DNA of 44,510 bases from Deltaproteobacteria bacterium (GTDB lineage: Bacteria > Desulfobacterota > Dissulfuribacteria > Dissulfuribacterales > UBA5754). Shown here piece by piece: positions 1 to 44,510 of this stretch; position 1 is the stretch's first letter, and each line of letters begins with the position of its first letter. The DNA lies in assembly GCA_036574075.1 (NCBI GenBank), contig JAINCN010000050.1:1-44510 (forward strand), written 5' to 3'. The notes beneath the pieces are model-generated. The model saw only the letters and a program-made list of their open reading frames with translations, was not told the origin of the DNA and did not search any database. A program made the position numbers and the translations under genes.

Positions 1-46
1 ACCTTTCCACAAGCTAGCGGAAAGGAGAAAATCCAAATTTCCTGGC

Positions 47-1078
47 ATGGAGATGGGGTTACCTTCGAAGACAAAAGATGATGGCACTGCTAAAAATTTT
101 TTCCCCATGAATCCCAATACGCTTCACCAGCAACCATCACTTTCCATCGTTTGTCCGCTGCACAATGAAGAGGAGAATGTGGAGCCTTTTTTTGCACGGC
201 TCCTTCCTGCGCTTTACGAAACGCGGGAATCTTTCGAGATCGTCTGCGTCAATGACGGAAGTGAGGATGCAACACTCGATCGGATCCTGGAAATACAAAA
301 GGCCCATGCCTCCCTGCACCTTCGCATCATAGATTTATCCCGCAATTTCGGTAAAGAAGCCGCCCTTTCGTGTGGCCTCCATCACGCCTGCGGCAAGGCC
401 GTCATTCCCATTGATGCAGACTTGCAGCACCCTCCTGAGGTCATTCGCGAGATGGTGGCCTTATGGCGGCAAGGCTTTGAAGTGGTTCTGCCCCAAAGGA
501 TCGATCGCGCATCCGACACCATCATAAGACGCATAACATCGCAGTGGTTTTACCGTCTGTTCAACATGATTTCCGAACACCCCATCCCCCCGAACGTGGG
601 AGATTTCCGTTTAATGGATCGAAAGGTCGTCGATGCCCTGAATCTCTTGCCTGAGCGGCAACGCTTCATGAAGGGCCTGTTCGCATGGGTGGGATTCCGT
701 CAGGCAATCATCCCCTATGATTGTGAATCCCGTTCCTCGGGAAGGAGCAAGTTTTCCGTTTGGCGACTCTGGAACCTTGCCCTCGATGGTATCTCCGCCT
801 TCTCCACCACGCCTCTTCGTATCTGGACGTACCTCGGACTTGTCATTGCCCTTCTTGCCCTATCCTATGGGACCTTCATCGTCGGAAAAGTCATTCTATT
901 CGGAAAAGATCTCCCAGGTTACGCATCCCTCATGACCGTCATCCTTTTCCTCGGCGGAATACAGCTCATCGGACTTGGAGTCCTTGGCGAATACCTGGGA
1001 CGCGTCTATCAGGAAACCAAACAAAGACCCCTGTACATCGTCCGTGCGAAATACGAGAATCCGCAGACACATAGTTGA
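47..1078 (+). CDS. Membrane-anchored family 2 glycosyltransferase (DPM1/GtrB/ArnC-like)
   Basis: Probably transfers a sugar from a nucleotide donor to a polyprenyl phosphate at the inner membrane, for surface-polysaccharide modification. The GT-A start LSIVCPLHNEEENV is at about residues 32-45, an acidic VNDGSEDAT stretch at about 68-76, and the metal-binding region IDADLQHPPE at about 122-131. Two hydrophobic helices near residues 258-325 and the ending GEYLGRVYQETKQRPLY are typical of the GtrB/DPM1-like group, and 343 aa is a normal length. The ATG at 107 (residue 21) is an alternative start because homologues begin close to the LSIV strand. A purine-rich AAAGGAG at 21-27 lies too far from either ATG to decide. 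A methyltransferase and a second glycosyltransferase follow on the same strand, so a polysaccharide locus is likely. The substrate is unknown. Confidence 0.9.
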   Translation: MEMGLPSKTKDDGTAKNFFPMNPNTLHQQPSLSIVCPLHNEEENVEPFFARLLPALYETRESFEIVCVNDGSEDATLDRILEIQKAHASLHLRIIDLSRNFGKEAALSCGLHHACGKAVIPIDADLQHPPEVIREMVALWRQGFEVVLPQRIDRASDTIIRRITSQWFYRLFNMISEHPIPPNVGDFRLMDRKVVDALNLLPERQRFMKGLFAWVGFRQAIIPYDCESRSSGRSKFSVWRLWNLALDGISAFSTTPLRIWTYLGLVIALLALSYGTFIVGKVILFGKDLPGYASLMTVILFLGGIQLIGLGVLGEYLGRVYQETKQRPLYIVRAKYENPQTHS

Positions 1079-1105
1079 CTGCAAGGATTTTCCTTCACAG
1101 AGTAA

Positions 1106-1280
1106 CCTGAATCCATGAGATATGCAGTCAAGCATTTGATTTTACACAATAAGCCTACGGCATGGGTATTTGTTCCGTGCGGCAAATAGCCCCCGTCCAT
1201 GGGGGCAGATTTGCCGTTCGAGCCCCGTCCTTGGGCGCCTCACTCCACAAAAACCCTGGCCGTAGGCTCACGGATTCAGG
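1106..1280 (+). repeat. Dispersed structured element, family 1, copy A
   Basis: This 175-bp intergenic element is bounded by near-perfect inverted ends, CCTGAATCCATGAG (1106-1119) and CTCACGGATTCAGG (1267-1280), matching at 13 of 14 positions. Inside is a core at 1152-1268 with a 10-bp inverted repeat AGCCTACGGC/GCCGTAGGCT. Nested within it are GGCAAAT/ATTTGCC and a CCCC...GGGG hairpin around CGTCCATG. Related copies lie at about 3636, 6657, 8771, 15405 and 41958. It separates the first glycosyltransferase from the methyltransferase. It encodes no convincing protein; a MITE-like or structured-RNA element is inferred. Confidence 0.85.
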
Positions 1281-1301
1281 AGTAAATATGGAGAAACATG
1301 C

Positions 1302-2462
1302 ATGCCCAACGTCTCCCAAGTCGACATCATCTTCTTTCCTGATCCGGAACTCACAGGCACCCAAGAATACGTACTGGGGGTCAGCGAACTCAAGAAACGT
1401 CTTCCATCGACCTGCAAGTGGTATGAGCAAACCCACGCAAAGCATTTGCCCTCGGAAAGTCTAAAGCTCTACGGTAAGTCGCCATGGGTCCTCCTCGTCC
1501 TCACAAGCTCCATCCTGATCAGCGACCATCTCGTGGAAGAATTGTTTTCGGTCGCAAAAGAAAGCGGCCGGACCTGCGTCCTTCCTGAGGATCCTCGCGG
1601 TCTTCCCGGGAATTTCCCTCTGGATTACACTACACGGCCAGGTTTTGACCGTTTTGTAAGGCAACTGACCCAAAGGGAGCGGTGGCGCGAGTACGATGGC
1701 CGGACTCCCTGGATCATGCTGGCGCGTCGGGATGATGCGTCCGAACTCCTGGAAAAACGGATCCCCTTGATCGAATTGCCCTTCCGAACCGCATCCCCAC
1801 CCCTCATCGCCACGCATGCATTCGTCCATTCATACGCCGACTACTTTCATCATGATCGGGCGGAGATGCTCCATCTCCTGCCAGCCAACGTACAAAGCCT
1901 TCTCGATGTCGGTGGTGGTTTGGGAAATTTCGCATTCTCCTTCCTGAAGGAAAGAAGCGGCCGGGCTGTACTGGTGGAGCCCGTTCCAAAGGTCGCAGAG
2001 ATCGCCCGAAAAAGGGGGCTCAGCGTCATACAAGGGGATTTCTTATCCGTTTCAATCGACGAAAAATTCGATTGTGTCTCATTTCTCGATGTCTTGGAGC
2101 ATCTGCCGGATCCGGCCTTCGCCCTCAGTAGGGCCCGTGCATGCCTCAATCCTGGGGGATATCTCCTTCTATCTGTTCCCAATATCGGTCATTGGTCGAT
2201 CGTCAGAGACCTTTTGGAAGGTCAATTCGACTACCAGCCGGCGGGCATCCTCTGCATAACACATCTGCGTTTTTTCACGTGCTCTTCATTGAGAACGCTC
2301 ATTGAAGACGCAGGATTCAGGATCATGCGATGGGAAAATGTGCACTCGCCCCCGAATAACAATTTTCTTCTCTTGCTGAATAATGCCGCCAAGGCCGGAA
2401 TAAAACCGGATCTTACAAACCTCTCTACCGAAAGCTTCCATGTCCTCGCGGTCTGCGATTGA
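1302..2462 (+). CDS. SAM-dependent methyltransferase with an unknown N-terminal domain
   Basis: The C-terminal half (about 170-386) is a class I SAM methyltransferase fold. Motif I is LDVGGGLGNF (201-210), the acidic end of strand 2 is VLVEPVPK, QGDF follows at about 244-247, and FLDVLEHLPDP (261-271) matches the Methyltransf_11/23 style of motif. LNPGGYLLLSVPN is the post-core strand. The first 150 residues form a separate region with no family I recognise, containing a hydrophobic strand (WVLLVLTSSILI, about 62-73). The gene overlaps the downstream glycosyltransferase by 23 bp, suggesting translational coupling and a shared role in modifying a glycan or lipid-linked sugar. The substrate cannot be told from sequence. 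Confidence 0.85.
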   Translation: MPNVSQVDIIFFPDPELTGTQEYVLGVSELKKRLPSTCKWYEQTHAKHLPSESLKLYGKSPWVLLVLTSSILISDHLVEELFSVAKESGRTCVLPEDPRGLPGNFPLDYTTRPGFDRFVRQLTQRERWREYDGRTPWIMLARRDDASELLEKRIPLIELPFRTASPPLIATHAFVHSYADYFHHDRAEMLHLLPANVQSLLDVGGGLGNFAFSFLKERSGRAVLVEPVPKVAEIARKRGLSVIQGDFLSVSIDEKFDCVSFLDVLEHLPDPAFALSRARACLNPGGYLLLSVPNIGHWSIVRDLLEGQFDYQPAGILCITHLRFFTCSSLRTLIEDAGFRIMRWENVHSPPNNNFLLLLNNAAKAGIKPDLTNLSTESFHVLAVCD

Positions 2463-3543
2463 TATCATCGTTGTCAATTATCGAAGCGCATCCGACGTCA
2501 TCACGGCGCTGGCCCCCCTTCTTCCCTGGCAGCACGGATGCGTATGGGTGGTCGAAAATACTGAAGATTCTCTCGAAGCCGATTATCTAAGGGAAAAACT
2601 TTCCGATCACATCCGACTTTTGACGCCCACTGTCAATCTCGGATTTGGAAAAGGCTGTAATCTGGCCTTTGACTCATCCACTGCGCCCTACATTTTTCTT
2701 CTGAATCCCGATGCCCGCATCAAGGAACGCGATATTCTCTTGCTCGCTGAAGAAATGGACTGTATGTCCTGCTGGGGTGCCTTGGCGCCGGCAACTTTCT
2801 GGGACCCTGAGCATCGTTTCCTGATTCCGAGCCTCCTTCCGGAGACCCCGACTGTTTGGGCTGCGCTCTCACTCGCGAACAAGCACCCCTGTTTTGCCCG
2901 ACTTCTCTTCTCTTTTTACCTAAAATGGCAGCAAAGGTTGATGTCCGCCAAAGGAGTCTCAGTCGTCGACTTTCTGAGCGGATCCGTCATGCTCGTGCGA
3001 CGAGAGGCGGCACTCCGATCCGGAGGACTATTCGATCCACGCTATTTCATGTTTTATGAAGACGCCGACCTTTCCCAAAGGCTAAGGCACCGCGGCTACA
3101 AGCTTGGTATCCTGCCAAAGGCCAGGTCTGTGCATGAATGGAGGAACAAACCCTTCAAGCTTCATCTAATGGCAGAAAGCGGGCAAATATACCGCTCCCT
3201 ACATTTTCCGCTCACATCAAAGATACGCATACCGCTGAATTTATTCGGCCGGGCACTGTGTCAGCCGAACAGTCATCAATGGAGCACAGATTTGGGATCA
3301 CTCAATGGACCGGCCGAGCTCAACGCACGCCTCAAAGGCAGAGGAGTCATGGCTCTAAGCCCCAACAGGGCAGGAATCCCAGCAATTTTTCGCCCAGCGG
3401 GCACGCCGCCGGCCATCTTCGAAAAGGAAGACTGGTCACGCCTGGAGCCAGGAACTTACACCATCGTTTGCGGGGAAATGGACAAAATACGCAAGATTCA
3501 ATATTGGATGACATTTAAAAAAATGGACCGCCGTCCCGCATAG
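2440..3543 (+). CDS. Family 2 glycosyltransferase, rhamnosyltransferase (WbbL)-like
   Basis: A soluble GT-A enzyme probably adding a sugar, possibly rhamnose, to a cell-surface glycan. The opening strand IDIIVVNYRSASDV (7-20) is followed by NLGFGKGCNLA (66-76) and the donor/metal site FLLNPDARI (86-94). In the second half, DFLSGSVMLVRREA, GGLFDPRYFMFYEDADLS and RLRHRGY are the acceptor-side motifs of the WbbL/rhamnosyltransferase group. The last 100 residues or so are less typical and end in a basic tail. Its start lies within the methyltransferase reading frame (23-bp overlap). No further polysaccharide gene follows, so this appears to be the edge of the locus. Confidence 0.85.
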   Translation: MSSRSAIDIIVVNYRSASDVITALAPLLPWQHGCVWVVENTEDSLEADYLREKLSDHIRLLTPTVNLGFGKGCNLAFDSSTAPYIFLLNPDARIKERDILLLAEEMDCMSCWGALAPATFWDPEHRFLIPSLLPETPTVWAALSLANKHPCFARLLFSFYLKWQQRLMSAKGVSVVDFLSGSVMLVRREAALRSGGLFDPRYFMFYEDADLSQRLRHRGYKLGILPKARSVHEWRNKPFKLHLMAESGQIYRSLHFPLTSKIRIPLNLFGRALCQPNSHQWSTDLGSLNGPAELNARLKGRGVMALSPNRAGIPAIFRPAGTPPAIFEKEDWSRLEPGTYTIVCGEMDKIRKIQYWMTFKKMDRRPA

Positions 3544-3635
3544 GACCCATTTTCGAAAGGAAGCCTCCTGTAATGAAGTTTGCAGATTTACCGACAAGGA
3601 TGTAACGAGCACCTTAATTCATGAAGCGGTGACTG

Positions 3636-3705
3636 GGGCGTTTGTTCCGTGCGCCTGCCTGTCGGCAGACAGGGCAAATAGCCCCGTCCTTTGGGAGCGG
3701 ATTTG
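3636..3705 (+). repeat. Dispersed element, family 1, copy E (decayed)
   Basis: The segments GTTTGTTCCGTGC, GGCAAATAGCCCCGTCC and GCGGATTT match the core of copies A and C in the same order and orientation. The CCTGAATCC ends and outer stem are not recognisable. The core is interrupted after GTTCCGTGC by an inserted palindromic sequence (next entry). This is a degraded relic. Confidence 0.6.
3654..3673. repeat. 20-bp near-palindrome inserted in element E
   Basis: CCTGCCTGTCGGCAGACAGG is nearly self-complementary: 9 of its 10 symmetric pairs match. It interrupts the family 1 core between GTTCCGTGC and GGCAAATAG. Short palindromes of this CCTGTCTGC type are scattered in many bacterial genomes; that is recollection, not a search result. 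Confidence 0.6.
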
Positions 3706-3944
3706 ACTGCAAGGCCTAGTTCAGGGTATGTAGTCAGAAATCTCTTCGTTAACTCGTTCTTGGGCCCAAAAGCATGCGATGGAAACGGATAGGATACCGA
3801 CTGTTGGCCAGCTCCACTCCTGACCGGGGCGCCGGAGGTGGGGATGAAGCAAGATAAGGAAAGGAGGTGAACATGAAATAGGGATGTCATCTATTAGCGC
3901 CCCATAATCCAAAGACCATTTTTTACAAAAAGGGGGCATGCATC

Positions 3945-4436
3945 ATGAGTATGAAAAAACATAGTAAAATTTTCTTGACATTGTGGCTGTGCATCTCACT
4001 CTTTACAGCTTTTGCAGGTTACTCGCAGGCAGCGGGCACTCCAGCAGGAGCAATCGCTAACTATGATGGGAAACAGTATGTGGTACTAATCAACTTCAGC
4101 TCTGCATATTCAGCGGCACAGATCGATCTTGGAACAAATATAGCCCAGAATCTTATCAACCAATATTCATCTTCGTCGATGACGGCACAGGTATTCACAC
4201 ATACCCAGTTGGCACAGATGGGATGGACAGATGCCGACGCACTGCACGCCGCGCTTGTCCCATACGTTGGGTCTGTCGAGGCCTATTTTTACATAACCGC
4301 CACGAAAGTCGCCAATCCCTCATCCGGGACGAATCTTCGATTTGACTTAAAAATTTATACGGAAAGCGTGCCTAATGGGATGTACATAGGAGCTTTTGAG
4401 TTAAGCGAGCCTTTAGTTAATAGTTTTATTCAATAA
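3945..4436 (+). CDS. Small secreted protein of unknown function
   Basis: A 163-residue protein I do not recognise. Residues 1-30 form a Sec signal peptide: basic MSMKKHSK, a hydrophobic core IFLTLWLCISLFTAFAG, then a probable cut after SQAA. The mature part is about 130 aa, rich in Ala, Ser and Asn, with alternating hydrophobic stretches (KQYVVLINFSSAYSAAQIDLG; VEAYFYITATKV; LRFDLKIYTES) that suggest a beta-rich periplasmic or outer-membrane-attached domain. There is no lipobox, and mature cysteines are absent. AGGGGG about 9 bases upstream supports the ATG. The gene is visibly more AT-rich than its neighbours and is followed by a perfect inverted repeat, suggesting acquisition by transfer. 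Confidence 0.7.
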   Translation: MSMKKHSKIFLTLWLCISLFTAFAGYSQAAGTPAGAIANYDGKQYVVLINFSSAYSAAQIDLGTNIAQNLINQYSSSSMTAQVFTHTQLAQMGWTDADALHAALVPYVGSVEAYFYITATKVANPSSGTNLRFDLKIYTESVPNGMYIGAFELSEPLVNSFIQ

Positions 4437-4458
4437 CTGTAACTCTCTGGACACTGTT

Positions 4459-4503
4459 AGTTCTTGTATAGAGATATATTTTACATATCTCTATACAAGA
4501 ACT
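4459..4503 (+). terminator. Perfect 19-bp inverted repeat after the secreted-protein gene
   Basis: AGTTCTTGTATAGAGATAT (4459-4477) and its exact complement (4485-4503) flank a 7-base loop, ATTTTAC. It sits 22 bp past the stop codon. A transcript would form a 19-bp hairpin, but no clean T-run follows on either strand. It may be a factor-assisted terminator, an mRNA 3' stabiliser, or the trace of a mobile element. The stem is AT-rich, unlike the host sequence. Confidence 0.55.
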
Positions 4504-4624
4504 CTATAATTTACAAAAAATACTTTTATAAAAATATTGTTCGATGCTACTTTACTGTACAACTAAAAAAATATTAGCTACAGATAAAATACATCGAGCT
4601 TATACAAAATTCTCCCTACAAAGG

Positions 4625-5251
4625 ATGAGGCGCTGTACGGCATTTCGTTACTGCCTCGTCCTTTTCTTCATGACTTTCCTGTCTCCTGCCCTAAATGATA
4701 CCGCCTGGGCGTGGCATACGCTCATGCATCCCATGATCGCACAGCGGGCCTTCGAGACCCTCCCGGAGTCCATGAAGGCGGAGCTGCGGCCCCATGTCCC
4801 CACGATCCTCTGGGGATCGACGGTCCCGGATCTCTTGTGGCAGGACTGGGAGAACCACGTCTGGGACGTCCATGGCAGGACAGGCGCCCAGGGCCGGGGA
4901 CCGGAAAAGATCGCTGAACTTTTGTCTTCCCTTGAGAGGATGCTCGCAGATGATCCGCGTGACTTGAATGAAATCGCCTTTCACATGGGCATCCTGTCGC
5001 ACTACATCTCGGACCTGAACCAGCCCTTGCATACGGACGACTACGCACCGGCGGAGGTCTGGGTCCACGGGATATACGAGGAAGACGCATGGATCCACGA
5101 GCATGAGGTCCCCATCGAGTTTCGGGGATTTTCCCTCTACACCGACCCATACTCGAGCGCACGGTCAGAGGCCGAAAGGGCGAATCACTATTATGAGGCC
5201 ATAATAAGGGCATACACGGAGGGAAACGGATTTGAAAGCGCCCGGGGGTGA
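4625..5251 (+). CDS. Secreted zinc-dependent phospholipase C / S1-P1 nuclease-like domain
   Basis: Likely an exported trinuclear-zinc phosphodiesterase-fold protein. The chosen ATG gives a 29-residue signal peptide ending DTAWA. Cleavage would leave tryptophan as the first mature residue (WHTLMH), as in phospholipase C and P1 nuclease, where the N-terminal Trp binds zinc. Further candidate ligands follow in family order: His in LMHPMIA, Asp in GSTVPD, His in ENHVWDVH, SHYISDLNQPLHTDD, and the final IHEHEVPIEF. The frame stays open upstream to 4544, but those residues are AT-rich and lack signal character. The ORF stops at TGA just after a G5 run, and the expected last helix continues in the next frame (GTG at 5248), so this is probably the N-terminal part of one frameshifted protein. 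Confidence 0.75.
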   Translation: MRRCTAFRYCLVLFFMTFLSPALNDTAWAWHTLMHPMIAQRAFETLPESMKAELRPHVPTILWGSTVPDLLWQDWENHVWDVHGRTGAQGRGPEKIAELLSSLERMLADDPRDLNEIAFHMGILSHYISDLNQPLHTDDYAPAEVWVHGIYEEDAWIHEHEVPIEFRGFSLYTDPYSSARSEAERANHYYEAIIRAYTEGNGFESARG

Positions 5252-6597
5252 CGGCCATCAACCTGCAACGGGCAGTGGATGCGACCGCAAACGCGTGGAG
5301 GACCGCCTGGGCCGCGGCCGTTTCGCAAGGGCCGACCATCGGCCTGCGGGTAAACGCGGCCGGCCTTGAACCCGGCGCCACATTTCGACTCTTTGTATCC
5401 GTCCTCCCGGGACATGGACAGGACATGGAGGCGGATGTCTACCTCGCGCTCTGGCAGGATGGCTCCGGATTCCTGTTCCTCGCTCCCGATGGCGCGTTCA
5501 GACCACAGGCGGCACCCGCCATATCCGCGTGGCAAGTCCGGGCCCTCGAAGAGACGGAATGCCTCGCCGGACTCGTTCCACCACAGGCCCCGCCTGGCAG
5601 ATACGCATGGTGCGCCGCATTCGTCCGGCCAGGAGGAGACCCGCTGGATCCGGATTCATGGCTGGGGGATCCGGCTGTTGTCCCATCCACCGTGAGGCCC
5701 CTCTCCCTCGTCCGCGTCGCAGACCTCTCTGACGAGGTCTATCTGCTTCCGGCTGGAAGACCGGGTGACGAGTCCGTCTCCCTGCTTCCGCTCAGACAGT
5801 GGGACTTTCTCTTTCTTGGAGGCCTTACCGACAACCCGGCGACTGCAGAGGACGAAGGCGGGACGGATCCCCTCATCCCTGGGGCATTCAACCACCTGAT
5901 GCTTTATATGGGCCGGGACCGCTCGGGGACTGCGTACGGGCTGGAAATGACCACAAACCTCTCGTTTGATGATCCGTATCTCCGGATCGTGAGACTGCCG
6001 GAACTGGAGCGTGCTCCCGCTGGATCAGAAAACCTCCGCCTCCCTCTTATGACAAAAGACGTACAGGCCTATGAAAACCGCTGGGCAAAAAGGCTTTTGC
6101 CGGGGCACAGGGACAGGCTTGGCTCTGTTGGGCCAACGGTTCTCGAACAATTCCAAAGGGACATGGAAAACGGATTTCCGTACGACCTGGAATTCAGGTG
6201 GTCAGGGAATCTCGAGGACAAGAGGATATTTCTGGTGGACGACGGGAGGGAAAACGGCGGGAGCTGTACGGACTACTGGCTTTCACTCCTCGAGGACTTC
6301 GGCGGGATCTGTGTGCGGGGTTCAAGGATATCAGCTGCGGAACTGGAGGATTATTTCCTGAACGATCCTGAAGGATCCCGGGCCGTCGTTCCGGACACCC
6401 TGAATCCCTTTTCGTTCTCCCTTACAGTGAAGGACGTGATCGGCCTCGGATTTCATGCCATTGACCCGCCACCGCACCGCTTTTCATGCGACGGCAGTCA
6501 GGAAACGGGGCTACCCATCCCGGATCGGATCATGACAAAGAGTCCTGATCTCATGGATATCGAGCCCGTCGATCCGGATCACCTTCCGATTTTTTGA
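5248..6597 (+). CDS. Continuation of the phospholipase-like protein with an NlpC/P60 (YiiX)-like cysteine hydrolase domain
   Basis: The first 25 residues (NLQRAVDATANAWRTAWAAA) look like the final helix of the zinc phospholipase domain encoded just upstream, not a normal protein start. A beta-rich region (about 30-175, LRVNAAGLEPGATFRLFVSV) follows. Then comes a segment resembling the circularly permuted NlpC/P60 or YiiX family: QWDFLFLGG, then PGAFNHLMLYMG with a candidate catalytic His at about 216, and GGSCTDYWLSLLED with a candidate Cys at about 342. The GTG start overlaps the upstream stop (GTGA). As a stand-alone ORF it has no signal peptide, which again argues that it is the back half of a frameshifted secreted protein. 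The hydrolase assignment is moderate. Confidence 0.6.
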   Translation: MTAINLQRAVDATANAWRTAWAAAVSQGPTIGLRVNAAGLEPGATFRLFVSVLPGHGQDMEADVYLALWQDGSGFLFLAPDGAFRPQAAPAISAWQVRALEETECLAGLVPPQAPPGRYAWCAAFVRPGGDPLDPDSWLGDPAVVPSTVRPLSLVRVADLSDEVYLLPAGRPGDESVSLLPLRQWDFLFLGGLTDNPATAEDEGGTDPLIPGAFNHLMLYMGRDRSGTAYGLEMTTNLSFDDPYLRIVRLPELERAPAGSENLRLPLMTKDVQAYENRWAKRLLPGHRDRLGSVGPTVLEQFQRDMENGFPYDLEFRWSGNLEDKRIFLVDDGRENGGSCTDYWLSLLEDFGGICVRGSRISAAELEDYFLNDPEGSRAVVPDTLNPFSFSLTVKDVIGLGFHAIDPPPHRFSCDGSQETGLPIPDRIMTKSPDLMDIEPVDPDHLPIF

Positions 6598-6656
6598 GCG
6601 GCGTCACCATATCCGAGATGCAAACCCGCATAGCTGGCCGGCCGGGTGGAAAAATC

Positions 6657-6736
6657 CCTGAATCCGTGGACCGACGGCGCCCATCCATGGTGCCTCCATC
6701 CACAAATACCCCGGCCGTCAGCTTATTCTGAATCCG
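6657..6736 (+). repeat. Dispersed element, family 1, copy D (internally deleted)
   Basis: It begins with the CCTGAATCCGTGG end and the left stem CCGACGGC. It then jumps directly to the right half (GCCTCCATCCACAAATACC, then CCGGCCGTCAGCTTAT), so the central GGCAAAT...ATTTGCC part of copies A-C is missing. It lies between the hydrolase gene and the tRNA-Ser promoter. Confidence 0.7.
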
Positions 6737-6773
6737 TTTCGACGTCTATGATCTGCATATCATCAACTGGCCC

Positions 6774-6802
6774 TTGGCATAACGCCGTCCATTCGCTAAT
6801 GT
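6774..6802 (+). promoter_or_regulatory. Sigma-70 promoter for tRNA-Ser
   Basis: TTGGCA (6774-6779) and TAATGT (6797-6802) are separated by exactly 17 bases. The -10 ends 13 bases before the first tRNA base, placing the transcript start at about 6809. Confidence 0.65.
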
Positions 6803-6815
6803 AAGGTCCGTTTGT

Positions 6816-6908
6816 GGAGAGGTGCCCGAGCGGCTGAAGGGGCACGACTGGAAATCGTGTGTACGCCCAAAAGGTGTACCGTGGGTTCAAATCCCACCCT
6901 CTCCGCCA
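6816..6908 (+). tRNA. tRNA-Ser (anticodon GGA)
   Basis: A 93-nt class II tRNA with encoded CCA. The acceptor arms are GGAGAGG and CCTCTCC, with discriminator G. The anticodon stem CACGA/TCGTG encloses loop CTGGAAA, with anticodon GGA at 6850-6852. A long variable arm (GTACGCC...GGTGTAC) and the T-loop GGTTCAAATCC are present. It reads UCC and UCU serine codons. The SRP RNA gene follows directly. Confidence 0.97.
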
Positions 6909-6938
6909 TTGTCATATATCGCAATCCGTGGCTAAGAC
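6909..6938 (+). promoter_or_regulatory. Possible promoter for SRP RNA
   Basis: TTGTCA (6909-6914) is followed, after 17-18 bases, by a weak -10 (CTAAGA/TAAGAC, 6932-6938), about 16 bases before the RNA. Readthrough from the tRNA-Ser promoter is an alternative, since no terminator is seen between them. Confidence 0.35.
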
Positions 6939-6953
6939 CACATGACACGTTTT

Positions 6954-7055
6954 GATAGCCGGGTCCCGCGCAACGAAACTCTGTGAACCCCGCCAGGTCC
7001 GGAAGGAAGCAACGGTAGCAGATCCTTTCGTGTGCCGCGGGGGTGCCTGGCTATC
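6954..7055 (+). ncRNA. ffs: Signal recognition particle RNA (4.5S, small bacterial type)
   Basis: About 102 nt, closed by pairing of GATAGCC (6954-6960) with GGCTATC (7049-7055). The universally conserved domain IV segment is clear: GCCAGGTCCGGAAGGAAGCA followed by ACGGTAGCA on the other side of the apical hairpin, which binds Ffh. There is no Alu domain. The closing stem plus the following T-run acts as terminator. Its position just upstream of dnaX is common in proteobacteria. Confidence 0.95.
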
Positions 7056-7063
7056 TCTTTTTT
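7049..7063 (+). terminator. SRP RNA 3' end with T-run
   Basis: The 3' strand of the closing stem (7049-7055) is followed by TC and six T (7058-7063), nine bases before the dnaX start. It likely ends the SRP transcript, with some readthrough or a hidden promoter feeding dnaX. Confidence 0.55.
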
Positions 7064-7071
7064 GAGGCTCC

Positions 7072-8775
7072 ATGTCCTATCTCGTCCTGGCCCGCAAATG
7101 GCGACCGCAGACCTTCGAGGAGGTCATCGGACAGGGACATGTCACCCGGACCCTCCAGAACGCCCTGAAAAACCATCGCCTCGCCCACGCCCTCCTCTTC
7201 AGCGGCCCCCGCGGCGTGGGCAAGACCTCGGTGGCAAGGATCCTTGCCAAGGCCATCAACTGCGGCCAGGGGGACGGGAAAAACCCATGCAACGCCTGCG
7301 AGATCTGCCGTGAGATCACGGCCGGCACGTCCATGGACGTCTTCGAGATCGACGGGGCCTCGAACCGCGGGATCGACGAGATCCGCCAGCTCAGGGAAAC
7401 CGTCCGGTTCATGCCGGTGCGTTGCACCAGCCGGGTCTATATCATCGACGAGGTCCACATGCTCACAAAGGAGGCATTCAACGCCCTGCTGAAGACCCTC
7501 GAGGAACCCCCGGCCCACGTCTTTTTCATCTTTGCCACGACCGAGCCCAACAAGGTCCTCTCCACGATCCATTCCCGGTGCCAACACTTTGGCTTTCGAA
7601 GGCTCCGGACCCGGGAACTCGCCGATCACCTTTTGAAGATCGCCCAGGCCGAAGATATCCCCCTTGCGCCCGACGCAGCCGTGCTCCTCGCCAGGGAGGC
7701 CGAGGGCGGCGTCAGGGACGCCCTCGGCCTCCTCGACCAGGTAGCGGCCTTCGGGGCATCGACCGTCCAGGAGGTGAGCGAGGCCCTCGGGGTGACAACC
7801 ACCACAGCCCTCCAGGAGATCTCCCGGGCCATCCTCCTTGGAGACGCCCCGGCCGCCCTCCGTCTCGTCCAGGAGATCCACGACCAGGGCATCGACCTCC
7901 AGAAGTTCCTCGCCGACCTTGTCGGGTATTTCCGGGATCTTGCCGTCATTGCCACTATAGGGGCCGAAAAGGCCCTTCCCATCGTAGAAATCGCGCAGGA
8001 TGAGATCAAGGCCGTTGCCCGCGAGCTCTCAGGTCGCAGTCATCTTGATCTCGTTCAGCGCCTCGACGTCCTCGCAAGGGGGCAGGAATCCCTGTACAGG
8101 AGTTCCACGCCCCGCATCTCCCTCGAGATCCTCCTCATGCGGGCCTGCTCCATGGAAGAGGTCGTGGGTATCGACGCCCTGATCGAACGGATCGACGCCC
8201 TTGCTGCCGGGACGCTGAATCAGGCGGCCTTGCATCCTGCTGGAAACAGGGCCGTAACATTGCAAAAGACGCCATCAGAACCTGCACAACAGGTCCCTGA
8301 TCCCGAGATCTCCGGGGCCTGTCCGCACAGGGAGCTGTCTCCCAAGGCCCTGGACGAATTTCTCGCGTTCGTCAGGCCCCGAAAACCTCCCCTGGCCTCC
8401 CTGCTTGAGCACTGCTCTGAGCGGAAGACCGACGATGAAGCGGGCTCGATCACATGGATCTTTTCTTCCCCGTTCCACGCCGATCTCCTCCGGGAAAAGG
8501 AAAACGCGGCAAGCCTCGCCTCTCTCGCCCTATCCTTCTGGGGAAGACCCGTCGCCATGGTGATCCAGAGCGCCCCATCCGCTGAGAAGGATACCCCGGC
8601 CCCAGGCCCCTCTCCCCGGCAGGAACTCATCCAGAACCCCCTCGTGACCAGCGCCATGGAGGTCTTTCAGGCCCGGATCGCCGAGGTCACCCCCTTTTCC
8701 CCAAAAACGGGCAAACATCCTTCTGCAGGCGATCCCCCCCGGGCATCCAGGGATCCGTCAAGGTCAAAAGCCTGA
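7072..8775 (+). CDS. dnaX: DNA polymerase III subunits gamma/tau
   Basis: Clamp-loader ATPase of the replisome. The AAA+ Walker A GPRGVGKT is at 45-52, the zinc-binding cysteines at 64, 73, 76 and 79, followed by EIDGASNRGIDEIR. Walker B is VYIIDEVHML, the sensor 1 region is FFIFATTEPNKV, and SRCQ is the arginine-finger motif. Domain III follows (to about 365). The C-terminal 200 residues are Pro/Ala/Glu-rich with a weakly conserved tau-like part (LDEFLAFVRPRKPPLASLLEHC). At 567 aa it is normal for tau. I saw no A-AAA-AAG-type slippery site. The stop codon lies inside the end of a dispersed element (copy B), so the last residue and stop may be insertion-derived. ybaB and recR follow, the usual order. 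Confidence 0.96.
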   Translation: MSYLVLARKWRPQTFEEVIGQGHVTRTLQNALKNHRLAHALLFSGPRGVGKTSVARILAKAINCGQGDGKNPCNACEICREITAGTSMDVFEIDGASNRGIDEIRQLRETVRFMPVRCTSRVYIIDEVHMLTKEAFNALLKTLEEPPAHVFFIFATTEPNKVLSTIHSRCQHFGFRRLRTRELADHLLKIAQAEDIPLAPDAAVLLAREAEGGVRDALGLLDQVAAFGASTVQEVSEALGVTTTTALQEISRAILLGDAPAALRLVQEIHDQGIDLQKFLADLVGYFRDLAVIATIGAEKALPIVEIAQDEIKAVARELSGRSHLDLVQRLDVLARGQESLYRSSTPRISLEILLMRACSMEEVVGIDALIERIDALAAGTLNQAALHPAGNRAVTLQKTPSEPAQQVPDPEISGACPHRELSPKALDEFLAFVRPRKPPLASLLEHCSERKTDDEAGSITWIFSSPFHADLLREKENAASLASLALSFWGRPVAMVIQSAPSAEKDTPAPGPSPRQELIQNPLVTSAMEVFQARIAEVTPFSPKTGKHPSAGDPPRASRDPSRSKA

Positions 8776-8902
8776 ATCCGTGGGCCGACGTCCGGGGTAT
8801 TTGTGGAGTGAGGCGCCCATGGACGGGGCTCGAACGGCAAATCCGCCCCCATGGACGGGGGCTATTTGCCGCGCGGAACAAATAGCCCGGCCGTCGGCCC
8901 AC
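8771..8902 (-). repeat. Dispersed structured element, family 1, copy B
   Basis: An inverted-orientation copy relative to A and C, nearly identical through the core (GTATTTGTGGAGTGAGGCGCC, GGCTCGAACGGCAAATC, the CCCC...GGGG hairpin, CTATTTGCCGCGCGGAACAAATAG). One end, CCTGAATCCG (8771-8780), is intact. The other stops after GTCGGCCCAC with no GGATTCAGG. The outer stem is GGCCGACG/CGTCGGCC where copy A has AGCCTACG/CGTAGGCT, so two pairs changed on both sides. It lies between dnaX and ybaB and contributes the dnaX stop codon. Confidence 0.85.
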
Positions 8903-8941
8903 AGAACCATAGCTGACTTTGACTGAGCCCCCCGGGGCCTC

Positions 8942-8970
8942 CTGACAAAAAGGACTTTCCCTGCTATTTT
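8942..8970 (+). promoter_or_regulatory. Candidate sigma-70 promoter for ybaB-recR
   Basis: CTGACA (8942-8947), a 17-base spacer and TATTTT (8965-8970) lie about 70 bases before ybaB. Because element B separates dnaX from ybaB, a local promoter is plausible. Match quality is moderate. Confidence 0.4.
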
Positions 8971-9039
8971 TGCAAGGAATGATCGCACTTCAAAAACCAT
9001 TGAAGACATGATGTAAAAAATCCCCGGGAGCCTGAGAAA

Positions 9040-9354
9040 ATGCAACCGAACATGAAAGAGATGATGCGACAGGCCCAACGCCTCCAGGCCAAAATGGCCA
9101 AGGTGCAGGAAGAGATCGCAACCAAACGGGTAGAGGCCTCGGTCGGAGGCGGAATGGTCAGGGCCGTCGCCAACGGAAGGCCCGAGATCGTCTCGATCGC
9201 CATCGAAAAGGAGGTGATCGACCCGAACGACGTGGAGATGCTCCAGGATCTCGTTGTCGCAGCAGTGAACGAGGCCCTTCAGCGGGCCAGGGAGATGGTC
9301 GAGGCCGAGATGTCCAAGGTCACCGGCGGCCTCAAGATCCCAGGCCTTTTCTGA
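9040..9354 (+). CDS. ybaB: YbaB/EbfC family nucleoid-associated protein
   Basis: A 104-aa DNA-binding dimer of the YbaB/EbfC family, a normal length. The N-terminal helix MKEMMRQAQRLQAKMAKVQEEI is the family signature. VEASVGGGMVRAVANGRPEIVSIAI forms the beta strands, and the second helix contains MLQDLVVAAVNEALQRAREM. The ending MSKVTGGLKIPGLF closely matches the usual C-terminus. GGGAG about 11 bases before the ATG is the ribosome-binding site. It sits between dnaX and recR, the conserved order, and is four bases from recR. The role is nucleoid binding and recombination-linked regulation (family knowledge). Confidence 0.95.
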   Translation: MQPNMKEMMRQAQRLQAKMAKVQEEIATKRVEASVGGGMVRAVANGRPEIVSIAIEKEVIDPNDVEMLQDLVVAAVNEALQRAREMVEAEMSKVTGGLKIPGLF

Positions 9355-9358
9355 GGGC

Positions 9359-9964
9359 ATGGCCACCCCCTTTCCGCCCGCGCTCCTCCGCCTCGTGAGG
9401 AACCTGGAACGACTCCCCGGGGTGGGTGAGAAATCCGCGACCCGATTCGCCCTCCAGATCCTCAGATGGCCACGGGAACAGGCACGTGAACTCGCCCAGG
9501 CCGTCTACGAGCTCCACGACCGAATCCGCCTCTGCTCCCGTTGCTACACCTTTTCGGAAACCGATCCCTGCCCGGTGTGCTCTGATCCCGCTCGGGACGC
9601 GCCCATCCTCTGCGTTGTCGAAGACCCGGGAGACATCCTCGCCATCGAAAAATCCGGGGCCTACCGGGGCCGTTATCACGTCCTCCACGGGGCCATCTCC
9701 CCTCTGGACGGGATCGGCCCTTCCCAGCTAAAGATTGCGGAACTCCTCGAAAGGGTCCGGGCCGGGGAGGCGGCAGAGGTGATCATCGCCACAAGCAGCA
9801 CCGCATCCGGCGAAGCGACCGCGGCCTATCTTTCCGACTGCCTTGCACAGGAAAACGTCAAGGTGACCCGGATTGCCTGCGGGATCCCTATGGGCATGGA
9901 CATCAAATACGCGGATCAGGTCACGCTCCGGCGGGCCATTGCTGCGCGGTGCGAGATGGGCTGA
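9359..9964 (+). CDS. recR: Recombination protein RecR
   Basis: RecFOR pathway mediator that forms a DNA clamp and helps load RecA at gaps. The N-terminal helix-hairpin-helix spans LVRNLERLPGVGEKSATRFA. A C4 zinc finger, CSRCYTFSETDPCPVC, begins at about residue 57. The Toprim domain starts with ILCVVEDPGDILAIEKSG and continues through YRGRYHVLHGAISPLDGIGP. The Walker-like C-terminal segment is ITRIACGIPMGMDIKYADQVTLRRA in outline. At 201 aa it is standard. It is translationally close to ybaB and is the last gene before a convergent junction. Confidence 0.97.
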   Translation: MATPFPPALLRLVRNLERLPGVGEKSATRFALQILRWPREQARELAQAVYELHDRIRLCSRCYTFSETDPCPVCSDPARDAPILCVVEDPGDILAIEKSGAYRGRYHVLHGAISPLDGIGPSQLKIAELLERVRAGEAAEVIIATSSTASGEATAAYLSDCLAQENVKVTRIACGIPMGMDIKYADQVTLRRAIAARCEMG

Positions 9965-9982
9965 ACCTCTCGTACGTAACTG

Positions 9983-10022
9983 TATATCTCACCACAGAGA
10001 ACCCAGCGGACACAGGGAAAAA
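9983..10022 (-). repeat. Dispersed repeat family 2, partial copy
   Basis: TATATCTCACCACAGAGA, then GGACACAGGGAAAAATC, is the reverse complement of the right half of the copies at 29163 and 42806 (TCTCTGTGTCC...CTCTGTGGTGAGATAT). It fills the short junction between convergent recR and the flavin oxidoreductase gene. Confidence 0.65.
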
Positions 10023-11153
10023 TCACGATACCCGCCTCAGCCGGGCGGCCGCCGCTGCCCTGGCCGCCTCCCGGTAGCCCTCTACGAGTTCGTCTATGAG
10101 CTCCTGTACTGATACTATCCTGTCCACACGCCACACGTTCGCGCCGCAGAAGACGAAACCAGCATCCAGATTCCCCCGCTGCGCATTGATGAGGGCCATG
10201 CTGATGCAATAAGGCGCAGAGCGGTAATCACACGTCTTGAGGCACTTGTTCACACACCTGAGGGGGCGTTTTTTCCCCTCCTTCATCTTTTCGAGAAAGG
10301 AACTCTTGAGGGCGCGTCCGGGAAGGCCTACCGGGCTGATGATGATCCCGATATCATCCTTGCCTGCCTTGATGTAGGCCTGTTTGAACTCCTCAGATGC
10401 ATCGCACTCGTGCGTTGCCACAAAGCGGGTCCCCATCTGGACCCCCGCAGCCCCAAGCTGGATAAAACGGAAGATGTCCTCTCCGGTGTAGATGCCGCCT
10501 GCAGCAATGACGGGTATGGTCCTGCCAGAGGCCTTCTCAAACGGTCTCACCGCCTCTATGACCTTGGGGACGATGCATTCGATGGCATTCTCTGGCCTCT
10601 CAAGCTCTTCTGGCCGGAATCCGAGGTGGCCGCCGGCAAGCGGCCCTTCCACGACAATGGCATCTGGCAGGCGTGAATAAAGCTCCTCCCACCTCCGGCA
10701 GATGATCTGGGCCGCCCGAGCCGAAGAAACGATGGGCACGAGCTTGGGAGAGCAGCCCTCCGGTATGAGGCCTGGGAGCTTCAGGGGAAGCCCTGCCCCG
10801 CTGATGATGAGATCGGCGCCTGCCTTTGATGCGATGCGGGCGAGCTCGTCGTAATCCTGAAGCGCCACCATGATGTTCACCCCGATGACGCCTCCCGGCG
10901 CGGCCTCCTTGGCCGCGCGGATCTGCTTGGCAAGGGCACGGCGCGTGGAGCCCCGGGGGTCCTTGTGAAAATCCGGCTCCGTGATCCCGATCATTACCGA
11001 GGCGATGACACCCACGCCTCCTGCCCTCGCCACTGCAGAGGCGAGTCCGGCCATGGAGATGCCCACCCCCATCCCTCCCTGCACGATGGGCAGGGGCACG
11101 GTAATGTCTCCTATCCTGAGCGGAGGAGGATCATATCGAAAGGTCTCGGTCAT
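10023..11153 (-). CDS. Nitronate monooxygenase-family FMN oxidoreductase
   Basis: A TIM-barrel flavoprotein of the 2-nitropropane dioxygenase/nitronate monooxygenase group. Seen: IVQGGMGVGISMAGLASAVARAGGVGVIA near the N-terminus, GVNIMVALQDY, DLIISGAGLPL, PIVSSARAAQ, VEGPLAGGHLGF (active-site His region) and PVIAAGGIYTGEDI with QMGTRFVATHECDA, the phosphate-binding part. A Cys-rich C-terminal segment (CVNKCLKTCDYRSAPYC) suggests a subtype that may bind a metal or FeS cluster. I chose the ATG at 11153; a TTG at 11189 would add 12 residues. It is the last gene of the long minus-strand operon, downstream of dut. The true substrate is unknown. Confidence 0.85.
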   Translation of the reverse strand: MTETFRYDPPPLRIGDITVPLPIVQGGMGVGISMAGLASAVARAGGVGVIASVMIGITEPDFHKDPRGSTRRALAKQIRAAKEAAPGGVIGVNIMVALQDYDELARIASKAGADLIISGAGLPLKLPGLIPEGCSPKLVPIVSSARAAQIICRRWEELYSRLPDAIVVEGPLAGGHLGFRPEELERPENAIECIVPKVIEAVRPFEKASGRTIPVIAAGGIYTGEDIFRFIQLGAAGVQMGTRFVATHECDASEEFKQAYIKAGKDDIGIIISPVGLPGRALKSSFLEKMKEGKKRPLRCVNKCLKTCDYRSAPYCISMALINAQRGNLDAGFVFCGANVWRVDRIVSVQELIDELVEGYREAARAAAAARLRRVS

Positions 11154-11195
11154 GAAAGCACCATAACCCGCACCCCCGATGGAGGACAAGAAGGA

Positions 11196-11696
11196 TCAAG
11201 ACCGGCCACTGTGTCCGAAGCCTCCATCGCCCCGAGCTGTCTCATCCAGGGTCTCCACCTCCATCCATTCCGCGCGGAAAACCTGGGCAAGGACCATCTG
11301 GGCGATCCTGTCCCCGCGCCGGATTCTGACGGGTTTCGATCCGTGGTTAATGAGCCCGACCTGGATCTCCCCCCGGTAATCGGCGTCAATGGTCCCAGGG
11401 GAATTCACCACGGTGACACCTTCCCGGACGGCAAGCCCGCTCCGGGGGCGGATCTGGATCTCGAAACCGGGCGGGACCGCGACCGAGAGCCCGGTCGGTA
11501 CAAGGCACACGGCGCCTGGGAGGATGACCAGATCGTCGTCGATGGCCGCAGGGACATCCATCCCGGAGGCGAGCCCGCTCATGTAGCGGGGAAGGGGCAG
11601 GCCCTTTCCGTGGGGAAGGATCTTTATAGAGACAGAGATTATGGGCGGGTTCTCGCGGGAGGAGCTTCCTGTTTCAGTTTCAGACCTGGACGCCAT
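11196..11696 (-). CDS. dut: dUTP diphosphatase
   Basis: Trimeric dUTPase converting dUTP to dUMP and pyrophosphate, keeping uracil out of DNA. The five family motifs are present: motif 1 (SGMDVPAAI), motif 2 (RPRSGLA), motif 3 ([17 protein letters not shown]), motif 4 ([10 protein letters not shown]) and the C-terminal glycine-rich motif 5 ([12 protein letters not shown]). In motif 1 the usual Ala-Gly-Tyr/Met-Asp-Leu is SGMDVPA, a minor variation. I chose the ATG at 11696 (166 aa), overlapping the M16 peptidase gene by 17 bp; the frame opens further upstream to 11741, but that part has no dUTPase character. Confidence 0.93.
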
Positions 11697-12954
11697 GGAT
11701 GATCTCCTGATAAAGCACCTCGGGACCAGGGACCGGCCCAAAAAGGGTCAGGAACACGGGCTGCTCAAGACAGGAACGGGCAAGTCCGCAGACATCTTCG
11801 GCGCTCACGTCCTGGAGCCTCTGGAGGATCTCCTCAAAAGGGATGTATCCGCCATGGCGCAATTCGCATTTGGCGAGATGGCCCATATGCGTCTCCGAAT
11901 TTTCAAGAGACAGGACTATCCCGGCCCGCAACTGATCCTTCGCGGCATCGAGCTCCTCTACGGACGGGGGCTCCTGGGCAAGTCTTGCAAGTTCCCCGAG
12001 GAGTATTCGGCACGTCTCTTCGGTCTTTTCAGGCGAGACGGCCGCATACATGCCAATGGCCCCTGTGTCATGATACAGGGAGAGAAAGGAATAGATGGAA
12101 TAGGCAAGCCCCCGCCGTTCGCGCACCTCCTGGAAGAGGCGGGAACTCATCCCCCCTCCGAGGATGACGTTTAGGATAGAGGCATCGAACCTGCGATCGT
12201 CCTGGTGGGACGGCCCGGCAAACCCGAGGATCATGTGTACCTGTTCCAGTTCCTTGAAGGTGATGGAGACACCACTCCGAAAGCCCGGTTTCACGCGGCA
12301 GACCTTTTGGCCTCCAGTGGGGATGTCGCGGAAAAGACCCGTGACCTTCTCCACGAAACGGTCGTGTTTGACCTTTCCGGCTGCAGAGATGACGATACGT
12401 TCCGGCCCGTAGGTCTTGGACACATACTCCCTTAGGCGATCGGCCCTGATGGTGGAGACGGTCTCCGGAACCCCGAGGACCGGCCTTCCGAGGCCGTGTC
12501 CAGGCCAGGAAGAGAGGAAGTGGAGATCGTGCACCAGGTCGTCAGGCGTATCCTGAACCATCCCGATCTCCTGGAGGATTACATGGCGCTCCCTTTCGGT
12601 CTCGTCCGGATCGAAGCGGGACTGGAGGAGGATCTCTGCCAGGAGTTCAAGGACCTGGTCAGCCGCGTCCTCCACCACCTTGGCGTGATAACAGGTGGTC
12701 TCCTTGGAGGTGAATGCGTTGAAACACCCGCCGATCCTGTCCAGAAAACGTGCGATATCCAGGGCCGTGCGCCTGTTTGTCCCCTTGAACATCATGTGTT
12801 CCACGAAATGGGAGATCCCTGACTCAGCCGGATCTTCGTCACGGGATCCCACGTCCACCCACGCGCCGACGGATACGGACGGCGCACCCGGGCATTCTTG
12901 CGTAAGAATCCTCAAGCCGTTGGCAAGGACCGTTTTCCCAGGCGTATCCGCCAT
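11680..12954 (-). CDS. M16-family zinc metallopeptidase (PepR/MPP-beta-like)
   Basis: A 424-aa pitrilysin-type peptidase. The inverted zinc motif HFVEH (HxxEH) occurs in [13 protein letters not shown] near residue 48, with the distal glutamate expected in the following [23 protein letters not shown] segment. The order [32 protein letters not shown] at the N-terminus matches the family. The inactive second half contains [48 protein letters not shown], the substrate-binding signature. It lies directly after pnp and before dut, a conserved position in many bacteria. It may process peptides in the cytoplasm. Confidence 0.92.
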
Positions 12955-12967
12955 GTCCCCTCCTGAA

Positions 12968-15052
12968 CTACTTGCCCTCTCCGAGCAAGGCCTTCCTGCT
13001 CAGACGTATCTTTCCCTGCTTGTCGATATCAAGGACCTTGACCGTGACCATGTCACCCTCGTTCAGGACCTGCCTCACGTCCGGTATGCGTTTCGTGTCG
13101 ATCTCCGAGATGTGGAGAAGGCCGTCCACGCCGGGGAGGATCTCGACAAATGCCCCGAAGTTCATGATCTTCTTGACCGGACCCGTATAGACTGCCCCTA
13201 TCTCCGCCTCCTTCGTGAGTTCCCTGATCATCTTGACGGCCTTTTCGGCCATCTCTCCAGACGTGGAGAATATGTTCACCTTTCCCGAGTCGTCCACGTC
13301 GATCTTGACCCCGCAGGCAGCCGTCACGGCACGGATGTTTTTGCCGCCTGGGCCGATGAGGTCCCGGATCCGGTCCGGATTGATATGGATGGTCGTAATC
13401 CTCGGGGCGTAATAGGAAAGTTCCTTTCTGGGTTCGCTTATGACCTCGCGCATCTTGCCGAGTATGACGAGCCGGGCATCCCGCGCCTGCTGTAGGGCCT
13501 GACGCAAGATGTCCCGGGTGATCCCCGAGATCTTGATGTCCATCTGAAGGGCGGTGATCCCCTTTTCTGTTCCCACGACCTTAAAGTCCATATCCCCAAG
13601 ATGGTCTTCATCGCCCAGGATGTCCGAAAGGATGACACATTCATCCTCGAACTGGATGAGCCCCATGGCCACTCCCGCTACCATGTCCCGGATGGGGATC
13701 CCTGCATCCATCATAGCGAGGGTCCCCCCACAAACGGTAGCCATAGAAGAGGAGCCGTTGGACTCCAGGACCTCCGAGACGATCCGGATGGTGTAAGGAA
13801 ACTCCTCAATGGTAGGGACGACCGCTGCAAGGGCACGCTCGGCAAGGGCCCCGTGGCCGATGTCCCGGCGCGCCGGCCCCCGAAGCGGCCTCACCTCACC
13901 CACACAGTAAGGAGGAAAGTTGTAATGGAGCATGAAATGCTTGAAGACCTCCCCGTGCAGCATTTCGATCCTCTGCTCGTCCTCGGCACTACCGAGGGTG
14001 GCGACGGCAAGGACCTGGGTCTCGCCCCTGGTGAAGACCGCAGACCCGTGGGTGCGGGGAAGTTCGCGCACAGAACATGAGACGGGACGGACCTCCGTAA
14101 AGGCCCTCCCGTCGATCCGCCGCCTTTCATGCCGTATCAGGTCCCGCATGGCCGACCTCTCCAGGTCCTTGAGGACAGAATTCACCTCCCGCTCCCGACC
14201 TGGAAACTCCTCGGCAAGGGCGGCGTTCACCTCCTGCCTGATCAGGTCCCTGGCCTCGTTTCGATCCCCTTTGGCAGGAATTCGTATGGCATCAAGGATC
14301 CGTGCCTGCGCGAGCTCTGCCACACGGGCGGCCAGATTCTCGTCCCTTTCAGGGGAGGGGATGACGAATTTCTCCTTTCCGATCTCATTGGCAAGACATT
14401 CCTGGAGGTCCAAAAGCGGCTGGAGGGCATCTTGGCCGAAATAGATGGCCGCGAGGATATCTTCCTCAGGCAGTATGCTGAAACCGCCCTCGACCATGAC
14501 GACCGCGTCCCTGGATCCGGCGACTATGAGATTCATGTCGGACAAGGCAAGCTGGGACCGCGTTGGGTTGGCGATGAATTCCCCGTCCACCCTGCCGACG
14601 CGCACGCCGGCTATGGGCCCCAGGAAGGGGATGTCCGAGACCGTGAGGGCAGCGGATGCGCCGGTGATGGCGATGACGTCCGGATCCACTTCCGGATCCA
14701 CAGAGAGAACTGTCGCGATGATCTGGGTGTCATAGCAGTATCCATCCGGGAAACGGGGACGCAAGGGCCGGTCGATGAACCGGGAGGTCAGGGTTTCTTT
14801 CTCGCTCGGTCTACCAACTTCCCTGCGGAAATACCCTCCCGGGATCCGGCCTGCTGCATAGAACATCTCCTGATAGTCCACAAGAAGGGGGAGAAAATCT
14901 ATCCCTTCCCTGACCTCACGAGAGGAGACGGCCGACACAAGCACGACCGTATCCCCCATGGATGCAAGGACAGATCCGTTCGCCTGTTTCGCGAGACGTC
15001 CGCTTTCAAGGCTGAACGTCATTCCATTCACATGGGTCTCAAAACGCTTCAT
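12968..15052 (-). CDS. pnp: Polyribonucleotide nucleotidyltransferase (PNPase)
   Basis: Phosphorolytic 3'-5' exoribonuclease of mRNA turnover. Two RNase PH domains are visible: the first from SLESGRLAKQANGSVLASMGDTVVLV, with FFRREVGRPSEKETLTSRFIDRPLRPRFP-type residues; the second from ELPRTHGSAVFTRGETQVLAVATLG to DILGDEDHLGDMDFKVVGT. KH follows (IHINPDRIRDLIGPGGKNIRAV), then S1 (GAVYTGPVKKIMNFGAFVEILPGVDGLLHISEI). The ATG at 15052 has AAAGGGA about 9 bases upstream and yields 694 aa; a longer open frame to 15223 is not needed. It follows rpsO as in E. coli. Family knowledge: often autoregulated in its leader. Confidence 0.97.
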   Translation of the reverse strand: MKRFETHVNGMTFSLESGRLAKQANGSVLASMGDTVVLVSAVSSREVREGIDFLPLLVDYQEMFYAAGRIPGGYFRREVGRPSEKETLTSRFIDRPLRPRFPDGYCYDTQIIATVLSVDPEVDPDVIAITGASAALTVSDIPFLGPIAGVRVGRVDGEFIANPTRSQLALSDMNLIVAGSRDAVVMVEGGFSILPEEDILAAIYFGQDALQPLLDLQECLANEIGKEKFVIPSPERDENLAARVAELAQARILDAIRIPAKGDRNEARDLIRQEVNAALAEEFPGREREVNSVLKDLERSAMRDLIRHERRRIDGRAFTEVRPVSCSVRELPRTHGSAVFTRGETQVLAVATLGSAEDEQRIEMLHGEVFKHFMLHYNFPPYCVGEVRPLRGPARRDIGHGALAERALAAVVPTIEEFPYTIRIVSEVLESNGSSSMATVCGGTLAMMDAGIPIRDMVAGVAMGLIQFEDECVILSDILGDEDHLGDMDFKVVGTEKGITALQMDIKISGITRDILRQALQQARDARLVILGKMREVISEPRKELSYYAPRITTIHINPDRIRDLIGPGGKNIRAVTAACGVKIDVDDSGKVNIFSTSGEMAEKAVKMIRELTKEAEIGAVYTGPVKKIMNFGAFVEILPGVDGLLHISEIDTKRIPDVRQVLNEGDMVTVKVLDIDKQGKIRLSRKALLGEGK

Positions 15053-15101
15053 CGATTCCATTCCCTTTGTCGGATTCTCTCCATGGTTGTTCCATCCCCT
15101 G

Positions 15102-15371
15102 CTACTTCCTGATCCCCAGTTCCTGGACGAGCTTTCTGTAACGCTCCATATCCACCGTCCGGAGATAATCGAGGAGGCGCTTGCGCCTGCCCACAAGCTT
15201 GAGAAGGCCGCGCCTCGAGCCATGATCCTTCACATGGACCTTGAAGTGCTCGGTCAGGTTTTTTATCCGTGTGCTCAGGAGGGCGATCTGGACCTCCGGG
15301 GAGCCGGTATCGGAACTGTGCGTCTTGAATCTGTCGATGATCTCCCGTTTCGTTTCCGTGTCTAAAGCCAC
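15102..15371 (-). CDS. rpsO: 30S ribosomal protein S15
   Basis: Primary-binding 16S rRNA protein of the small-subunit platform, 89 aa and full length. The start is GTG at 15371 ([12 protein letters not shown]): AAAGGAGGT lies 9 bases upstream, and homologues begin here. The conserved segments [43 protein letters not shown] and RRKRLLDYL are the rRNA contacts. Dispersed element C occupies the leader between truB and rpsO. S15 commonly represses its own translation through a leader structure (family knowledge), so this insertion may matter. Confidence 0.97.
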
Positions 15372-15404
15372 TGTCAGAATACCTCCTTTATGAATAGACA
15401 AATT

Positions 15405-15582
15405 CCTGAATCCGCGAGCCTACAGCCGAGGTATTTGTTTCGTGCGGCAAATAGCCTCCTGTCCATGGGGGCAGATTTGCCGTTCGAGCCCCGTCCATGG
15501 GCGCCTCCATCCACAAATACCCCGGCCCGTAGGCTTATGCTGTGAAATCGAAAAGGTTGAGTACATATCTCACGGATTCAGG
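15405..15582 (+). repeat. Dispersed structured element, family 1, copy C
   Basis: This 178-bp copy has both ends, CCTGAATCCGCGAG (15405-15418) and CTCACGGATTCAGG (15569-15582). The core is oriented as in copy A (GTATTTGTTTCGTGCGGCAAATAG ... GATTTGCCGTTCGAGCC ... CCATCCACAAATACC). The long spacer arm (ATAAGCCTACGG...GAGATATG when read from the right) lies on the right here, but on the left in copy A. It fills the truB-rpsO gap, and its right end supplies the truB stop codon. Confidence 0.85.
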
Positions 15583-16333
15583 AAATTATGAATGGCTGGG
15601 GATAAATCCCACTGTCGGGCACGAAGGGCCTAAGACCTGCATCCGGAACAGCCAGGATCTCGGCAAGGCGACCTTTATCCACTGCCTCCAGAAAGGCATC
15701 GATAGTCACGGAGCGCTCTATGGTGCACGGCCCGCTCTTAAGCCTCCGGAGGGAATGTAGATATCCGCCGCATTCGAGCCGCTCTCCCAGCTCGTGGGCA
15801 AGGGAACGGACATATGTCCCTTTGCCGCAGACGATTCGAAAAAAGATGTCCGGACTGTTCCAGTCGAGGATCTCGAACGAGTGGACCATAACGACCCTTG
15901 GCCCCTTTTCGATGAATATTCCCTTGCGGGCATAGGAGTAGAGGGGTTTCCCTTTGTATTTGACTGCGGAAAATGCAGGGGGCACCTGTTTGATGGGCCC
16001 CTCGAAGGACCGGGCAACCTCTGCGATCCTTTCCCGGGACAGGGCCGGGACAGGACGCTCTGCCAAGACGGATCCCTCAGCGTCAAAGGTGTCAGTTGTG
16101 ATTCCCAGACGGATGATTCCCTCGTAAATCTTTTCCCCGTCCATGATGGAGGCCGAGAGCTTGGTGGCCTTTCCGAGACAGATGGGAAGCACGCCCGTGG
16201 CCATGGGGTCGAGGGTGCCTGCATGCCCTGCCTTGGCCGCCCGAAGCGCCTTTTTCACGAGCCTGACGACGTGGAAGGACGTCATGCCCGAAGGCTTGTC
16301 TATGGAAAGGATGCCGTGAATATCCTCAGACAT
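15578..16333 (-). CDS. truB: tRNA pseudouridine-55 synthase
   Basis: Makes the universal pseudouridine in the tRNA T-loop. The N-terminal IDKPSGMTSFHVVRLVKK is followed by the catalytic-Asp motif GHAGTLDPMATGVLPICLG, then LGITTDTFDAEG, QVPPAFSAVKYKGKPLYSYARKG and the RNA-binding RIVCGKGTYVRSLAHELGERL. The start ATG at 16333 overlaps the nrnA stop by 8 bp. The upstream open frame to 16462 is discarded because family members begin at MSEDIHGILSIDKP. The C-terminus ends PFIIS and its TGA comes from the end of dispersed element C, so the native tail may have been altered. Confidence 0.96.
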   Translation of the reverse strand: MSEDIHGILSIDKPSGMTSFHVVRLVKKALRAAKAGHAGTLDPMATGVLPICLGKATKLSASIMDGEKIYEGIIRLGITTDTFDAEGSVLAERPVPALSRERIAEVARSFEGPIKQVPPAFSAVKYKGKPLYSYARKGIFIEKGPRVVMVHSFEILDWNSPDIFFRIVCGKGTYVRSLAHELGERLECGGYLHSLRRLKSGPCTIERSVTIDAFLEAVDKGRLAEILAVPDAGLRPFVPDSGIYPQPFIIS

Positions 16334-17378
16334 GGACCATCTCCAGGTCTGCCAGATATTCGAGAATCGCCTGCCTGGCCTCAGAGACCGACCCAGCCAT
16401 GCGAAAACCTGCCGCGTGAAAATGCCCGCCGCCCCCGAAGACCCGGGCGAGCCTGGCGACATCGAACTCCTTCTTGGATCGAAGGCTCACGGAGACCTGC
16501 CCGCCGTGGACCTCCTTGATGAACACGGCAAGCTCCACGGTATCGATACATCGGGCATAAGCGACGAAATCCTCCGCGTCCTCCTCGCCCGCCCCGCAGG
16601 CCCGGAACATCTCGGGGGTGGCGTGAAGAAATGCAACCGCCCCGCCGCCATGGACCTCGAGGGTCTTAAGGACGAGGGCAAGGAGCTGCTGTCTCCTCAG
16701 GGGATAACTCTGGTAGAGCCGAGTGGAGACGGTATGTAGATCCGCCCCCTTGCGGACAAGTGTTTCCGCCATTTGAAAGGCCGTCACCGTAGTGTTTCCG
16801 TGGCAGAAGCACCCGGTGTCCGAAAGTATGGCGGCATAAAGATTGGTTGCAACATCCGGGCTTATGGGCCACGCGAGATATTCGAGGAGCCAGAGCACAA
16901 CGGCCCCAGTGGCGAATACCCCAGAGTCCAGGTATACGGCCACACGCCCGGCCTCGTCCTTCACGAGACCTGCGTCCCCCCGGAGATGATGGTCGAGGAT
17001 GATGCGCCTCGAGGCCTGCTCCACAAGGGCCTCACCAAGCCTGCCGATCCGCTTCGTCTCGTTACAGTCAAGGATGATAAGCGCTGTCCCGTCGCCAAGA
17101 GGGAGGGGTAAATCATGGATCACGAGCCCGGACCCCGGAAGGAAACGAAGTGTCTCCGGAACCGGGTCTTCGGTGAAGAAGATCACGTCCTTTCCCATGT
17201 CACGAAGGGCAAGGCCGAGACCGAGAAGGGAACCGATGGCATCCCCGTCCGGTTTGACGTGACATGTGAGGAGGAAACGCTCCGCTGACTCGATGAAGGA
17301 GGCAACCTTTGCGAGCGCTCCTGTATCCGGGAGATTTTCCCTGCTGCCAGCGTTTCCCTGCACGCCGTTTCCCGTCAT
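16326..17378 (-). CDS. nrnA: DHH/DHHA1 phosphoesterase, NrnA-type oligoribonuclease/pAp phosphatase
   Basis: Likely degrades nano-RNA and/or adenosine 3',5'-bisphosphate. DHH-domain motifs: CHVKPDGDAIGSLLGLGLAL (motif I), ALIILDCNETKRIG (Asp of motif II), RIILDHHLRGDAG (the DHH motif) and AAILSDTGCFCHGNTT (the motif IV region). The DHHA1 C-terminal domain ends in VSLRSKKEFDVARLARVFGGGGHFHAAGFRM, with the GGGH substrate loop. At 350 aa it is normal length plus an N-terminal extension of about 25 residues. It overlaps rbfA by 4 bp and truB by 8 bp. The rbfA-nrnA-truB order is common. Confidence 0.93.
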   Translation of the reverse strand: MTGNGVQGNAGSRENLPDTGALAKVASFIESAERFLLTCHVKPDGDAIGSLLGLGLALRDMGKDVIFFTEDPVPETLRFLPGSGLVIHDLPLPLGDGTALIILDCNETKRIGRLGEALVEQASRRIILDHHLRGDAGLVKDEAGRVAVYLDSGVFATGAVVLWLLEYLAWPISPDVATNLYAAILSDTGCFCHGNTTVTAFQMAETLVRKGADLHTVSTRLYQSYPLRRQQLLALVLKTLEVHGGGAVAFLHATPEMFRACGAGEEDAEDFVAYARCIDTVELAVFIKEVHGGQVSVSLRSKKEFDVARLARVFGGGGHFHAAGFRMAGSVSEARQAILEYLADLEMVHV

Positions 17379-17740
17379 TGCGCCCCTCCACCGCCCTTGG
17401 CCTCATGAAGAAGCCTTAGGATGCGATCCCTCTCTTGCCTGTCGTGATCGATGAAAAATCGTATCTCCGGGACCCTCCGCATGGAGATCCTCTCTGCAAG
17501 GACGCTGCGAAAGAACCCCTGGGCACTCACGAGACCCCGAAGGGCCTCCTTCTCGTCTTCCTTTCCCCCAAGGACGGAGACGAAGACCTTGGCGTGGGCA
17601 AGGTCCGGGGAGACCTCCACGTGCGTGACCGTGACGAGACCAGAGATGCGCGGATCCTTGACCTCGGACAGGAGGATGAGGGATGCCTCCCGTTTGATCA
17701 TGTCCGCTACCCTCTGGCTTCTGGGAAAACGATGCGGCAT
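17375..17740 (-). CDS. rbfA: 30S ribosome-binding factor A
   Basis: A type II KH-domain protein that matures the 16S rRNA 5' end. Visible landmarks: RSQRVADMIKREASLILLSEVKDPRI near the start, then GLVTVTHVEVSPDLAHAKVFVSVLG, and the C-terminal RRVPEIRFFIDHDRQERDRILRLL, all close to the family pattern. At 121 aa it is full length. Its last four bases overlap the nrnA start (ATGA-type coupling). A 12-bp gap separates it from the upstream DUF503 gene. Confidence 0.95.
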   Translation of the reverse strand: MPHRFPRSQRVADMIKREASLILLSEVKDPRISGLVTVTHVEVSPDLAHAKVFVSVLGGKEDEKEALRGLVSAQGFFRSVLAERISMRRVPEIRFFIDHDRQERDRILRLLHEAKGGGGAQ

Positions 17741-17752
17741 GGGATCACCGAA

Positions 17753-18046
17753 TCATTCCCGGATGTGGATGTATTCCACATCCGCACGCACGATCTCGAT
17801 GAGGGGAAATCCATCGATGAAATCGATGATCTTGTCCATGACCGAGTTCAGGACCGGCTGGCTGTTCCCCACGGCGGAGATCCCGATCTCCGCGCTCTGC
17901 CAGAGGTCGTGGAGCCCGACCTCCGAAATCGCTACATCGAAACGGCTCCTGACCTGGCTGATCATGCCCTTTATCACCCTCCGTTTGCCCTTGAGGGAGT
18001 GATTTTCTGGCAGATGCATGTTGAGTCGCGCCACACCGACGACCAT
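17753..18046 (-). CDS. DUF503 family protein (YlxP-like)
   Basis: A 97-aa protein with the DUF503 signature: VVGVARLNMHLPENHSLKGKRRVIKGMISQVRSRFDVAISEVG, followed by DLWQSAEIGISAVGNS. The family typically sits between infB and rbfA, as here, and folds as a small alpha/beta domain. No proven biochemical role is known to me. The context suggests ribosome or translation-associated work. Confidence 0.92.
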   Translation of the reverse strand: MVVGVARLNMHLPENHSLKGKRRVIKGMISQVRSRFDVAISEVGLHDLWQSAEIGISAVGNSQPVLNSVMDKIIDFIDGFPLIEIVRADVEYIHIRE

Positions 18047-18072
18047 GTGTCCTTCCCTTCCTCACCTAACGA

Positions 18073-20850
18073 TCAGGAGGCCGTTCCGAGGGGGGCACCG
18101 AGTTCAGGTCGCTTTTCCTCGAGTTTGTAGACCTCGAGCACGTCGCCGATCTTGATGTCGTTGAAGTGATCGATCCCGATGCCGCATTCATAGCCCGCCT
18201 GGACCTCCTTGACGTCTTCCTTGAAACGGCGAAGCGACCCGATCCTGCCAGAATGCACCACGACCCCGTCCCTGAGGATCCGGACCTTGGCGTTCCTCTG
18301 GACCGCACCGTCGGTGACGTAACACCCTGCGATGGTCCCAACCTTCGGCACCTGAAACGTCTCCCGGACACTTGCATGGCCAATGAGCTGCTCTTCGAAG
18401 ACCGGCTCGAGCAGACCTACCATGGCCTTCTTGACGTCCTCGATGGCGTCGTAGATGACATCGTAGAACCGGATCTCCACGCCTTCCTGTTCCGCCAGGG
18501 CCTTGGCCTGGGAGGTGGGCCTCACGTTGAAACCCATGATGATGGCATTGGACGCAGAGGCGAGAAGGACGTCGGACTCCACGATGGCTCCAGTGCCGCT
18601 CCTGACAATGTTGACCCGGATCTCCTGCGTGCTCAGCCGGGAAAGTGCATCCGCAAGGGCCTCGCTCGACCCCTGCACATCGGTCTTGAGGAGAATGGAA
18701 AGCTCCTTGACCTCCTGCTCCTTCATACGTTCGAAGACGTTCTCGAGGCTCACTCTGCCCGTCTTGACAAGCTCGGCCTCCCTGGCCTTGAGCTGCCGGT
18801 ATTCCGCCACCTCGCGGGCCTTTTTCTCGTCAGACAGGACGACGAACTCGTTTCCCGCCTCAGGCACGCCCGAAAGCCCGTAGATCTCGACGGGGATGGA
18901 CGGACCGGCGCTCTCAACCTGTTCCCCCTTGTCGTTGATCATGGCCCGGACCTTGCCATGATGGAGACCGCACACAAAGGCATCACCCACACGAAGCGTG
19001 CCCTCAGAGACGAGGAAGGTCGCAATGGGCCCTCGCCCCTTATCAAGCCTTGCCTCGATCACGTGGCCCTTGGCAGGCCGGTCTGGGACTGCGGTCAGTT
19101 CCATGACCTCCGCCTGTAGGGCGAGCATCTCGAGGAGTTCCTCGATCCCGATCCTCTGCTTGGCCGAGATGGAAACAGTGATCGTGTCACCGCCCCATTC
19201 CTCCGGAACGAGCCCGATATCGGCAAGCTCACGCTTGACCCTGTCCGGGTTCGCCCCTGGCTTGTCGATCTTGTTAATTGCGACGATGATGGGCACACCA
19301 GCGGCCCTGGCGTGATCCACGGCCTCCCGGGTCTGGGCCATGACCCCGTCGTCGGCAGCGACCACGAGGAGGACGATGTCCGTCACCTTGGCGCCCCGGG
19401 CCCTCATGGCGGTGAAGGCCTCGTGTCCCGGGGTGTCGAGGAACACGACCTCCTTGCCGGTGGAAAGGGTGACATGATACGCGCCGATGTGCTGGGTGAT
19501 CCCTCCCGCCTCCCGGGAGACCACGTCCGCATCCCGGATGGCATCGAGAAGGGAGGTCTTTCCGTGATCCACGTGTCCCATGACCGTCACAACCGGCGGA
19601 CGGAGCACGGCGATCCCCTCGCCCTCCTCCATGTCTATATTCACGAGATCCTCTGCGACCGACTTGCGTTCCACCTCGAAATCGTACTCAGAGGCAAGAA
19701 GGGCTGCCGTATCGAAATCGATGCTCTGGTTTGCAGTCACCATGGCTCCCATGCTCATGAGCTTCATGATGACATCCCCGACCTTTACACCCATCCGCTT
19801 GGCCAATTCCCCCACCTGGATGGTCTCATAGATGGAGATCTTACGTTTACCCGCCTTGGGAGGAAGCGTGCCAGGCTGGGGGGCCTTGCGCCTGCGTCGT
19901 TCCCCGGTCGGGGCATAGAATTCCAGCCCTTCTTCGTCCTCGGTCTGGGCATCCACCCCGATCTCTTCGGCCAAAATCTTCGTGAGAGGCTGGAGCTTTT
20001 CTCCCCTTATCTCAGCACGCCTCCTCTTGCCCCGGTCGTCCATGTCGGAGACCTTGACGATGCGCTTTCCCTTCCGCTTTGCGCGTTCCGGCCCCACGGG
20101 AGGGGGAGAGATCAGAGAAGGCGCGGCTTCAGGAGGTCTCGGCCCCACACCCGCAGGTGCAGAAGGACGTCTGCGTTCGCCAGCCGAAGGATGCTGGCCG
20201 GAAGGCGCGGGGCGAGACCCCCGGGGCGGGGCCGGAGGCGGGATGTAGACCCGGGGTCTTTCCACGATGCGCACAAAGCGTCTCGGCTCTGCCGATTCAA
20301 TCGGCTTTGGGGAAACAGCCTCTTCAGGGACTACGGGCTCGGGAGAAACGGGCTCCTCTCCCCCCTTCTCTACCGGGGCAAGGCCGGCCTCCCCTGTTTC
20401 AGGAGCCAGGTGGACCTCTTCCGGCAGGCCTGTTGTCTCGCCTGGAATCTGGACCAGCGGTTCTTCAGCCGGAGATGGGGCCGACCCTTCCGCAATGGGC
20501 TCAAATGAAGGCGGGGGTCCGGCTCCGGCACCCTCCTCAGGCATGCTGGGAGGAGATTCGACCGGAATCACCGGCTCTGCGACATGGGAAGGAGCGATCT
20601 TCTTCTTGAAACGGATGACCTGATGCCTCCGCCGGACGACTACCCGAGGGGATTCCCCGGTCACAGATACCGCCCTGCCGTCCTTCTCCTGATCGGAGAG
20701 GAAACTTTGGCGGATGGCCTGGACCTCATAATCTTCCAGGGTGCTCATATAATTCTTAATAGGGATCCCGAGATCCTTGATCCGAGCCACCATCTCCTTG
20801 CTCCCGATGCCGAATTCCTTGGCAAGCTCGTGTACCCTGATTTTGGTCAT
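18073..20850 (-). CDS. infB: Translation initiation factor IF-2
   Basis: GTPase that places initiator tRNA on the 30S subunit. The start ATG at 20850 follows GAGGTG and gives [20 protein letters not shown], the IF2_N module. A long Pro/Glu/Ala-rich linker carries no conserved fold. A second IF2_N module ([31 protein letters not shown]) precedes the G domain. G motifs: GHVDHGKTS, then [26 protein letters not shown] and SAKQRIG. Domains II-IV end with [33 protein letters not shown]. 925 aa is at the long end of the family because of the linker. The linker is likely disordered. Confidence 0.97.
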
Positions 20851-20872
20851 CTCGATGCATTCACCTCGCCAC

Positions 20873-21142
20873 TCACGTATGATGCGCCCCTGCCCAGAGA
20901 TCCGAGACCTCATCCCAAAGGACCTTCGTCCGAAATGCCCAGCAAAAGGGCTTTACGCCGCCACGAGCAGGCGTTTTCCCACATGATCCATGGGCGCAGA
21001 CATAAGCCCCACGGCCCGGAAGACGCTGCAGCCAGTCGGATACGGGACTCCGCTCGCCAAGAACCATCCTTCGAAGCTCCATCTTTGGGGCCTGCCGGCC
21101 GCAGACGATACATGTCCTGACAGGAAAGGCCTTATGTTTCAT
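20873..21142 (-). CDS. ylxR: YlxR (DUF448) RNA-binding family protein
   Basis: Starting at ATG 21142, the protein is 89 aa. Residues [25 protein letters not shown] match the YlxR start (RTCVGCR-type), and [22 protein letters not shown] the second conserved block. The last 25 residues ([20 protein letters not shown]) are less typical. The gene overlaps the nusA stop by 11 bp and lies 22 bp before infB, the usual nusA-ylxR-infB position. An RNA-binding role is family knowledge. Confidence 0.9.
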
Positions 21143-22379
21143 GGGCACCTGCTTCCACCTTCCCTGCCTCGGCCCGAAGGGATTCCACGATGTCTCGAGA
21201 AAGACGGGCCCTCTTGGCCACGTCCTCCACCTCGCAAGAGGCAAGCAGATCCCGTGTGGCGATCCCCTGGGCGAAGAGCTTGTCAGCGATGTTTTCCGTC
21301 ATGCCCGGGACCTCAAGCAGGGTCTGGTAGCCCGGATCCTCCAGATTGGCAAAACGCGTCTCGCTCTTGACATCGATCTTCCATCCCATGAGCTTGGCGG
21401 CAAGCCGGACATTCTGTCCGGCCCTTCCGATGGCGAGGGAGAGCTGATCGTCAGGTACTATCACCTCAAGGGAGTTGTTGGACTCGTCGACGATCACCTT
21501 GGAACATTCCGCAGGGGCAAGGGCGTTGTAGACATACTTGGCAGGGTCAGGATGCCATGGCACAATGTCGATCTTTTCGCCTTTGAGTTCCTGGACAATG
21601 GCCTGAACCCTCCCTCCCCGCATGCCGACACACGCCCCGACTGGGTCTACGTCGGATTGGCTGGAACTGACGGCAATCTTGGCCCTGCTCCCCGGCTCTC
21701 GGGCGACTCCCATGACATGGACGATACCCTCGGCGATCTCAGGGACCTCGAACTCGAAAAGCTTGACGAGGAAATTGGGATGACTCCTCGACAAAACGAC
21801 CTGGGGTTCCTTAAATGTCTTTCTCACTTCGATGATAAGCGCCCGAATCCTGTCACCACGCCGGTAGCTCTCTGACGGTATCTGCTCGGATGTGGGGAGG
21901 ATCGCCTCGGTCCGTCCCAAGTTGACGATTACTGCCCCCCGCTCGAAACGCTGGATAATGCCGCCGATGATCTCCCCCTCCCGGTCCTTGAATTCATCGT
22001 ATATCACGTCGCATTCCACGGACTTCATTCGTTGGGCAATGACCTGGCGCGCGGCCTGGGCGGCGATCCTGCCCAAGGCCGAGATATCCATCTTCGTCCC
22101 GATGCTGTCCCCGAGTTCGCTTTCGGGATCAAGCCGATGGGCCTCGTCAAGAGAGATCTCGGTCTCCGGGTCCTGGACGCTCTCGACGACCGTCCGGTAC
22201 TGGAACACCTCAATCTGACCCCTGACGTCGTCATATACCACATCGAGATCGATACCCGAACCGAAACGTTTCTTGATGGCAGATTTCATCGCATCCACGA
22301 CGGCCTCGACGAGCACCTGCCTGTCCACACCCTTTTCCCTGCTTATCTGATCTATAATCCTGTTGAGTTCCGTTGACAT
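21132..22379 (-). CDS. nusA: Transcription termination/antitermination protein NusA
   Basis: RNA-polymerase elongation factor controlling pausing and termination. MSTELNRIIDQISREKGVDRQVLVEAVVDAMKSAIKKRFG is the polymerase-binding N-terminal domain. An S1 domain (GGIIQRFERGAVIVNLGRTEAILP) and two KH domains follow (SSQSDVDPVGACVGMRGGRVQAIVQELKGEKIDIV; LSLAIGRAGQNVRLAAKLMGWKIDV). The C-terminus has one helix-hairpin-helix-type repeat (LLEVPGMTENIADKLFAQGIATRDLL). The start ATG at 22379 is preferred over the open frame to 22409 because homologues begin at the helix. It is coupled to rimP and to ylxR. Confidence 0.96.
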   Translation of the reverse strand: MSTELNRIIDQISREKGVDRQVLVEAVVDAMKSAIKKRFGSGIDLDVVYDDVRGQIEVFQYRTVVESVQDPETEISLDEAHRLDPESELGDSIGTKMDISALGRIAAQAARQVIAQRMKSVECDVIYDEFKDREGEIIGGIIQRFERGAVIVNLGRTEAILPTSEQIPSESYRRGDRIRALIIEVRKTFKEPQVVLSRSHPNFLVKLFEFEVPEIAEGIVHVMGVAREPGSRAKIAVSSSQSDVDPVGACVGMRGGRVQAIVQELKGEKIDIVPWHPDPAKYVYNALAPAECSKVIVDESNNSLEVIVPDDQLSLAIGRAGQNVRLAAKLMGWKIDVKSETRFANLEDPGYQTLLEVPGMTENIADKLFAQGIATRDLLASCEVEDVAKRARLSRDIVESLRAEAGKVEAGAHET

Positions 22380-22417
22380 GTCAGAAAGAATCCTTTTTCG
22401 ATGCCGCACTCAGGAAG

Positions 22418-22882
22418 TTATAATATGTCCAATCTTGCCTTCGCGACCTGTTCGAAAGGGATCTCGAACACGCCTGCACCCTCGACCCGGATCCGAAGGA
22501 GGCCGTCCTCAGCGGATATCATAACCCCTGTGAACCGCCTGCGGCCCGAGACGGCCTGCCGTGTCTCTACAAAGACACGATCGCCCTGAAACCTGACAAA
22601 GTCCTTCCATCTCTTGAGGGGCCTGTTGATGCCGGGAGATGAGACCTCGAGGGAATAGGCGCCCGGTATGGGATCGTGCGCGTCGAGGACATCCCCGATG
22701 ATCCGGCTCACGGCCTCGCAATCATCGAGAGTTACACCGCCGCCCTTGTCTATTCTCAACCTGAGGATCCTGCCCTGTGGACCCCGCGCATACTCCACAT
22801 CCACGAGATCAACACCAGCCTCCCGGACCGTCGGTTCCACTATGGCCCGGACCTTTTCCACGATGTCATTCGCATTTTCCAT
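22418..22882 (-). CDS. rimP: Ribosome maturation factor RimP
   Basis: 30S assembly factor. The sequence shows VRAIVEPTVREAGVDLVDVEYARGPQGRILRLRIDKGGGVTLDDCEAVSRIIGDVLDAHDPIPGAYSLEVSSPGINRPLKRWKDF, the full family core, followed by the Sm-like C-terminal domain. At 154 aa it is full length. The ATG at 22882 has no Shine-Dalgarno because an intrinsic terminator T-run runs straight into it. Initiation may therefore be inefficient or regulated by the hairpin. A tRNA gene plus rimP-nusA-infB matches the E. coli metY operon in outline. Confidence 0.94.
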   Translation of the reverse strand: MENANDIVEKVRAIVEPTVREAGVDLVDVEYARGPQGRILRLRIDKGGGVTLDDCEAVSRIIGDVLDAHDPIPGAYSLEVSSPGINRPLKRWKDFVRFQGDRVFVETRQAVSGRRRFTGVMISAEDGLLRIRVEGAGVFEIPFEQVAKARLDIL

Positions 22883-22910
22883 AAATAAAAAAAGTGGGAC
22901 AAGCCCACTT
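22883..22910 (-). terminator. Intrinsic terminator (attenuator) immediately before rimP
   Basis: On the minus strand, AAGTGGG and CCCACTT pair with a 5-base loop (22892-22910), followed by a T-rich run (22883-22893) that ends at the rimP ATG. It lies about 170 bp downstream of tRNA-Gly on the same strand, so it would end most tRNA transcripts. Readthrough would feed rimP-nusA. Confidence 0.75.
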
Positions 22911-23081
22911 CAACTAGCAGATCTTCCTGATATCTTGCCTGAGTCGCCTCAGTGGTGCGCTAACAGGAGGCATGGAAACTAACAGTTCATTCCTGCGCGG
23001 CATCCAGCCAAAATATCCGTTCCACTAATCGAAGTATTGGCTCACGGTCCCTGTCCGTGATGCTCAAACCTCAATAAGGGA
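22911..23081. other. tRNA-rimP spacer with no gene seen
   Basis: About 170 bases between the tRNA-Gly CCA end and the attenuator. I see no ORF with a ribosome-binding site and no further tRNA. A transcript leaving the tRNA gene must cross this stretch before the attenuator. Confidence 0.5.
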
Positions 23082-23157
23082 TGGAGCGGGCGACGGGTCT
23101 CGAACCCGCGACCCCAAGCTTGGGAAGCTTGTACTCTACCAACTGAGCTACGCCCGC
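23082..23157 (-). tRNA. tRNA-Gly (anticodon CCC)
   Basis: 76 nt with encoded CCA. Acceptor stem GCGGGCG/CGCCCGC, D-arm TAGCTCAGTTGGTAGAGTA, anticodon stem CAAGC/GCTTG with loop TTCCCAA giving CCC, and T-arm CGGGTTCGAGACCCG. It reads GGG glycine codons. It stands at the head of the rimP-nusA-infB operon, behind a near-consensus promoter. Confidence 0.97.
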
Positions 23158-23169
23158 TGATTTGTGCGC

Positions 23170-23198
23170 ATATTACGGATGGCTCACCCCGATGTCAA
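23170..23198 (-). promoter_or_regulatory. Strong sigma-70 promoter for tRNA-Gly and the rimP-nusA operon
   Basis: On the minus strand a perfect -35 TTGACA (23198-23193), a 17-base spacer and -10 TAATAT (23175-23170) lie 12 bases before the tRNA. This is the best sigma-70 match noted in the window and probably drives both the tRNA and, through the attenuator, the translation operon. Confidence 0.8.
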
Positions 23199-23237
23199 GG
23201 AGATGGCCACGAGAAACGGCCGAATGGGATGTCCTCC

Positions 23238-23909
23238 CTACCTCGTAGGGGCAGCGGGGTTCCTGCCCTGAGCCGTAAGCCGGGAGCTGATGCGCGCAGC
23301 CTTTTCCGGTTCCATCAGCGCCAGCACTGATGCCACCTTTTTGCTTTTCATCCCCTCGAAAAGCCGTACGACAGTAGCTTCATCCATCTTTTCGAGAAGA
23401 ACGGCCGCCTTCTCTGGCTCCATGGCGCTGTAAACCCCTACGAGATGCTGAAAATTCTCTTCCTGCCGCTGGGTCCATTCCTGTGCGGCGCCCTTGAGAT
23501 CCTTTTGAAGCGCGTCAAGTTCCCGCATTCGTCCGGAGATCTCTTCCTCGAGGAGGCCAAGGGCCTTTTCCCGCTCGGCGATCCCGGCCTCCTGATCCGA
23601 AATCTGGCGTTCCCGGGCAAGAATAACGGAGAGGACATGGGGATGTATATCCCCTGCAGAGGAATCGGATGAAGAAGGGCCCCCTTTCTCCCCGGACCGT
23701 TGACCTTCCCCTTCTGCCGGACCGGAAACGGAGTCCTTCGCAGATCCCGCTACGGATAGAGAAGGGACGAAATCCATCAGGACGAGGCCGGCAAGAAGGA
23801 TCTTGATGCATCCGGCGGCAAGTAGGAGCCTGGCCACCCCCAGAAAGGATCCGCGCCTACGACCGCCTTTGCCGCCGCTTAGAGACATGTCTGATGATGG
23901 CGAATTCAT
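23238..23909 (-). CDS. motE: MotE-like flagellar protein (MgtE intracellular N-domain type)
   Basis: Probably the MotE/MotC-chaperone-type protein found at the end of fliJ operons. It has a basic N-terminus, one membrane helix (FLGVARLLLAAGCIKILLAGLVLMDFV), an acidic/serine-rich linker, a coiled coil (EKALGLLEEEISGRMRELDALQKDLK) and a C-terminal helical domain with the repeated pattern MEPEKAAVLLEKMDEATVVRLFEGMKSKKVASVLALMEPEKAARIS, as in MgtE_N/MotE. The ATG at 23909 has AGAGGGA six bases upstream and overlaps fliJ. It is the last gene of the flagellar operon. The symbol is by family resemblance. Confidence 0.8.
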   Translation of the reverse strand: MNSPSSDMSLSGGKGGRRRGSFLGVARLLLAAGCIKILLAGLVLMDFVPSLSVAGSAKDSVSGPAEGEGQRSGEKGGPSSSDSSAGDIHPHVLSVILARERQISDQEAGIAEREKALGLLEEEISGRMRELDALQKDLKGAAQEWTQRQEENFQHLVGVYSAMEPEKAAVLLEKMDEATVVRLFEGMKSKKVASVLALMEPEKAARISSRLTAQGRNPAAPTR

Positions 23910-24312
23910 CCGCTTCCCTCTGCATCCTTTCCCGCTCTTCATGCTCATACCTCACCTGTTCACGGGCCATCAAACGCTCCACGACCTGGGCGGACCTTTT
24001 CCTTTCTACCAGGGCCAGCCGCGCAGCCTCGACCTCATCCTTCGACCTGACGATCTCCGTTTCGGCATGGGCGCACGCTTCCTCGAGAAAATGGATACGG
24101 TCGACCATTATCAAATAATCTTCAGCCGGGATTCCGCGGAGCATGGCGTCTGCACAGGCCGTTTCGATACGCCGGCGCTCTTCTTCCACCGCGGCCCGCC
24201 GACGGTCCCAGTACCTCAATATCTCCAAGGCCCGTGAAAAGGACGACTCGGCTAGCTCGAGTTCCCGCTGCCGCAGGCGAAGAAGCCTCTCAAGGCGGAA
24301 TCGGAACGCCAC
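23857..24312 (-). CDS. fliJ: Flagellar export chaperone FliJ
   Basis: A 151-aa, almost entirely helical coiled-coil protein (FRFRLERLLRLRQRELELAESSFSRALEILRYWDRRRAAVEEERRRIE...), rich in Arg and Glu, as for FliJ. It acts with FliI and FliH at the flagellar type III export gate. The family is weakly conserved, so identification rests on the coiled-coil pattern, length and position directly after fliI (3-bp gap). Confidence 0.85.
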   Translation of the reverse strand: MAFRFRLERLLRLRQRELELAESSFSRALEILRYWDRRRAAVEEERRRIETACADAMLRGIPAEDYLIMVDRIHFLEEACAHAETEIVRSKDEVEAARLALVERKRSAQVVERLMAREQVRYEHEERERMQREADEFAIIRHVSKRRQRRS

Positions 24313-24315
24313 ACC

Positions 24316-25629
24316 TCACCCCTGGAAAAGATCGATGAGGCCGCGAATGCTCTCTTCAAGAGACGCCCTCTGCTCCGGCTCCTGGGCGAGAAACCCCTTG
24401 ACCTGCTGGATCTTTCTCACAGCGAAATCTATGTCTGGATTCGTCCCCTTCACGTACGCGCCCAGATTGATGAGGTCTTCCGCCCGCTGATAGGCCGCAA
24501 GCACCTTGACGAGGGAAGAAGCGGCGGCGATCTGGCCGGGGGCTGCGATGTCCCGCATGACCCTGCTCACGCTCGCAAGGATGTCGATGGCAGGATAGTG
24601 CCCTTGCTGGGCCAGCTCCCGCCTCAGCACGATGTGGCCGTCCACGATGGAGCGAACCGCGTCGGCGATAGGTTCGTTCATGTCATCCCCTTCCACAAGC
24701 ACGGTGTAGATGCCGGTGATGCTCCCGGCGTCTGACTTTCGGCCTGCCCGTTCAAGAAGCCTGGGAAGCTGGGAGAAGACCGTCGGCGTGTACCCCCGGG
24801 AGGTTGGAGGCTCCCCGATGGCAAGCCCCACCTCCCTGTACGCCATGGCGAAACGGGTGAGGGAATCCATCATGAGGATGACATCCTGACCCTGGTCGCG
24901 GAAGTACTCCGAAACGGCCGTGGCGAAAAAGGCGCCCCTGATCCGAATAAGAGGCGGCTGATCGGAGGTAGCGATGATGACGACGGAACGGGCAAGCCCT
25001 TCCTCCCCCAGGTCCCGTTCAATGAAATCCATGAGCTCCCGTCCCCGCTCCCCGATGAGGGCGATCACGTTCACATGGGCAGTAGTATGGCGGGCGATCA
25101 TGCCGAGAAGTGTGCTCTTGCCCACCCCGGATCCGGCCATGATCCCGATGCGCTGCCCCTTTCCCACGGTGAGACAGGCGTTGATCGCCTTTACCCCCAC
25201 GTCGAGGGGGCTTGTGATGCGGGGGCGTTCCATGGGATTCAGCGGCTCGGTGTAGAGGGGGCGCGAATCCCCGAGGACAAGGGGCCCCTTTCCGTCGATG
25301 GGGTGTCCGAGGCCGTCCAAAATTCTTCCTTTGAGGGCATCCCCGACCCTGGCCTCCGCCCTCTCCGACACGGCCCAGATCCTTCCGCCCGGCTCTATCC
25401 CCCTCGTGTCCCCGTAGGGCATGAGGAGGATTTCCCTCTCTCGAAAACCCACCACCTCCGCCGGGATCGTCCCATGCGCCCCGCGTTCGATGGTACAGAG
25501 GCCTCCGATGGACACCGCAGGCCCAGAGCCCTCGACCACCATGCCGATCACCTGGTTCACCGTGCCGCAAGGCCTGATTACCTTGATCCCCTCGATGGAT
25601 GCGAGATATGGAGAAAAATCCAGATTCAT
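24316..25629 (-). CDS. fliI: Flagellum-specific ATPase FliI
   Basis: Export ATPase related to F1-beta. The Walker A motif is GSGVGKST (within RIGIMAGSGVGKSTLLGMIARHT), with ERGRELMDFIERDLGEEGLARSVVIIATSDQPPLIR following. Walker B is DVILMMDSLTRFAMAYREVGLAIGEPPTSRGYTPTVFSQLPRLLERAG, a near-invariant FliI stretch. The N-terminal beta barrel domain and the C-terminal GHYPAIDILASVSRVM are in place. At 437 aa it is full length. It overlaps fliH by 4 bp. Confidence 0.97.
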   Translation of the reverse strand: MNLDFSPYLASIEGIKVIRPCGTVNQVIGMVVEGSGPAVSIGGLCTIERGAHGTIPAEVVGFREREILLMPYGDTRGIEPGGRIWAVSERAEARVGDALKGRILDGLGHPIDGKGPLVLGDSRPLYTEPLNPMERPRITSPLDVGVKAINACLTVGKGQRIGIMAGSGVGKSTLLGMIARHTTAHVNVIALIGERGRELMDFIERDLGEEGLARSVVIIATSDQPPLIRIRGAFFATAVSEYFRDQGQDVILMMDSLTRFAMAYREVGLAIGEPPTSRGYTPTVFSQLPRLLERAGRKSDAGSITGIYTVLVEGDDMNEPIADAVRSIVDGHIVLRRELAQQGHYPAIDILASVSRVMRDIAAPGQIAAASSLVKVLAAYQRAEDLINLGAYVKGTNPDIDFAVRKIQQVKGFLAQEPEQRASLEESIRGLIDLFQG

Positions 25630-26516
25630 TTTGCCTTGCCGACGCCACCCGCCCGATTTTGATCCCAGACAAGCCCGGAGGCAGGCCCGGCAAGACGCTC
25701 TGCCATGACCCGCAATATGTCATCCGAGATGACGCGCCACCTGCCTTCCATGGTGGCGTCGATGGAACCGAAGGGTGTCTCAGCGAAACACCCGCCGGGC
25801 TCGACTGAGACGTCCGGCAGGATGGTGATGGGGTGACCACCAGGTGCAGATTCACCCTTGATCGCCATGGCATCTCGGACACGGTCCGCGTCCGATGGAG
25901 AGAGATGGAGCGTGACAGGGCTACCTGCTGTGATCTCCGCAAGGGCGGCCTGGACCGCGGTGATCACGACATCAGGGTCAATGGATATCTCCCGCAGGAC
26001 AACGGCCTTGGCTGCAGTAAGGGCAAGGCGCACGATTTCCACCTCGTATCTGGCAGCAAGCCCCTCGCCGGCCTTTCGGATCCCTTCCACGACCCGGTCG
26101 AGATGCTCGGCCCGCGCCTCGTACTGACGTCGGCCCATTTCCTCGCCGTCTTTTCTTCCCTGCGCAAACCCACGCTCGTAGGCCTCGTTCTCTATTTCAT
26201 CGGCCTTGCGCCGGGCCTCCTCGAGGATCCTGTCCGCCTCCCTTAAAGCCTCTTCGAGCCTTATGTCCCTTTCATCCTTCTCCAGCGGGATGCCAGGGGA
26301 GGATGCATCCCCCTCCTCACGGTTAAGATCCATGGAGGGGTCCTTCCGCCCCCCCTGTCCACAGAGGCCGAAACCTGCCAGGACATGGGGAGATAATGGG
26401 CGAAAGTCCCGGTCGAAGCAGGTTGCAGCCTTCTCGCCCCGGCCCTTTTCCCGGCCGAGCCCTTCTTCAAAGGCGGGAAATACTGCGGGACGGCCCATTC
26501 CCTTAGACAAAGACAT
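25626..26516 (-). CDS. fliH: Flagellar assembly protein FliH
   Basis: Regulator/stator of FliI. The start ATG at 26516 gives 296 aa (MSLSKGMGRPAVF); the frame is open further upstream, but that part is fliG antisense. The N-terminal 100 residues are low-complexity and acidic. A coiled coil follows (DERDIRLEEALREADRILEEARRKADEIENEAYERGFAQGRKDGEE), ending in the family GxxxG-like segment. The C-terminal domain (EIVRLALTAAKAVVLREISIDPDVVITAVQAALAEI, then LHLSPSDADRV) is V-ATPase E-subunit-like. It overlaps fliG by 14 bp. Confidence 0.88.
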   Translation of the reverse strand: MSLSKGMGRPAVFPAFEEGLGREKGRGEKAATCFDRDFRPLSPHVLAGFGLCGQGGRKDPSMDLNREEGDASSPGIPLEKDERDIRLEEALREADRILEEARRKADEIENEAYERGFAQGRKDGEEMGRRQYEARAEHLDRVVEGIRKAGEGLAARYEVEIVRLALTAAKAVVLREISIDPDVVITAVQAALAEITAGSPVTLHLSPSDADRVRDAMAIKGESAPGGHPITILPDVSVEPGGCFAETPFGSIDATMEGRWRVISDDILRVMAERLAGPASGLVWDQNRAGGVGKAK

Positions 26517-27540
26517 CGCCTCCTCCCTTTGCGCCAAGAACGATCTTTCCCTCGCTTTCGAGGCGCTTGGCCACCTTGATGATGGCCTGCTGGGCCTGCT
26601 CCACCTCCCTGAGACGTACAGGCCCCATGACCTCCAGATCCTCCCGGAGCATCTGGGATGCACGTTCCGACATGTTGCGGAAAAACTTCTCCTTCAGCTC
26701 CTCGGGCGCGGCCTTGAGGGAGAGCTTCAGCTCCTCGGTGCTGATCTCCTTCAGGATCTGGATGATTGCCCTATCGTCCACCCCGAGGAGATCCTCGAAC
26801 TTGAACATGAGCTTTCGGATCTCCTCGGCGAGGGGCTCGGAATTCTCCTCGATCTTCTCGAGCAGGCTTTCCTCAAGACTCCTATCCACGTTGTTAAGGA
26901 TCTCCGCCACCTTGACCGCCCCGCCCACGCGTTGGACATCGCTCATCTCGACGGCAAAAAGCTCATTTTCCAGGACCCGATCGATTTCTGCGATGATATC
27001 CGGGCTGATCTTTTCGAGATTGGCGATCCTCATCATGACCTCCCCCTGCATGGCCTCGGGAAGCTCACGCAGGATTGCGGCAGAGAGATCCGGCTCCAGA
27101 TGGGCAAGAATCACTGCGATGGTCTGGGGATGCTCGTTCCTCAGAAAATTCATGATGACCTTGGGTTCGAGACCGCTGAGCTTCTTGAAGGTGGACGGGT
27201 GGAGCTGCCGCATGATGTCTTCGTAGATCCTTTGGGCCTGCTCCTCTTGCATTGAGGAAAAGAGGACCTTTTTGAGAAACTCCTCGATGGATACAGAGAC
27301 CCCGCCCTGCACGAGTGACATCTTTTCTCGCACCTCCCCAAGGACCTTCTGGACCGCATCCCCTGGAATGCTCTCGATTCGGGCCATGACCGAAGACACC
27401 TGCCTCACCTCGCTCTCGCTTAGGTAACGAAACACGTCAGCAGTAAAGGCCTCACCCATGGTCATGAGAAAGACCGCGGCCTTTTCCACACCCTTGGGGT
27501 CGGAAAGATCTATGGTCTCACGAGGTAGCGCTTTGGCCAT
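26503..27540 (-). CDS. fliG: Flagellar motor switch protein FliG
   Basis: C-ring protein that takes torque from MotA. The N-terminal, middle and C-terminal armadillo-type domains are seen: KAAVFLMTMGEAFTADVFRYLSESEVRQVSSVMA, then the EHPQTIAVILAHLEPDLSAAILRELPEAMQGEVMMRIANLEKISPDI hallmark. The C-terminal charged face is FEDLLGVDDRAIIQILKEISTEELKLSLKAAPEELKEKFFRNMSERASQMLREDLEVMGPVRLREVE. At 345 aa it is normal. It overlaps fliF by 23 bp. Confidence 0.97.
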   Translation of the reverse strand: MAKALPRETIDLSDPKGVEKAAVFLMTMGEAFTADVFRYLSESEVRQVSSVMARIESIPGDAVQKVLGEVREKMSLVQGGVSVSIEEFLKKVLFSSMQEEQAQRIYEDIMRQLHPSTFKKLSGLEPKVIMNFLRNEHPQTIAVILAHLEPDLSAAILRELPEAMQGEVMMRIANLEKISPDIIAEIDRVLENELFAVEMSDVQRVGGAVKVAEILNNVDRSLEESLLEKIEENSEPLAEEIRKLMFKFEDLLGVDDRAIIQILKEISTEELKLSLKAAPEELKEKFFRNMSERASQMLREDLEVMGPVRLREVEQAQQAIIKVAKRLESEGKIVLGAKGGGDVFV

Positions 27541-29134
27541 CCTTCAGCCCCTTGGAAGATTCGAGCCCTTCACGCAGCCATATCTTCACGAGGGCGGCGG
27601 CGCGCTCGGGATAATCACTTGCGATATCCCGGAGTTCCTTGCGTGCGTCGGGCAGATGTTCAAGGGCGGCAGCCCCGCCAGCCTCGAGGGCCTCCGCCCC
27701 TGCCTGGGAGATAGCCAGATCCGCGGCCTGCTCGCCTCGGCCGCGCACAAACCGCTCTATAAGCGGCCGGATGACAAAGACGATGAAAAGGATCGCAAGA
27801 ACGAGGTTCACGAACGGCTTGACGTACCTTCCCCCCACCTCAGCCACCTGGGAAAACGTGCTCTTGGGCTCATTGGAGCGGACCGTGAACGGTACGTTCA
27901 CCACACTCACCTCATCGCCCCGCTCCCGGCTGAACCCCATGGCCGCCTTGACGATCCTCTCGAAATTGGCCATCTCCTCGGGCGAACGAGCAGCATACAC
28001 GGATTGGCCGTTCTCCAGCTTGTAGGTCCCATCTACGAGCACACCGACAGACAGGCGCTTGATCGTTCCTTGCGCCCCACTCACCTGACGCTGGATTCGG
28101 GAGATCTCGTAATTGGTCGTCTCCTGCCTCCGTTGGCGCGTATTCCCGGTTGCAGTGGCCTGTCCGGCATTACCCTGGAGCTTGTCGGCAAGCCCTCCCG
28201 TGACCCCTGGAATACCGCCGGTTCCGCCCGCCATATCGGTCTCGAATTGCTTCTGCTCGCTCCTGACTACGCTCTCGTCCGGATTAAACCGGTCCTCGCT
28301 CACCTGGACCTGGTCGAAATCCAGATCCGCAGAGACGCGGACCACGGATTTAGCGGCCCCAAGGACGTTGTCGAGCATGCTCTGGATCTTCTGGCGGACA
28401 TGCTCTTCGAGTTGTTTCCTGTAGGCGAGCTGGGAAGCAGTGAGGCCCTGAAGATCACCGCCCACAGACCTGTCACCGGAGAGGAGCTCGCCTGTGGTAT
28501 CCACCACCGAGACCCTATCCTTGGAAAGCCGGGGGACGGAGCTGGAGACCAGATGCACGATCCCATTCACCTGGCTATGGGTGAGTTCTTGCCCTGGTTT
28601 GAGGTCGAGGACCACTGACGCCGTAGGATCCTTGCTGTCCGAAAGGAAAAGGGATTCCCTGGGCTGGGCGATATGGACCCTCACGGCCTTTACCTGTGGG
28701 AACCGGGAGATCGTCCGTTCGAGCTCACCCTGGAGGGCCCGCTGGTACTGGACGTTCTGAACGAAATCGGTCGCCCCGATGCTGGTCTTGTCAAAGATCT
28801 CGAATCCGATGCCGCTGCCCTTTGGAAGCCCGGCCCCGGCGAGCTCGAGCCGAATGTCATACACGCGGTCTTCCGGGACCTGGATGGCGCCCCCTCCCTG
28901 TGAGATCCGGTAAGGATAACCGGCTGCCTTGAGCCAAGAGACCACAGCAGCCGCGTCCTCCGGGGCGAGGTCGGCATAGAGGGTCCGGTATGTCACGCTG
29001 TTGACGAAGAAAAAGAGGGCGGCAAAGGATGCGAGCGCCGCTGCAGCAACACCGCCTGCCACAAGCTTTTGGCGAAGGGAAAGCCCCGCTACCATCCTTT
29101 TTGTCTGGGAGAAGATCTCTGCTGGGGTAGGCAT
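27518..29134 (-). CDS. fliF: Flagellar MS-ring protein FliF
   Basis: Membrane ring that seeds the basal body. An N-terminal membrane helix (KLVAGGVAAAALASFAALFFFV) is followed by the YscJ/FliF domain (TYRTLYADLAPEDAAAVVSWLKAAGYPYRIS ... YQRALQGELERTISRFPQVKAVRVHIAQPRESLFL). A periplasmic RBM3-like part follows (GEVDTTGELL in outline, then RVSADLDFDQVQVSEDRF). The second membrane helix (VKPFVNLVLAILFIVFVIRPLIERF) precedes a cytoplasmic tail that binds FliG. At 538 aa it is normal. It is separated from fliE by a dispersed repeat. Confidence 0.96.
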   Translation of the reverse strand: MPTPAEIFSQTKRMVAGLSLRQKLVAGGVAAAALASFAALFFFVNSVTYRTLYADLAPEDAAAVVSWLKAAGYPYRISQGGGAIQVPEDRVYDIRLELAGAGLPKGSGIGFEIFDKTSIGATDFVQNVQYQRALQGELERTISRFPQVKAVRVHIAQPRESLFLSDSKDPTASVVLDLKPGQELTHSQVNGIVHLVSSSVPRLSKDRVSVVDTTGELLSGDRSVGGDLQGLTASQLAYRKQLEEHVRQKIQSMLDNVLGAAKSVVRVSADLDFDQVQVSEDRFNPDESVVRSEQKQFETDMAGGTGGIPGVTGGLADKLQGNAGQATATGNTRQRRQETTNYEISRIQRQVSGAQGTIKRLSVGVLVDGTYKLENGQSVYAARSPEEMANFERIVKAAMGFSRERGDEVSVVNVPFTVRSNEPKSTFSQVAEVGGRYVKPFVNLVLAILFIVFVIRPLIERFVRGRGEQAADLAISQAGAEALEAGGAAALEHLPDARKELRDIASDYPERAAALVKIWLREGLESSKGLKDGQSATS

Positions 29135-29162
29135 TATCCCTAACTCATTGCGCGCATGGATT

Positions 29163-29266
29163 CAGCGCTGTAATCCACCCTGCCAAAATACGTCCGGAAC
29201 GTGATTACGAGACGGCATATGGAGAGATCTGCTCTGTGTCCTATACGCTCTCTGTGGTGAGATATA
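29163..29266 (-). repeat. Dispersed repeat family 2, copy between fliF and fliE
   Basis: CAGCGCTGTAATC, then AAATACGTCCGGAA, and at the other end CTCTGTGTCC, CTCTGTGGTGAGATAT, match the copy at 42806-42891 in the same order. The middle segment differs in length. It occupies nearly the whole 136-bp fliE-fliF gap in an otherwise overlapping operon. The right half also occurs at 9983-10022. Confidence 0.75.
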
Positions 29267-29270
29267 TGCA

Positions 29271-29564
29271 TCAGAACTGCATCCGCATGATCTCCTCATA
29301 GGCCCCTATGACCTTGTTCCTGGCCTGCACGAGGAGCTTCAGGGAGAGGTCCGCCTTAGCGGATGCGATGACCTTGGCAGAGAGGTCCACGGGCTCGCCT
29401 GCTGCACTTCTGGCGGCCAGATCCTGGGCAGAGAGGATCTCTTGGTTCACGGACCGCAGCCCCCTTTCAAGGGCCTCGTAAAAGCCGCCGCCCTGAGCCT
29501 TTTGCCCGTTTGGGGCCTTCATGGCCGCGCTTGCGGCTGAAGCAGAATCAATCGACGTGATCAT
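29271..29564 (-). CDS. fliE: Flagellar hook-basal body protein FliE
   Basis: A 97-aa adaptor between the MS ring and the rod. The ending VIASAKADLSLKLLVQARNKVIGAYEEIMRMQF is the diagnostic FliE C-terminus, preceded by FYEALERGLRSVNQEILSAQDLAARSAAGEPVDL. It lies 11 bp downstream of flgC, the common order flgB-flgC-fliE. Confidence 0.95.
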   Translation of the reverse strand: MITSIDSASAASAAMKAPNGQKAQGGGFYEALERGLRSVNQEILSAQDLAARSAAGEPVDLSAKVIASAKADLSLKLLVQARNKVIGAYEEIMRMQF

Positions 29565-29575
29565 GGAGTATCACC

Positions 29576-30046
29576 TCACTTTCCGATCTCGAGTGTCTTC
29601 AAGGCCATGGCCTTTGCGGTCTCAATGGCCGTGAGGTTCGCCTCGTAGGCCCGGGCCGCGGTCATGATATCCACCATCTGTTCCATGACGTTCACGTTAG
29701 GTAACCTGACGATGCCCTTTTCATCCGCGTCCGGATGCCCCGGGTCATAGACCTCGCGAAACGGCACCGGATCCTCCACGATCCCCGCAACCCGCACCTC
29801 TTCCAGATCCGACCCGCTCTCTCCGTCCACAGGAAAGACCGCAGGCAAGAGATAGGCCCCGAAAGACGCCTCCCTGTCTGGGCGATGTGGGGCCGAGGCG
29901 AAGATGACGGATCTCGCCCGGTAGGGACCGCCGTCGATGGTCCGGGTCACGTGGGCATTTGCCAGGTTCATCGCGGCCACGTTGAGCCTGGTCCTTTCCG
30001 CAGAAAGCCCGCTGGCTGCGATGGAAATGGCGGTAACGAAACTCAT
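29576..30046 (-). CDS. flgC: Flagellar basal-body rod protein FlgC
   Basis: Proximal rod subunit, 156 aa. The N-terminal rod motif is AISIAASGLSAERTRLNVAAMNLANAHVTRT, and the C-terminal motif NVNVMEQMVDIMTAARAYEANLTAIETAKAMALKTLEIGK. The middle has VRVAGIVEDPVPFREVYDPGHPDADEKGIVRLPNV, as in FlgC. It overlaps flgB by 4 bp. Confidence 0.96.
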   Translation of the reverse strand: MSFVTAISIAASGLSAERTRLNVAAMNLANAHVTRTIDGGPYRARSVIFASAPHRPDREASFGAYLLPAVFPVDGESGSDLEEVRVAGIVEDPVPFREVYDPGHPDADEKGIVRLPNVNVMEQMVDIMTAARAYEANLTAIETAKAMALKTLEIGK

Positions 30047-30480
30047 ACCTTGCCTCCTTCAGTAATGGCAGTCTTGAGCATGTCGAGCTCCTTTATAAGG
30101 GACTGGACCGTGGACTGGAACTCCAGGTTGTTGAGGGCGAGCTCCACCATCTCCCGGTCGAGATCCACGCTGTTGGGTGTCCCCCTCTCCCTTGGGGTGA
30201 TATCGGAAATCGCACACCCCTCTGTCAGAGATCCGGATCCCATGGTGACGGTTGCCGCGCGCCTCGGATCCGGGATATGACCGGCCTGCGTGACGCGAAG
30301 CCCCCCTTGTTTTCCGTTTTCAAGATAGCGGCTCATGACCTCCTGGAACGGGATATCCTTTGCCCTGTAGCCGGGTGTCTCGAGATTGGAGATGTTGGCT
30401 GCAAGGACCTCGTTTCTCTTTCCCCTCACGTAGAGGGCAGCCTTCAGGACCTCGAAGGTCCGTCCGAAAATCCCCTTCAT
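30043..30480 (-). CDS. flgB: Flagellar basal-body rod protein FlgB
   Basis: Proximal rod subunit, 145 aa. The start is FGRTFEVLKAALYVRGKRNEVLAANISNLETPGYRAKDIPFQEVM. The end, SVDLDREMVELALNNLEFQSTVQSLIKELDMLKTAI, is typical. AAAGGAG precedes the ATG by about 9 bases. It heads the compact rod/export run. A 75-bp gap separates it from the sigma-54 activator gene, in which I saw no convincing promoter. Confidence 0.95.
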   Translation of the reverse strand: MKGIFGRTFEVLKAALYVRGKRNEVLAANISNLETPGYRAKDIPFQEVMSRYLENGKQGGLRVTQAGHIPDPRRAATVTMGSGSLTEGCAISDITPRERGTPNSVDLDREMVELALNNLEFQSTVQSLIKELDMLKTAITEGGKV

Positions 30481-30555
30481 GGCGCAATCTCCTTTTGTGA
30501 TGCCGCGTGAGGCAAGTTGCTGGGAGGAATCATGATTCTCCCCTCATCTTTCATC

Positions 30556-31974
30556 TCAGGCCTTTTGATCGGAATCATATTCAAAGACCTTTTCATGACG
30601 ATCCATCTGTCGATATTCCGACAGTTTGTTGCGTAACGTCCTCACACTGATCCCGAGCAGTCTCGCTGCATGGGTCCGATTCCCGTTGGTGCGAGCAAGT
30701 GCCCGCCGGATCGTATCCTTTTCGAGGGCAGCGAGATCGAATTCACCTCCCGGCGCATCCTGACCATCACACGGATCGGTTCCGGCCGCTCGCTCCGGCT
30801 CCCCAGCGAGGAGGTCCTCCATGCCGATCACCGGACCCTGCGCAAGAAGCACGCCCCGTTCCATCATGTTCTTGAGTTCCCTCACATTCCCCGGCCAATC
30901 CCTGCGGGAAAGGCGATCGAGGACATCATTTGCAAATTTCAGGCCTGGCTTTCCATAAACATCGGCGAAATGTTCCAGAAAGCGCTGGGCGAGAAAAGGG
31001 ATGTCTTCTCGACGCTCCCTAAGGGGCGGAAGCCGCAAGGGGATCACGTTCAGGCGATAATAGAGATCTTCGCGGAATCTCCCTTCCCGGACCGCTGCGG
31101 CCATGTCCCGGTTGGTCGTCGCTATCACCCGGACATCCACTGGGATGGGCCCGCTTCCTCCGAGACGGTCCACCTCCCCCTCCTGGAGGACCCGAAGGAG
31201 TTTTGCCTGTAGGGGAAGGGCCATTTCCGTGATCTCGTCAAGAAGGAGGGTCCCCCCGTCGGCCCTCTCGAATCGTCCGATCTTTCGGGCAATGGCGCCG
31301 GAAAAGGCCCCCTTTTCGTGCCCGAAAAGTTCGCTTTCAAGGAGTGTCTCCGGAAGGGCGGCGCAATTGATGGCACAAAACGTTCCGTTCGACCGGTCGC
31401 TCTCCCGATGGATGAACCGGGCAAGGAGCTCCTTCCCTGTCCCGCTCTCCCCCTCGATGAGCACAGGGGCTGCGCTTCGGGCGACCTGGCGGGCACGGGC
31501 CATGACCTTCTCCATGGCCGGGCTATTCGTGAGGATCTGATGGCGGTCCGCGCCCATTCGATCCTTGATAGGCCTACCCAAAGGTCGGGCGTTTCTTCGG
31601 GCAAGGACCAGGACCGCATGGGAGGCGGCGTGCACCACGACCTCATCTGTCCAGGGCGGAAGGACGTAATCGACAGCGCCGCGCCTCATGGACGAGACCG
31701 CGTCCTCGATCCTGGGCTTAGAGGCAAGGACCACGATCCCGGCCTGAAGACCTTCCCGGTCCATGCGTTCGAAAAACCCGATGGCATCCATCCCTGCCTC
31801 AGGCTCATGGGCAAGGAGTACGATACATTTTCGGCCGGCTCGCAAGGCGACGGCAATCGCATCCAGGTCTCCGGCAAGGCTCACGTCGAATCCTGCCGCT
31901 CGCACTGCCCGACCCATCCGTGTCCGCTCCTCGTGGTCACGGGCGCATATGATGACCTTCACGTCCCCGCTCAT
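30556..31974 (-). CDS. Sigma-54-dependent activator with a degenerate receiver domain (FlgR/FleQ-type context)
   Basis: A 472-aa NtrC-family protein. The receiver-like region (1-115) lacks the phosphorylation set: the expected Asp is Ala55 (IVLLAHEP), the Thr position is Ala84 and the Lys position is Pro106 (VLPPW), with the acidic pair reduced to ARDHEE. The AAA+ domain is intact: ESGTGKE Walker A, CAINCAALPETLLESELFGHEKGAFSGA (GAFSGA instead of GAFTGA), GGTLLLDEI Walker B, and the R-finger region REGRFREDLYYRLNV. The C-terminus has a Fis-type helix-turn-helix (IRRALARTNGNRTHAARLLGISVRTLRNKL). It probably activates flagellar sigma-54 promoters. It lies 8 bp after the TPR gene and 75 bp before flgB. 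Confidence 0.93.
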   Translation of the reverse strand: MSGDVKVIICARDHEERTRMGRAVRAAGFDVSLAGDLDAIAVALRAGRKCIVLLAHEPEAGMDAIGFFERMDREGLQAGIVVLASKPRIEDAVSSMRRGAVDYVLPPWTDEVVVHAASHAVLVLARRNARPLGRPIKDRMGADRHQILTNSPAMEKVMARARQVARSAAPVLIEGESGTGKELLARFIHRESDRSNGTFCAINCAALPETLLESELFGHEKGAFSGAIARKIGRFERADGGTLLLDEITEMALPLQAKLLRVLQEGEVDRLGGSGPIPVDVRVIATTNRDMAAAVREGRFREDLYYRLNVIPLRLPPLRERREDIPFLAQRFLEHFADVYGKPGLKFANDVLDRLSRRDWPGNVRELKNMMERGVLLAQGPVIGMEDLLAGEPERAAGTDPCDGQDAPGGEFDLAALEKDTIRRALARTNGNRTHAARLLGISVRTLRNKLSEYRQMDRHEKVFEYDSDQKA

Positions 31975-31982
31975 CTGGATGC

Positions 31983-34178
31983 CTATGGCGTACCTGCGCC
32001 TGCGACTGGATCGTTCCAGGAGGGTCCCTTGCCCAGGCTTGCCATGATATCGTCCACCTCGGAGAAGGTCTTGGCGGCCTGGGCAAAGAGGGGATCCCCG
32101 GATGCGGAGAGCCGTTCCAGATCTTCCTTTGCCGGACCCGTAAGACCGAGCCGCCTCTTGGAAACGGCCCTTCGGACGAGCACTGACGGGGTCTTATCCC
32201 CATCCGGTACGGCCACATAGGCCTCGAGCGCCACATCCGGCTGTTTTCTGCGAAGGGCCTCGTCCCCCCAGAAAACAAGCAGATTGAACTGCTCTTTTCC
32301 GTCGCATTCGGCCTCAACGCCTTTCCAGAGACCCCGTGCGGCAGTCCAGTCCCCTATACGGACAGCTGCATCAAAGAGGCCTATGCGATCATCCTTGCCC
32401 ATTTCCTTAGCACCCTCGGCAAGGATTTCCCCCAGGAGCCCCCGGGCGCGTGCCTCTTCGCCCCGAGCCGCTGCGAGTCGGATCTCAGGCACGCGCATGT
32501 CAGGCCCTGCCTTGCGTGATCCCTCAGGAAGTTTTCGATAGAGGCGAAGGACGGCCTCGGCTGTTTCGAGATCCTGGACCTCGAGGGCCGTATCGACCCA
32601 GTCGCGGAAGAAGGATGCAGATGCACCCTGTTCGATCCCGCTGCTCCAGGCCGCATAAAACTCGCGAAGTGCGGCATGATCGCACCCCAATGTGTGCCAT
32701 GCCTTTCCGCACACGGCATGAAACCTGGGTGGCACCGGGCATCCGTCAGAGGCGAGGGAGGCGACTTCATTCAGGATATGGAGGGCCTTCCCCTCCCTGA
32801 GAAAGGCCTCAGCGCTTGTGATAAAGGCCTCGCTGGACACTGCCGCGGCCTGCCCGCTCTCGGCACTACCTGGCGCAACTCGTCCGAACTCGCAGGCCTC
32901 ACGGGCCGCAGCAAATCCATCACCGCGCGCGGCCATCGCCCCGATCTTCCTAAGCCAGGCGATCCGGACAAGACGGGCGGCCTCTTCCCCAAGGAGACCG
33001 GACGGAGGAGAGGTCAGAAAACGACGCCCCATCCCAGAGGGATCGGCAAAGAGATCTAATGGGGTCTGGGAACGGGAGAGGAGATCGCACGCCTCCCGCA
33101 CGAGACCCACTGCCTTTCCGGCTACCGGCTCCTTCGGCTGCTTTCCGGCGAGATCCTCGGCGCGCTCGGCCAATTCCTGAAGGCGGCCCTGCCCGAGAAG
33201 GACCCGCATGAGCTCCACCGCAGCCTCGCCTGCAAGGGGATGCCCAGGGTATCTTTCGAGGATCTTTCGAAAGACATCCTCCCCGATCTTTGGATCCTGG
33301 GGGAGGTTCCCGGTGACCTCAAGTAGAGAGGCGTGTTCGGCGCCCGCCATCTGGGCAAGGCGCATTGCGGAGAACAAGGACTCTGGGGTGTTTGGGAACC
33401 TATGCCGTATGATAGAATAGTATTTCCTCGCCTCAAGGGGCCGGGAGCTCCGCAAAAGGCCCTCCGCAACAGAAAAGAAGGCAGAGGCCTGCCATTGCTC
33501 GGTGGTGGAAAGATTCGCCAAACGTAGCCACAGCTGCCTGGCCCCTTCTTCGTCCTTTCGAAAGACCGCAAGCCGTGCCTTCAGGTCCTGAAGCAGGGGC
33601 ATGACCATTTCCATGTCCGGACGGGCGATCTCGAGTTTGGAGACCTCCCTTGCGATCGCCTCCCCCTTCCCTTCCTCCAGGGCCTTATGTGCGAGATATA
33701 TCCATGCACTCAAGGCAAGGACAGTGTCAGGATATTGACGGACACAGTCCTCGCATATCTCGTCGAACCTCACGGGTTCTTCGATCTCCTTAAGCAGGAT
33801 CAAGGCCGAGGTCGCCCATTCGCTTTCAGGGTGATCTGCCATGACGAGGCGGAGATAGGACCGGGCCTCGGGGAGAAATCCTGCCTGCGCATACGCCTCT
33901 CCCAAGAGAAAATAGACCTCGGCGGATCCGGGTTCTCCGTGAAGATACCTGGCTGCACGCAAAAGCAGCCCGACGTACGCGTCAAACGTGATCGCCGTCC
34001 GCCCATCCTGGCCCTTTTCCATGTAAAGGACATGGGCATTGCGGACGTCCTCCAAAAGCCCCTGCGGCGTGTCGGAGGATCCCGGCCCGGCTCCGGCTCC
34101 AGCCGGCGAAAACCCGATTGACACGGCAAGAAGGAAAAGGATACAACAAGAAGAATGTTTCACCATAGACGGAAACAT
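31983..34178 (-). CDS. Exported TPR-repeat protein of unknown function
   Basis: A 731-aa protein with a signal peptide (MVKHSSCCILFLLAVSIGFSPAGAGA, using the ATG at 34166 or 34178). No lipobox is certain. Helical repeats follow: SAEVYFLLGEAYAQAGFLPEARSYLRLVMADHPESEWA is a clear TPR pair, and QASAFFSVAEGLLRSSRPLEARKYYSIIRHRFPNTPESLFSAM another. The remainder continues with Sel1/TPR-like helices to DVALEAYVAVPDGDKTPSVLVRRAVSKRRLGLTGPAKEDLERL. It likely acts in the periplasm as a protein-interaction scaffold. It is the first gene of the flagellar run and carries an upstream sigma-54 promoter candidate. No precise family is recognised. Confidence 0.8.
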   Translation of the reverse strand: MFPSMVKHSSCCILFLLAVSIGFSPAGAGAGPGSSDTPQGLLEDVRNAHVLYMEKGQDGRTAITFDAYVGLLLRAARYLHGEPGSAEVYFLLGEAYAQAGFLPEARSYLRLVMADHPESEWATSALILLKEIEEPVRFDEICEDCVRQYPDTVLALSAWIYLAHKALEEGKGEAIAREVSKLEIARPDMEMVMPLLQDLKARLAVFRKDEEGARQLWLRLANLSTTEQWQASAFFSVAEGLLRSSRPLEARKYYSIIRHRFPNTPESLFSAMRLAQMAGAEHASLLEVTGNLPQDPKIGEDVFRKILERYPGHPLAGEAAVELMRVLLGQGRLQELAERAEDLAGKQPKEPVAGKAVGLVREACDLLSRSQTPLDLFADPSGMGRRFLTSPPSGLLGEEAARLVRIAWLRKIGAMAARGDGFAAAREACEFGRVAPGSAESGQAAAVSSEAFITSAEAFLREGKALHILNEVASLASDGCPVPPRFHAVCGKAWHTLGCDHAALREFYAAWSSGIEQGASASFFRDWVDTALEVQDLETAEAVLRLYRKLPEGSRKAGPDMRVPEIRLAAARGEEARARGLLGEILAEGAKEMGKDDRIGLFDAAVRIGDWTAARGLWKGVEAECDGKEQFNLLVFWGDEALRRKQPDVALEAYVAVPDGDKTPSVLVRRAVSKRRLGLTGPAKEDLERLSASGDPLFAQAAKTFSEVDDIMASLGKGPSWNDPVAGAGTP

Positions 34179-34241
34179 GTCTCTTTCCTTTCCTCCATTT
34201 TCCCCTTACGGACCATGCCGGTGGCTGCCTTCATCCATGTA

Positions 34242-34258
34242 TGCAAATTGGGCGCCAA
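34242..34258 (-). promoter_or_regulatory. Sigma-54 promoter candidate upstream of the TPR/activator/flagellar genes
   Basis: On the minus strand, TTGGCGCCCAATTTGCA contains GG and GC separated by exactly ten bases. It matches consensus TTGGCAC-N5-TTGCA except at about one conserved position. It would start transcription near 34231, about 55-65 bases before the TPR start codon. The downstream sigma-54 activator is consistent with it. No activator-binding site was identified. Confidence 0.65.
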
Positions 34259-34446
34259 ACGAAGAGCAGGCAGCGCATCTTCCGGCCTTGATTGCAGGTC
34301 CATCCCGTGATTCCATGGGATCATACTCAAGATCTTTTCTGTCCGATCATCCAGTGGCGCTCACTGAGATCTTCCGCGTCACACGACATTCAAAGTCACT
34401 TTTTTGACGATCCTGCCCGGACTGACATCACAAAAGGCACCTCGAC

Positions 34447-35256
34447 ATGGCTATGGACACCATCGGATTTGCCATCAAAAAGGCCGTATCGGCCGCGGTC
34501 ATGCCCTCCGGGGTCATCTTTCTCCTTCTCCTTGCGGGCCTCTTCTTCTGGCCCCTCAAGAGACGGCGGGCAGCTGCAAGAAACGCCTTTTTTCTGGCCT
34601 TTGTCATCTATGCGCTCGGGAGTTCCGGCCCGGTCTCATCCCTCCTGCTCATGGGGCTTGAGGCCCAGGTCCCGCGACAATTCCAGCCCAATCCCGCGGC
34701 CGCGGACGTTGTGGTGCTTTGCGGCGGCATCGTTTCGAGCGAAGTTCTCCCCCCTGAGGACCGCCTGACATGTCATACGCGCATGCGCGTCCTTGCCGGC
34801 GCCCGGATCTCTTCCACTGTTCCGGTCATTGAAAGGATGATCATTGTCGGCGGAACAAAGGAGGAAGAGGGTAAGGCCTATTCCGAGGCAGGGACCGCCC
34901 GGGAGTGGATCGAGGATATGGGGCTTGCCCCGCAGGTCGAGACCATCCTGCTCGAAAAGACCCGAGATACGGACGAAAACCTCGCAGCGGCCTCGCGGGT
35001 CCTCGCAGGAAGGCCCGCCTACCTGGTCACCTCCGCCCTCCACATACCCAGGGCCCTCATGATCGCCAAACGCCTCGGCATGGATGTCACGCCAGTCCCA
35101 TGCGACTACCTGGCATCCGGCATCTCGTGGTCCATCCGGGACCTCTGGCCGAGTCCCATCCGCCTTTATTACACAGACAGCGCCTGCCATGAATACCTCG
35201 GCATCGCCTGGCAGTTCCTGAAGGACGTCCCGGTAAGGCTTGCCCGTCTCTTTTGA
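34447..35256 (+). CDS. DUF218/YdcF (ElyC/SanA-like) membrane protein
   Basis: A 269-aa inner-membrane protein. Two helices (about 15-38 and 46-70, MPSGVIFLLLLAGLFFWPL and FFLAFVIYALGSSGPVSSLLL) precede the DUF218 domain: ADVVVLCGGIVSSEVLPPEDRLTCHTRMRVLAGARI, then MIIVGGTKEEEGKAYSEAGTAREWIEDMGL, TILLEKTRDTDENLAAASRVL and AYLVTSALHIPRALMIAKRLGMDV. E. coli ElyC is linked to envelope biogenesis (family knowledge). It is divergent from the TPR gene and starts a plus-strand run. Confidence 0.87.
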   Translation: MAMDTIGFAIKKAVSAAVMPSGVIFLLLLAGLFFWPLKRRRAAARNAFFLAFVIYALGSSGPVSSLLLMGLEAQVPRQFQPNPAAADVVVLCGGIVSSEVLPPEDRLTCHTRMRVLAGARISSTVPVIERMIIVGGTKEEEGKAYSEAGTAREWIEDMGLAPQVETILLEKTRDTDENLAAASRVLAGRPAYLVTSALHIPRALMIAKRLGMDVTPVPCDYLASGISWSIRDLWPSPIRLYYTDSACHEYLGIAWQFLKDVPVRLARLF

Positions 35257-35336
35257 TCCGACCGCAGGGAGAAATCCGTACAAACAGTCCTTGAGTCCGG
35301 ACACGGCCGTGCCGATGGATAAGGCAGGCACACCAC

Positions 35337-36497
35337 ATGTCAGATACCGCCTTTCTCTCCATCACGGTCCTTCTTCTTCTCTGGATCCTCACCGCCTTCG
35401 CCCTGGTCCGTGCCCTCAAGAAAAAAAGGGATGGGGCTGACCAGGCCCCGCCCCCCTCCCTCGACCTCCTTCTCGGGCTCGTCTCCAAGGGGCGCGAAGA
35501 GGCCAAGGAGGCGGCCCGAAAGCTCAGCGAGGTCCTTGACGCCCTCGGCCTCGGACTCGTTGAGGTAACCGCAGGCGGCATCGCCGCCAACGCCTGCGCC
35601 CTTTCCCTATTGGGTGTCATGAGGCCCGAGGAGGCAGGCCTTCGGGAAATACTTGATTCCCTCTTGCCGAATGAACGGATGACCATCAGGGTTGAGGACA
35701 GGACCGTACAGATCACACGGATCAAGGACTCGGTCCAGGGTGGCGGCCTTCTCCTTGTACAAGACGTGACCAGGGCGGCAGAGGCAGAGCAGAGGATACG
35801 CCAACGGGAAAGACTCGCCCATCTCGGAAAGATGACGGCCCAGATGGCCCACCAGATGAAGACACACACTGCGATCCTCGCGGGCCGGGCCCAGCTCCTC
35901 GCCAGAGAACTCGAAGGCTCACCGGCGCTCAGGGAAAAGGCCAGGGAGATCTACACCGAGGCCCGGGAGCTCGCAGGCCGGATAGACGAGATCGTCTCGA
36001 TCTACAAGACGGACGGAAAGGCCAGGGAGACAGTCGGAATCGCAGACGTCCTCTACTCGGTCAGGAAACGGCTCGACAGCATGGAGAAGCCCTGCACGAT
36101 CACAGTAGAGGCGGCAGACGACCTGGTCGTCACAACCGACCGCGCTGCCCTCGAAAGCATCCTCTTTCTCCTCGGCCAGAACTCCCTCGCCGAGGAGGTT
36201 AGGGCCTCACAGGTCACCCTCTCGGCCCGGGAGGAAGGAGACAGTGTCGTCATCTCGGTCACTGACAACGGGGCCGGGATCCCCGCCTCCCTTCGGGATC
36301 GTATCTTTGAGCCTTTCACAGGGGAGAGCAAGGGGGGCCTCGGCCTTGGGCTCTTTCTCGCCCGGGACCTCGCAGAAAGGCTCGGCGGAGGGCTCAGGCT
36401 CATGGACGTGGAGAAAGGGACATCCTTCGGCCTCTTCCTTCCCCGTGTTACGGCCGCCCTGGAAACGTGTCCCTCGGCTCCTCTGGGAAGGCGATAA
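35337..36497 (+). CDS. Sensor histidine kinase (single TM, PAS-like region)
   Basis: A 386-aa kinase. One N-terminal helix (about 7-26) anchors it. A PAS-like segment follows (about 62-145, ending LLLVQDVTRAAEAEQR). HisKA follows, with the phospho-His at about 172 in GKMTAQMAHQMKTHTAIL, where the usual HEIRNPL is replaced by HQMKTHT. The HATPase domain has N box LLGQNSLAEEV, G1 VTDNGAGIP, F box IFEPFTGESKGGLGLG and G2 LFLARDLAERLGG. No periplasmic sensor is present, as in cytoplasmic FlgS/AtoS-type kinases. The nearest activator (31974) has a receiver without the phospho-Asp, so its partner is unclear. Confidence 0.9.
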   Translation: MSDTAFLSITVLLLLWILTAFALVRALKKKRDGADQAPPPSLDLLLGLVSKGREEAKEAARKLSEVLDALGLGLVEVTAGGIAANACALSLLGVMRPEEAGLREILDSLLPNERMTIRVEDRTVQITRIKDSVQGGGLLLVQDVTRAAEAEQRIRQRERLAHLGKMTAQMAHQMKTHTAILAGRAQLLARELEGSPALREKAREIYTEARELAGRIDEIVSIYKTDGKARETVGIADVLYSVRKRLDSMEKPCTITVEAADDLVVTTDRAALESILFLLGQNSLAEEVRASQVTLSAREEGDSVVISVTDNGAGIPASLRDRIFEPFTGESKGGLGLGLFLARDLAERLGGGLRLMDVEKGTSFGLFLPRVTAALETCPSAPLGRR

Positions 36498-36557
36498 TGT
36501 ACCAGAAATGGAAATGAAAAGTGTACCATCCTGGGTCATTAGGTATCTCTCCGAGGA

Positions 36558-36701
36558 ATGGAGGGATGCCTAACCGTGAAGCCCTTTGTCCGTTCGGCCA
36601 AGGAACAGAATCACCGGATCGCCTATCACCGTTTCGAGACAGAGCCCGGGCTTCAGGCCCAGGTGGACTGGGGGGATTTCAAGGTGGTGGAGGCGGACGG
36701 C
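36558..36701 (+). pseudogene. IS21-family transposase (IstA) remnant
   Basis: In one frame, VKPFVRSAKEQNHRIAYHRFETEPGLQAQVDWGDF matches the catalytic-core approach of IS21 IstA (the YETxPGxQAQVDWG motif, including the first Asp of the DDE triad). It covers about 45 residues. No N-terminal HTH and no later DDE parts follow; after about 36710 the frame no longer resembles IstA. This is a decayed insertion sequence between the kinase and the deacetylase gene. Confidence 0.7.
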
Positions 36702-36802
36702 AGGGCCATGGAGATCGTCGACGAACTGGCGGACCTTTTCCGGAAAAACGGGGACTCCCCCCTCTCCTTCCTGGACAGGTGTTCCGTCCCGGCTGATTGG
36801 GT

Positions 36803-37582
36803 ATGCCAAAAAAAACGACAAAGCGCCATTTGCACCTGGTGGTCTCCCTCCACGACGTAAGTCCGGTATCGTACAAGGCCTACGACCGCCTCCTGGATGA
36901 CCTTGCCTTGCTTGGCGTGCAATCGACGTCGCTCCTCGTTGTCCCATGCATGCACGGACGGCACCCGGTATCGAAAAACGGACCGTTTCTCGCCTGGCTT
37001 GCGAATAGACAGGAAAAAGGACACGAGATCGTGCTGCACGGGTATTTCCATCAGGCGCGCGTCATCCCCCGGGGGCTTGTCTCACGTCTCGTCGCCACCT
37101 GTTACACGAACCGCGAGGGCGAGTTCTATGGAATCACACAGAACGAGGCCATGGGGTTCCTGGACGCCGGGCTTTCCCTCCTTAGGGGTTGGGGACTCCG
37201 TATCCACGGATTCACACCTCCTGCCTGGCTCATGGGTATGGAAGGAAGGGATGCGCTCCGTGCTGCTGGCTTTTCCTACACCACGTGGTACGGCAGCGTG
37301 GAAAACCTGCATGCGGACGTAAACGTCCCAGCGCCCGTTCTCGTAGCAAGCTCGAGGAGCCGGTTGCGCAGGGCGGCATCCCTTGCGGTCGTGCCGTGTC
37401 TTTCCGCCCTCCACCGGCGCTCCCCTGTCCTTCGAATCGCCTTTCACCCAGCAGATCTTGATGCCCCTTCCGTCCTCGGGTGCTTGACAAGGGAGGTGGA
37501 GCGTGCGATCAAGAATCGTGTCCCCACCACCTACCGGGACCTGTTTCCTCCAGAGATGCTTGCCGCCCCAATAATTCCATGA
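36803..37582 (+). CDS. DUF2334-type polysaccharide deacetylase-like protein
   Basis: About 259 aa. HLVVSLHDVSPVSY carries the S-[LF]-HDVSP start typical of DUF2334 (putative metal Asp). KGHEIVLHGYFHQAR gives the HGYxH metal motif. GFTPPAWLMG and FSYTTWYGS are in line with a carbohydrate esterase 4-like NodB fold, and LRIAFHPADLD supplies the last His. Start: ATG at 36803; the TTG at 36797 is possible. The gene begins just past the IS21 relic, so its own promoter may have been disturbed. A hopanoid or glycan deacetylase role is possible; the substrate is unknown. Confidence 0.82.
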   Translation: MPKKTTKRHLHLVVSLHDVSPVSYKAYDRLLDDLALLGVQSTSLLVVPCMHGRHPVSKNGPFLAWLANRQEKGHEIVLHGYFHQARVIPRGLVSRLVATCYTNREGEFYGITQNEAMGFLDAGLSLLRGWGLRIHGFTPPAWLMGMEGRDALRAAGFSYTTWYGSVENLHADVNVPAPVLVASSRSRLRRAASLAVVPCLSALHRRSPVLRIAFHPADLDAPSVLGCLTREVERAIKNRVPTTYRDLFPPEMLAAPIIP

Positions 37583-37591
37583 AGCCGACCT

Positions 37592-37626
37592 TCAGCTATC
37601 AGTTGTCAGCTGTCAGTTATCAGCAA
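37592..37626. repeat. Five tandem 7-bp TCAGYTR-like units
   Basis: TCAGCTA, TCAGTTG, TCAGCTG, TCAGTTA and TCAGCAA follow one another in 35 bases, just after the deacetylase stop. Similar CAGCTATCAG-type short repeats are widespread in bacterial intergenic DNA (recollection). No function is evident. Confidence 0.7.
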
Positions 37627-37670
37627 AAACTCTGTGGTCACATCAGTGACGCCGTCATCATTTAGAGAGA

Positions 37671-38723
37671 ATGAACAATAAACCTCCACTTTTCCGGCAC
37701 GCCGCAACAGGCGTGGCCCTGGGAATCGCCGCTTCGGTTGCGGTTGCCGCCTGCACGTTTTCCCCCGAGACCTTTGCCAGGATCTCCGGTCTCCAGCCTG
37801 CCTACATCCCCCTGCTCTTTCTTATGGTTGCGACGGCATGGTTGTGCAACGGCCTTCGGACCCGGACCCTCTCCCGTGCGCTCGGCTCACCCCTCACGCT
37901 CAAGCAGTCCCTTGCCATCTCCCTCTCCACTGAGTTCGGAATAGCGGCCTCGCCTGCTGGCATGGGGGGAGGCCTCATCCGTTACACCCTCATGAGGAGG
38001 GCGGGGTTCCAGATCCATCACGTGGCCTCCTTCATGGCGGCCGACTTCACGGTGGACGCGGCCTTTTTCGGCCTTGTCCTGCCCGTGTGTCTCGCTGCCT
38101 CCAGCAAGGAACTCATGAGGATTGTGCCCTCACTTGATCTCTCCCTCCCTTCGCCGGGCAGGACGCTCATTGGCCTTGCCGTGCTCGGGGCCATCGTGTT
38201 CGCTGCGGTTCAATGCGGCGCTGTACGCGCCCTTTTTCGCATAACGGGCATGGATCGCCGATTCCGCCTTTCGGCCCGTTTCCGTCTCATCCAGAGACGT
38301 ATCGTCTCGGACATCCGAAACACGACCTCCCTCATTCGATTCCTGTATACACATCAGAAAAAGGCCCTGGTCGCCAACTTCTTTTTCGGCGGCGCCCAAT
38401 GGATCTGCCGGTATGGGATCCTTCCGGTCATTCTCTTCGCCTTTTCCAGACAGGGCCATTTCATCCCCCTCTTCTTTGTCCAGGGCTTTCTCTTTGCCCT
38501 TTCCCTCGCCCTCGTAATCCCAGGGGGTGGCGGAGGGGTCGAGGTCGTGATGGCCTTCATCCTCTCCTTTTTCATTCCGGTGGCCCTTGTTGGCGTGGTC
38601 CTCATCCTCTGGAGGTTCTTCACCTATCACCTCTACCTCCTCGTGGGAGGGGCTGCATCGGCCTGGACATTCGGGTCCCTGAACACCCTTTTCCCCGTCC
38701 AGGCGCCTGAGCCCCGTGGGTAG
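37671..38723 (+). CDS. YbhN/LPG-synthase-TM family membrane protein (UPF0104)
   Basis: A 350-aa integral membrane protein with roughly eight hydrophobic segments, e.g. GVALGIAASVAVAACTF, YIPLLFLMVATAWLC and ALVGVVLILWRFFTYHLYLLVGG. Family signatures: TEFGIAASPAGMGGGLIRYTLMRRAGF and VIPGGGGGVEVVMAFILSFF (the PGGxGxxE motif), both usual for the AglD2/LPG_synthase_TM group. The final helix ends near LNTLFP. A lipid transport role is inferred from family trends. It overlaps mutL by 8 bp. Confidence 0.85.
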   Translation: MNNKPPLFRHAATGVALGIAASVAVAACTFSPETFARISGLQPAYIPLLFLMVATAWLCNGLRTRTLSRALGSPLTLKQSLAISLSTEFGIAASPAGMGGGLIRYTLMRRAGFQIHHVASFMAADFTVDAAFFGLVLPVCLAASSKELMRIVPSLDLSLPSPGRTLIGLAVLGAIVFAAVQCGAVRALFRITGMDRRFRLSARFRLIQRRIVSDIRNTTSLIRFLYTHQKKALVANFFFGGAQWICRYGILPVILFAFSRQGHFIPLFFVQGFLFALSLALVIPGGGGGVEVVMAFILSFFIPVALVGVVLILWRFFTYHLYLLVGGAASAWTFGSLNTLFPVQAPEPRG

Positions 38724-40458
38724 CGTTCGAGTCCTCCCGCCGGAGGTCGCAAACAGGATAGCCGCAGGTGAGGTGGTGGAACGGCCGGCCTCTGTGGTGA
38801 AGGAACTCGTGGAAAACGCCCTTGACGCCGGAGCCAGCAAGATCTCCATCGAGGTACTCGACGGTGGCAGACGTCTCATTCGGGTCCGTGACAACGGCTC
38901 CGGCATGGACCGGGAAGACATCGCTCTGTCGGTCGAGCGGCATGCAACAAGCAAGATCCGGGACGAGACCGACCTCGAGGCCCTCAAGACCTTGGGATTT
39001 CGGGGCGAGGCCCTCCCGAGCATCGCCTCGGTCTCCCGCTTCAGCCTCACGTCCCGCCCCCAGGCGGAACCAGCGGGCCATCGTCTCCGGGTCCATTACG
39101 GGCGCAAGCTCAGTATCGAACCCGTGGGATGCCCGCCCGGAACAGAGGTGGAGGTGGAGGACCTCTTCCTCGAGCTTCCGGCCCGAAGGCGGTTTTTGAA
39201 ATCCCGCCAGACCGAACTCGCCCACATCTGCCTGATCGCACGATCCATTGCCGCCGCCAACCCTGATGTGGAAATCACGCTTTCAAGCGAGGAGAAGACC
39301 GTCTTTCGTGCCGTTGGGGGCAGAAAGGGAGTAGAGGTCCTCCTGCCCCTTCTCGGAGAAGACATCGTGGCCCGGCTCGTCCCAATCCAGGCCTCGGGCA
39401 CGGGCGTGCGAATCACCGGGTTCATCACGCCACGTGAACACCTCCTTGCGACCGGAAAGGGGCTCTCTGTCTTTCTGAACAGGCGGGTCATCAGATGCGC
39501 CCTCGTCTGGAAGGCGGTAAACGAGGCGATCCGCGGCATCCTCATGAAGGACGTCCGTCCGGCAGGGGCCATCTTCATCGAGACAGACCCCGGACTCGTG
39601 GACGTGAACGTCCACCCGAGCAAGCAGGAGGTGAAATTTCACCACCAGGAAGAGGTCTTCCGGGCGGTCTTTCGGGCCGTGCGCACCGCCCTCGAAGGGC
39701 ATGGCGCGCCGTGCGTTCCCGGCCCATCGCACCAGCTCCTCCATGCCCAACCCGAAATCCCCCACAAAGCTCCCCCTGCCCTCTTCACCTCTGAACCTGA
39801 TCCCATCCCCTGGGGAAGGCGCGAGGGCCGCCCTGGGCACGAACCCCTCCTTCCCCCTTCACCGCCCTGCCCGAATCCCGATTCCAGACCCGCCCCAGCC
39901 CGGCTTCGCGCCATCGGCCAGATTGATGGCACCTACATCCTTGCAGACATCGGATCCGGGCTCCTCGTCATCGACCAACACGCGGCCCATGAGGCGATCC
40001 TTTTTTCGCGCATTGAAAGACGGCTCCTCGATGAAGGGGCCGTGCCCAGCCAGCCCCTACTCTTTCCCATTATCGTTGAGGCCGACCCTGAGACCGTCTC
40101 CAGAATGGACAAAAAAGGAAAGGACCTGGCCCGTTTCGGATTTTCCGTCGAACCCTTTGGCCTTGGCCAGGTGATCGTCCGGCAGGTGCCAGGATTTCTC
40201 GATCCAGCACGGGCGGAAAAGGTCATCCGGGAGATCCTCGATACGCAGGCCGAAGACCCGTCGGCCTTCTTTCGGGAGGTACTTGCCCTTGTCGCCTGCC
40301 ACAGCGCGGTTCGGGCAGGCATGACCCTCGCACCTGAAGAGATGGAGACCCTGGTCAGTGAACTCGTGGAGGAAGGCGTCACCCATTGCCCCCACGGCCG
40401 TCCTGTTTTCCGCCTCGTCAGCCGTGAGGAACTGGATCGCTGGTTCGGCCGCGCATGA
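38716..40458 (+). CDS. mutL: DNA mismatch repair protein MutL
   Basis: GHKL ATPase of mismatch repair, 580 aa, GTG start at 38716. N-terminal motifs: ELVENALDAGAS (motif I), RVRDNGSGM (motif II), ATSKIRDETDL and GFRGEALPSIASV (motif III). DVNVHPSKQEVKF closes the transducer domain. The C-terminal domain has DQHAAHEAILFS where endonuclease MutLs carry DQHA-x2-E-x4-E: the last Glu is Ser. ACHSAVRAG and HCPHGRPV are kept. So nicking activity is likely but not certain. miaA overlaps by 4 bp, as in many bacteria. Confidence 0.96.
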   Translation: MGSVRVLPPEVANRIAAGEVVERPASVVKELVENALDAGASKISIEVLDGGRRLIRVRDNGSGMDREDIALSVERHATSKIRDETDLEALKTLGFRGEALPSIASVSRFSLTSRPQAEPAGHRLRVHYGRKLSIEPVGCPPGTEVEVEDLFLELPARRRFLKSRQTELAHICLIARSIAAANPDVEITLSSEEKTVFRAVGGRKGVEVLLPLLGEDIVARLVPIQASGTGVRITGFITPREHLLATGKGLSVFLNRRVIRCALVWKAVNEAIRGILMKDVRPAGAIFIETDPGLVDVNVHPSKQEVKFHHQEEVFRAVFRAVRTALEGHGAPCVPGPSHQLLHAQPEIPHKAPPALFTSEPDPIPWGRREGRPGHEPLLPPSPPCPNPDSRPAPARLRAIGQIDGTYILADIGSGLLVIDQHAAHEAILFSRIERRLLDEGAVPSQPLLFPIIVEADPETVSRMDKKGKDLARFGFSVEPFGLGQVIVRQVPGFLDPARAEKVIREILDTQAEDPSAFFREVLALVACHSAVRAGMTLAPEEMETLVSELVEEGVTHCPHGRPVFRLVSREELDRWFGRA

Positions 40459-41405
40459 CACCGGCCCTTCCCCCTGCTCCCTTTCCCATCGTCTCCGTCG
40501 TGGGACCCACTGCCGTGGGAAAGACCGAGGTCTCTATGCGTCTTGCCCGCGAGATCCGGGCCGAGATCCTGGGGGTGGATTCGATCCAGGTTTACCGCCT
40601 TCTCGACATCGGCTCTGCCAAGCCATCCCGCAAGGAACGGGAGGCCGTGCCCCATCATCTCATTGACATCCTCGATCCGGACGAGCCCTTTGACGCGGCC
40701 CTTTTCCTTCAAAAGGCCCGAAGGGCCATCGCATCCATTCTATCCCGCGGAAATACGGTCCTTCTCGTGGGGGGAACGGGCCTCTACCTGTCCGCCCTTT
40801 TGAAAGGGCTCGGTCCTGCCACCGGTGAGGACCCGGCCCTTCGCGCACAGCTCAGGCGGATCGCCTCGACCCTGGGGCCGGAAACCCTTCACCGACACCT
40901 CGAGCGCATGGATCCCGCCTCCGCCAGGAGGATCTCGCCGAAGGACGTCTTTCGAACCATCCGCGCCATGGAGATCCAGATCAGAACCGGCCGGCCCGCC
41001 TCGTCCATCCTTTCCCCTTTTGAAAGGGCGCCCCTCGGCCTTCCCCATATAACGGTCGGGCTCATACGCGACCGAGAGGAACTTTACCGAAGGATCGACG
41101 AACGGGTGGACGGCATGCTCGCACAGGGATTCGTCGAAGAGGTGAAGTCCTTGCTCGCCCTTGGGTATTCCCCACGGCTCAAACCATTGCAGTCCCTGGG
41201 TTACCGGCATATTATCCGGTTTCTCCAAGGTGAATATAGTCTGGAAGAGGCAGTCTCGACCCTCAAAAGGGACACAAGACGTTACGCCAAACGTCAAATC
41301 ACATGGTTTCGCGCGGACCCCGAGACCCGCTGGTTCCATCCAGACGAACTCATGGCCAAGGAACACATCTGGACGTGGATAAAGGGCGGTCGCAATCCAA
41401 GCTGA
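40455..41405 (+). CDS. miaA: tRNA dimethylallyltransferase
   Basis: Prenylates A37 of tRNAs reading UNN codons. A P-loop occurs at VVGPTAVGKTEVSMRLA, then EILGVDSIQVYRLLDIGSAKPS (the DSxQxY motif), HHLIDILDPDEPFDAALF, VLLVGGTGLYLSALLKGL and the catalytic/anticodon region SARRISPKDVFRTIRAMEIQI. The C-terminus has SLGYRHIIRFLQGEYSLEEAVSTLKRDTRRYAKRQITWFRAD. At 316 aa it is full length. It overlaps both mutL (4 bp) and the downstream PgsA-like gene. Confidence 0.97.
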   Translation: MTPALPPAPFPIVSVVGPTAVGKTEVSMRLAREIRAEILGVDSIQVYRLLDIGSAKPSRKEREAVPHHLIDILDPDEPFDAALFLQKARRAIASILSRGNTVLLVGGTGLYLSALLKGLGPATGEDPALRAQLRRIASTLGPETLHRHLERMDPASARRISPKDVFRTIRAMEIQIRTGRPASSILSPFERAPLGLPHITVGLIRDREELYRRIDERVDGMLAQGFVEEVKSLLALGYSPRLKPLQSLGYRHIIRFLQGEYSLEEAVSTLKRDTRRYAKRQITWFRADPETRWFHPDELMAKEHIWTWIKGGRNPS

Positions 41406-41941
41406 ACATCCCCAATCTACTGACCATAGTCAGGATCGTCTGCGTGCCCATCCTCGTCATATGTCTCATGGAAGGACGCTTCGGCGAGGCCTTCATGGTG
41501 TTCGTGATCGGCGGGGTGAGCGATGCCCTGGACGGACTCCTGGCCCGCACGCTCCACCAGAAGACCCTCATCGGCGCCATCCTCGATCCTGTTGCCGACA
41601 AGCTCCTCCTCGACTCTACCTTCGTGGTGCTCGCGGCTATCAATACCATCCCTCGGTGGCTTGCCGTGGTCGTGATCAGCCGGGACGTGATCATTGTCGC
41701 TGGCGTGCTCATCCTCTTTCTCATTCGGGGCAGTGTCAAGATAAAACCCACCATCTCGAGCAAACTCACGACCCTTATCCAGCTCGGGACCGCCTTCACC
41801 GTCCTCCTTTCCCTCGAAACCGGGTGGTTCAGGGATCTCCTCCCGATCCTCCATGCAGCCACCGGGGCCATCACGGCGGTCTCCGGAGGCCAGTATCTGG
41901 CCATAGGATTCCGGCTCCTGAATGCGAACCCGGAAAGCTGA
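41375..41941 (+). CDS. pgsA: CDP-alcohol phosphatidyltransferase (PgsA-like)
   Basis: Membrane enzyme of phospholipid synthesis, likely phosphatidylglycerophosphate synthase. The invariant motif D-x2-DG-x2-AR-x8-G-x3-D-x3-D is exact in SDALDGLLARTLHQKTLIGAILDPVADK. An N-terminal amphipathic start (LNIPNLLTIVRIVCVPILVI) and further helices are visible. The start is uncertain: GTG at 41375, overlapping miaA by 31 bp, gives 188 aa with AAGGA upstream. Glycerol-3-phosphate or inositol/alcohol specificity is not settled by sequence; the symbol is provisional. Confidence 0.85.
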   Translation: MDKGRSQSKLNIPNLLTIVRIVCVPILVICLMEGRFGEAFMVFVIGGVSDALDGLLARTLHQKTLIGAILDPVADKLLLDSTFVVLAAINTIPRWLAVVVISRDVIIVAGVLILFLIRGSVKIKPTISSKLTTLIQLGTAFTVLLSLETGWFRDLLPILHAATGAITAVSGGQYLAIGFRLLNANPES

Positions 41942-41957
41942 ACCCTTGTAATTTTCA

Positions 41958-41995
41958 ATAAGCCGACGTCAGGGATGTTTGTGGAGTAATGGGGC
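41958..41995 (-). repeat. Dispersed element, family 1, copy F (fragment)
   Basis: AATAAGCCGACGTCAGGGATGTTTGTGGAGTAATGGGGCC, in shortened form, resembles the end of element B (GGGCCGACGTCCGGGGTATTTGTGGAGTGAGGCGCC). The rest is absent. It lies in the convergent pgsA-pyrF gap. Confidence 0.5.
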
Positions 41996-42007
41996 CAAAG
42001 ACCGTTT

Positions 42008-42048
42008 TTCGAGGATCCTTCCCGATTATCCGCCTGTCGATCCTCGAA
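42008..42048. other. 10-bp inverted repeat at the 3' end of pyrF
   Basis: TTCGAGGATC (42008-42017) and GATCCTCGAA (42039-42048) flank 21 bases that include the pyrF stop. No T-run follows in either useful direction, so it is only a weak candidate for a two-way terminator between convergent pgsA and pyrF. Confidence 0.35.
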
Positions 42049-42766
42049 GGTCTCTGGATAATGCGAGAGCTTGGCGGATTTCATCCTGGATCGAGTCTAT
42101 GGTGGAGAGGGGGTCGGCAGATGTGCTGATGGGGCGTCCGATCACCACATGGTCGGCACCATTTATGATCGCATCTTTTGCCGTGGCAATACGTTTCTGG
42201 TCGTCCTTTTCCACGTCGCGGTTAAGCCCAGGCCTGATTCCAGGGGTGACGATGATGAACCTGGAGCCGAAATCCGAGCGGAGCCTGGCTGCCTCCAGCG
42301 GAGATGACACAATGCCGTCGCACCCAAGGGCAAGCGCCTTCCTGGCCCTGATATAGACCAGATCCTCCACGCTTCCAGTAAATCCCATTTCCCGCATGTC
42401 GGACTCGTCAAAGCTGGTGAGAACCGTGACTGCAAGTATCTTCATGTCGTTCTTTTCCCTGACTGCGGCCTCGATGATCGGCTCATTGCCGTGGATCGTC
42501 GCAAAGGTCACGTCTCGGTCTTTCATCTGCCGAACAGCAAGCCTGACCGTCTCCGGTATGTCGAAAAACTTGAGATCCACCATGACCTTGTTCCCACGGC
42601 CGGCGATGTGATCAATGACATGCCACCATCCGGCAAGGAAGAGCTGTAGCCCTACCTTGAAGAATCTGATCTTGCCGTCCACCTTCTCGACCCAGCGTTT
42701 CGCCTCTTCGGGGTCAGAGAAGTCCAGGGCGAATATGATCCGTTCATTAAGGGGAATGGTTTTCAT
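42026..42766 (-). CDS. pyrF: Orotidine 5'-phosphate decarboxylase
   Basis: Last step of UMP synthesis. IIFALDFSDPEEAKRWVEKV is the first strand, with substrate Asp in ALDF. VMVDLKFFDIPETV carries the catalytic D-x-K-x2-D tetrad region. IVTPGIRPG and GADHVVIGRPI form the phosphate-binding end. At 246 aa it is full length and of the short bacterial type. It is isolated on this strand, with repeat family 2 upstream. Confidence 0.96.
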   Translation of the reverse strand: MKTIPLNERIIFALDFSDPEEAKRWVEKVDGKIRFFKVGLQLFLAGWWHVIDHIAGRGNKVMVDLKFFDIPETVRLAVRQMKDRDVTFATIHGNEPIIEAAVREKNDMKILAVTVLTSFDESDMREMGFTGSVEDLVYIRARKALALGCDGIVSSPLEAARLRSDFGSRFIIVTPGIRPGLNRDVEKDDQKRIATAKDAIINGADHVVIGRPISTSADPLSTIDSIQDEIRQALALSRDLRGSTGG

Positions 42767-42805
42767 GTGGCGTGCCTGCTGTTTTTTGAACTATCATCAC
42801 ATATC

Positions 42806-42891
42806 CAGCGCGGTAATCGGCCCTGCTGAAATACGTCCGGAATATGACTAGATTTTCTCTGTGTCCTCTGTGCTCTCAGTGGTGAGATATA
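42806..42891 (-). repeat. Dispersed repeat family 2, copy upstream of pyrF
   Basis: CAGCGCGGTAATC, AAATACGTCCGGAA and TCTCTGTGTCC...CTCAGTGGTGAGATATA match the fliE-fliF copy in order. It fills the gap between the pyrF start and the nucleotidyltransferase stop. Confidence 0.75.
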
Positions 42892-42909
42892 AGTCATTGG
42901 TTGCGGGTA

Positions 42910-43644
42910 TCACATTGAGAGATCTATCTCTCGAATGACAAGTTCCGCCTGTTTCAGGTCTTCGGGGACATCGATCTCGACCCAAGGAAGTCCGGTAATG
43001 GAACACGACCAGACGGGCATGCGCCGGGCCAGTGCGTCGATGACTGAGAGATACCAGCGCCTCGTTCCTTCCGGCATCCTCATGGCGTCCTCAACCGCAC
43101 GGACAAAAATGGACGGCCCCTCGCCCCGAAAAAGGATCATGCCGATGGACTCGGCCTGCACCTGCTCTGCGGGTATGTCCTTCCCTATGCGGACAAGGCG
43201 ATCACCTTCAAGGCTCACCTTCATGTCGTCCTCGTCGTATGCGTCCTTGACGTTGACCGTGACCGTAATGGGATGGGGAGGCGATTCAAGGACCTTTCGC
43301 AGGATGGTCGGCGTAAATAGCGTATCCCCGTTGAGAAGAAGGAAGTCTTCATTCATTTCCCCCCGCACGATCCAGCAGGTTCCAAGGTTGTCGGATACGG
43401 CATAAAAGGGGTTGAAGACCGTCCTGACACTCCCCTTCCCATATCTTTTTTCCAGAAGCTGCTCCACCTTTCCGGCCTGATAGCCAAGCACCACGACCAC
43501 GTCCTCGATGCCGCATCTTCTGATCACGTCGATCTGCCACTCGAGTATGGTCTTTCTCCCCAAAAGTATGGAACATTTTGGGATGTCCGCCGTAAGTGGA
43601 AGAAGGCGTTTCCCCTGCCCAGCGCTCAAAATAATGGCTTTCAT
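42910..43644 (-). CDS. Nucleotidyltransferase (NTP_transferase; LicC/sugar-1-phosphate type)
   Basis: 244 aa starting at MKAIILSAGQGKRLLPLTADIPKCSILLGRKTILEWQIDVI, the Rossmann-like signature of nucleotidylyltransferases. LLNGDTLFTPTIL carries the metal Asp, and VTVNVKDAYDEDDMKVSLEGDRL and AESIGMILFRGEG follow. GLPWVEIDVPEDLKQAE, ending the protein, carries the second metal Asp in a style common to LicC/Impact-type choline-phosphate or sugar-phosphate cytidylyltransferases. The substrate is undetermined. The frame is open 14 codons upstream, but homologues start here. Confidence 0.85.
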   Translation of the reverse strand: MKAIILSAGQGKRLLPLTADIPKCSILLGRKTILEWQIDVIRRCGIEDVVVVLGYQAGKVEQLLEKRYGKGSVRTVFNPFYAVSDNLGTCWIVRGEMNEDFLLLNGDTLFTPTILRKVLESPPHPITVTVNVKDAYDEDDMKVSLEGDRLVRIGKDIPAEQVQAESIGMILFRGEGPSIFVRAVEDAMRMPEGTRRWYLSVIDALARRMPVWSCSITGLPWVEIDVPEDLKQAELVIREIDLSM

Positions 43645-43796
43645 TCTTGCTCTCCCAATTCCGATGCACGGGCATTGTACCAGCAAAATTCCCAGGATAA
43701 ACCCAAATTATGCACCACTCGTCCAGGACGGGCGATCGGGCCACGAAATTGCCTACCCATCATGAAGGGAGCTTTTTCAGGTTAGGTTTGGCCGGG

Positions 43797-43994
43797 ATGG
43801 GCCTATTTCGGGGATTTTTTGCAGGAATATCCCCTTTTGACGGTCCCGAAGCCGGAAATGTCCTATGTTTGGACAGGGACTCCCTGCAGGAACTTCTCGG
43901 GAACAGCGACGTATCCACCACTAACTATGGTCTATACGCCCAGGTGCTGAACAAGGGGCCTCTCCGCGACGTCAGCCCCATCAACATGCTCTGA
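43797..43994 (+). CDS. Hypothetical short ORF, doubtful
   Basis: A 65-residue reading from an internal ATG (MGLFRGFFAGISPFDGPEAG...DVSPINML); an upstream ATG at 43710 would give 94 residues. I do not recognise it. No Shine-Dalgarno is obvious, and the downstream DNA is repeat-rich. It could be a fragment of a longer gene. Confidence 0.25.
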   Translation: MGLFRGFFAGISPFDGPEAGNVLCLDRDSLQELLGNSDVSTTNYGLYAQVLNKGPLRDVSPINML

Positions 43995-44013
43995 GGTACG
44001 GAGACGGATCAAA

Positions 44014-44036
44014 CATAGATTACCTGTCCCCCTTTT
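44014..44036 (+). repeat. Solo repeat related to the 44.2-kb element ends
   Basis: CATAGATTACCTGTCCC followed by CCTTTT differs from the arm at 44201 by a base change and extra C residues. It has the same orientation as that left arm and lies about 165 bp before it. Confidence 0.6.
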
Positions 44037-44200
44037 ATACTCTCTTAACAGTGACTATCTTTTTTGCTTCTTGCTCATGAATACTGCAATGCAAGACCTG
44101 ACCCAAATCATTCTCTCTTGATCCTGATCCAGACCCCCCTTCCCAAACTTTTTTCTTTTTCCACCTGTAGGCCAGATAATCGCAGCGCATCCGGCGAAAG

Positions 44201-44355
44201 CATGCATAGTTTACCTGTCCCTTTTTTTTCCACCTCATCCGGCGCGCCCATCGCAGCCACAGCCCCCATCAGCACCTTGTCCGCATGCTCAGTAAAGCAT
44301 TCCTTAAATCGCGCCAGGCGCTGTGGTGGCAAAAGGGACAGGTAAACTATGCATG
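44201..44355. repeat. 155-bp element with perfect 25-bp inverted ends
   Basis: The left arm (44201-44225) begins CATGCATAGTTTACCTGTCC and ends TTTT. The right arm (44331-44355) is its exact reverse complement. The 105-bp interior encodes no supported protein. The arrangement resembles a REPIN or MITE; no transposase is present in the window for it. Confidence 0.8.
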
Positions 44356-44510
44356 TTTTATCTGGATGAGCGCAGCTTCCCGACCTACAGCTACGGTTTT
44401 ATGTGTGAACCGCCAAGCTTGACGTCCCAGGCTTCCACTAAACGCGCGGCTATGGTTTAATGACATAAACAACCCTTTGGATTTCACCATGACCACGACT
44501 ACAACGGATC

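Follow-up and report, generated by a model that had tools for sequence, protein, structure and literature searches.

The first gene of a flagellar run in the genome of a Deltaproteobacteria bacterium probably encodes a PflA-like motor spoke and appears to head a sigma-54-dependent operon, a reading to which we give a probability of about 0.68. The TPR protein that it encodes would be a periplasmic scaffold of the PflA/MotC/MotK kind, bridging the stator zone and the E-ring, for which a FlgY/MotE-like protein is also encoded in the window. Its gene would be the first of an operon that continues with an FlbD-like activator and with rod, MS-ring, switch and export genes, and because these would share one operon, spoke, regulator and basal body would be made together. 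We infer binding to the E-ring and stator, a need for the protein in motility, and activation by the neighbouring activator.

Gene layout and the sigma-54-like site

The window, by which we mean the whole stretch of 44,510 nucleotides analysed, comprises positions 1-44,510 of the forward strand of contig JAINCN010000050.1 (assembly GCA_036574075.1). It belongs to a genome of 1.99 Mb that encodes both RpoN (PF04552, 193 bits) and FliA. The features that concern us are the following.

34242..34258, minus strand: sigma-54-like promoter TTGGCGCCCAATTTGCA, GG-N10-GC, predicted +1 at 34231
31983..34178, minus strand: TPR superhelix protein, 731 aa, PflA-like spoke candidate without AMIN, predicted to be exported
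30556..31974, minus strand: sigma-54 activator, FlbD-like; AAA+ with GAFSGA, degenerate receiver-like N-terminal domain, Fis-type HTH
30043..30480, minus strand: flgB (TIGR01396, 84.4 bits against a cut-off of 59.05)
29576..30046, minus strand: flgC (TIGR01395)
29271..29564, minus strand: fliE (Pfam)
27518..29134, minus strand: fliF (Pfam)
26503..27540, minus strand: fliG (NCBIfam)
25626..26663, minus strand: fliH (best match is the FliH model, every match being under curated cut-offs)
24316..25629, minus strand: fliI (NCBIfam)
23857..24312, minus strand: fliJ (PF02050)
23238..23948, minus strand: FlgY/MotE/FlbB-like E-ring candidate, C-terminal MgtE_N, adjoining fliJ
35337..36497, plus strand: sensor histidine kinase, divergent from the TPR gene

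On the minus strand, 8 bp separate the end of the TPR ORF at 31983 from the start of the activator at 31974, and the activator is followed on that strand by flgB, flgC, fliE, fliF, fliG, fliH, fliI and fliJ, in that order. These coordinates agree with the original prediction, which had placed the TPR gene 8 bp before the activator and upstream of flgB. Because of the 8-bp gap and the conserved gene order, the TPR gene, the activator and the basal-body genes are likely to be co-transcribed. A scan of 29500-34700 returned 11 terminator-like matches (4.9 in shuffles), six of them on the operon strand but none of these in the 8-bp gap or between the activator and flgB; we did not read these matches as evidence either way. 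RNA structure between the activator and flgB gave no signal (z 0.08). A homologue of the divergent histidine kinase also lies divergently upstream of the TPR gene at three other loci (L027, L032 and L047).

Re-read on the minus strand, TTGGCGCCCAATTTGCA occupies 34258-34242 with GG at 34256-34255 and GC at 34244-34243, and counting 12 bases beyond its C gives a predicted +1 at 34231. The exact GG-N10-GC spacing and a start at about 34231 had both been predicted earlier, and both hold. With a score of 15.5, TTGGCGCCCAATTTGCA is the top sigma-54-like 17-mer of the window, two others scoring 14.5. A search of the 1.99-Mb genome with TGGCRYNNNNNTTGCW gave 10 matches and the reversed control pattern gave 10 as well, so that a site match alone is weak evidence; for the same reason we rejected the idea that the ten matches by themselves make up a regulon. 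Another of the ten sits just before fliL (PF03748), and one precedes a 659-aa ORF, without a Pfam match in the part tested, beyond which lies an ORF with a weak rod/hook-family match (L178); that this region is a fliK-hook operon is a guess.

The case for the site is therefore one of position and conservation. Among 26 TPR upstream regions of the order, the window included, the -24/-12 consensus score was at least 14 in 25, 14.5 in 23 and 15.5 in 13, while random 300-nt segments of the same loci reached 14, 14.5 and 15.5 at frequencies of 0.033, 0.012 and 0.002; since start codons had been hand-picked on the downstream side of the site, this scoring is tilted somewhat in the site's favour. When the best locus of each family was taken, 10 of the 11 families of the order scored at least 14. 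The sole failure among the 26 loci was L049, whose upstream region is missing the site. At L041 the best site as printed lies upstream and ties at 14.5 with a site at 8656, and the latter was used for spacing. On the strength of this conservation in same-order loci, we rejected a chance origin of the site.

The window's own site reads TGGCGC instead of TGGCAC/T, and its G is an A in all relatives of the order except L049. This substitution would suit a motor scaffold transcribed mainly from a sigma-70 promoter, with a -24/-12 site that is minor or has decayed in this species, and pflA of Campylobacter is indeed described as lying outside the RpoN cascade (PMC11870540). Such an arrangement is nevertheless rather improbable here, as the site is kept in 25 of the 26 order loci, such sites also precede fliL and what looks like a flagellar operon in this genome, and a scan of 29500-34700 turned up nothing of sigma-70 type ahead of the TPR gene. 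We conclude that the phylogenetic footprint within the order supports sigma-54 control of the TPR gene, as originally proposed.

Outside the order, promoter evidence is mixed. A score of at least 14 was found before 15 of the 20 TPR genes of a first set, where two loci without GG (L119, L124) and one with the site in a coding start (L120) leave 12 credible cases, and before 8 of the 18 genes of a second set, with some of the sites inside ORFs. The random null applies to the order loci only and not to the search lengths used outside the order.

At 13 of the 25 order loci with a site, the start codon lies 29-34 nt past the first base of the 17-mer, and the predicted 5' leader is therefore 2-7 nt, which would make the mRNA nearly leaderless. 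Ten of these 13 keep 31 or 32 nt although the intervening sequence differs (L039 and L042 excepted). Beyond the order, six loci (L115, L127 and L130-L133) show 30-31 nt and four others 62-112 nt, and the window's own predicted leader is 53 nt. All these starts are predicted ones, hand-picked downstream of the site, a choice that leans towards short leaders at loci offering several starts.

Conserved linkage and co-occurrence with flagella

Relatives of the TPR protein were found in 27 of 40 other genomes searched, at 19-38% identity, the match at 19% (G032) being weak (E 4e-4; no Pfam TPR match); among the 46 genomes searched, the class contains only this order. Wider regions with the TPR gene numbered 25 (L026-L050), five of which reach the contig end just past the gene. 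In all 20 order loci with a visible neighbour the activator comes next after the TPR gene, and in all 18 where the contig continues flgB follows the activator; L039 and L042, both included in these counts, are near copies. Counted by family with the window included, the TPR-activator order is present in 10 of 11 families, and in the remaining one (f8) it is interrupted by a contig end. No second sigma-54 activator was seen directly upstream of the TPR gene in the order loci, the nearest being about 2.7 kb away (L039, L042).

Beyond the order, a profile match was present in 40 genomes, and the analysis took in 38 of these; the other two, G162 and G189, are of the same genus as G062 and G099, and no wider regions were taken from them. 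The arrangement TPR-(histidine kinase)-activator-flgB was present in 25 of the 38. The contig ends first in three (L116, L163, L166), the activator is present without flgB in the stretch in two (L125, L165), and seven loci, all of family f50, keep only an upstream activator and have the TPR gene away from flgB; one locus, L174, is an unrelated short ORF and was counted as a miss. Outside the order the side upstream of the TPR gene is visible in 36 loci, and 35 of these have a second sigma-54 activator there, about 2 kb away at L124.

A further 22 flgB-bearing genomes without a strong profile match, one per family and taken from the upper part of the flgB list rather than at random, were inspected at the expected place. 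A TPR-type ORF of 245 to 1093 aa stood there in 14 (one shortened by a contig end), and no clear TPR ORF in the other 8. All five of the 14 ORFs that were tested have Pfam TPR repeats, those of L148 being below cut-offs. A lack of conserved linkage had been named in the original prediction as evidence that would count against it; the linkage is conserved both in the order and beyond it.

The TPR gene also follows flagella from genome to genome. Among 41 genomes, TPR and FliG were both present in 25 and both absent in 10, an agreement in 35 of 41 (Fisher p 5e-5, kinship ignored). Three genomes have the TPR gene without FliG: G008 and G014, which are 88-89% complete, and G032. Three others have FliG without the TPR gene. 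In G015 and G036 the contigs stop before flgB, and G012 has an 832-aa ORF with weak TPR-family matches, under the search threshold, before a kinase-activator-flgB series. Across the phylum, a profile match (E at most 1e-17) occurred in 53 genomes, one of them (G125) through an unrelated short ORF, and every one was flgB-positive, compared with 219 of 345 overall. Among named genomes the TPR protein had no match in a scan; FliG gave 27 loci, most of them labelled as Deltaproteobacteria MAGs and 26 with at least 67% identity.

The TPR protein and its putative E-ring partner

The 731-aa protein begins with a hydrophobic stretch, similar stretches being seen by eye in relatives, and is predicted to be exported by a signal peptide. 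Pfam found only TPR repeats in it, with YfiO-type repeats in some relatives, and NCBIfam found only the YbgF and BamD models, below cut-off and over short stretches, which led us to reject a homologue of YbgF or BamD. A more general envelope TPR protein of the YbgF/BamD-like kind, linked to flagellar genes by historical hitch-hiking, could account for these generic matches. This is very unlikely, since the TPR gene is tied to flagellated genomes and stands in the same position in 10 families of the order and in others outside it, and these genomes carry separate TPR ORFs of about 280 aa that are putatively YbgF-like.

The AlphaFold2 (AF2) model of the window protein, built on an alignment (A1) of 22 rows, is an all-helical superhelix with a mean pLDDT of 84.6; together with the Pfam repeats, it gives the protein the long TPR superhelix that characterizes a PflA-type spoke. 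The alignment held 22 of the 26 same-order TPR genes, omitting a near duplicate (L042) and three truncated ones (L043, L044, L046). No AMIN match in Pfam and no beta strands in the model were found for the window protein, and because AMIN was tested for and is absent, we do not file it as PflA: it is PflA-like. In a Foldseek search with this model, 9hmf_K ranked seventh and was the first bacterial chain (E 1.7e-8), with a query TM of 0.36 that was the highest among the 50 best matches listed.

Outside the order, AMIN exceeded the Pfam cut-off in two of eight relatives tested (L123 and L132). In the AF2 model of the L132 protein (mean pLDDT 84.1), a sandwich of nine strands covers 39-138 and a disordered linker 142-164, and the model also has a TPR superhelix. 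Among PDB chains, Foldseek placed 9hmf_K first for this model with E 7.1e-19, a lead of nearly five orders of magnitude over the next match (4.3e-14), at a query TM of 0.29, several unrelated TPR chains being higher by TM. The chain 9hmf_K is probably PflA, a reading based on its 773 residues, which we set against a full-length PflA that we take to be 788 aa, and on its match with the sandwich. TPR repeats are alike by fold and the TM values to 9hmf_K are low (0.36 for the window protein, 0.29 for L132), which counts against a spoke. Entry 9HMF is the deposit of PMC12222027 on the periplasmic motor scaffold of Campylobacter jejuni, where PflA is described as a TPR superhelix with an unstructured linker and an N-terminal beta-sandwich; PMC11870540 likens that sandwich to AMIN domains.

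In a profile-profile comparison the window family aligned, across 602 columns and at probability 100, with the TPR portion of the AMIN-type set; repeats inflate scores of this kind. Sequence searches of solved structures gave generic TPR matches only among the 60 matches listed. The VIA-align second Foldseek looks gave no 9hmf chain among the 50 matches listed, a result that excludes nothing.

The ORF at 23238-23948 matches PF03448 (MgtE_N) with 30.8 bits against a cut-off of 25.9 and FlbB (NCBIfam) below cut-off, and it adjoins fliJ. MgtE_N and structure were used in PMC13023049 to find the E-ring protein FlgY, whose gene is described there as mostly beside fliJ, fliK or both, and the ORF has this C-terminal, ARM-like MgtE_N domain and this fliJ neighbour. 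FlgY/MotE-like ORFs occur in 27 of the 41 genomes, the window's own included; all 27 are FliG-positive, and G031 is the sole FliG-positive genome among the 41 searched without a match. E-ring and TPR proteins are paired in PMC13023049 as FlgY-PflA, MotE-MotC/MotK and FlbB-FlcB. The TPR gene thus has the flagellar linkage and the co-present FlgY-type protein that go with a PflA-type spoke, and the window is likely to carry genes for an E-ring protein and for the TPR spoke that goes with it.

The same protein could instead help in assembly or act as a periplasmic checkpoint, chaperoning rod, P-ring or stator parts, for instance. Its being encoded with a regulator and with early rod and MS-ring genes would suit that role, as would the BamD-, YbgF- and CpoB-type helpers among its matches, which extend over one or a few repeats. 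We regard this as unlikely, though less so than the other alternatives: full-length TPR ORFs in the order and outside it run to roughly 610-1200 aa, a size that, like the AMIN, linker and TPR layout of L132, suits a spoke better, and both the first-rank match of L132 to the Campylobacter scaffold and the FlgY-like partner gene in the window speak for a spoke. The PflA/MotC/MotK class fits the modelled protein. Of the original prediction, an unknown periplasmic TPR factor co-regulated with the basal body, the TPR protein, predicted to be exported, and its probable co-regulation are supported, and the word unknown gives way to this class.

The activator and comparison with known systems

The activator has a Sigma54_activat domain (239 bits) with GAFSGA and a Fis-type domain, and its best NCBIfam match is FlbD at 432.1 bits, below the equivalog cut-off of 750. 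By alignment, its receiver-like domain is without the acidic pair, the phosphoacceptor Asp and the Lys. Eighteen order relatives with the same type of cluster show the same losses, and of these 19 activators, the window's included, 18 have a His next to the position of the lost Asp. One order cluster departs from this, the divergent second-type cluster of G012 (L175), where the receiver is intact and a kinase gene lies between the TPR gene and the activator. Among 14 flgB-side activators read outside the order, the three with a kinase between (L121, L126, L127) all have intact receivers, and of the 11 without a kinase four are intact and seven are not.

The FlbD-type operator GGCANNNNTGCC occurred 28 times in the window against 25.5 expected, and near TPR promoters in 5 of 24 segments against 4.8 in the control, so it is not enriched. 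No conserved operator was found near the TPR promoters; the other top dyads there were mostly AT-rich and the controls coding-rich, and nothing was drawn from them. Autoregulation by the neighbouring activator is plausible.

More speculatively, and with considerable doubt, the spoke gene might lead the sigma-54 flagellar programme across much of the phylum, sharing a transcript with its own activator and so coming first among the products of a circuit that amplifies itself; in many lineages the mRNA would be near-leaderless (2-7 nt), and in the window's order the activator would be free of kinase-type input. If so, the near-leaderless mRNA would tie translation of the spoke to the very 5' end of the transcript, and the degenerate receiver, with a His beside the lost Asp, would be expected from control by assembly state and not by phosphorylation. 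The divergence of TPR repeats makes PflA-like spokes difficult to recognise in bacteria other than Campylobacterota; a fixed address before a sigma-54 activator and flgB, in the whole order and in many other families, offers a simple spoke finder. The conserved locus of putative spoke, activator and flgB could also serve for studying how complex motors are turned on. Among the papers listed on TPR, flagellar and PflA proteins we recognised none on this Desulfobacterota gene, although entries for such genes may stand in the supplementary table of PMC11870540; we found none on sigma-54/FgrM control of the Geobacter flagellar gene cluster. The positional conservation, the sigma-54 promoter and the promoter-to-start spacing are new here.

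As with the window activator, FlbD of Caulobacter and DVU1063 of Desulfovibrio vulgaris are described in PMC3333781 as having an atypical receiver without the phosphorylation residues, the latter species having an FlbD-like flagella regulator of this kind. The window activator differs from FlbD in its score (432 bits against 750), and the FlbD operator of that paper, GGCAxxxxTGCC, is not enriched upstream of the TPR gene. The ORF at 23238-23948 shares the MgtE_N domain and fliJ neighbour of FlgY/MotE/FlbB E-ring proteins (PMC13023049) and presumably their role.

MotC of Sinorhizobium meliloti and MotK of Cereibacter sphaeroides are TPR partners of MotE, and the window likewise has a MotE/FlgY-like gene (PMC13023049, PMC10954123). 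Compared by description only, as far as those two sources go, MotC is without AMIN like the window protein and MotK has it. The motC and motK genes are described as lying downstream of motB, or with fliL2, motE and motA2, whereas the window gene heads an flgB operon. Bdellovibrio bacteriovorus WP_011165745.1, proposed to be PflA-like in PMC5758724, resembles the window protein in its long TPR region and flagellar operon, has a signal sequence as predicted for the window protein, and differs, again by description only, in its roughly 1000 aa of TPR with a transmembrane helix.

The closest comparison is with PflA of C. jejuni and Helicobacter pylori, which has a long TPR superhelix like the window protein and a signal peptide as predicted for it (PMC12222027, PMC11870540). 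The full layout of beta-sandwich, linker and TPR is shared with L132 and not with the window protein, which lacks the AMIN domain or beta-sandwich, the deletion of which from C. jejuni PflA is reported to abolish motility (PMC11870540). The window gene also differs in its place, in a sigma-54 operon with an activator and flgB. In C. jejuni, flgY, pflA and pflB are described as RpoN-independent (PMC11870540), and the probable sigma-54 control of the spoke gene in the window contrasts with this.

Spacing between the sigma-54-like site and the TPR start codon

Among TPR loci of the window's order, the sigma-54-like site lies 29-34 nt upstream of the predicted TPR start codon, chosen by hand downstream of the site, at L034, L036, L038-L046, L048 and L050. 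The same 29-34 nt separate the two at six TPR loci outside the order (L115, L127 and L130-L133). At the loci with this spacing, the distance from site to start is conserved and the intervening sequence is variable. Such an arrangement predicts nearly leaderless mRNAs, with leaders of 2-7 nt.

Regulatory genes around the TPR gene

The receiver domain of the flgB-side activator (window 30556-31974, minus strand) lacks the phosphorylation residues, as do those of 18 relatives in the order, and in 18 of these 19 proteins a His adjoins the lost Asp. Two further features lie near these genes:

30522-30542, near-palindrome GGGAGGAATCATGATTCTCCC, in the gap separating the activator gene from flgB
35337-36497, plus strand, histidine kinase gene, divergent from the TPR operon

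RNA folding of the activator-flgB region holding the near-palindrome was no better than that of shuffles. A histidine kinase gene is also divergent from the TPR operon in three relatives (L027, L032 and L047), and the divergent kinase, in the window as in these relatives, may be a displaced form of the one found elsewhere between TPR gene and activator.

At L115-L134, L157-L162 and L165-L173, all outside the order, the TPR gene is preceded by a second sigma-54 activator gene. Family f50 retains this pair, with flgB located elsewhere.

Observations at other loci

In the window's own genome, a sigma-54-like site about 290 nt upstream of cydA, encoding cytochrome bd oxidase subunit I (locus L060, G000:C24), may be due to chance. 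Two same-order genomes of one genus, G012 and G036, carry a more divergent flagellar cluster (L175 and L176, respectively), with FliG approximately 40% identical. FliG is absent from the other examined members of the genus, and the cluster was possibly acquired separately.
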